Origin: Alphaproteobacteria bacterium
Lineage (GTDB): Bacteria; Pseudomonadota; Alphaproteobacteria; SMXS01
Reading direction: 5' to 3'
Assembly (NCBI GenBank): GCA_030836535.1
Contig: JAURPT010000075.1
Span: 1-33,094 of the forward strand
DNA length: 33,094 nt
A program made the position numbers and the translations under genes. Positions 1 to 33,094 of the stretch are shown piece after piece. The notes beneath the pieces were generated by a model. It ran no database searches. It saw only the letters and a program-made list of their open reading frames with translations, and had not been told where the DNA came from. The number at the start of each line of letters is the position of its first letter. Position 1 is the stretch's first letter.

Positions 1-144
1 ATACCGATTTTCAATTCGTCCCCCTTTGATTTGTGTAATGGACTCTAGCCCATTGTACAGCCGGGCAGCAATGTCTGGCTCCGACTGGCCGTAAAAGAAC
101 AACGCCGCCCGGGGGTAGAGCGGCGTTGCCTCGCAAGGGACAGA
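1..144 (-). other. Possible fragment of an unrecognised gene at the left edge
   Basis: The minus strand is open for 48 codons from just after a TGA at 145-147 to the window edge. The peptide looks protein-like, with balanced charged and hydrophobic residues (for example GQSEPDIAARLYNGLES). There is no ATG; the only reasonable internal start is a TTG at about 102, without a convincing ribosome site. It could be the decayed 5' end of a gene continuing to the left, or chance. I do not recognise the family. Confidence 0.2.
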
Positions 145-464
145 TCAGAGAGCGGGGGGGGCTCGTGATCCGTCTTAATCAGCTTTTTTCGGGATCAGCC
201 GATAACATAAAACTGGAGTATTCCTGTAGCCAAGGTCAACCCGACGACACCCAGACCAAGTCTGGCTAGCCCCTGCGCGGAGCAAGCCGCAACTGAGGCA
301 ACATAGTGTCTTGAAAGGGTTCTGCTATTTTCACGATTGATCAATGGCTTTACTCTCTTGGTTGTTACCTATCCAATGTCTCAACTTCGGCCGGGCCTGT
401 GTGTAAAGAATAATTAATTTCAAATTCTTAACATTTCTGGGTTAGGCCCTTGATTCTTTTAAGT
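145..464. other. Non-coding stretch without a recognisable gene
   Basis: About 320 bases with no convincing reading frame on either strand. It holds a run of eight G at 154-161, a short perfect palindrome ATTGATCAAT at 336-345, and an AT-rich segment at 405-460 downstream of the small membrane-protein gene. In that segment AAGAAT and ATTCTT (about 407-430) could form a weak stem. Nothing here is strong enough to call a promoter, terminator or RNA gene. Confidence 0.4.
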
Positions 465-890
465 TCAGCCTTTCACAAAGGCTTCAGCTTTCCCCTGGGC
501 AAGCGAGGCAGCAAACAAACACGACCAATCAAAGTCCCTGCTGTCGCGCATGAAGATGCCCGCTGTTTTGGCAGTCAGGTAGATATTGGCGCCCATGCCT
601 CCCGTCACATAGCCAGTCGCTGGCAGCTTCAACATGGTCAGTCCCATTTGCGCCTGTAAGCCGACAGACCCTTCATAGGAGTTTAGTGTGAAACACACTT
701 GCTGCCCGGCACCGATGTCTGGCAATGCGATTGCTGTACCCCGAGAAAGCAACAGTTCCACATTGTGCAGGTCCTCCGCCGTTTCGTTCTGGACGACAAT
801 GTGATTGCTGAAGAAGACCAGACCCGCATAACCCACTGATCCTACGGTCAAAGCGACCAAAACAGTGACCATGAGAAATTTTTCTTTCAT
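465..890 (-). CDS. Small membrane-anchored hypothetical protein
   Basis: A 141-residue protein that I do not recognise as a family. The ATG at 890 is preferred over one 16 codons upstream because it starts directly before a classical N-terminal signal or anchor: MKEKF, then a hydrophobic stretch of about 25 residues (VTVLVALTVGSVGYAGLVFF), with an AGGA-like ribosome site about 9 bases upstream. The rest is predicted to lie outside the membrane and contains two cysteines (CFTL near the middle and SCLF near the C terminus) that could pair in the periplasm. It is divergent from the CoA-transferase pseudogene, which starts 72 bases away, so the two may have shared a promoter region. Function unknown. 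Confidence 0.6.
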   Translation of the reverse strand: MKEKFLMVTVLVALTVGSVGYAGLVFFSNHIVVQNETAEDLHNVELLLSRGTAIALPDIGAGQQVCFTLNSYEGSVGLQAQMGLTMLKLPATGYVTGGMGANIYLTAKTAGIFMRDSRDFDWSCLFAASLAQGKAEAFVKG

Positions 891-962
891 GGACGATATC
901 CTATTGCGGAATTGTGGCAATATTGGGGACAACGACACCGTGCCAAACCGAGAGACGGACCC

Positions 963-2139
963 ATGCCCTTTTTGCCTGCATCAGATGCGCTATCTCATCT
1001 TAAGGTGATCGACCTGACTCGCGTTCGGGCCGGGCCCACCTGTGCCCGCCAGTTCGCCGACTGGGGCGCCGATGTTATCATGGTAGAAATGCCAGAAAAG
1101 ATTGGCGGTCATACCGATTTTGGCGGCCGACATGGTGGCGACTTCCAGAACCTGCATCGCAACAAGCGCAGCGTGACGCTCAATCTGAAAAAGCCGGAAG
1201 GCGTTGCCATGCTTAAGGAGCTGGTAGCAAATGCAGACGTTCTCATTGAAAATTATCGGCTCGATGTAAAATTCAGGCTTGGTATTGATTATGACAGCCT
1301 TCGGGAGGTCAACCCGCGGCTGATCTACACCTCTGTTTCCGGTTTTGGCCAGGATGGCCCGTACGGCGACAGAGCAGGCGTTGACCAAATCGCCCAAGGC
1401 ATGGGCGGCTTGATGGTAGGCCAGGCGACGCTCCCCTGCGCACAGGCATTGCTGTGTCTGATATGGCAGGCGGCCTGTGCGCGGCCCTGGGAACACTGAC
1501 GGCACTGTTGGAGCGAGAAAAGTCCGGTGCAGGGTAGTGGGTGCAAACATCGCTTCTGCAATCGCAAATTTTCATGCTCGACTTTCAGGCCGCGCGCTGG
1601 CTGGTCGACGGCGAAGTACCCGGCCCGGCGGGCAATGACCATCCCACAACCGTGCCGATGGGCTGTTTTGACACCGCAGACAAACCGATCAATGTGGCCC
1701 CCTACCCTAGCATTTCGAGACATTCTGCCAGCTGATCGAGAGGCCAGACCTTTATGACGACCCCAACTATGCAACCATTCGAAACCGCTCTGACAATCGG
1801 GAAAAACTGAATCAGGAAGTCGGGCAGGCGCTCGCAAGCCAAAACAGCGAACACTGGATTGAGCTTTTCAATGATGTGGGCATCCCTTGTGGTCCGGTGA
1901 ACCAGATTGACGAAGTCTTTGACGACCCACAGGTCAAACATTTGGGCATGGCCGCAACCGTGGCATCGGGAGCCCTGGGAAATATCGACTTGGTCGCCCA
2001 GCCCATGACGCTGTCTCGCAGCCAGAACAGCCTGGTCCGAGCCACACCGGAAAGGGGCGAGAACACCGATGAAATACTGACTGAGCTTGGCTATGATCGC
2101 GGGCGCATAGCGCAATTGCGCAACCAGGACATTATCTGA
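963..2139 (+). pseudogene. Broken class III (CaiB/BaiF) CoA-transferase gene
   Basis: The conceptual product is a class III CoA transferase, a family that moves CoA between carboxylic acids. The N-terminal third is clear (KVIDLTRVRAGPTCARQFAD, then ADVLIENYR and SVSGFGQDGPYGDRAGVDQI). The gene is not intact. Near 1415-1422 a small deletion shifts the frame and removes a few residues after GGLM, after which PGDAPLRTGIAVSD continues in another frame with the family's catalytic-type Asp. At about 1534-1536 a TAG replaces the usual Gln codon in GAGQWVQTSLL. Around 1698-1728 two more shifts occur before FCQLIERPDLYDDP; the rest runs clean to the TGA at 2137-2139. Four lesions argue for a true pseudogene rather than sequencing error. 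The crotonase gene follows after 11 bases and was probably in the same operon. Confidence 0.85.
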
Positions 2140-2150
2140 AGGCTTCATCC

Positions 2151-2954
2151 ATGACCGAAACTCCATTGGCAGGCGGACAAATACTCACCCGAGTCGAAGG
2201 GCCGACGCGGTGGCTGACATTCAACCAGCCTGAAAAACACAATGCAGTATCGCTGGAAATGTCAGAGGCAGCCTGCGAGGTCATTGATGCCTTTGCCGGG
2301 AATATTGACGAGCGTGTGTTGGTTGTTGAGGGCGCGGGCGACAAGGCCTTCGTCTCTGGCGCTGACATCTCCGAGTTCGACAAGAAGCGCAACAATGCGG
2401 AAACATCAGACGAGTACGGTCGGCTGTTTTTCAAAATGTTCGAAGCCCTCAGAGATGTTGAGAAGCCAACCATTGCCATGATCCAGGGCTATTGTTTTGG
2501 CGGTGGTGTGGCCATTGCAACGTGCTGCGACATTCGCCTGTGCGCCAATGACGCCCTATTTGCCGTGCCCGCTGCACGCCTAGGCGTGGGATATCGAGCA
2601 GAATTCGTCAAGATGCTGCTGGACATCGTTGGTCCCGCAAAGGCCAAGGAAATCCTGTATGCCGTCCGCCGTTTTTCCGCTGCTGAAGCGTTCGGTATGG
2701 GCCTCGTCAACCAGGTAACTTCCGCTTCAGAATTGCCGAAACTGGTCGCTGACTATACAACCAGTATTGGCGAAAATGCGCCGCTTTCACTACGGGCAGC
2801 CAAAATCATTGTGAATGAGCTACTTAAAGATGAAAGCGTTCGCAACACACCCAAAACCAAGCAAGTAATTGACGATTGTGCTGACAGCGAAGACTTCCGC
2901 AATGCTCGCCGCGCCTTCATGAACAAGGAAAAGGCTATATTTACAGGGCGGTAA
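2151..2954 (+). CDS. Enoyl-CoA hydratase/isomerase family protein lacking both hydratase glutamates
   Basis: A 267-residue crotonase-fold protein of normal family length. The two oxyanion-hole regions are present (AFVSGADISEF around residues 67-76; GYCFGGGVAIATCCDIRL around 113-130), so it should bind and polarise an acyl-CoA thioester. The two glutamates that classical enoyl-CoA hydratases use to add water (Glu144 and Glu164 of rat mitochondrial hydratase) align with Ala121 and Ala141, in GGGVA and VPAARLG. A standard hydratase reaction is therefore unlikely; isomerase, decarboxylase, hydrolase or C-C lyase chemistry is possible. It starts 11 bases after the broken CoA transferase, so it is probably the surviving partner of a decayed operon. 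The ATG at 2151 gives a normal N terminus. Confidence 0.88.
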   Translation: MTETPLAGGQILTRVEGPTRWLTFNQPEKHNAVSLEMSEAACEVIDAFAGNIDERVLVVEGAGDKAFVSGADISEFDKKRNNAETSDEYGRLFFKMFEALRDVEKPTIAMIQGYCFGGGVAIATCCDIRLCANDALFAVPAARLGVGYRAEFVKMLLDIVGPAKAKEILYAVRRFSAAEAFGMGLVNQVTSASELPKLVADYTTSIGENAPLSLRAAKIIVNELLKDESVRNTPKTKQVIDDCADSEDFRNARRAFMNKEKAIFTGR

Positions 2955-3114
2955 AGGGGAAAAATCCATTTGTTAAGATGTGATAAGAGCCCCCATTAAT
3001 CCCACACATCCATCACATGCCCGTTAGTATCTGGTGCAGCGCCCTTGCCGAGCCGCGATGAACTATTGCCTTGGCACATTGGCAACATTCAGTAGAGAGG
3101 GGCCGGCCAATATT

Positions 3115-3777
3115 ATGGATGCTCTTGTTCAACAGGATGAGGCCTTTGCCGAAGCCAAATTATTTGAAAGCTTATTACCCGCTTTCGATAGGGCAACTTT
3201 TGTTGCCGACGAAGCCGGCAGGCTGATTACGGCAACGCCCGACATATATAAATCGCTGGGCATCAGAAAATCCGATATCTATGAACTCAATGTCACGGAC
3301 ATTTTCGACGGCTTGAATGTCAGGGAGTGCAGCAACCTGAATGGCAGGACCTGTCGGGCCAATCCAAAAGATATCTCGAAGGCCATTCAGATTGACCTCA
3401 ATGGCCGACGGCATATGGCGACCCTAAATGTCATCACGATTGATGGCGAAGACGTTGCTGCGTCCCAGAATGGTTTCTACCAGGTTTATACGGTCAAAAT
3501 CTCTGCCGAGACTCCTCCAGCCCGGCAGAATGGGATGAGCCAGGCCGTAGGCGACAGCATCTACAAGGCCGTGGTTGACGCCAGCAACGAGGGCATTTTC
3601 TACCTGCTGCCTATGCATAATGAAGACGGGCTGATCACGGACTTTCTCATAGAAGATATCAACCCCCGCGGCCTCGAAATGTTGCACCAGCAGGACCGGA
3701 ACCCGCGTGGGTGCCCCTGTCGCAGATTTTGCCTGATTATACCGGTTTCGGCTGGTTCAATCGCTATTGCGAGGTGA
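3115..3777 (+). CDS. N-terminal part of a multi-PAS sensor histidine kinase (frameshifted)
   Basis: This frame encodes the front of the kinase that continues at 3711 in another frame. The first part (FESLLPAFDRATFVADEAG onward) looks like a PAS fold. A second PAS domain starts at about 3550 (IYKAVVDASNEGIFYLLP, then DFLIEDINPRGLEML) and its second half lies in the other frame. Adding one G to the run GGG at 3709-3711 would join the halves as NPRG-VPLSQILPDYTG, so a one-base deletion in a G run is the simplest explanation. The last 22 or so residues of this frame are out-of-frame sequence. ATG 3115 is chosen as start; ATG 3058 and GTG 3034 are also in frame. The ribosome site is weak in all three cases. 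Confidence 0.6.
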   Translation: MDALVQQDEAFAEAKLFESLLPAFDRATFVADEAGRLITATPDIYKSLGIRKSDIYELNVTDIFDGLNVRECSNLNGRTCRANPKDISKAIQIDLNGRRHMATLNVITIDGEDVAASQNGFYQVYTVKISAETPPARQNGMSQAVGDSIYKAVVDASNEGIFYLLPMHNEDGLITDFLIEDINPRGLEMLHQQDRNPRGCPCRRFCLIIPVSAGSIAIAR

Positions 3778-6167
3778 TGGAAACAGGCATCACCTATGAT
3801 GAAGAAGTGCCTGTTCTCATGTCAGAACTCAAAGAAAACTGGATTGAGCATCTGGTCATAAAGTCGGGCGAAGGGGTCATTGTTCATATTCGTGATCTCA
3901 CCCTTCAGCACACCTATCAGGAAGAACTGAAAAAAAGTGAACGGCAATATCGCGATCTGGTCGATATCGCTTCAGACGTAATTTGGGAAACGGATGCCAC
4001 GGGACGCATTACCTATATTTCATCCGCCTATGAAGCCATATCGGGCCGTCGCGTTCAGGACCTACTTGATTCCATATTATGGGACCAGGGCGGCACATCG
4101 GCATTTCCAGACGATTGGCAGGTAATCGCCGACGCATTTCATGCTCGCCAACCCTATCGCAACATTTCCGTTGGCGAGGAATTGGATAACGGCAACGTTA
4201 TTTATTGGAACAATAACGGGACCCCCGTCTTTTCCGACAATGGCACATTTCTGGGATATCGCGGCACCTCTACCAATATCACCCACCAGGTACAGGCCAA
4301 CCAGGAACTACGGCAAAGTGAACAGAACCTTGCCCATACGCAACAGCTTGCTCAATTAGGCAGCTGGGAATGGAATATTCAGCAGGATATCTGCCGCTGG
4401 TCCGACCAACTCTACACGCTGCTGGGCCTCAATCGCTCGATGACAGCCCCATCTATTGCGGACCTTGTTGACTGTGCTCACCCTGAGGATAAAGAAACGG
4501 TTGTTGCCGCGTTCAATACGCTGCTAGACCCAACAAAGGGGTCCACAGAAATAGATTACCGCATTGTCCGAGTTGACGGTGAGGCCCGGTTCGTTCATGC
4601 CCAGGCGAATGCCGAATTCGACAATAATAACCAGCCGGTCATGGTCGTTGGTAGTTTGCAGGACCGCACTGACATTGTAGCGGCCGAAGCAGCCTTGCGA
4701 TTCAGTGAAGAGCGGTTGAGAGACATTCTAGAGGCATCTGCCGACTTTATCTGGGAAACCGGGGCCGACCACAGAACAACCGTGATGTCACTCGGTTCTT
4801 CAACAAAAGCGTCAGAGAATTATGTCTATGCGATTGGATCGACACCTTGGGAGAATGTTGCACGCAAGGGCAAGTCGAAGGGGTTCGACCATATGCAGCG
4901 CTTCTTCGAAAACCGGGAAGCGTTCCGTGAACTAAGAACGTCGGTTCGACATCTGGACGGCTCATCGACCTATTGGAGCACCAGCGCGACACCCGCCTAC
5001 GACACATTAGGGAATTTCATTGGTTTCCGGGGAACCTCTCGGGACATTACCGAGCCCGTCCTGGCTGAAACCAAAGTTCGCAAAGCCGACCGCATGATTC
5101 AGGCGATCAGGGATAATGCACCGGTTGGCCTGATTACCCTGGATCTCAAAGGACGGGTAGAAAGCCTGAACCACTACGCTGAGCGGATATTAGGTTTCAC
5201 CGAGACAGAAGTTCTGGGTGCGAGCTCTGCACTGCTACTGGCCGATACCGATGCCAACGACGTGATTCAGGATTTCGCAGCTTACGTTAAGACCGGCAAA
5301 AGCGATCTGGTCGGCCAGGGCGTCAAGGAATTGTTGGCCAAGCGCAAAGACGGCACAGAATTTCCAATCGACATTACACTGGAAGAGATGGAGCACGCTG
5401 ACGAATGCCTGTTCATCTGCAGTTTTGTCGATACAACTGAACAAAAGCTGATGCAGGAGAAATTGCGGCAGTCACAGCGCATGGACGCCATGGGGCAATT
5501 GACCGGTGGCGTCGCCCACGATTTCAACAATATCCTGCTAGGCATGCAGTTGAACCTCGAATTCCTGCAATCAAACCTGTCTACAGACCCAGACAACAGA
5601 CAATTTGTCGACTCCGTCCTGGACTCGGTAGAAAAGGCAGCGGAGCTAACGTCACAACTGTTGTCATATTCCCGCCGGCAGGTGCTCGTCCCCCAACATG
5701 TCAATGTTAACAAGACCTTGCTGGAACTGTCGACAATGGTGGACCGTACGCTTGAAGAATCAATCGACATCAGAACAGACCTCGGTCAAAGCCTGGACAT
5801 GGTTGAGCTTGACCCACGACAGCTGGAAAATGCTGTTCTTAACTTGTGCATCAATGCCAGCCATGCCATGCGCAGTGGTGGCACCCTGACGATCCGATCA
5901 CAAAACCAGACCTTGACCGGTGAAGGTGGCAGCGCGGTTCGTTACGTGGCGGTATCAGTTGAAGATACGGGCACAGGCATGTCGCCGGAAGTGGTGGAAA
6001 AAGCCTTTGAACCGTTCTTTGCCACCAAGGACATCGGGCAGGGCAGTGGGCTGGGACTGTCTATGGTACAGGGCTTTGCCGTGCAGTCCGGCGGCCATGT
6101 GAAGATTCAGAGCGCACTCGGAGTTGGCACGAATGTCACTATGTTCTTCCCGACGGACAACTCTTAG
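3711..6167 (+). CDS. Multi-PAS sensor histidine kinase, main part with kinase core
   Basis: This 818-codon frame carries most of an orphan two-component sensor kinase. In order: the second half of a PAS domain (from VPLSQILPDYTGFGWF), then four further PAS/PAC units beginning near SERQYRDLVDIASDVIWE, GSWEWNIQQDICRWSD, LRDILEASADFIWE and MIQAIRDNAPVGLITLD. Then come a dimerisation/H-box with the phospho-acceptor His in GGVAHDFNNILLG (codon 5517-5519), an N-box (NAVLNLCINASHAMR), a G1 box (VEDTGTGMS) and a G2 box (GQGSGLGLSMVQGF). No transmembrane segment or receiver domain is seen, so it is probably a cytosolic sensor. No response regulator is encoded nearby. The real start is probably 3115; GTG 3711 is only the first in-frame start after the frame break. 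The sequenced allele may be inactive, or the break may be an assembly error. Confidence 0.8.
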   Translation: MPLSQILPDYTGFGWFNRYCEVMETGITYDEEVPVLMSELKENWIEHLVIKSGEGVIVHIRDLTLQHTYQEELKKSERQYRDLVDIASDVIWETDATGRITYISSAYEAISGRRVQDLLDSILWDQGGTSAFPDDWQVIADAFHARQPYRNISVGEELDNGNVIYWNNNGTPVFSDNGTFLGYRGTSTNITHQVQANQELRQSEQNLAHTQQLAQLGSWEWNIQQDICRWSDQLYTLLGLNRSMTAPSIADLVDCAHPEDKETVVAAFNTLLDPTKGSTEIDYRIVRVDGEARFVHAQANAEFDNNNQPVMVVGSLQDRTDIVAAEAALRFSEERLRDILEASADFIWETGADHRTTVMSLGSSTKASENYVYAIGSTPWENVARKGKSKGFDHMQRFFENREAFRELRTSVRHLDGSSTYWSTSATPAYDTLGNFIGFRGTSRDITEPVLAETKVRKADRMIQAIRDNAPVGLITLDLKGRVESLNHYAERILGFTETEVLGASSALLLADTDANDVIQDFAAYVKTGKSDLVGQGVKELLAKRKDGTEFPIDITLEEMEHADECLFICSFVDTTEQKLMQEKLRQSQRMDAMGQLTGGVAHDFNNILLGMQLNLEFLQSNLSTDPDNRQFVDSVLDSVEKAAELTSQLLSYSRRQVLVPQHVNVNKTLLELSTMVDRTLEESIDIRTDLGQSLDMVELDPRQLENAVLNLCINASHAMRSGGTLTIRSQNQTLTGEGGSAVRYVAVSVEDTGTGMSPEVVEKAFEPFFATKDIGQGSGLGLSMVQGFAVQSGGHVKIQSALGVGTNVTMFFPTDNS

Positions 6168-6199
6168 CCCGTGGTTAACCTGCGCAACTGAATCACTGA

Positions 6200-6229
6200 T
6201 TGGACCGCCACCTCCTCGCGCGACATAAT
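6200..6229 (+). promoter_or_regulatory. Candidate sigma-70-type promoter of the MDR reductase gene
   Basis: TTGGAC at 6200-6205 and CATAAT at 6224-6229 are separated by 18 bases and lie about 30 bases before the ATG at 6260, which has a strong ribosome site (GAGGGGGG). This is pattern matching only. Confidence 0.4.
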
Positions 6230-6259
6230 ACCCCCACTATTGGATGAGGGGGGAACACG

Positions 6260-7288
6260 ATGGCGCACATCCCGAACGATGCACGCAACCAGCAGCTATA
6301 CCTGAAACGCGTGCCACACGGCACAGCCGGGCCGGATGATTTTGAAGTCCGCGAGATAGCAGTGCCAGAGCCGGGCGACGGCCAAGTGTTGGTGGAAGCC
6401 CACTATCTTTCGGTCGACGCGGCCCTGCGCCTTATCATGCAAGACAGTGACGACTTTTTGTTCCGGGTGAAACCGGGCGATTTGGTACGCGGCTCCGCAG
6501 CGAGTCGCGTGATTGAGTCCAACAACCCCGCCTTTGCTGAAGGAGACTGGGTTACCGGTTCAATGGGTGTACAGAACTACTCTGTCATGGAAGCCGAAGA
6601 ACTGGAGAAATGCGACCCGGATGCCGCCCCGCTGCCCACCTGGCTGGGCGGCATGGGTGTGTCCGGCCTGACAGCTTATTTCGCCGTGCTGGAAGAGTGC
6701 AAACCTGGCCCCGGCACTACGTTTTTGGTCAATGGGGCCGCCGGCGCTGTTGGGTCAATCGCCGGGCAAATCGCCCGCATTCAGGGGGCTAAGGTCATCG
6801 GCGTGACGGGTTCTGACGAAAAATGTAAATGGTTGACCGAAGAACTCGGCTTTGACGTGGCCATCAACTACAAGACGGCAGATCTGTATGACGCCATGCT
6901 TGAGGCTGCCCCCGACCGGATCGATGCCATCTTCGACAATGTCGGTGGTCCTATCCTGAATGAAAGCCTGCGCCTGATTGGCATGAAAGGCACCGTTTTG
7001 CTGTGTGGTGCCACGTCTCAATATACCGAGGAAGAAGTCACCGGCCCTTCCAACTATATCTGGCTGGGCACCATGCGCGCCCGTATGCAGGGCTTTGTGG
7101 TTTATGACTTTGCGGAAAAGTTTGAAGAAGCCCGCGCACAGATGGCCGAATGGGTCAAAAGTGGCAAGCTGGTCATGCGTGACAACATGATCGACGGCGA
7201 TGTCGCCGACTATCCCGCCATCTTCCAGCAACTCTATGAGGGGACCGATCTCGGCAAGATGCTGGTGAAATTGCCAGCTGCTGACTAG
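6260..7288 (+). CDS. Zinc-independent MDR-family NADP-dependent oxidoreductase
   Basis: A 342-residue medium-chain reductase of the prostaglandin reductase / CurA-like branch, enzymes that reduce activated double bonds with NADPH in the cytosol. Visible features are the N-terminal catalytic fold (PEPGDGQVLVEAHYLSVDA), the YFAVLEECKPGPG linker and the nucleotide-binding motif VNGAAGAVGSIAGQIA, followed by GAKVIGVTGSDEKC. The usual structural zinc cysteines of alcohol dehydrogenases are absent. Length is typical. The ATG at 6260 follows GAGGGGGGAACAC, an excellent ribosome site. The gene converges on the VOC gene and their stop codons overlap at 7285-7288. The substrate cannot be told from sequence; the surrounding catabolic genes suggest an unsaturated carbonyl intermediate. 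Confidence 0.88.
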   Translation: MAHIPNDARNQQLYLKRVPHGTAGPDDFEVREIAVPEPGDGQVLVEAHYLSVDAALRLIMQDSDDFLFRVKPGDLVRGSAASRVIESNNPAFAEGDWVTGSMGVQNYSVMEAEELEKCDPDAAPLPTWLGGMGVSGLTAYFAVLEECKPGPGTTFLVNGAAGAVGSIAGQIARIQGAKVIGVTGSDEKCKWLTEELGFDVAINYKTADLYDAMLEAAPDRIDAIFDNVGGPILNESLRLIGMKGTVLLCGATSQYTEEEVTGPSNYIWLGTMRARMQGFVVYDFAEKFEEARAQMAEWVKSGKLVMRDNMIDGDVADYPAIFQQLYEGTDLGKMLVKLPAAD

Positions 7289-7785
7289 TCCTTGCCCGTT
7301 GCCCGCCTGTAGGGAATGGGCGATTCGTTAAAGTCCATGACCATACGACCCCTCTCGCTGGTGATTTCCTGGAATTCCACCACATTGCCATCCGGGTCGC
7401 GGGCATAGGTGGTAATCACCGTCGGGCCAAGCTGAACCGGTGGTGTGTGGAACTCAACACCTGCGGCTGACAGACGCTCATATTCCCCCTGCACGTCGGT
7501 CACATCAAAGCAGATATGCGTCAGGCCATGGTTGTTGACCGGGCGGTTGGGTACATGGGGTGCAGGCTCTGGTTCGGCATATTCAAACAGCTCAACATGT
7601 AGATTGCTGAACTGCACCATGACCGCGCGGGTCTTGACACCTTTCAGGGCCGTTACCGCCTCAATCTCGGGGCCCTCCAGCTCGACATCCACGACGATAT
7701 CACCGCCTAACAAGTCACCATAAAAGCCAATCAGGCGATCCAGATCACCGGTAGAGATAGATGTGTGATGCACGCCATTAATCAT
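7285..7785 (-). CDS. VOC family (glyoxalase/dioxygenase fold) protein
   Basis: A 166-residue vicinal-oxygen-chelate protein. Two beta-alpha-beta-beta-beta units are recognisable: INGVHHTSISTGDLDRLIGF at the start, then HVELFEY, and a second unit with LTHICFDVTDVQGEY and DPDGNVVEFQEI. Metal-ligand-like residues are His (VHHTS), His (LTHIC) and Glu (VVEFQE). Members include glyoxalases, epimerases and extradiol dioxygenases; the exact reaction cannot be assigned. ATG 7785 is chosen because it follows GGGGGAACAAA; a longer open frame upstream overlaps the divergent nitroreductase and is not credible. The start lies 67 bases from that of the nitroreductase, so the two probably share a divergent promoter region. 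Confidence 0.85.
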   Translation of the reverse strand: MINGVHHTSISTGDLDRLIGFYGDLLGGDIVVDVELEGPEIEAVTALKGVKTRAVMVQFSNLHVELFEYAEPEPAPHVPNRPVNNHGLTHICFDVTDVQGEYERLSAAGVEFHTPPVQLGPTVITTYARDPDGNVVEFQEITSERGRMVMDFNESPIPYRRATGKD

Positions 7786-7852
7786 TTTGTTCCCCCTTTT
7801 GCGCCAGCCATTACATGATAGGACCATGCCAGCAATTCCCAGGGAGGGGAAA

Positions 7853-8497
7853 ATGAAAAATGACGCCAACTTGTTTGATACCATGTTCACCATGCGCGCC
7901 ATGCGCCGGCTGAAACCTGATCCTGTTCCTGAAGAACTGGTAGAACAAATCCTCCGTGCGGGACAGGCGGCACCCAATGGCGGCAATGCCCAGAACTGGG
8001 GTTTCATCGTGGTCAAAGACCCCAACGTCAAGAAACAGATCCAACACTTCTACGCCAAAGCCTATGACGACATGGTCGGCCCGCACTATCAGTCGATCAT
8101 CGATAGCATGGAAGAGGGCGCCGAAAAGGACAAATTTGTCCGTCAGATTTCGGCCACAAAGCACCTGACCGACCACTACCACGAAGCACCCGTGATGATT
8201 GTCGCCTGCCTGAATGTTGGTGCGGCCGGTGCCAATGCGGGCAGTGGGGCCTCCATTTACCCTGCAGTGCAGAACATGCTGTTGGCCGCCCGGGCATTGG
8301 GGCTCGGAGCAACACTGACATCACGCCACATGATCTTTGGGCAGGAAGTTGATGCCGCCCTGGGCCTGCCAGACGACATCAAGTCATTCGCCATTCTGCC
8401 AATTGGTTATCCTGAGGGAAATTTCGGGCCGGTTGGGCGCGGGCCGCTGGAAGAGATTGTCTACAAAGACCAGTGGGGGGCTTCCTATTTCACGTGA
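7853..8497 (+). CDS. Nitroreductase family protein
   Basis: A 214-residue FMN-dependent nitroreductase-fold protein. The N-terminal phosphate-contacting region (FTMRAMRRLKPDPVPEEL) and the FMN-pocket stretch RAGQAAPNGGNAQNWGFIVV are typical, as is the C-terminal AARALGLGATLTSRH helix followed by LPIGYPEG. Such enzymes reduce nitro groups, quinones, enones or flavins with NAD(P)H and act as dimers. The ATG at 7853 sits behind a very strong ribosome site (AGGGAGGGGAAA); upstream in-frame starts lack one. It is divergent from the VOC gene and converges on the TPR gene. Confidence 0.88.
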   Translation: MKNDANLFDTMFTMRAMRRLKPDPVPEELVEQILRAGQAAPNGGNAQNWGFIVVKDPNVKKQIQHFYAKAYDDMVGPHYQSIIDSMEEGAEKDKFVRQISATKHLTDHYHEAPVMIVACLNVGAAGANAGSGASIYPAVQNMLLAARALGLGATLTSRHMIFGQEVDAALGLPDDIKSFAILPIGYPEGNFGPVGRGPLEEIVYKDQWGASYFT

Positions 8498-8508
8498 GGC
8501 GGCACGCC

Positions 8509-9009
8509 CTATTGTGTTTTTTCCTGTGCGATAAGCCCCTGTACCAATGCGATATTGCTCTCCATCTGTGCGAGGCCAACCTCGTCAGGCTCAAAACCAT
8601 GGGCTTTTTGGTAGTCAGCCAGCGCCTTGCCATAGACCCTGAGGAAGAAATGTACATTGCCCCGATTATTCCAGGCCTGCCACAGCGTGCCGTCATGGCG
8701 GATCGCGGTATTGCAATTTTCCAGGGCTTCCTGCAATTGCCCCATGCCCAAATGGGCAACGCATAGGCTATTCATGGCATAGGCCATTTCATTCATATGC
8801 AGGCCGCGCTCCATCTGCTTCTCGATGATTGCAATGCCTTGCTCATATTTGCCTTCTTCAATAAGGCCGGTGCCTTCGCGCAGCTCATGAGAAGAATGAA
8901 ACCAGATAATATGGCCCGACATTCTGTGTTCGCGAAAGTCCGACGCCTGCACGTCCGTCATCGCAATACAGGCCACCACAACACTGCAGAGGGCAATCCA
9001 CCGATTCAT
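8509..9009 (-). CDS. Exported TPR-repeat protein
   Basis: A 166-residue protein with a signal peptide (MNRWIALCSVVVACIAMTDV, probable cleavage after QA in VQASD), so it should act in the periplasm. The mature part contains tetratricopeptide-like helix pairs: GLIEEGKYEQGIAIIEKQME, then MNSLCVAHLGMGQLQEALEN, then AWNNRGNVHFFLRVYGKALA with YQKAHGFEPDE. TPR proteins scaffold other proteins; no catalytic domain is visible. The ATG at 9009 has a good ribosome site (GGAGA, 6-base spacing). The gene is divergent from the LLM flavoprotein gene and convergent with the nitroreductase. Partner unknown. Confidence 0.8.
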   Translation of the reverse strand: MNRWIALCSVVVACIAMTDVQASDFREHRMSGHIIWFHSSHELREGTGLIEEGKYEQGIAIIEKQMERGLHMNEMAYAMNSLCVAHLGMGQLQEALENCNTAIRHDGTLWQAWNNRGNVHFFLRVYGKALADYQKAHGFEPDEVGLAQMESNIALVQGLIAQEKTQ

Positions 9010-9136
9010 ACGTCTCTCCTTCCCGGGGCATCATAGCACAAAGCCATGCATCTGCTCAAAAGCAACACATGTTGTCCGTGCTACGCCGGTTTCAGCATGT
9101 AAGATCAAACCTTTCGGTACTGCGGGAGCATGAGAC

Positions 9137-10228
9137 ATGAAATTCGGGGGAATGGTTGCCACCAAAATCGATGATTGGGAAATCTTTCCCTACCTGGAAG
9201 AGCTGGGCTACGACAGCGGCTGGGCCCCCGACAGCCAGATGATCTGGTCGGACTGCTACGCCACTCTCGCCCTTGCAGCCGCCAACACCTCCCGCATCAG
9301 GCTCGGGACAGGGGTTGCTATCGCGGGGACAAGGCTGGCACCTGTGACAGCCCATTCCATCGCCAGCATTAACAAGCTGGCACCCGGTCGTACATTCCTG
9401 GCCATGGGCACCGGGCATACCGCCATGCGGGTGATGGGCCATAACCCCGTCACGATCAACGAATTTGAAGACCAATTGCGTGTCATCACGGGACTATTGC
9501 GAGGCGAAGAGGTGGACTATGCCCCATCCGGCAAAGAGTCCAAACCCATCCGCTTTCTGGACCGGCAACTTGACTGCCTCAATCTGGACGATCCAATCCC
9601 GCTCTATGTCGCCGCCAACGGACCCCGCGCACTGGCTGCCACCGGCAAGTATGGGGACGGGCGGATTTCGGCAGGGAACGAATCCGATAAGATGTTTGCC
9701 CGTAATCTCGGTCGCATGGAGGCAGCAGCAACCGAGGCCGGTCGTACACTGGATAATGAATTCCATACCATGTGCCTGACATATGCGTCGGTTCTGCAAC
9801 CCGGCGACAGCCTGACCGATGCCCGGGTGATTGAAGAAATCGGCGGCCAGGTCGTCTCCAGCCTTCACTTCTATTACGAGCTGTATGCGCTGCAGGGCAG
9901 CGACCACTTCATCCCCGATGTGATCCGGGATGTTTGGGAAGACTACAAGCAGCATGTGGAAGACGACATGCCCGAAGAACGCCGCCACCAGCGGATCCAT
10001 GAAGGGCATTGTTCGTTCCTGACGGAGGCCGAGCGGAAATTCGTAACGCCCACGACCATTCGCACCACCATGGGGCTTGTCGGCACACCTGATGAAATTC
10101 TGGAACGGGTCGATGATTTGGAGCGTCGCGGCCTGAAAGAAATCGTCTTGCTGCCGGACTTCAACCGCAGGCGGGAGGTATTTTCCGACTTTGCTAAACA
10201 CGTGATTGTGCCGCACCACGCTGCCTGA
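9137..10228 (+). CDS. LLM-class (luciferase-like) flavin-dependent oxidoreductase
   Basis: A 363-residue TIM-barrel flavoprotein of the bacterial luciferase-like superfamily. Marker segments are YLEELGYDSGWAPDSQMIWS near the N terminus, TSRIRLGTGVAIAGTRLAPV, the GRTFLAMGTGHTAMRVMG region, LYVAANGPRALAATGKYGDG and the C-terminal VGTPDEILERVDDLERRGL. Members are monooxygenases or reductases using FMNH2 or F420; cofactor and substrate cannot be decided here. ATG 9137 follows GGGAG with 8-base spacing. The downstream MFS transporter starts 68 bases later but seems to have its own promoter region. Confidence 0.88.
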   Translation: MKFGGMVATKIDDWEIFPYLEELGYDSGWAPDSQMIWSDCYATLALAAANTSRIRLGTGVAIAGTRLAPVTAHSIASINKLAPGRTFLAMGTGHTAMRVMGHNPVTINEFEDQLRVITGLLRGEEVDYAPSGKESKPIRFLDRQLDCLNLDDPIPLYVAANGPRALAATGKYGDGRISAGNESDKMFARNLGRMEAAATEAGRTLDNEFHTMCLTYASVLQPGDSLTDARVIEEIGGQVVSSLHFYYELYALQGSDHFIPDVIRDVWEDYKQHVEDDMPEERRHQRIHEGHCSFLTEAERKFVTPTTIRTTMGLVGTPDEILERVDDLERRGLKEIVLLPDFNRRREVFSDFAKHVIVPHHAA

Positions 10229-10289
10229 CCAAAAAAAATCCACTAATTTGGTCGGTCGCATTGACCGTCTTACATAGTACGCGTAAACA
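10227..10289 (+). promoter_or_regulatory. Inverted repeats and candidate promoter before the MFS transporter gene
   Basis: Two nested inverted repeats lie between the stop of the LLM gene and the ATG at 10296. One is GACCAAA (10227-10233) with TTTGGTC (10247-10253). The other is CGGTC (10253-10257) with GACCG (10263-10267), centred on GCATT. TTGACC at 10261-10266 with TAAACA at 10284-10289 (17-base spacer) could be a promoter, placing the transcript start almost at the ATG. TTGGTC (10248) with TACATA (10271) is an alternative. The repeats resemble operators of dimeric repressors, but no regulator gene is nearby. Confidence 0.3.
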
Positions 10290-10295
10290 CCGTGC

Positions 10296-11735
10296 ATGAG
10301 TAATGCCCCGCTAACACAGGCGAACCAGTCGCCGTCCGAAGCATCTGCGCTGCCTGCCGCTGTATCTCCCGAACAGCGCAGCATCAAGGCGCGGCTTATG
10401 CTGTTGCGGGATACCAACTTTCTGACCTATTGGATTTCGGGCAATATCAGTTGGCTGGGCGACCTTTTTGCCCTGATCGCCATGCCCCTGCTGATCATCA
10501 ACATGACGAATAGTGACGCCAGTGCGCTGGGTCTTGTCATGTTCGTATCCGGCATCCCACGGGCCGTTCTCATGCTGCTGGGTGGTGTGCTGATTGACCG
10601 CTTCTCTGCCTTCCGCATGGTGATGATGGCCCGCATTGTGATGGGGCTTACGCAGGCAGCCCTGGCAATCGTTGCCCTCATGGGCATTGCCGAAATGTGG
10701 ATGGTTTATGTCGTGGCGACAGTGGGTGGCACAGTGGGTGCGTTCCTGTTCCCCGCGCAGATGACGCTGATGCCCAGCGTGCTTGAAAAGGACGACCTGC
10801 CAGCAGGCAACGCCCTGAACACGACCATGCAGCAGACCCTGCAAAGCTTTGCACCCATGATCGTAGGCTTCCTGATTGCCTTCCTGTCCGGTTATGACAT
10901 CTACGCGCCTGAAGGCCAGACCATGGATGCGGAACAGGAAATGGTCGCCTATGGCTATGCCTTCGCCATCAACGCGATCACCTTCTTTGTGTCGGCGGTG
11001 ATGCTGTCCTATGTCCGGGTTAAGCCACTGGAACAGACAGACGACCACGCACAACCTATGATCTCGAGCATCGTCGCTGGGTTCCGCGCTGTGTGGATTG
11101 ACGGCCCGCTGCGGGCGTTTATCATCTATATCGCCCTTTCGCAGCTTTTCATGATGGGGAACATCATGGTCGGCCAGCCCATGCTGGCGGACATCCGAAG
11201 CGAAACCTACGGCATCCCTTCTGCGGCCCTGATGGGCATGATGGGCGCGGCCTCCGGCGCTGGCGCGGTGATCGCTTCGCTCTTTGCCGGTTTTATTGCC
11301 CGGCCATCTGCTGCCTTCTACGGCCCCATGATGATGCTGATTGCCGCCTTCCGGGGCGCAACCATGCTTTTGCTGGGTGTACTCACAGACCTGACCAGCG
11401 TCCTCATCCTGTTTGGCTGTTTTGGCCTATTCATGGGCTATACCAGCGTCTTCTTCATGACCTGGATGCAAACACGCGTGGATATCTCGCTCCTGGGTCG
11501 AATGATGAGTGTCATGATGTTTGCCATGATGGGCGTTGCCCCTATTTCGGCTGCCTTCTGGGGTTGGGGGATCGATGCCGGCGGGCTGGAAAGCCTCTAC
11601 TACATCTCGGGCATCTGCATGGTGGTTGTGGCCGTGGGTGGTTTGCTGAGCCCCTCCATCAAGTTAATGGGCTATTCATCGGAATATGCCCAACAGGCAA
11701 AGAAAGAACGCTTGGCGGCCAAAAAAGCAAGCTGA
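10296..11735 (+). CDS. MFS transporter
   Basis: A 479-residue inner-membrane transporter of the major facilitator superfamily with about 12 hydrophobic segments. The first follows a 45-residue soluble N terminus (TYWISGNISWLGDLFALIAM). The loop after the second segment, GGVLIDRFSAFRMVMMARI, matches the G-x-x-x-D-R-x motif A of MFS carriers. The long charged loop around YAPEGQTMDAEQEMVAYGYA is unusual but open. The architecture resembles the enterobactin-exporter/macrolide-efflux-like branch; the substrate is unknown. The ATG has no obvious ribosome site, so a leaderless or near-leaderless transcript is possible. The stop codon lies inside the downstream terminator hairpin. Confidence 0.85.
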   Translation: MSNAPLTQANQSPSEASALPAAVSPEQRSIKARLMLLRDTNFLTYWISGNISWLGDLFALIAMPLLIINMTNSDASALGLVMFVSGIPRAVLMLLGGVLIDRFSAFRMVMMARIVMGLTQAALAIVALMGIAEMWMVYVVATVGGTVGAFLFPAQMTLMPSVLEKDDLPAGNALNTTMQQTLQSFAPMIVGFLIAFLSGYDIYAPEGQTMDAEQEMVAYGYAFAINAITFFVSAVMLSYVRVKPLEQTDDHAQPMISSIVAGFRAVWIDGPLRAFIIYIALSQLFMMGNIMVGQPMLADIRSETYGIPSAALMGMMGAASGAGAVIASLFAGFIARPSAAFYGPMMMLIAAFRGATMLLLGVLTDLTSVLILFGCFGLFMGYTSVFFMTWMQTRVDISLLGRMMSVMMFAMMGVAPISAAFWGWGIDAGGLESLYYISGICMVVVAVGGLLSPSIKLMGYSSEYAQQAKKERLAAKKAS

Positions 11736-11760
11736 TCAGCTTGCTGATTGGCCCTTTTTC
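11717..11760 (+). terminator. Rho-independent terminator of the MFS gene, overlapping its stop codon
   Basis: A perfect 18-base palindrome (11727-11744, GCAAGCTGA and TCAGCTTGC) sits inside an outer GGCCAA (11717-11722) and TTGGCC (11748-11753) pair, followed by CTTTTTC. The TGA stop at 11733-11735 is in the middle of the palindrome. Confidence 0.65.
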
Positions 11761-11806
11761 CTCGACCCATCCTCCTTATGTTATGGTGTGGGCAGGAGGG
11801 GTAGGC

Positions 11807-12295
11807 ATGGCGTTTCGGCAACTGACAGACAAGACCCGTACAGGCTTCGACTCGCTACGAAGCGGCACCAGCGCCATGAGCGACTTCATCAAGCGCGTCA
11901 TGCCGTCCAATTTTCATATCAAGAAATTGGGACCCGAGGGCCTGATCGCCCTGAAAAAAGAACTGGTCGCTGCAAGGCCGATTTTTGAAGAAGCCGGGTT
12001 CGACCTGGCGGCTGTTCAGTTGGAAATGACCCTGTCACCCCGCATGTTGGCTTATTTCCATATTACGGATCACTTCGACAGGGAAGCGGCAGAGGCCATC
12101 CACAAAGCCAATAAGGACAGCCCCATCCTCAATACCGCCTTCTCTGCCCTTATTCGTACGGCAAGCTGGGAAGCGGCCGCAGAAGAACAAGAGATGCCGA
12201 TGCAGACCATCACAATCGATGTGTCGCTGACACCCGGGGTTCACCTGACCTTCCAGGATGACCCACCAGACGGCGAAGAGCCTGACCTGATTTAG
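11807..12295 (+). CDS. Unrecognised 162-residue soluble protein
   Basis: I do not recognise this family. The protein has no signal peptide or membrane segment, an alternating helical first two thirds (VMPSNFHIKKLGPEGLIALK, then REAAEAIHKANKDSPILNTA) and an acidic tail (DDPPDGEEPDLI). The ATG at 11807 has a near-ideal ribosome site (AGGAGG, about 8 bases upstream), which makes the gene credible. The longer frame to the left overlaps the MFS gene and its terminator and is not used. It converges on the FkbM gene, with 4 bases between the stops. Coding-like base use and the strong ribosome site are the main evidence. Confidence 0.7.
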   Translation: MAFRQLTDKTRTGFDSLRSGTSAMSDFIKRVMPSNFHIKKLGPEGLIALKKELVAARPIFEEAGFDLAAVQLEMTLSPRMLAYFHITDHFDREAAEAIHKANKDSPILNTAFSALIRTASWEAAAEEQEMPMQTITIDVSLTPGVHLTFQDDPPDGEEPDLI

Positions 12296-12299
12296 TGAC

Positions 12300-13058
12300 C
12301 TAGGTGGCCCGCGATGCGCGCAAGATGCCGTAGCCGTCGTGGTGTTCTTCACTGGTGATGTGAAAGCCCAACTCCCTCAAACGCATCGCGGCCTCATCAG
12401 CACTGTGTTCAGGGAAGTTCGTGAGATGATATTCCATGGCCACATGGGAAATCTTCTGCCAGCTGGCCGTATCTTCAAGTAACTCCCATTCAGCCCCTTC
12501 GCAGTCGATCTTGGCAAAATCGACATGGCCACCAAGTCTTTCAATCGCGGTCGCAAAGGATGTTTTAGGTAGGGTGCCGCTGTCAGACGCTTTGGCCATG
12601 GTACCGACAAGCGATCGCAGAAAACTAAGCTCTACTTTGCCATCCTCTTTCCCAAGGGCCTCCATAAAATAGTCTGTCCGCGCGGCTTTACACTGGGCCG
12701 CCAGAAAAGGCTCCAGTGACGGGTTAACCTCGTAATGATGGATACGAGCGTCGGGAAAAGCCTGCCGCGCCGCCAAGGCAAAGAACCCCGCATTGGCACC
12801 CACGTCCAACACCGTTTCCACCTTCACCCCAGACCGGACGACGCCAGCCATGTCGTAGTCGTCGTTTAGCAACACCTGGATGAATCCAGAATGCACGCCA
12901 TCGTCATCGGGCGCGGACAAGGGTACCATCCTGCCCTCAAACCACATTTCTTCTGGCATCTTGAACCACGCGCCGCGACTGAAGGGCACGCGCAGCTTCT
13001 TGGCGGCCCTACGCCGTTTCAGAAGCATTTTCAAACGCTGAAGGAAGGATTGGGACAT
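12300..13058 (-). CDS. FkbM-family SAM-dependent methyltransferase
   Basis: A class I methyltransferase of the FkbM type, which usually O-methylates sugars or other hydroxylated compounds. The SAM-binding motif is clear (VLDVGANAGFFALAARQAF), followed by the acidic strand HHYEVNPS. The FkbM-typical FAKIDCEGAEWELLED comes later, with AMEYHL near the C terminus. From ATG 13058 the protein has 252 residues; an in-frame ATG at 13163 would add 35 residues of low similarity. Neither start has a good ribosome site, so the start is uncertain. There is no glycosyltransferase or polysaccharide gene nearby to indicate its substrate. Confidence 0.82.
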   Translation of the reverse strand: MSQSFLQRLKMLLKRRRAAKKLRVPFSRGAWFKMPEEMWFEGRMVPLSAPDDDGVHSGFIQVLLNDDYDMAGVVRSGVKVETVLDVGANAGFFALAARQAFPDARIHHYEVNPSLEPFLAAQCKAARTDYFMEALGKEDGKVELSFLRSLVGTMAKASDSGTLPKTSFATAIERLGGHVDFAKIDCEGAEWELLEDTASWQKISHVAMEYHLTNFPEHSADEAAMRLRELGFHITSEEHHDGYGILRASRAT

Positions 13059-13261
13059 GGCTGAACCAGACAGGCGCACTGAGTGAAGAGACGATGATGA
13101 CACACTCTCCAGTTCTAACCACCGGCAAACGACAAAAGCCACAAATTTATTTTCTGCATCCATGCAGGTTTCTTATCAAATTTTAACAAAATCCTGATGG
13201 AAGTGGGGCAGCCCTCGCCTGCATTATGCTGCCATCACACTGGTCCGGACTACCCAAGTGC

Positions 13262-13723
13262 ATGAATAACCAACTTAAACAGCCAAGAGACAAAATGCTG
13301 GCAAGACTGGCCCGGCTATCGGGCGAAACGCTCTATGGCTACTTCTTCATTGCACGCTCCAGCCGCATGCAGGACATGCTGAATGACGAACGCGGTTTCC
13401 TGCCCTTCGAGACCCTGCAGGGCGAACTGATGATGATCTCCAAGCACACCATTTCGGACATTACCGAGATCATCAACATCACCGCGCTGGAACATGGCAT
13501 CAATCCCTATACCAGCCTGGGCTTTACCCCGACCAACAACTTCTCCAAGACCGAGCGGGAATACAAACAGCTGATCCTGCGGTGCCACCCGGACCGGTAC
13601 AAAGGTGCCGAATATCCAGAAGAACTGCACGAGCGAATGGACAGTGTGTGCCAACACATCAATGCGCATTTCAACCAGATCAAAAAAGAAGGCCACCTGT
13701 TGAAGGTGGCCTCCCACGGATAG
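13262..13723 (+). CDS. J-domain (DnaJ-like) protein with a C-terminal J domain
   Basis: A 153-residue protein. The C-terminal third has the helix II - HPD - helix III layout of a J domain: [18 protein letters not shown], with the diagnostic HPD at residues 109-111, then [20 protein letters not shown] domains stimulate ATP hydrolysis by Hsp70 chaperones. The N-terminal 90 residues are not recognisable and lack the Gly/Phe-rich and zinc-finger parts of DnaJ, so this is a class III (type C) J protein. The chosen ATG at 13262 lies within a longer frame that opens at 13226. The last 12 codons contain the antisense terminator of the neighbouring gene. Confidence 0.75.
13682..13712 (-). terminator. 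Rho-independent terminator of the flavoprotein gene, inside the J-domain gene
   Basis: A 9-bp perfect stem, AGGCCACCT (13690-13698) and AGGTGGCCT (13704-13712), has a 5-base loop. On the minus strand it is followed by TCTTTTTTG (13689-13681). It lies 25 bases past the stop of the gene at 13737-14972 and inside the last codons of the convergent J-domain gene. Confidence 0.75.
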
Positions 13724-13736
13724 CACTGGCTGGTTG

Positions 13737-14972
13737 TTAAACCGGCTGGGTCAGGGCGATATAGGACGGGTCCTTATCGTGGCCAAAGAATGTCTTGCCG
13801 ATATTCTCGTAATGCCGATAAGAAATCAGCGCATGGTTGGCGGCCTGCTGGGCATCGCGCAACTGGCGTTCCAGCGGGCTGTCCATGCGGCAACCGGTCG
13901 TGGCCGCCGTATTGTTGATCATGGAAACAACCTCACGGCAGGTTTGGGCCGCATGGGTGCAAGCCAATAGTGCCGGCCAGAAGACCTCCCAATCCGGGAT
14001 CAACCGCCCGCCATCCTTGGGCAACGGGCCGAGGTGGTCTTCCATGGCATCCTGCGTTTCCATCATGAAGGCTCGCACGGCCATCAGCTTGGCCTTGGCC
14101 TCACCCACCCGATATTGCACGACGGACTGGTCTTTCAGCGACGTCGATAGCCCCCAGGGCACCTTGCCCATGGCCAGGCCGACGAAATTATCGATCGCCC
14201 CCTTACAGATGCCCAGCGCCACTGCTGACTTATTGTAGATGGCATGGGTCGGATTGCGGTAGGTCGGGTTGTCCCACAACTCGCTGGGCGCCAGCGAGCG
14301 GCCGGGCAGCAGATGCTCGGGCGGCACGTAACAATCTGCCATCAGCACGTCATGGCTGCCGGAGCCGCGCATGCCGGAAGTGTCCCACGTGTCGATAATT
14401 TCGAACTCACCCTTGGGCACCATGAAAGAGGCATCTGCTGGTTCGCCGGTGCGGTCGTCGATGCAGCTGGGGCCCATCAGATAGTTCCAAGTGGCGTTTT
14501 GGCACCCACTGGCGAAACTGCCTTGGTAATTCAGCCGCCAGCCGTCGCCGTCCGGGTGTACGCCGCGGCCGAGGTTTGGCCCATTAGCCGGGCCATGGCC
14601 GGAACACACAAGGGCGTTCCAGTCATTAAAGATTTCCTGCGCCAAAGGCATAGGCATCTGACGGATGATCAGCGCGTTGATCTCAGATGAAATCTGCACA
14701 CACCAGCCGACGGAGCCATCAATGGCCGAGGCAGCCTCGATAATTTCTATCTGTTCGCGGGCGCGCAAATTCTCGCCGCCCAGCTCTGGCGGCAAGGCGT
14801 ATCGGTACAGGCCGATCTCGGCCATTTTGTCGGATGCCCAACCGGGCAGGTGCCGCAATTCCTGCGCTTCGTCACCGGCGGCATAGAGGTCTTCCTTGAT
14901 GGACTCGATGCGGTCGAGCATCGGTGTCTTAGAGATTTCCTTTTGGCGCGCGATAATGTCGTCATTAACCAT
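13737..14972 (-). CDS. Acyl-CoA-dehydrogenase-fold flavoprotein (hydroxylase-like)
   Basis: A 411-residue protein of the acyl-CoA dehydrogenase fold, closest in pattern to the flavin-dependent group D monooxygenases (HsaA and p-hydroxyphenylacetate hydroxylase types) rather than true fatty-acyl-CoA dehydrogenases. Visible markers are LPPELGGENLRAREQIEIIE, the SAIDGSVGWCVQISSEINAL segment and WDTSGMRGSGSHDVLMADCY. The C-terminal helical domain has QTCREVVSMINNTAATTGCR. These enzymes use FMNH2 or FADH2 supplied by a separate reductase to hydroxylate phenolic or steroid rings. The ATG at 14972 has a strong GGAGGAGG ribosome site. A hairpin lies in its 5' leader and a terminator follows it, so it is probably monocistronic. 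Substrate not known. Confidence 0.82.
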   Translation of the reverse strand: MVNDDIIARQKEISKTPMLDRIESIKEDLYAAGDEAQELRHLPGWASDKMAEIGLYRYALPPELGGENLRAREQIEIIEAASAIDGSVGWCVQISSEINALIIRQMPMPLAQEIFNDWNALVCSGHGPANGPNLGRGVHPDGDGWRLNYQGSFASGCQNATWNYLMGPSCIDDRTGEPADASFMVPKGEFEIIDTWDTSGMRGSGSHDVLMADCYVPPEHLLPGRSLAPSELWDNPTYRNPTHAIYNKSAVALGICKGAIDNFVGLAMGKVPWGLSTSLKDQSVVQYRVGEAKAKLMAVRAFMMETQDAMEDHLGPLPKDGGRLIPDWEVFWPALLACTHAAQTCREVVSMINNTAATTGCRMDSPLERQLRDAQQAANHALISYRHYENIGKTFFGHDKDPSYIALTQPV

Positions 14973-15003
14973 GACAGTCCTCCTCCCTCACCGCCTACCC
15001 GGC

Positions 15004-15024
15004 GGCCACCTATGTTCGGTGGCC
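15004..15024 (-). promoter_or_regulatory. Hairpin in the 5' leader of the flavoprotein gene
   Basis: GGCCACC (15004-15010) and GGTGGCC (15018-15024) form a perfect 7-bp stem with a 7-base loop, 31 bases upstream of the ATG at 14972. There is no T run, so it is not a plain terminator. The same stem core occurs in the terminator after this gene (13690-13712). It may act as an operator or leader structure; the role is inferred. Confidence 0.4.
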
Positions 15025-15265
15025 ACTTAATATTGGGCGATATGTGTATTTCCCCTGCTCAGATGATAACCGCGCCGTGCCAGAAAGTAACTATCGGTTT
15101 TGGGAGGTGAATTTTTTTGCTGCCTTACTCATCAGACAATTACTATGCCTATAAAGTGTTCAGTCGGTTCACATGGATTATTTTTAAGGGTAAACTGCGT
15201 TGCCGGAGAAATTTGAGATTTCATAAAACGTTTAATAGAGCTTATTGAACAGAAAGGATGAAACG

Positions 15266-16099
15266 ATGATCGGTATCGCAGAATCTTTTAAGTCACTACT
15301 GAACAGAACCGAGCAAACGGCCCCGCAAATAGATAGCTCTTTTCAAGCTAGCGGTCTTGATCAAGAAGACGAAGTGGACTCTTTGATAGACTTCGAAGTC
15401 CAAGACAATTGGCCCAAGGGTACTATCGGAATGTTGGAGCACGACCTTTGGGGAATGAGCTTTGCAATTCACTATAGAGGTTCAAAAGGACAGGAATCTA
15501 CCCGCAGAATCACGCTCCACAACTTGTATCTCCTAAAAAATCACCACCTGATGATGACAGCTCGGTGTCATGAACGAGGTGCAAGCCGAAGCTTCAGAGT
15601 TGACCGCATCGACGAAGTGATAGACTTGGATGGTATTATCTACAATGTAGAGGAGTTCTTTAGGGACCAACTTCACCTCGACATGAGCGGATTAGCAACG
15701 ACGCCTGATCTTGAAACAATATCCATGCCTGGAAACGCGCAGAAAGCGCAGTCTAAGGTTGGATTAGCCCTGCTAGTGGCATTTGCAAAATCAGATCAAT
15801 TCCTTGATGACCAAGAATTATTAGCCATCATGAATTATGTGGAAGACGAAGCATATGAAGCGTCCATCCCCATTGACGATGAAGACTATGAAGCGTTGAT
15901 TTCTTATGTCAGGAGGCTTCGCCCTCCCGATGATCTAGTCCTGAAAGCTTTACATGAGATTAAGCGTTGGCCATCAAAGAAGCAAAACCGCTTCCTAAAA
16001 GCAGCTAAGAGAGTCGTTCTTGCAGACGGCGTAGTCACGGAAGAAGAAGCTCAAATGTGGGTGGACTTTGTCGACTGGATCGAAGACCGAGCAAGTTAG
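15266..16099 (+). CDS. WYL-like plus TerB-like two-domain protein
   Basis: A 277-residue soluble protein. Residues about 66-137 resemble a WYL sensor domain (FAIHYRGSKG, then RRITLHNLYLL, MTARCHERGASRSFRVDRID and IIYNVEEFF). The C-terminal 120 residues resemble a TerB helical domain (GLALLVAFAKSDQFLDDQEL and AAKRVVLADGVVTEEEAQMW, with acidic pairs spaced as in TerB). WYL domains bind ligands such as nucleic acid; TerB domains occur in stress-response and defence systems. No DNA-binding helix-turn-helix is seen. ATG 15266 follows AAAGGATGAAACG. The gene and its upstream DNA are clearly richer in A and T than the neighbours, and it lies on the strand opposite to the flanking catabolic genes, which suggests acquisition by transfer. 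Both domain assignments are by pattern only. Confidence 0.7.
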   Translation: MIGIAESFKSLLNRTEQTAPQIDSSFQASGLDQEDEVDSLIDFEVQDNWPKGTIGMLEHDLWGMSFAIHYRGSKGQESTRRITLHNLYLLKNHHLMMTARCHERGASRSFRVDRIDEVIDLDGIIYNVEEFFRDQLHLDMSGLATTPDLETISMPGNAQKAQSKVGLALLVAFAKSDQFLDDQELLAIMNYVEDEAYEASIPIDDEDYEALISYVRRLRPPDDLVLKALHEIKRWPSKKQNRFLKAAKRVVLADGVVTEEEAQMWVDFVDWIEDRAS

Positions 16100-16129
16100 C
16101 TCAGCGGGCCGGACCCATACCCACGGGCC

Positions 16130-17647
16130 CTACTCCGCCGCCGCCTTCACCTCGCCCAGGGCGCCTTCAATTATGCTCAGCATTTCGTCTCGGGTGGGGC
16201 CTTCAACAATGCTGGCGCTGGCGTTTTTCTTGCGGCCACGCAGCATGTATTTGTAGATCGTGCTGCGGATTTTCTTGTCCTTCAGGAACGCGCCCGGTTT
16301 TTCTTCCAACTGGAAGGTGCGCAACGTCCCGCGAACCACATGGAGTTCGTTCTGGGCAGCCGCGGCAATGGCGTCTGCAAAGGCCAGCCCGAACCAGGCC
16401 TTCAGGCCGTCGGGCTTCTCCACCGATTTACCGGCCATAATGGCGCGGGCACGCTTGATGGCGTTGCGGTCTTCATTCTGGCTGGCGTCAAAGATCGGTC
16501 GAAGTTCATCTTCCGTGCGCTCGTCGAGCAGAATGGCCCGCTTGGCGGGGTCAGCTTCGTCTTCCAGCACCTGGGCCATAATGTGCGCATGGTGCATGCC
16601 AATGGCACAGCCGCGGCCATAAAGCGGGTTGGTGCGCAGGGTAGCATCGCCTACGGCAAAGAAGTTCAGGGCGACAGGTGTTTTGGTGCCGTCTTCGGCC
16701 TCATGCACATAGTGCCGCCAGGTGGTACGAATATCGGCAAAACCAAAACTGTCGGTCGTCGGGGTTGACCGGGCCGGGTCCACCCAGTCTGCCGTGCCAG
16801 GGATCGCCATGAGCATTTCGTGGAAGGCGTCTTCATCGTTAAAGGCCTTGCGCAGCATCACTTCATCGGGGTGGGCACACATGATGGTGGCAAAATGGCC
16901 ATTGTCGCCGGGGAAGATGCCATATTTTACATAGCCAAGGTCACCCGCCTGTCGCTTACCGGAATTGGAGTCGGGCTCTTCCATGCCCGGGTTCAACTTG
17001 TAATGGCGGGTGTAATAGACCATTTCGGCCTCTTCATCTTCCACCGCAATGTCTGCCCCCCTATCCTTCAGCCAGGCCGGGAATTTCGTGGTGCGCCCGG
17101 ACGCATCAACGACAACATCGAACAGGGCTTCTTCGTCACCCAGTTGCACACCGCGCACATTGACGGGTTGGCCGTCGGCGGTATCGGCCAGAAGGCCCGT
17201 AACCACCTGGCCGCTGTTAATGGTTATGGTGGGCTGCCGTTCTGCATAGGCGCGCAGCACGGTCTCCATTGTGGCGCGACGGCACATCAGAATCCACAAC
17301 CGTTCGTCCCCCGGCTGGGGTGTGTATGCCGCGCGCATCTTGGGTGGGATCATCTCCCCCATGCCAACACGGCGGGCACCGGCGGCTTCAAAGTCATCGA
17401 GCAGGTCGGGGTAATTGTCCTGTAAAATGTTACACAGAAGACCGAGGAAAGCGTGCGGGTGGCGGAACTGCCCTGCCCCCTTGCGGTTCCAGTCGAAGAA
17501 CGCCCTGTCGGCAGGGATTTCATCTGCCCCGGCGGGTGGTGGCGGCACGTCCCGCTCCAGCACCGTGACGTCATGCCCCTTGCGTGCCAGGGCCAGAGAC
17601 GCCCCCAAGCCGGCAATGCCGGCCCCAATAACAGCAACCCGGCTCAT
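16130..17647 (-). CDS. FAD-dependent oxidoreductase (monooxygenase/halogenase-like fold)
   Basis: A 505-residue flavoprotein. The N-terminal dinucleotide motif is VAVIGAGIAGLGASLALARK with GHDVTVLERD, and a second FAD-contact region includes VDASGRTTKFPAWL. The GD motif region near AVGDATLRTNPLYGRGCAIG places it with GR2-type monooxygenases and flavin-dependent halogenase relatives. I see no clear halogenase WxWxIP motif, so a hydroxylase or dehydrogenase is more likely. The start ATG lies 2 bases after the stop of the epoxide-hydrolase-like gene upstream, so the two are almost certainly co-transcribed and may act in sequence on one substrate. It converges on the WYL/TerB gene with 30 bases between stops. 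Confidence 0.82.
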   Translation of the reverse strand: MSRVAVIGAGIAGLGASLALARKGHDVTVLERDVPPPPAGADEIPADRAFFDWNRKGAGQFRHPHAFLGLLCNILQDNYPDLLDDFEAAGARRVGMGEMIPPKMRAAYTPQPGDERLWILMCRRATMETVLRAYAERQPTITINSGQVVTGLLADTADGQPVNVRGVQLGDEEALFDVVVDASGRTTKFPAWLKDRGADIAVEDEEAEMVYYTRHYKLNPGMEEPDSNSGKRQAGDLGYVKYGIFPGDNGHFATIMCAHPDEVMLRKAFNDEDAFHEMLMAIPGTADWVDPARSTPTTDSFGFADIRTTWRHYVHEAEDGTKTPVALNFFAVGDATLRTNPLYGRGCAIGMHHAHIMAQVLEDEADPAKRAILLDERTEDELRPIFDASQNEDRNAIKRARAIMAGKSVEKPDGLKAWFGLAFADAIAAAAQNELHVVRGTLRTFQLEEKPGAFLKDKKIRSTIYKYMLRGRKKNASASIVEGPTRDEMLSIIEGALGEVKAAAE

Positions 17648-17649
17648 GG

Positions 17650-18624
17650 CTAGAGCATCCCCAAGAAGCGGGTAATGGCGTCGTTCACCTGTTCGGGCGC
17701 TTCCTGCTGGGTCCAGTGGCCCACACCGGGGATCAACTCGTTAATCCGCAGATCGGTGACGTGATTACCCATATTCGCATAGGCATCACCTGACATGGTG
17801 ATCACGCCATCTTTTTCGCCCGCAACAAACATGCAGGGTTGGTTAACCACGCCGGGCGCCCCTTCGGTGTTGCGCCAGGTGGTATTGAGGTTGCGGTAAT
17901 AATTCAACGGCCCGCGCATGCCAGAGCCGCCAAATTCGGAGACATAATAATCCAGATCTTCATCCGTCAGCCAGGCAGGCATCTCATCCGGGTTCGGCAG
18001 GTTGGAGAGTAGATCCGCATCCGGCCCCTGGGCGGCCATGGCCGCCGCATTTTCCGCCCCTTCGCCCGAGCCCATATAGATGAATTTGCGCAGGAATGTG
18101 CGCACGTCGCCGCCTAATTCAGCCTCGGCCACACCTGGCTCCTGGAAGTAGAGCTGGTAGAAGAACTGGTCCTTGAAGACCTGTTTGAGCATATCGAGCG
18201 GTGGGAAGTCTCCACGTGGTGAAAACGGCACCGAGAGAATGCCAACAGCGGTGATTTTGTCCGGGTGCCATTCTGCAGCCCCCCAGGCGGTGGGTGCGCC
18301 CCAGTCGTGCCCCATGATAATAGCCGTCTCATAGCCCAGGGCCGGGATCAGCCCGATCATGTTGTCGACCAGGGTCTTCTGGTTGTACTGGTCGATGTCA
18401 TAAGGTTTATCGGACCTGCCATAGCCGGGCATGTCGACCGCCACGGCATGGTAGCCAGCAGCTGCAATAGCCGCAAAACAATGGCGCCAGCTATACCAGC
18501 TTTCCGGGAAACCGTGGCACATCAGCACCAGGCCTTTGGTTGCGCCTTCTGGCAGTTGTTCTGCGCAGTTCAGCATGATGCCGTTGGTTTCCACCCGCCG
18601 ATGTATGATGTGGTCAACTGCCAT
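17650..18624 (-). CDS. Alpha/beta-hydrolase, epoxide-hydrolase-like
   Basis: A 324-residue alpha/beta-hydrolase of the epoxide hydrolase group, which opens epoxides to diols through an ester intermediate. The oxyanion motif is MCHGFPESWYSWRHC (HGFPE at residues 37-41). The nucleophile Asp107 lies in MGHDWGAP, the acid is probably Asp272 (GEKDGV), and the base is His303 (GVGHWTQQEAP). A cap-domain Tyr in GPLNYYRN could polarise the epoxide. The nucleophile is Asp rather than Ser, and Trp follows it as in epoxide hydrolases and haloalkane dehalogenases; the HGFPE motif favours the former. ATG 18624 follows GGGGAGCGATC. It forms an operon with the FAD oxidoreductase. Confidence 0.88.
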   Translation of the reverse strand: MAVDHIIHRRVETNGIMLNCAEQLPEGATKGLVLMCHGFPESWYSWRHCFAAIAAAGYHAVAVDMPGYGRSDKPYDIDQYNQKTLVDNMIGLIPALGYETAIIMGHDWGAPTAWGAAEWHPDKITAVGILSVPFSPRGDFPPLDMLKQVFKDQFFYQLYFQEPGVAEAELGGDVRTFLRKFIYMGSGEGAENAAAMAAQGPDADLLSNLPNPDEMPAWLTDEDLDYYVSEFGGSGMRGPLNYYRNLNTTWRNTEGAPGVVNQPCMFVAGEKDGVITMSGDAYANMGNHVTDLRINELIPGVGHWTQQEAPEQVNDAITRFLGML

Positions 18625-18874
18625 GATCGCTCCCCGAATTTACACTGTAATTTGTGTGCAAACGGTACAGGAGCAATTTGCGGCTTGCAACAGATGCAGC
18701 ATCTGATTTGCCTCGGCAGGCGCTGGCCGCCCGATCAGGCCATTGCCGCTCAGCGCCCCTGCGCGGCACCTGTGGGCACAAGCACCAGGGCTGATGCTTC
18801 AATAGATGTATTGAGCGCGTCAGTGGGTGTCATGGTACCACTGGCAAAAGTTTCCCCCAACGTGGCAAGAGTAG

Positions 18875-19456
18875 CAGCTGGGTCATGCCCATGGGGATGA
18901 TGAAGAACCCCTGACCATGCATGAACTGCAGAACCTGATGCACCAGTTGATCACTAGTGGTTATGAAACCACCCAAAGCGCTATTGCCCATGGTATGTGG
19001 CTGCTTGTGCGCCAACCGGAATTGCAGGACATGCTGCGCAATGAGCCAGAGAAGATGAAAAAGTTCATTGAGGAGAGCCAGCGGTGGGAAAGTCCCGTGC
19101 AGGGCCTGGCACGGACAACCACCCGGGAGATTGAGCTGAACGGCACGACGATCCCCGCCAATTCACCGGTGATTGTGCGCTACGGCGCGGCCAACCGGGA
19201 CGCCGAGATGTTTGAATGCCCGCACAAATTTGACATCGACCGCAAGAATGCCGGGGCACATATGGCTTTTGGTTCCGGCGCCCATTTCTGTGTCGGCGCT
19301 ATGCTGGCCCGCCAGGAGATGGCCTCATCCTTCACCGCCCTGCTAAACCGCATGGATGACATCAAACTGGCCCAACCGCTGGCCGACCTGGTGCACGAGC
19401 CGAGCATGTTCTTCCTGCCGATCAAACACATGCACCTCGCCTTCAACAAGCGCTGA
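18875..19456 (+). pseudogene. 5'-truncated cytochrome P450 gene
   Basis: Only the C-terminal half or less of a bacterial P450 remains. It keeps the I-helix oxygen-activation motif (LITSGYETTQSAIAHG), the ExxR motif (EESQRWESPV) and the haem-binding loop FGSGAHFCVGAMLARQEM with the Cys ligand. Similarity begins abruptly at QLGHAHGDDEEPLTMHELQ, just after an in-frame TAG at 18872-18874. About 200 N-terminal residues expected for the family are not found in any frame of the preceding 250 bases. Translation could begin at ATG 18917, but a protein without the substrate-recognition half could not be a working P450. The region 18625-18874 holds only the hydrolase promoter region and unrecognised sequence. 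Confidence 0.8.
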
Positions 19457-19546
19457 TGCAGGCGCTCATGACCGGTGCCGCAAGCCCCGGTTGACCGGCG
19501 TAAGCCTTTTCAGACAAACCAACTTTCAACGTCGGCGCGATTTGAC

Positions 19547-20914
19547 TCAGGATACAGCACCCTCTTGGGCGCCTCTTCTCCGGTCTTCACGGCGGCTAAA
19601 GGCTTCACGGATGCGCACCAACCGATCAGGCGACAGTGGAAAACGCAGAATAATGGGTATCGCCAGCAGATAGAGCAGCGTGGTCGGCATGGTGAGTGTA
19701 TAACGCAATCCGTCCAGCGCTTCGGGGTCGTTGATGGCTTTTGGGTCAAAACCAAACCAGTCGAGCATAAGCAGCGCCACCCCGCCGGCAATGGCGTTGG
19801 CGGCCTTGGCGCCCAACGACCACACGGCCATATAAGACCCCGCCAAATGGTCCCCGGTGCGCAGGCCAGCGACTTCGATCAGGTCCGCCTTCATGGAATA
19901 GGCAATGGCTGTGGTGTTCCCCCCTGCCAGGCCGCATAGCGCCAGCACCAAAAAGAAGCCCAGCATGTCGCCTTCCTCAAGCACCAGGAAGCAGGGCGTC
20001 GCAATGACGAAGATGAAGGCCCCGCACAGCCATGTCCACTTTTTGCCAATCCGGTAAGAGAGCGACATCCATAACGGCAGGGCAATCACATTTGTGGCGA
20101 AATACCCCAGCAAGATCAGCTGTGTTTGCGCTTCAACCTTGATGATGAATTTCGCAAACAACATGAACAGCGGCGACATCCAGGCCATGCCTGCTGACAA
20201 CAGCAAAAAGCTGACGAACAACAGCAGGAAGGACCCGTTCTTGAACATTTTCTTGGCGGCCTTCCACAAATTGGGCTGGATGTTCCGCTTTACCGTTCGT
20301 TCCGGCACGCCCCAAACGGCGAGTGCCGCCAGCACGGGCAAAAGTACCATCACCATGAAGCCAACAATGACAATCCCCTCAGCGGGCATGCCGCCATAGC
20401 CGAAGAGCTCGCCGGATATGATGGGTACCAGAAGGGCGCTGACATTACCCAGATAGCCAAGAGCCTGCCGCCAGCCGGTAATGCGGGTCCGCTCGTTATA
20501 GTCGTCGGACAGCTCCGCTTCCCAGGCGAAATAGGGGATGTTGACCATCGTCCAGCCCAGCCACAACAGCATGGCCCATATCAGCAGATGCCACTCCGAC
20601 ACCGCGCTGGTCGGGGTGAACAATTGCCAGGCGGAAACCCCCATCACGACGGACCCCGCTGCCAGCCATGGCTTGCGTTTGCCAAACCGCGTATTGGTGC
20701 GATCCGACAGATAACCGATCAACGGGTCTGTCACGACATCTGACAACCGGGCTGCCATCAGCACAATGCCAACCGTTGCCAGGTCGATCCCCAGATAGGT
20801 GGAATAGACAAAAGGCAGATAGAGCGAGACCGGGATCACGGCCAAATAGACAGCATAATCGGGCAGACCGAAGAGAAAGAGTTGCCGTCGCGTCAGGCGT
20901 TGGTGATCGCTCAT
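19547..20914 (-). CDS. GPH-type (MelB-like) MFS transporter
   Basis: A 455-residue inner-membrane protein with about 12 hydrophobic segments. The conserved loop DPLIGYLSDRTNTRFGKRKP is diagnostic for the glycoside-pentoside-hexuronide:cation symporter family, and the second half has the matching GGNTTAIAYSMKADLIEVAG motif. Family members take up sugars or other small molecules with Na+ or H+. In catabolic clusters of alphaproteobacteria similar proteins often accompany genes for hydrophobic substrates, so a sugar need not be the cargo. The ATG at 20914 lies 22 bases after the broken VOC gene, suggesting a shared transcript. The ribosome site is weak. Confidence 0.85.
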   Translation of the reverse strand: MSDHQRLTRRQLFLFGLPDYAVYLAVIPVSLYLPFVYSTYLGIDLATVGIVLMAARLSDVVTDPLIGYLSDRTNTRFGKRKPWLAAGSVVMGVSAWQLFTPTSAVSEWHLLIWAMLLWLGWTMVNIPYFAWEAELSDDYNERTRITGWRQALGYLGNVSALLVPIISGELFGYGGMPAEGIVIVGFMVMVLLPVLAALAVWGVPERTVKRNIQPNLWKAAKKMFKNGSFLLLFVSFLLLSAGMAWMSPLFMLFAKFIIKVEAQTQLILLGYFATNVIALPLWMSLSYRIGKKWTWLCGAFIFVIATPCFLVLEEGDMLGFFLVLALCGLAGGNTTAIAYSMKADLIEVAGLRTGDHLAGSYMAVWSLGAKAANAIAGGVALLMLDWFGFDPKAINDPEALDGLRYTLTMPTTLLYLLAIPIILRFPLSPDRLVRIREAFSRREDRRRGAQEGAVS

Positions 20915-20936
20915 CTAGCTAATCCCACCCTATTGC

Positions 20937-21461
20937 TTAAGAAGAATAGGGCCGGACGGGGTCGCTTACACCGTCCCAGTCGGCAGCCCCGTCGGCAAAG
21001 ACGCTGAACATTTTGATATGCACGTCGTCCTGCGGCATCAGCTGGATCATCATACCCGGGCTGTCCGGCAGGTCCAGATAGGCATGCGAATTGATATACC
21101 GATGCGCGATGATGTAGTTGACGCCTTCATCCTTTAGGCGCGCGAGTTCTGCATCCACATCCCCCACCCAGACAGCCAGGTGCTGCAACCCACCTTCCGG
21201 GTTGTCTTTCAGATAATCCGCATAGATCGTGCGACCGGAATCTTCATAGGGGTGGATCAGCTCGATTTGCTGGTCCCCCGACATCGCAAAGGCTGCGGCA
21301 ATATGGGTTTCCTACGGGTCACCATAATGTTCGCTGGGCAGGCGGATATCGTCCATCAGATAGAATGGCCCAACGCCCCGCGCGATCCAGTGATCCAGTG
21401 CCGCCTGCATGTCTGGCACCACATAGCCCTGCTGCACCACAGGCCCGAAAATCTTGCTCAT
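20937..21461 (-). pseudogene. VOC family protein gene interrupted by an in-frame TAG
   Basis: The gene would encode about 174 residues. The start (MSKIFGPVVQQGYVVPDMQA at ATG 21461, ribosome site GGGGGAGGAACAC) and the rest (ETHIAAAFAMSGDQQIELIH through LQHLAVWVGDVDAELARLKD) are in one frame. A TAG at 21312-21314 separates GDP from ETH. A single base change from a sense codon explains this; no frameshift is needed. The fold is the vicinal-oxygen-chelate type, seen in glyoxalases and some isomerases. The downstream part has an internal ATG at 21284 but would lack the first metal-binding half. It precedes the GPH transporter gene in the same direction. Confidence 0.75.
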
Positions 21462-21528
21462 GTGTTCCTCCCCCGAGAAAGTTAAAGCTTTCCTTAATCC
21501 GGAGGGCAACGCAAGCACCATGCTTAAC

Positions 21529-24500
21529 TCAATGGAAGAAGCGCCCTTTGTCGAGGAAGGCCTCTGGCGTATCAGCACCAATGTCTGACAGGCTTTCCAG
21601 CCAGCTATTCAACGAGGCGACCTTGTCGACAATCAGGTGGATGACCCCTTCGCTTTTCTCCACCTTGCCGGAACAGGCCATCAGCCGGGCCGTTAGCAGC
21701 GGGCGGCGGAAATCCTGATGCACGCCGGGGAACACCACAAGGTTGGCCACCCCTGTTTCATCTTCCAACGTAATGAACATGACCTTCTTGGCTGTGCCGG
21801 GCCGTTGGCGCGCCAGCACCACCCCGGCCAGGCTGATGCGGCTGCCATCGGCTACATCCAACAAGTCGCCACAGGGGCGCAGGCCCCGTTCGGTCAGCCG
21901 GGGGCGCAGCAGATGCACCGGGTGGTCCTTGAGCGACAGGCGGGTGGTTTTGTAGTCTGCCACCACATGTTCGCCCCGGCTCATGGTTGGCAAATGGGGC
22001 TCTGGTTCTGCCGCCTTGCTGTGGTCGAGATGTGCAAATAACGGTAAGGGCTCTGGCTCGCGCAGGCTTTTAACGGCCCAGGCCGCCTGCCGCCGATCCA
22101 ACCCCAGTGAGCCAAAAGCATCGGCCTCAGCCAGCCGCACCATGGTTTCTGGCCGCAGGCTGGCGCGCTGCCAGGCATCTTGCGGCGACCGATAGCCCCC
22201 TTCCCGACAAGCCAACAGCTTGTCTGCTTCATCAGCCTTCAACCCCTTGATCTGCCGCAGGCCCAGCCGCAGGGCACAGGCACCATCTGGCAAAGGCTCC
22301 AGCGTGGCATCCCAATTGGAATGGTTGATGTCGACCGGGCGCACCTCCGCATCATGTTCCTGTGCGTCCCGCACCAGTTGGGCCGAGGCATAAAATCCCA
22401 TCGGCTGGCTGTTCAGCAAAGCGGCCGTAAACGCTGCCGGGTAATGATATTTCAGCCACGACGACACATAGGCCAAAAGCGCAAAGCTGGCCGCATGGCT
22501 TTCGGGAAAGCCATAGTCTCCAAAGCCTTCAACCTGGCGAAAGCAACGCTCGGCAAAGTCTGCCTCATAACCCCGGTCAACCATGCCCCGTGTCATCTTC
22601 TGGTGGAATTTATGAATAGTCCCCATATTGCGGAAGCTGGCCATGGCCCGGCGCAGCTGGTCAGCCTCTGCCGGCGTAAAGCCTGCCGCAACAATGGCAA
22701 TTTTCATAGCCTGTTCCTGGAACAGCGGCACACCCATGGTTTTCTCCAACACCTGGCGCAGCTCTTCCGACGGGTAGTGCACCTTCTCTTCCCCATTCCG
22801 CCGCCGCAGATAGGGGTGCACCATGTCGCCCTGAATAGGCCCGGGCCGCACAATGGCCACCTCGATGACGAGGTCATAGAAACAACGGGGCCGCAGGCGC
22901 GGCAGCATGGCCATCTGGGCCCGGCTTTCAATCTGGAAGACGCCGATCGTGTCTGCCTGCTGGATCATGCCATAGACATCTGCATCACCATGGGGAATGG
23001 CCGCCAGCGTCAGGTCGCGGCCATAATGGGTACGGATAAAGTCAAAGCAGCGGCGAATGGCCGTCAACATCCCCAGGGCCAACACATCAATCTTGATCAG
23101 CCCCAAAACGTCGAGATCATCCTTGTTCCATTCGATAACCGTGCGGTCTTCCATGGCCGCATTTTCAATGGGCACCACTTCGCATAACGGCCCGCGGGAA
23201 ATGACAAACCCGCCCGTATGCTGGGAAAGATGCCGGGGGAAACCGCGCAGCTGGTTGGCCAGCTCCAACACCAGCCGCAGGGTTTTATCGGTCGGGTCCA
23301 GCCCTTCTTCACGGGCCAGCACATCATCAACCGGGCCAGACCAATGCGAGATTGTCCGTACCAGCCGATCAATGACATCGGTGCTCAGCCCCATAGCTTT
23401 GCCGACATCGCGCAGCGCCCCCTTGGTACGGTAATTGACGACAGTGGCCGTTAACCCGGCCCGGTCACGGCCATAGCGCTCATAGATATATTGGATCACC
23501 TCTTCACGGCGTTCGTGCTCGAAATCCACATCAATATCCGGCGGCTCATTACGCTCTGCCGAAATGAACCGCTCGAACAGCAGGTCGATTTCCGCCGGGT
23601 CGACCGACGTAATGCCCAGGCAATAACACACCGCAGAATTGGCCGCAGAGCCGCGCCCCTGACACAATATGTCGCGGCTACGGGCAAATTTCACAATGTC
23701 GTAGACCGTCAGGAAATACGGGGCATAGTCGAGCTGGCTAATCAGCGACAGTTCATGCTCCAATGTCTGTCGCACGCTGTCTGGCAGCCCGTCCGGGTAG
23801 CGGTCCTGTGCGCCCTGCCAGGTCAGATAGTCCAGCTCGTCCTGCGGCGGGCGGCCGGATTCCGTGATCTCGTCGGGATATTCGTAACGCAGTTCATCCA
23901 ATGAAAAGGTGCATAGCTCTGCAATCTCTACTGTGTGATCCAGCGCCAGCCCATGCCCCCGGCACAGACGCGCCATTTCCGCCGGTGGCTTAATGTAGCG
24001 TTCTGCATTGGCCGCCAACCGCCAGCCCGCTGTTTCAATAGTGCAGTGATTGCGCACACAGCTCAGCACATCCTGCAGGCGGCGGCGCTCTGGCACATGG
24101 TAGTGCACATCATTGGTGGCCACGAGCGGCACGCCGGTGTCTGCTGCCAGGTCCGCCAATTGCTGGAAACGCTTACCGTCATTGCCCCGGTAATAATGGG
24201 TTGCTGCCAGATAGAGGGGTGAGGCCAGCCGGTCGCGATAATCCTCCAGCCGCGCTTTGTAAGCTGCCAGTTGCACGGTATCGAGCACCGGTGGCGGTAA
24301 GGCAATAAACAAATTACCAGCAGCAGCGGCCACCACATCATCAACAAACAGGGCGCAATCGCCTTTTTCAGCCCGCCTGCGCCCCAGGGTAATAAGCCGC
24401 GCCAGGCGGGCATAACCCGCACGGTCCATGGGCAGGCATAACAGGCTGGGGCCGTCCAGCAGGTCGAGCCGAGCACCGGGAATAAATTGAATCCCCGCCT

Positions 24501-24669
24501 CTTTCGCGGCTGCATGGGCACGGACAATACCTGCCAGGCTGTTCCGATCTGTCAGCGCAATCGCCCGCAGGCCCAGCATGGCCGCCTGGGCAACCAGCTC
24601 TTCCGGGTGGGCCCCACCGCGCAGGAAGCTGAAATTGCTGGTAACCTGCAATTCGGTATAGTCGCTCAT
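21529..24669 (-). CDS. dnaE2: Error-prone DNA polymerase DnaE2 (ImuC)
   Basis: A 1046-residue C-family DNA polymerase without the extended tail of DnaE1, the normal size for DnaE2. It has an N-terminal PHP domain (YTELQVTSNFSFLRGGAHPE, then AIALTDRNSLAGIVRAH). The palm has catalytic Asp380 and Asp382 in PPDIDVDFEHERRE and Asp528 in LIKIDVLALGMLT. A helix-hairpin-helix region (ALRLGLRQIKGLKADEADKL) and a C-terminal OB fold (ISLAGVVLARQRPGTAKKVM) follow. DnaE2 does translesion synthesis and damage-induced mutagenesis together with ImuA and ImuB. ATG 24669 follows GGGGAGGGC and lies 11 bases past imuB. It is the last gene of the SOS operon; the next gene downstream is 67 bases away. Confidence 0.97.
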   Translation of the reverse strand: MSDYTELQVTSNFSFLRGGAHPEELVAQAAMLGLRAIALTDRNSLAGIVRAHAAAKEAGIQFIPGARLDLLDGPSLLCLPMDRAGYARLARLITLGRRRAEKGDCALFVDDVVAAAAGNLFIALPPPVLDTVQLAAYKARLEDYRDRLASPLYLAATHYYRGNDGKRFQQLADLAADTGVPLVATNDVHYHVPERRRLQDVLSCVRNHCTIETAGWRLAANAERYIKPPAEMARLCRGHGLALDHTVEIAELCTFSLDELRYEYPDEITESGRPPQDELDYLTWQGAQDRYPDGLPDSVRQTLEHELSLISQLDYAPYFLTVYDIVKFARSRDILCQGRGSAANSAVCYCLGITSVDPAEIDLLFERFISAERNEPPDIDVDFEHERREEVIQYIYERYGRDRAGLTATVVNYRTKGALRDVGKAMGLSTDVIDRLVRTISHWSGPVDDVLAREEGLDPTDKTLRLVLELANQLRGFPRHLSQHTGGFVISRGPLCEVVPIENAAMEDRTVIEWNKDDLDVLGLIKIDVLALGMLTAIRRCFDFIRTHYGRDLTLAAIPHGDADVYGMIQQADTIGVFQIESRAQMAMLPRLRPRCFYDLVIEVAIVRPGPIQGDMVHPYLRRRNGEEKVHYPSEELRQVLEKTMGVPLFQEQAMKIAIVAAGFTPAEADQLRRAMASFRNMGTIHKFHQKMTRGMVDRGYEADFAERCFRQVEGFGDYGFPESHAASFALLAYVSSWLKYHYPAAFTAALLNSQPMGFYASAQLVRDAQEHDAEVRPVDINHSNWDATLEPLPDGACALRLGLRQIKGLKADEADKLLACREGGYRSPQDAWQRASLRPETMVRLAEADAFGSLGLDRRQAAWAVKSLREPEPLPLFAHLDHSKAAEPEPHLPTMSRGEHVVADYKTTRLSLKDHPVHLLRPRLTERGLRPCGDLLDVADGSRISLAGVVLARQRPGTAKKVMFITLEDETGVANLVVFPGVHQDFRRPLLTARLMACSGKVEKSEGVIHLIVDKVASLNSWLESLSDIGADTPEAFLDKGRFFH

Positions 24670-24680
24670 GCCCTCCCCCG

Positions 24681-26351
24681 TCAGCCGAACAGGCCGTGCA
24701 GGAACCATTGTGGTGCCGTACCAGGTTTGTAGAGCCCATCGCGATACAGCCAGTATCGCCGACCATCCTCATCTTCGACGGTATAATAGTCGCGAATACC
24801 ACTGCCATTGTCCGGGTCATCGCCCCACCATTCATCCGACAGGCGCTCTGGCCCATCGGCCGCCCGCACTCGATAGGTGCGCCCCTGCCAGCGGAACTGC
24901 ACTGGCGGGTCATCGGGCACCGGGGCAATAGCGTCAACAGCTTCGGGCCGCATCAGCAATCGCAGGGGACGCGGGCGCCCACCAGGCCAGCGCGGGTCTT
25001 TGCCCATCGCATTGGCCCCCACCCCATTAGTAGCCACCCCATTGGTACCCAGAGGCTTATCGTCGAACGGGGGCAGGCGGCGCACAGCTCGTTCCGGCAG
25101 CCAGCTTTGGGCCGGGGCCTGCCGGGCCAGGCTGGCAAAGCCATAGCGATTGCCCAGCCGATTTACGAACGCGGCAAAAGCCTCACCTTGTGCCGAGCGC
25201 TTGCCGACCGGGTCTTGCCAATTGGTCTGGTCGCCTTCAACCACCGCACTGTCAGGCGCGGCCAGCTCCATGATTTCGATACCGAAATCCGGGCGGATCT
25301 CACCGAGTTTCTCGGCCAGCAACACAAAGAGAGGTTCCGGCCAGCGCGACGGGCGGGCCATGCCCACCGCCAGGCGTTGGGTCGTACCATCAACCCGGTG
25401 GCAAGACAGCACCAGCCGCACCGCCCCCTGCCCGGCTTGCTCCAACAGATGACACAAGGCGTCCAGCAACTGGCGGGTGGTAGCTGCAATATCTTCCGGT
25501 GTGGCGATGGGGTCAAAAAAGCCCTGCCGGGCAACAAAAGGCGTTATGACACGCAGCGGGTTAATGGCTTCTTCCTGCACCCCCAAAAGCTGCCCCAGGC
25601 GCAGTAGCAGCCCCGCGCCAAAACGGTCCGCCAGGTCGCGGCGCGACAGAGGCCGCAATGCCCCAATGGTGCGCAGGCCGAAGGATATAAGCGCCTCTGT
25701 AGTGCTACCATCCAGCCGCAGGCTTGCCACCGGGCAATCTGCAAGGTGCTCCCAGGCGCCGTCACCCTTGAAAGGTGGCAGAATAATAGGCGCATCGGCA
25801 TCACTGACGAGCGCCCGCGCCCAGGCTGCCCCCGGCGTGTCAGCAATGGCGACGTGGGGGGTCAGGCCAAAACTGACAAGCCGGGTGCAAAGGTGCTGGG
25901 CCATGCGCTCTTCGCCCCCAAAGAGATGCGCACAGCCACTGATATCGAGAAATAGCGACTGCCCTTCTGCCCCTTCTCCCTGCCCCGGCATGACAATGGG
26001 CGTATAGCGCATGCACCAATGGGCAAGCTTCTCTAACGCTTCCTGCTCTGCCACTGGGTTGGCAAAACGGGTTTGCAAGTCGGGGGCCAAAGCACGAGCA
26101 TCGGCCAGCACCATGCCAGGGCGCAATGACAGGCGACGGGCCTGCGGGTTCACCGCCACCAGCACCAGCCGCCCCCGATCTTCCGTAATAGACGCAAAAG
26201 GCTGGCGGGCAATTTCCGGCATTATTCGCACCAACCGTTCGGTCGCAAATAGAGGCAGATAGACCACAAGCGCCCGCTTGCCGCTGGGGGGTTCAGGATC
26301 AGCCCCTGCGGGGGCACCTGTCCTGTCATCTATGGGGGATGATTGCACCAT
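24681..26351 (-). CDS. imuB: ImuB, catalytically inactive Y-family polymerase homologue
   Basis: A 556-residue Y-family-like protein that links ImuA, DnaE2 and the sliding clamp during SOS mutagenesis. The N-terminal region (KRALVVYLPLFATERLVR) replaces the metal-binding Asp of active Y-family polymerases. In SLFLDISGCAHLFGG the usual Asp-Glu pair is Asp136-Ile137, so it should not polymerise DNA, as expected for ImuB. The palm/finger part (AIADTPGAAWARALVSD) and little-finger region (LVLSCHRVDGTTQRLAVGMA) are recognisable. The C terminus has the family's WWGDDPDNGSGIRDYYTVED segment. It starts 9 bases after imuA and ends 11 bases before dnaE2. Confidence 0.95.
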   Translation of the reverse strand: MVQSSPIDDRTGAPAGADPEPPSGKRALVVYLPLFATERLVRIMPEIARQPFASITEDRGRLVLVAVNPQARRLSLRPGMVLADARALAPDLQTRFANPVAEQEALEKLAHWCMRYTPIVMPGQGEGAEGQSLFLDISGCAHLFGGEERMAQHLCTRLVSFGLTPHVAIADTPGAAWARALVSDADAPIILPPFKGDGAWEHLADCPVASLRLDGSTTEALISFGLRTIGALRPLSRRDLADRFGAGLLLRLGQLLGVQEEAINPLRVITPFVARQGFFDPIATPEDIAATTRQLLDALCHLLEQAGQGAVRLVLSCHRVDGTTQRLAVGMARPSRWPEPLFVLLAEKLGEIRPDFGIEIMELAAPDSAVVEGDQTNWQDPVGKRSAQGEAFAAFVNRLGNRYGFASLARQAPAQSWLPERAVRRLPPFDDKPLGTNGVATNGVGANAMGKDPRWPGGRPRPLRLLMRPEAVDAIAPVPDDPPVQFRWQGRTYRVRAADGPERLSDEWWGDDPDNGSGIRDYYTVEDEDGRRYWLYRDGLYKPGTAPQWFLHGLFG

Positions 26352-26360
26352 GACACAGGC

Positions 26361-27233
26361 CTAGCGTCGCTGTTTCCGCACAACAGGTGCAGACACATGG
26401 TCATCATTGGCGGGCATATCATTCGCGGCTTGGGGCAGCGGAATGGTCTCTGCCCCGACATCGGCCATATTGTGCCAGGTCTGTTGTTCTTCCTGCCATT
26501 CCAGCGTCCAGCGTTCTGGCCGGCCGCCACGACTATGGGTCAGGGCAACATCCCAGCAGGGTGCCCCCACCCCCTGCAGGCCATTGTTCAACGGGCAATG
26601 CATGCTCGGCATGGTTTGCACCTGCCAGCGGGTCACCGCGGTGGCCAACCCGGCACCGCTATATTGCCCACCTTCATGCAACACCAAAGCCGTCGTATTG
26701 CCCGCCTCTGCCGCCAGTTGCAGGCGCCTGCTGGCGGTAAAGTCTGCCTCTTCAAGCTCGGCGACCACCCCGGCAAGGGCGCCACACCGTAGCGCTTCTT
26801 CCAGAACCCAAAGGCGGTCTGCTGTTTTGCGGATGTTGGAGACGACAAACACCTGCCGCGGTTGCAGCCCGTAACGGGCCAAACCGGGTAAATACAGCCC
26901 TTCTCCGGCTTCCAGCCACAGAATGGGGGCTGAAGATGTACCTGCCTCCCGTGCCAGCTGACCCAACAACGCCGCGCAAAAGGCCGCCCCTGCCCCATCG
27001 GCATAAATGCCCTGGACCTCATGCACGCTGGCCAATGCCAAGCCCCCTTCCGGCAGGGCGCTATCAACCATGGGCAGGCCAAAGGGCAACACGCCAGAGC
27101 GCCCGGAACGACCAATACCTTCTACACGGCCAATCTGCTGTCGAAGAGCATCGATTTCGCGGTGGCGGGGCGGCAAGGCCGCCATGGTCTGGCTGCTTTG
27201 TTGGTCCATTTTCAGGCCGTTTCGTTGCGTCAT
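26361..27233 (-). CDS. imuA: ImuA, RecA/SulA-like mutagenesis protein
   Basis: A 290-residue protein of the ImuA family, distantly related to RecA and needed with ImuB and DnaE2 for damage-induced mutagenesis. Markers are LRQQIGRVEGIG, LPFGLPMVDSALPEGGLALA followed by SVHEVQGIYADGAGA, and ILWLEAGEGLYLPGLARYGL. The RecA Walker A lysine loop is absent. Start ATG 27233 gives a normal N terminus; ATG 27209 (MDQQSSQ) is possible, and neither has a clear ribosome site. It heads the operon and is controlled by the promoter and LexA box at 27312-27356, so DNA damage should induce it. Confidence 0.93.
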   Translation of the reverse strand: MTQRNGLKMDQQSSQTMAALPPRHREIDALRQQIGRVEGIGRSGRSGVLPFGLPMVDSALPEGGLALASVHEVQGIYADGAGAAFCAALLGQLAREAGTSSAPILWLEAGEGLYLPGLARYGLQPRQVFVVSNIRKTADRLWVLEEALRCGALAGVVAELEEADFTASRRLQLAAEAGNTTALVLHEGGQYSGAGLATAVTRWQVQTMPSMHCPLNNGLQGVGAPCWDVALTHSRGGRPERWTLEWQEEQQTWHNMADVGAETIPLPQAANDMPANDDHVSAPVVRKQRR

Positions 27234-27311
27234 ATACGGACAGGAACAAAGGGGTAAATGGCATTAAAGCAACCCACCCGGCGCAGGAGAACGACTCACT
27301 AACGCTCATTT

Positions 27312-27326
27312 GTTCTTGTTTTGTTC
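27312..27326. promoter_or_regulatory. LexA box (SOS operator) of the imuA operon
   Basis: GTTC at 27312-27315, seven bases, then GTTC at 27323-27326: a perfect match to the GTTC-N7-GTTC LexA site of alphaproteobacteria. It lies immediately downstream of the -10 of the imuA promoter, covering the expected transcript start, where repressor would block initiation. No second copy was seen elsewhere in the window. Confidence 0.88.
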
Positions 27327-27328
27327 TT

Positions 27329-27356
27329 ATTATGGGAGAGTCGCAAACAGAGTCAA
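27329..27356 (-). promoter_or_regulatory. Sigma-70-type promoter of the imuA-imuB-dnaE2 operon
   Basis: On the minus strand TTGACT (27356-27351) and CATAAT (27334-27329) are separated by 16 bases. The predicted start is near 27322, inside the LexA box, leaving a leader of about 90 bases before ATG 27233. Promoter and operator overlap as expected for LexA repression. Confidence 0.7.
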
Positions 27357-27365
27357 GGCGCAAGT

Positions 27366-27530
27366 ATGACGCGTGTTCAGCAGTACTGGAAAAGCAGGGG
27401 CCCAAATGGGGCAGGGCGCACGCCCAACCCGAAAATGCTGGGATTTGCGTACGCCCTGATAACAACACTAGACCGGAATAACGATCCGGGTTCACCATCG
27501 CAAAAACGCCAAAAACAAAAACCTACCTAA
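27366..27530 (+). CDS. Possible small SOS-linked protein of 54 residues
   Basis: A short frame divergent from imuA. It begins at ATG 27366, 39 bases past the LexA box, with AAGGCG as a possible ribosome site, and its TAA (27528-27530) lies in the stem of a strong terminator. The product is basic and ends with a Lys/Gln-rich tail (KRQKQKPT); the middle is MLGFAYALITTLDRNN. I do not recognise a family. A +strand TATTAT at 27328-27333 overlaps the imuA -10 and could start this transcript, putting it under LexA too, but no good -35 is visible. Tight packing between promoter and terminator supports a real transcript; it may be a non-coding RNA instead. Confidence 0.38.
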   Translation: MTRVQQYWKSRGPNGAGRTPNPKMLGFAYALITTLDRNNDPGSPSQKRQKQKPT

Positions 27531-27546
27531 TTAGGTAGGTTTTTTA
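27516..27546. terminator. Bidirectional rho-independent terminator
   Basis: A perfect palindrome at 27517-27544: a 12-bp stem (AAAAACCTACCT with AGGTAGGTTTTT) around AATT, with a T run on both strands. It ends the small divergent transcript on the plus strand and the MaoC-FAH operon on the minus strand, 29 bases past the FAH stop. Confidence 0.88.
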
Positions 27547-27573
27547 AAAAGCGCATATCGACGCCAAATATGG

Positions 27574-28419
27574 TTATGCGTCATCCACCAGCGTCTGATG
27601 CTGCACGCCAAGGCCATCAACGCCCAGCTCGAGCGTATCACCCGCCTTCAGATAAACAGGCGGATTCATACCACGGCCAACACCCGGCGGGGTGCCGGTA
27701 CTGATGATGTCGCCTGGCTCCAGCCGCATGAAGTGGCTGAGATAACTCACCAGATACAGCGCCCCGAACACCATTTCCTGGGTCGTGCCATCCTGGCGCA
27801 TCTCGCCATTATGCTTAAGCCAAAGCCGCATATTCTGCGGGTCTGGCACTTCATCCGGCGTCACCAACCATGGGCCCACTGGGCCAAACGTGTCGGCACT
27901 TTTGCCCTTGGTGAACTGACCGGCCCGGTCGAACTGAAAACTGCGTTCCGACAGGTCATTGACCACACAGAACCCGGCCACATAGTCCAGCACCTCATCT
28001 TCCGGGATATATTTCCCTTCCTTGCCGATGACCAAGGCCAGCTCGACCTCCCAGTCAAGCTGCGTCGACCCACGCGGAATCAACACGTCATCATCCGGCC
28101 CGCTGATGCAGGACGTCGCCTTCATGAACAGCATGGGCTCGGCCGGCAGGTCAGAACCCGTCTCGGCGGCATGGTCGGCATAGTTCAGGCCAATGGCCAT
28201 AAACTTACCCGTGCCTGCCACGCAGGGGCCAATACGTGGTGAGCCATCAACCGCCGGCAGGCTGGCATGGTCCAACGCCGCCAGTTCAGCCAGTTTTTCA
28301 GGCAGCAAGGTATCACCTGCGAGGGCATCAATATGGGCAGACAGGTCACGCAGGGTGCCAGCCTCATCCAGCAGGCCAGGTTTTTCCTGACCTGCCGGGC
28401 CGTAACGTAGAAATTTCAT
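27574..28419 (-). CDS. Fumarylacetoacetate hydrolase (FAH) family protein
   Basis: A 281-residue FAH-fold enzyme. The active-site segment GLNYADHAAETG (residues 77-88, His83) is followed by the metal ligands Glu124 and Glu126 (LDWEVELALVIGKEG) and Asp155 (VVNDLSERSFQ). TGTPPGVGRGMNPPVYLKAG closes the C-terminal domain. Relatives are hydrolases of acylpyruvates and fumarylpyruvate, 2-oxohepta-3-ene-dioate isomerases, and hydratases or decarboxylases of ring-cleavage products. Typical members act on beta-diketo or 2-oxo acids with a divalent metal. It starts 9 bases after the MaoC gene, so they are one operon; the likely role is a late step in breaking down a cyclic compound. Confidence 0.9.
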   Translation of the reverse strand: MKFLRYGPAGQEKPGLLDEAGTLRDLSAHIDALAGDTLLPEKLAELAALDHASLPAVDGSPRIGPCVAGTGKFMAIGLNYADHAAETGSDLPAEPMLFMKATSCISGPDDDVLIPRGSTQLDWEVELALVIGKEGKYIPEDEVLDYVAGFCVVNDLSERSFQFDRAGQFTKGKSADTFGPVGPWLVTPDEVPDPQNMRLWLKHNGEMRQDGTTQEMVFGALYLVSYLSHFMRLEPGDIISTGTPPGVGRGMNPPVYLKAGDTLELGVDGLGVQHQTLVDDA

Positions 28420-28428
28420 CGTGTCGTC

Positions 28429-29283
28429 CTAGGATGCCAATTCACAACGGCCATTATTGATGACCACAACATCGCGTTCCTTCAGCCGGCAACGATAAGA
28501 AACGATATTGCCGTCGACCCACATGTCGGTGACGACTGTTTCGCCCGGAAAGACTGGTGAAGAGAAACGCGCATCAAAGCCCGTGATTTTCGTATGGTCA
28601 TAGTCGCAGATCGTCTGCAACACGGCACGGCAGGCGACACCATAAGTGCACAAACCATGCAGAATGGGCTTCGGGAAACCCGCAGCATCGGCAAAGCCAG
28701 GGTCCGCATGCAGCGGGTTCCGGTCACCAGACAGGCGATAGATCAACGCCTGGTCATCGCGGGTCGACAGCGCGCAGCTTGCGTCCGGGGCGCGGTCCGG
28801 AATGACATGGGTTTCTACCGGTGCCGGGCCGCTTGGACCACCAAAGCCACCGTCACCACGGGCAAAGATTGTCGAAGTTGATGTGGACACGGGCTCGCCC
28901 GTGTCCTTCAACTTGGTTGTTGTCTGGGTATAGACCACGGCGCCTTTATCTGGCCCTTTGTCGAGCGCTTCAATGACGCGCGAATCGACCAGCAGATCGG
29001 CCTTGTATGGCAGTGGCTGGTGCAGCTTAATCCGCTGTTCGCCATGCACCACCATCACGAAATTGATACCAGACTTGCCCAGCACATTACCGCCGCCAAA
29101 CAGCGACACCATAGTGGGGATCGTCTTCAACCCTTCTTCAAATGTATATTTCAGCTCGTTGGGGTCCAGCTGGTCACGGCTCATCCCGAGACCGAGATTG
29201 TAGAGCATGGTTTCCCGATCGCCATAGCTGTAGGGCATATCTGTCGCAGCGGACTGCAGCAATTCGTCATAATTAATGGGCAT
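28429..29283 (-). CDS. MaoC-family (R)-specific enoyl-CoA hydratase 2-like protein
   Basis: A 284-residue double hot-dog protein like the hydratase 2 domain of eukaryotic multifunctional enzyme 2 and bacterial steroid side-chain hydratases. The catalytic motif is in the C-terminal half: YRLSGDRNPLHADPGFADAA (Asp187, His192), then GFPKPILHGLCTYGVA. The N-terminal half (TYTFEE-like strand, IPTMVSLFGGGNVLGKSGIN) is the inactive hot-dog partner. The expected reaction is hydration of trans-2-enoyl-CoA to (R)-3-hydroxyacyl-CoA. ATG 29283 is chosen for its GGGAGGACAGA ribosome site; a longer frame upstream has none. First gene of the operon with the FAH gene. Confidence 0.9.
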   Translation of the reverse strand: MPINYDELLQSAATDMPYSYGDRETMLYNLGLGMSRDQLDPNELKYTFEEGLKTIPTMVSLFGGGNVLGKSGINFVMVVHGEQRIKLHQPLPYKADLLVDSRVIEALDKGPDKGAVVYTQTTTKLKDTGEPVSTSTSTIFARGDGGFGGPSGPAPVETHVIPDRAPDASCALSTRDDQALIYRLSGDRNPLHADPGFADAAGFPKPILHGLCTYGVACRAVLQTICDYDHTKITGFDARFSSPVFPGETVVTDMWVDGNIVSYRCRLKERDVVVINNGRCELAS

Positions 29284-29415
29284 TCTGTCCTCCCTTGATC
29301 CCTCAAATTTGATGGCACGCATCGTAGAGAATTTTTTGATCACATGCATGTGAATTAGAAAATCGGCAAGACTGCTCTAGGATGGCGGCTCTTGAGTTGC
29401 GTTTTGGAGCTTACG

Positions 29416-30276
29416 GTGAACAGGCTTAAATCGCTTTATGTCGCGCCCTATGTGGCACTCACGTCATTGTGCGGTCTATACGGGCTCTATCTATTGTTCA
29501 CCCCAGCAAAACCGATAGCGGCATTTGGATTGGCGATGGCCGGTTTGGCCTTTCCCTTATTCCTGATCTTGATCACCATTTTGAGCCCGCGTGCGCGGAC
29601 CTCAAGCCGTCTGCCACTGGTAACGCTTTTGGCAACCATCGGCACTGCCATGGCACTGTGGACCGAGTTCAACACCGGGGCCAGCGCCCTACCAGGCTTG
29701 CTCGCCCTGGCCTGCCTGGGCGGGTTGTTGTTGTACACCTTCTGGTATTCCAGCTTTGGCGGTCGCTTTGATAGCCAATTGCAGGTTGGCAGCCGTCTGC
29801 CCAACTTCACCGTACAGGATACAAAGGGCGAGAATGTCCCCTCAACCAGCCTGATGGGTTCCCCGACAGTCTTTTTGTTTTTCCGGGGCAATTGGTGCCC
29901 TCTATGCATGGCGCAGATCCGGGAAATTGCGGACGGCTACAAAGCCTTGGCAGACCGCGGCGCCCAGGTCGCCCTGATCAGCCCACAACCGCACGACAAC
30001 TCGCGTGAACTCGCCGAAAAATTCGATGTCCCTTTCCTGTTTCTCGTGGATGATGGAAACAAAGCGGCAGACAGCCTTGGTATTGCGGCTGCCAACGGTG
30101 TACCGCTTGGCGTCAATGGCTATGAGGCGGACACGGTCATGCCGACAGTCATCATTACCGACGAGGCAGGGCGGATTATTTTCCTCGATGAGACGGACAA
30201 TTACCGGGTGCGCCCTGAAACCTCCACCTTCATTACCGCGCTGGATGCCGTAAACGGCCGCCCCGCAATGGCCTGA
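29416..30276 (+). CDS. Membrane-anchored thioredoxin-fold (AhpC/TSA-redoxin) protein
   Basis: A 286-residue protein. The first 110 residues contain about four hydrophobic segments (near 9-28, 35-57, 67-82, 92-109). The C-terminal half is a redoxin domain: GSRLPNFTVQDTKGENVPST, TVFLFFRGNWCPLCMAQIRE with a CPLC pair at about 161-164, ALISPQPHDNS, and PTVIITDEAGRIIFLDETDN. It could be a peroxiredoxin-like reductase or a thiol oxidoreductase; which side of the membrane the redoxin faces is not certain. GTG 29416 is preferred because GGAG lies 6-7 bases upstream; an upstream TTG at 29392 is in frame but weaker. It precedes the nitronate-monooxygenase-like gene by 94 bases. Confidence 0.82.
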   Translation: MNRLKSLYVAPYVALTSLCGLYGLYLLFTPAKPIAAFGLAMAGLAFPLFLILITILSPRARTSSRLPLVTLLATIGTAMALWTEFNTGASALPGLLALACLGGLLLYTFWYSSFGGRFDSQLQVGSRLPNFTVQDTKGENVPSTSLMGSPTVFLFFRGNWCPLCMAQIREIADGYKALADRGAQVALISPQPHDNSRELAEKFDVPFLFLVDDGNKAADSLGIAAANGVPLGVNGYEADTVMPTVIITDEAGRIIFLDETDNYRVRPETSTFITALDAVNGRPAMA

Positions 30277-30370
30277 CGGCTTCTTTATAACCTCTTCGGC
30301 ATTTCTGGGCTGGCCTCCTGCCAACGCACCGTTAAGATAGTGCGCAGGGAGTTTTGTCTGGGAGGACTTG

Positions 30371-31381
30371 ATGGCATTGCGCACACCAATCTGTGACCTG
30401 TTGGGGGTTGAGCATCCGGTTTTGCTGGCCGGCATGGGCGGTGTTTCTTATGCCGAAGTCTGTGCTGCTGTTTCAGAAGCTGGTGGGTTTGGAACACTGG
30501 GCATGGCGTCATCCACCCCCGACCAAATCCGCGCACAAATGCTACGCGTCAAGGAACTGACTGACAAGCCTTTCGGCGTCGACTTGCTGGCCGCCTTGCC
30601 GGACACACTGACCGCCGCCATTGATGTGATCATTGAAGAAGGGGCCACCGCCTTTATTGCCGGGCTTGGGGTGCCCTTCCCCATTCTAGAAAAACTGAAG
30701 TCTGCTGACATTGTCACCATGAATATGTGCGGCGCTGTCCGCCACGCCCAAAAGGGCGAACAGGCAGGCTGTGATGTGGTGATTGCCCAGGGTACCGAGG
30801 CAGGCGGGCACACTGGCCCCATTGGCGGTATGGCGCTGATCCCACAGATTGTGGAAGCCGTAAACATCCCGGTTATTGCCGCAGGCGCCATAACGGATGG
30901 CCGCGGATTAGCCGCCGCCCTGGCCTTTGGCGCCCAGGGTGTCTGGGTCGGCACGCGTTTTATTGCCTCAAAAGAGGCCAACGCCCATGTGCTCTATAAG
31001 GAAAAGATCATAGAAGCCGAAGACCGCGACACGGTAGTGACACGCTCTTATTCCGGCAAAACCATGCGCGTCATCAAGAATGACTGGACCGATGATTGGG
31101 AAAGCCGCCCGCAGGACATCCTCCCGTTCGGGCAACAGGGCCAACATTCCCTCGACGCCGGTGTGATGCATTCACTACGCGGCGACACCTCGACCTTCGA
31201 CCCGGACCGCGAGGCAACAGCTGCCGGTCAGGGTTCCGGCGCGGTGCATGACTTGCTGCCCGCTGGTGAGATCGTCCGCAATATGGTGGCCGAGGCGGAA
31301 GAAACCATCGCGCGGATGGGCAATATTGTCTCGGGCTCTTTTGAAAACAACCCACGGCACGGAAGACGTGCGGAGTTATAA
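30371..31381 (+). CDS. Nitronate monooxygenase / 2-nitropropane dioxygenase-like flavoprotein
   Basis: A 336-residue FMN-binding TIM-barrel protein. Family markers are EHPVLLAGMGGVSYAEVCAA, GGFGTLGMASSTPDQIRAQM, the catalytic-loop motif GTEAGGHTGPIGG (141-153, His147) and PVIAAGAITDGRGLAAALAF followed by GAQGVWVGTRFIAS. Such proteins oxidise alkyl nitronates or act as enoyl reductases or quinone reductases; the annotation is often wider than the real activity. ATG 30371 follows GGAGGACTTG. The small membrane-protein gene begins 16 bases after the stop on the same strand. Confidence 0.87.
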   Translation: MALRTPICDLLGVEHPVLLAGMGGVSYAEVCAAVSEAGGFGTLGMASSTPDQIRAQMLRVKELTDKPFGVDLLAALPDTLTAAIDVIIEEGATAFIAGLGVPFPILEKLKSADIVTMNMCGAVRHAQKGEQAGCDVVIAQGTEAGGHTGPIGGMALIPQIVEAVNIPVIAAGAITDGRGLAAALAFGAQGVWVGTRFIASKEANAHVLYKEKIIEAEDRDTVVTRSYSGKTMRVIKNDWTDDWESRPQDILPFGQQGQHSLDAGVMHSLRGDTSTFDPDREATAAGQGSGAVHDLLPAGEIVRNMVAEAEETIARMGNIVSGSFENNPRHGRRAEL

Positions 31382-31397
31382 ACCTTTCATACTTGTT

Positions 31398-31838
31398 ATG
31401 CTCAGATTTCTTAGGGCTAATTTCTCTCTCATCGTTCCCCCAATATGCATTTGGGCAGTGAACTACTTATTGATGCAGAGTAGCCAGGACATGCCTTTAG
31501 CTGCCCATATAGCTGTTCTTTTTCCTTTGGTTATAGCTTCAGCGCTCATTGATTGGCATCTGGTAAGAGGCAAAAACCCAACGGCCTGGAAGGCGATGCT
31601 CATTGCCAGTTCCAGCTTGTTTATAATGAGTTTCAGTTTTTTGGGATTTCACGCCTCATCGGACTTGTTAGTGCAAAACAAAGCTCCATTGAACGACCCA
31701 AGGCTAGTCACCGGCGCATTGGCGCAATCAATTGTTTCTTCAATAGCATTGGCCGTGCTGGGCGCGATTTATGGTCCGTTTGCATTCCGCTTTTCAGGCC
31801 GAAATGTCACCCAAAGAGAAGGCCGTAGGGACAATTAG
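31398..31838 (+). CDS. Small hydrophobic membrane protein, unrecognised
   Basis: A 146-residue protein with about four hydrophobic segments (SLIVPPICIWAVNYLL, AAHIAVLFPLVIASALI, AMLIASSSLFIMSFSFLGF, SIVSSIALAVLGAIYGPFAF) and a basic tail (RNVTQREGRRDN). The start at ATG 31398 has no good ribosome site; translation could be coupled to the upstream flavoprotein gene. The DNA is richer in A and T than the flanking genes, as is the first part of the adjoining NTF2-like gene, so this stretch may have a different origin. Function unknown. Confidence 0.6.
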   Translation: MLRFLRANFSLIVPPICIWAVNYLLMQSSQDMPLAAHIAVLFPLVIASALIDWHLVRGKNPTAWKAMLIASSSLFIMSFSFLGFHASSDLLVQNKAPLNDPRLVTGALAQSIVSSIALAVLGAIYGPFAFRFSGRNVTQREGRRDN

Positions 31839-31850
31839 AAGGAAATTTCT

Positions 31851-32282
31851 TTACTCTTCCATCAACAGTAGCGTGCCGCAGACATAATCCCGGCAATAGG
31901 TGATCTTGCCGTTCTTCAACCTGTAGACCGACACGCCATCAACTTCTCCCCTAAATCCATTCCACTGCCAAGAAGCCCAACCCTTTTCACCCTCTTCACA
32001 GACCTCACACAGCGTGAACGTTCCTGAACGACTATCCATCAATTCCATCAACTCAAATTTGCCGCCACCCATAAAGTCTACACTGTCTCTATTTTTTGCG
32101 TAGGTGTAGAGGCCTTCCAGATGTTCTGCTATTGCCTCATCGCCAACAATTGCCCCATGCACCGGGTCAACATATTGGGCGCCAAGGGCAAACATAGTCT
32201 TCAACGAACCGTATTCTTCCTTTTCAATCGCACGCCACAAATTCTGAATCATTAGAGCAGCCTCAAATGCGTCTTCACCCAT
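31851..32282 (-). CDS. NTF2-like (SnoaL-type) protein, divergent copy
   Basis: A 143-residue cone-fold protein. It shares with the next gene upstream a common plan: VDPVHGAIVGDEAIAEHLEG, an ASWQWNGF strand, then GVSVYRLKNGKITYCRDY at the end. Members are polyketide cyclases, ketosteroid isomerases, limonene-epoxide hydrolases and similar. No single catalytic set can be assigned. It has 23 more residues than its partner and lower GC, so it is probably an older or imported duplicate. It lies 36 bases downstream of the partner, in the same direction. Confidence 0.78.
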   Translation of the reverse strand: MGEDAFEAALMIQNLWRAIEKEEYGSLKTMFALGAQYVDPVHGAIVGDEAIAEHLEGLYTYAKNRDSVDFMGGGKFELMELMDSRSGTFTLCEVCEEGEKGWASWQWNGFRGEVDGVSVYRLKNGKITYCRDYVCGTLLLMEE

Positions 32283-32318
32283 TTGGCATGCCTAGCTGAC
32301 TTATCTAGTCCTTCCAAC

Positions 32319-32681
32319 TTACCCCACATCCCCCGGCGGTGGGCTTCCCATATAGTCGCGGTAATAGGTGATCTTGCCGTTCTGCACCTTGTATACAGTG
32401 ACGCCATTGGCCGTACCGTCCTTGGTTATCCAGTTCCAGGATGTCCAGGCGGCTTCGCCTCCGGTAACAAGGTCGATCCGTTCAAACCGGCCTTCCTGGG
32501 CGCCGACCTGTTCATTCATGGTCTGCATATATTCTGCAATGGCCTTGTTACCCTTGATCTCGCCCGTGAAGGGGTCCACCAGCACGGCATCTTCGGCAAA
32601 CAGATCGACAAGGGCTGTATAGTCACCCCGGTCCTGGACATCCCAGAACCGGTTGATGACGATTGTTGCGTCTTCAGCCAT
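32319..32681 (-). CDS. NTF2-like (SnoaL-type) protein
   Basis: A 120-residue cone-fold protein with MAEDATIVINRFWDVQDRGD, YTALVDLFAEDAVLVDPFTG, KGNKAIAEYMQTMNEQV, AAWTSWNWITKDG and GVTVYKVQNGKITYYRDYMG. The fold binds small hydrophobic substrates. ATG 32681 overlaps the stop of the glyoxalase-like gene as TAATG, the usual arrangement for translational coupling; GTG 32687 is possible. It is the middle gene of a minus-strand operon. Confidence 0.82.
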   Translation of the reverse strand: MAEDATIVINRFWDVQDRGDYTALVDLFAEDAVLVDPFTGEIKGNKAIAEYMQTMNEQVGAQEGRFERIDLVTGGEAAWTSWNWITKDGTANGVTVYKVQNGKITYYRDYMGSPPPGDVG

Positions 32682-33094
32682 TACCACTCACCAATATTTT
32701 CCATACTGGCCCACGGTTCCTGCACGGGCAGCGGCTTACCCTTCTGCAACAGTTCTACCGATATATTATCTGGCGAACGCACGAACGCCATATTCCCGTC
32801 GCGTGGTGGGCGGTTAATGGTCACGCCTTCATCCATCAGTTTCTGGCAGAGGGCATAGATGTCATCGACCTCATAGGCCAGATGGCCGAAGTTGCGGCCA
32901 CCCGTATAGTCTTCCGGGTCCCAGTTCCAGGTCAGTTCCACCTGGGCATCTGGCTGGTCTGGCGGCGACAGGAAGATGAGCGAAAACCGCCCCTGCTCCA
33001 CATCCACGCGGCGCTGTTGCACAAGGCCCAGCTTGTTGCAGAAAAAGTCCATTGAAGCATCGACATCGGTAACCCGAAGCATGGTGTGCAGATA
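32681..33094 (-). CDS. Glyoxalase-I-like VOC protein (partial, runs off the right edge)
   Basis: At least 137 residues of a protein very like lactoylglutathione lyase (glyoxalase I). The frame continues past the window edge: the codons before the internal ATG at 33082 read YLHT, matching the LHTMLRV start of the family, so the true start is just outside. All four metal-ligand positions are kept: His in LHTMLRV, Glu in QVELTWNWDPED, His in FGHLAYEVDD and Glu in ISVELLQKGK. Glyoxalase I isomerises the methylglyoxal-glutathione hemithioacetal. The C-terminal tail is somewhat longer than in short family members. It is co-transcribed with the two NTF2-like genes, so a related isomerase on another substrate is possible. 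Confidence 0.85.
   Translation of the reverse strand, partial: YLHTMLRVTDVDASMDFFCNKLGLVQQRRVDVEQGRFSLIFLSPPDQPDAQVELTWNWDPEDYTGGRNFGHLAYEVDDIYALCQKLMDEGVTINRPPRDGNMAFVRSPDNISVELLQKGKPLPVQEPWASMENIGEW

What the first reader, a model, noticed from the sequence alone, without database searches (positions are those of the whole stretch)
15101..16099. Low-GC WYL/TerB-type gene inserted among catabolic genes
It is the clearest foreign-looking gene in the window: AT-rich, on the opposite strand, with its own AT-rich promoter region, and combining a ligand-sensing-like and a TerB-like domain without a DNA-binding domain. WYL and TerB domains both recur in stress and anti-phage systems, so it may be a solitary sensor or effector of an undescribed system.
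Basis: partly seen in the sequence, partly recalled or inferred. Interest (0 to 1): 0.5.

Follow-up and report, generated by a model that had tools for sequence, protein, structure and literature searches.

The report
Acquired WYL–TerB two-domain sensor protein
A stray, probably horizontally acquired gene encodes a small protein that joins a DNA-fragment-sensing type of domain to a stress-response type of domain; its relatives sit in phages and beside a DNA-repair gene, so it is probably a damage or infection sensor, though nobody has tested it.

Summary
It has a WYL domain (Pfam E 3.7e-7), a divergent TerB domain (E 7e-4, below Pfam's cut-off, supported by fold and family) and no HTH match. 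It is the lowest-GC ORF against 146 own-genome ORFs (46.1% versus 56.1±2.1%). It lies in a 3.8-kb segment replaced by about 0.2 kb in the only congener searched.

The family is real, sparse and splits in two. Clade A (13 tree rows, window included) mostly keeps the arginine groove that binds ssDNA in PafBC; its members are orphans, lie beside prophage genes, or are in viral contigs (15 found). Clade B (40 rows) has a degraded groove and sits in fixed operons: directly after mfd in 28 of 30 loci examined in one order, and after MoxR-DUF58-DUF4381 in five genomes.

Most likely mechanism (inferred): an HTH-less sensor in which ssDNA or oligonucleotides bind the WYL groove and TerB relays the signal to a partner protein. 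Anti-phage action is possible but untested. The fusion was noted in print in 2014; I found no paper on the mfd or phage-tail contexts.

The parts
15266..16099 (+). WYL-TerB gene, 277 aa, ATG start, stop at 16097-16099
   Evidence: SD-like AAAGGA at 15253-15258
15269..15316 (+). N-terminal helix (residues 2-17), weakly amphipathic; helix only by prediction
   Evidence: AF2 model; hydrophobic moment 0.42
15464..15619 (+). WYL domain (residues 67-118), Sm/SH3-like barrel with R80, R104, R108, R111, R114
   Evidence: Pfam, fold match to CapW/PafBC/BrxR, alignment to PafC
15764..16057 (+). TerB-like helical domain (residues 167-264) with two acidic D-x6-E sites, D177/E184 and D254/E261
   Evidence: Pfam sub-threshold, 2h5n Z 8.3, 3.1 A over 95 residues, invariant in A1
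14973..15265 (.). AT-rich divergent intergenic region (44.4% GC)
12306..16129 (.). Segment absent from the congener G001 (about 209 bp there): FkbM-type methyltransferase, DUF6812-DnaJ protein, acyl-CoA-dehydrogenase-like gene and the WYL-TerB gene
12300..13163 (-). FkbM-domain methyltransferase, in the same segment (its last bases touch the segment's edge)
13226..13723 (+). DUF6812 + DnaJ-like protein, in the same segment (both Pfam matches just below cut-off)
13737..14972 (-). Acyl-CoA dehydrogenase-like flavoprotein (catabolic neighbour); its congener orthologue is on another contig
16130..17647 (-). FAD-dependent oxidoreductase (catabolic neighbour), syntenic with G001

Best explanation
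The gene is a probably horizontally acquired, phage-associated member of an HTH-less WYL-TerB family. Proposed mechanism: the WYL barrel binds ssDNA or short oligonucleotides, made when DNA is damaged or a phage replicates, in its arginine groove. Binding changes the position of the C-terminal TerB helical domain, which relays the signal by docking on a partner protein, possibly with a metal at its acidic sites. It would thus act directly on proteins, not as a transcription factor. Shown: the gene, both domains (TerB by weak sequence match plus fold), absence of an HTH match, groove arginines, foreign composition, absence from the congener, phage-borne relatives. Inferred: ssDNA as ligand, relay to TerB, partner and output.
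For: WYL Pfam hit and fold: best WYL-half matches are CapW bound to ssDNA (Z 6.4), PafBC (6.3), BrxR (6.1). The HMMER alignment to PafC puts R111 and R114 on PafC R201/R204, and R80, R104 and R108 on the positions of PafB R181, R204 and R208 (counted by hand; PafB-PafC offset of 10 is my inference). Mutating those PafB residues abolishes ssDNA binding (PMC11804915, passages read). 8 of 13 clade-A rows keep all four arginines 104/108/111/114 and 13 of 13 keep R108; 15 of 15 viral members keep R80, C101, H102, R104, R108. TerB half: 2h5n Z 8.3, 7 of 10 members match TerB. Acquisition: lowest GC against 146 ORFs, congener lacks the segment, 0 of 9 other same-genus or same-family genomes have a match. 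Phage carriage: tail genes beside L069 and L070, integrase near L054, 15 IMG/VR loci. The sister clade is coupled to the repair gene mfd.
Against: No ligand or partner was tested. PafB Y196, needed for ssDNA binding, falls on about M96 here, not Tyr. Clade B, with the DNA-repair neighbour, has largely lost the groove (0 of 40 rows keep all four arginines), so repair context and groove do not go together, except that G058 (L060) keeps two of the four. TerB is below Pfam's cut-off, and Z 8.3 for a helical domain is not decisive by the tool's own note. No partner gene recurs beside clade-A members. Only this genome carries the gene among the 10 searched of its family.
Confidence: 0.42

Rival explanations
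1. Anti-phage moron: the protein senses superinfecting phage DNA through WYL, and TerB triggers exclusion or growth arrest, as the Ter system is proposed to do.
For: Relatives lie opposite-strand beside tape-measure genes: a tape-measure homologue on the opposite strand in 7 of 14 viral loci and a zinc-ribbon-like ORF on the opposite strand in 7 of 14; L054 is in an integrase-bearing region that IMG/VR also holds as viral. Ter genes are proposed to act against superinfecting phages (PMC7824862, passages read).
Against: No defence gene was recognised next to the window gene or its cellular relatives; PADLOC gave only models that share the WYL domain; half the family is in housekeeping operons.
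Confidence: 0.2
2. Repair accessory: the family's ancestral role is with Mfd (transcription-coupled repair) and the window gene does the same job away from mfd.
For: mfd directly upstream, same strand, in 28 of 30 loci of the G055 order (27 within 70 bp, many overlapping), and 97 bp upstream in G058 of another order; TRCF and helicase domains confirmed for G055.
Against: No clade-A member was seen next to mfd; the clades are deeply split (100/98, with long branches), and clade B has lost the groove that the window protein keeps.
Confidence: 0.2
3. The WYL groove binds a nucleotide signal (for example a Ter-type nucleoside or a cyclic nucleotide) instead of ssDNA.
For: Ligand sites vary widely among WYL proteins (PMC9122588, passages read); Tyr196 of PafB is not conserved here.
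Against: The arginine pattern is that of ssDNA-binding PafB; the own genome has no TerD.
Confidence: 0.1
4. A neutral passenger on its way to loss, with no current function.
For: Orphan gene with foreign composition, present in 1 of 10 genomes of the family.
Against: The frame is intact with a ribosome-binding site, and the family-invariant residues of both domains are kept.
Confidence: 0.08

Closest known systems
WYL-TerB fusions listed by Makarova et al. 2014
   Same: Same two domains in one protein
   Different: There only a mention in a list; no context, clades or groove analysis of them in the passages I read
PafBC, CapW, DriD, BrxR (WYL transcription factors)
   Same: WYL barrel with arginine groove; ssDNA ligand reported for PafBC and DriD (listing), and a CapW-ssDNA structure exists (9c5g)
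   Different: They have a wHTH and a WCX domain; here no HTH is matched, and a TerB-like domain follows the WYL domain
TerB / Ter stress system (COG3793; PDB 2ou3, 2h5n)
   Same: TerB-like helical fold with acidic D-x6-E sites
   Different: No Ter operon recognised nearby; TerD absent from the genome
Bacterial Pif1 helicases with a WYL domain (search listing only)
   Same: WYL outside transcription factors, in a nucleic-acid enzyme
   Different: No helicase domain here

Membership tests
WYL domain superfamily (PF13280) | Profile match above Pfam cut-off | tested here: met
   30.5 bits against cut-off 21.8
WYL domain superfamily (PF13280) | Sm/SH3-like barrel with positively charged groove | tested here: met
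   Fold matches to CapW, PafBC, BrxR; R80, R104, R108, R111, R114 aligned to groove positions
WYL transcription factor (YafY/PafBC/CapW type) | N-terminal winged HTH | tested here: not met
   No HTH in Pfam; the N-terminal 50 residues hold one helix and disorder
WYL transcription factor (YafY/PafBC/CapW type) | C-terminal WCX extension | tested here: inconclusive
   TerB-like helices occupy the C-terminus; WCX not searched as a separate model
TerB (PF05099) | Profile match above Pfam cut-off | tested here: not met
   20.3 bits against 24.4, so filed as TerB-like
TerB (PF05099) | TerB helical fold | tested here: inconclusive
   2h5n Z 8.3, 3.1 A, 95 residues; clade-B model: 2ou3 (COG3793) Z 8.6, 4.0 A, 110 residues; the tool warns that helical domains reach such Z by chance
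Ter stress system | TerC/TerD/TerY partners nearby or in the genome | tested here: not met
   TerD absent from own genome; TerC and TerY not searched; no Ter gene recognised in the neighbours
Anti-phage defence system | Demonstrated protection or a recognised defence operon | not testable with these tools
   PADLOC gave only models that share the WYL domain; protection needs an experiment

The most novel reading that the evidence does not exclude
WYL-TerB proteins are a general non-transcriptional relay of DNA distress: one lineage is built into the mfd (and MoxR-DUF58) operons of Alphaproteobacteria-type genomes as a partner of transcription-coupled repair, and phages carry the other lineage, with the ssDNA groove intact, as accessory genes; the window gene is a copy of the latter taken up by a bacterium.
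Probability: 0.22. Interest if true: 0.65.

Novelty: new variant of a known kind. Interest (0 to 1): 0.42.

Why it matters
WYL domains are known mainly as ssDNA-sensing or ligand-sensing parts of transcription factors. An HTH-less family with a conserved gene order after mfd in one bacterial order, and with groove-bearing relatives beside phage tail genes, offers direct tests of two questions: does Mfd have an unrecognised protein partner, and what does TerB do in a cell without a Ter operon?

Tried and rejected
A mobile-element boundary in the window: no tRNA; the repeats found in 14500-16700 were short or imperfect and none framed the gene; no integrase among the 10 window proteins scanned around it. 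Plasmid, phage-record and viral-contig searches with the window protein itself: nothing. NCBIfam: nothing. PDB by single sequence: one chance-like hit. A link with the DnaJ-like neighbour (TerB and J domains co-occur in DjlA, recalled): phmmer found its homologue in none of the ORFs of the 30 homologue regions L054-L073 and L133-L142, so not argued; one HPD-bearing ORF near the WYL-only gene of L071 was seen in the same call and not followed. A promoter at 15168-15196: 4 promoter-like sites against 1.5±1.1 in shuffles, not argued. Literature for the mfd link: searches gave no relevant paper in the titles listed (8 of 34 and 8 of 73 listed). WYL+prophage+TerB gave two papers, one read in passages, one seen only in the listing. 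Six of 59 family matches did not span both domains and were left out of the tree (L071, L072, L073, L139, L140, L141); identical rows (L142 repeats L057) were dropped. Only 30 loci from the 44 matching genomes of the G055 order were held and tested for mfd. Alignment A3 shares one sequence (L005) with A1, so the hhalign result (99.9%) is not independent of it. Prophage contexts rest on profile hits for L054, L057/L142, L069 and L070 and on reading ORFs by eye for L138. The ORF calling for neighbours was a greedy longest-ORF script, which in high-GC loci can miss or invent genes; it missed the target itself in L054.

Full report
Observation. The gene at 15266-16099 (+) encodes 277 aa. It matches WYL (E 3.7e-7) and, below Pfam's cut-off, TerB (E 7.2e-4). 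Its GC is 46.1% against 56.1±2.1% for 146 own-genome ORFs of at least 200 aa, none as low; the same holds for GC3 and codon adaptation (a sample of 208,737 of 2,676,118 bases). It is single-copy in its genome; a separate TerB-only ORF on contig C50 is the next-best hit.

Segment. Order and orientation of the window genes from 7288 to 12295 and from 16130 to 18624 are kept on one contig of the only congener searched (G001), at about 39-86% identity per gene. Between them the congener has about 209 bp where the window has 3.8 kb (window 12305 and 16130 map to positions 235 and 444 of the congener stretch). The segment holds an FkbM methyltransferase, a DUF6812-DnaJ-like protein, an acyl-CoA-dehydrogenase-like gene whose congener orthologue is on another contig, and the WYL-TerB gene. 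Gain here, not loss there, is favoured by composition and by 0 of 9 other genomes of the genus and family having a match, but no outgroup settles it. Synteny on both sides speaks against a chimeric contig.

Structure. The AlphaFold2 model (10 sequences, pLDDT 81.8, pTM 0.81) shows a short N-terminal helix, a disordered linker, a barrel, then a helical domain. Best matches: 2h5n for the helical half (Z 8.3, 3.1 A over 95 residues), CapW with ssDNA 9c5g (Z 6.4, 2.2 A, 61 residues), PafBC and BrxR for the barrel. Foldseek alone gave no match with E<=0.001; its top rows are PafBC and BrxR. The profile of A1 finds PafBC (E 2.3e-6), 2h5n (2e-4), PafC (5e-4), a CapW chain (7tb5, 4e-3) and TerB 2jxu (0.04) by sequence, and also an unrelated surface protein at 2e-3. 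In the alignment with PafC, R111 and R114 fall on R201 and R204, and R80, R104 and R108 on the positions of PafB R181, R204 and R208, counting by hand with an assumed PafB-PafC offset of 10. Mutations of these PafB residues abolish ssDNA binding (PMC11804915, passages read). Y196 falls on about M96. DriD is reported to bind ssDNA in its WYL domain (PMC12340889, start of abstract in the search listing).

Family. With single-sequence search 17 of 385 class genomes have a match (E<=1e-3, window genome included); with the A1 profile 26 of 372 (E<=1e-9), and 35 of 398 in the phylum at E<=1e-6, most of them covering one domain only. A genome-contig scan with two narrow motifs found two named relatives, Azospirillum cavernae and an alphaproteobacterial MAG. 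Of 59 family matches in the loci examined, 53 span both domains. The tree of 53 rows splits 13 against 40 (support 100/98; long branches, root arbitrary). Clade A: window, L054-L059, L061, L062, L068-L070, L138. All four arginines 104/108/111/114 are kept in 8 of 13, R108 in 13 of 13. Clade B: 0 of 40 keep all four.

Contexts, clade B. In the order of G055, 44 of 100 genomes have a member. Of 30 loci held from them, 28 have mfd directly upstream on the same strand: 27 within 70 bp, often overlapping, and one at 975 bp; two show no mfd in the roughly 1.5 kb held. The group includes another family of that order (G749). G058, from another order, has mfd 97 bp upstream. Mfd identity: TRCF, UvrB-interaction, RID and helicase domains. 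Related genomes are not independent events. Five genomes from two families (L065, L066, L133, L134, L135) have the gene at the end of a MoxR-DUF58-DUF4381-type operon (domains profile-tested in L135 only). The mfd-linked protein itself has no Pfam match; its own model (pLDDT 84.5, pTM 0.57) matches 2ou3, a COG3793 tellurite resistance protein (Z 8.6), and PafBC/CapW (Z 6.5/6.0).

Contexts, clade A. Of the 12 rows other than the window, L054 has an integrase and a DUF5131 gene of a phage family within a few kb, L069 and L070 tail tape-measure genes, L057/L142 a phage-type DnaB helicase and a cytosine methylase, and L138 phage-like ORFs by eye; the other seven show no shared neighbour except within one genus (L058, L061), e.g. 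after groEL (L055). IMG/VR holds 14 relatives of L070 and one contig matching the Azospirillum copy. A tape-measure homologue lies on the opposite strand in 7 of the 14, and a zinc-ribbon-like ORF on the opposite strand in 7 of 14; some of the 14 are near-identical contigs. All 15 keep R80, C101, H102, R104 and R108.

Interpretation. What it works like: a WYL-type nucleic-acid sensor, without the HTH that makes other WYL proteins transcription factors, coupled to a TerB-like domain. What it is: a WYL superfamily member, TerB-like by fold, not a recognised part of a Ter operon, not a WYL transcription factor. The mfd link was not found in print; searches likewise gave no paper on phage-tail WYL-TerB genes. 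The fusion itself is in print.

Noticed in passing
15004-15024: 7-bp hairpin GGCCACC/GGTGGCC in the divergent intergenic region, terminator-like or a possible operator.
   Followed up: no
13226-13723: DUF6812 plus DnaJ-like protein in the same segment absent from the congener; a 38%-identical paralogue is on contig C93 of the own genome.
   Followed up: partly
18917-19456: Cytochrome P450 ORF holding only the C-terminal part of the family profile (positions 261-431 of 462): a truncated remnant or split gene.
   Followed up: no
L065, L066, L133, L134, L135: WYL-TerB gene as the last gene of a MoxR-DUF58-DUF4381-type operon in two families of the class.
   Followed up: partly
L136:2403-3718: A divergent family member directly after a DUF2497 (PopZ-type, recalled) ORF.
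   Followed up: no
L132:1650-1943: Separate TerB-only ORF in the own genome (contig C50).
   Followed up: no
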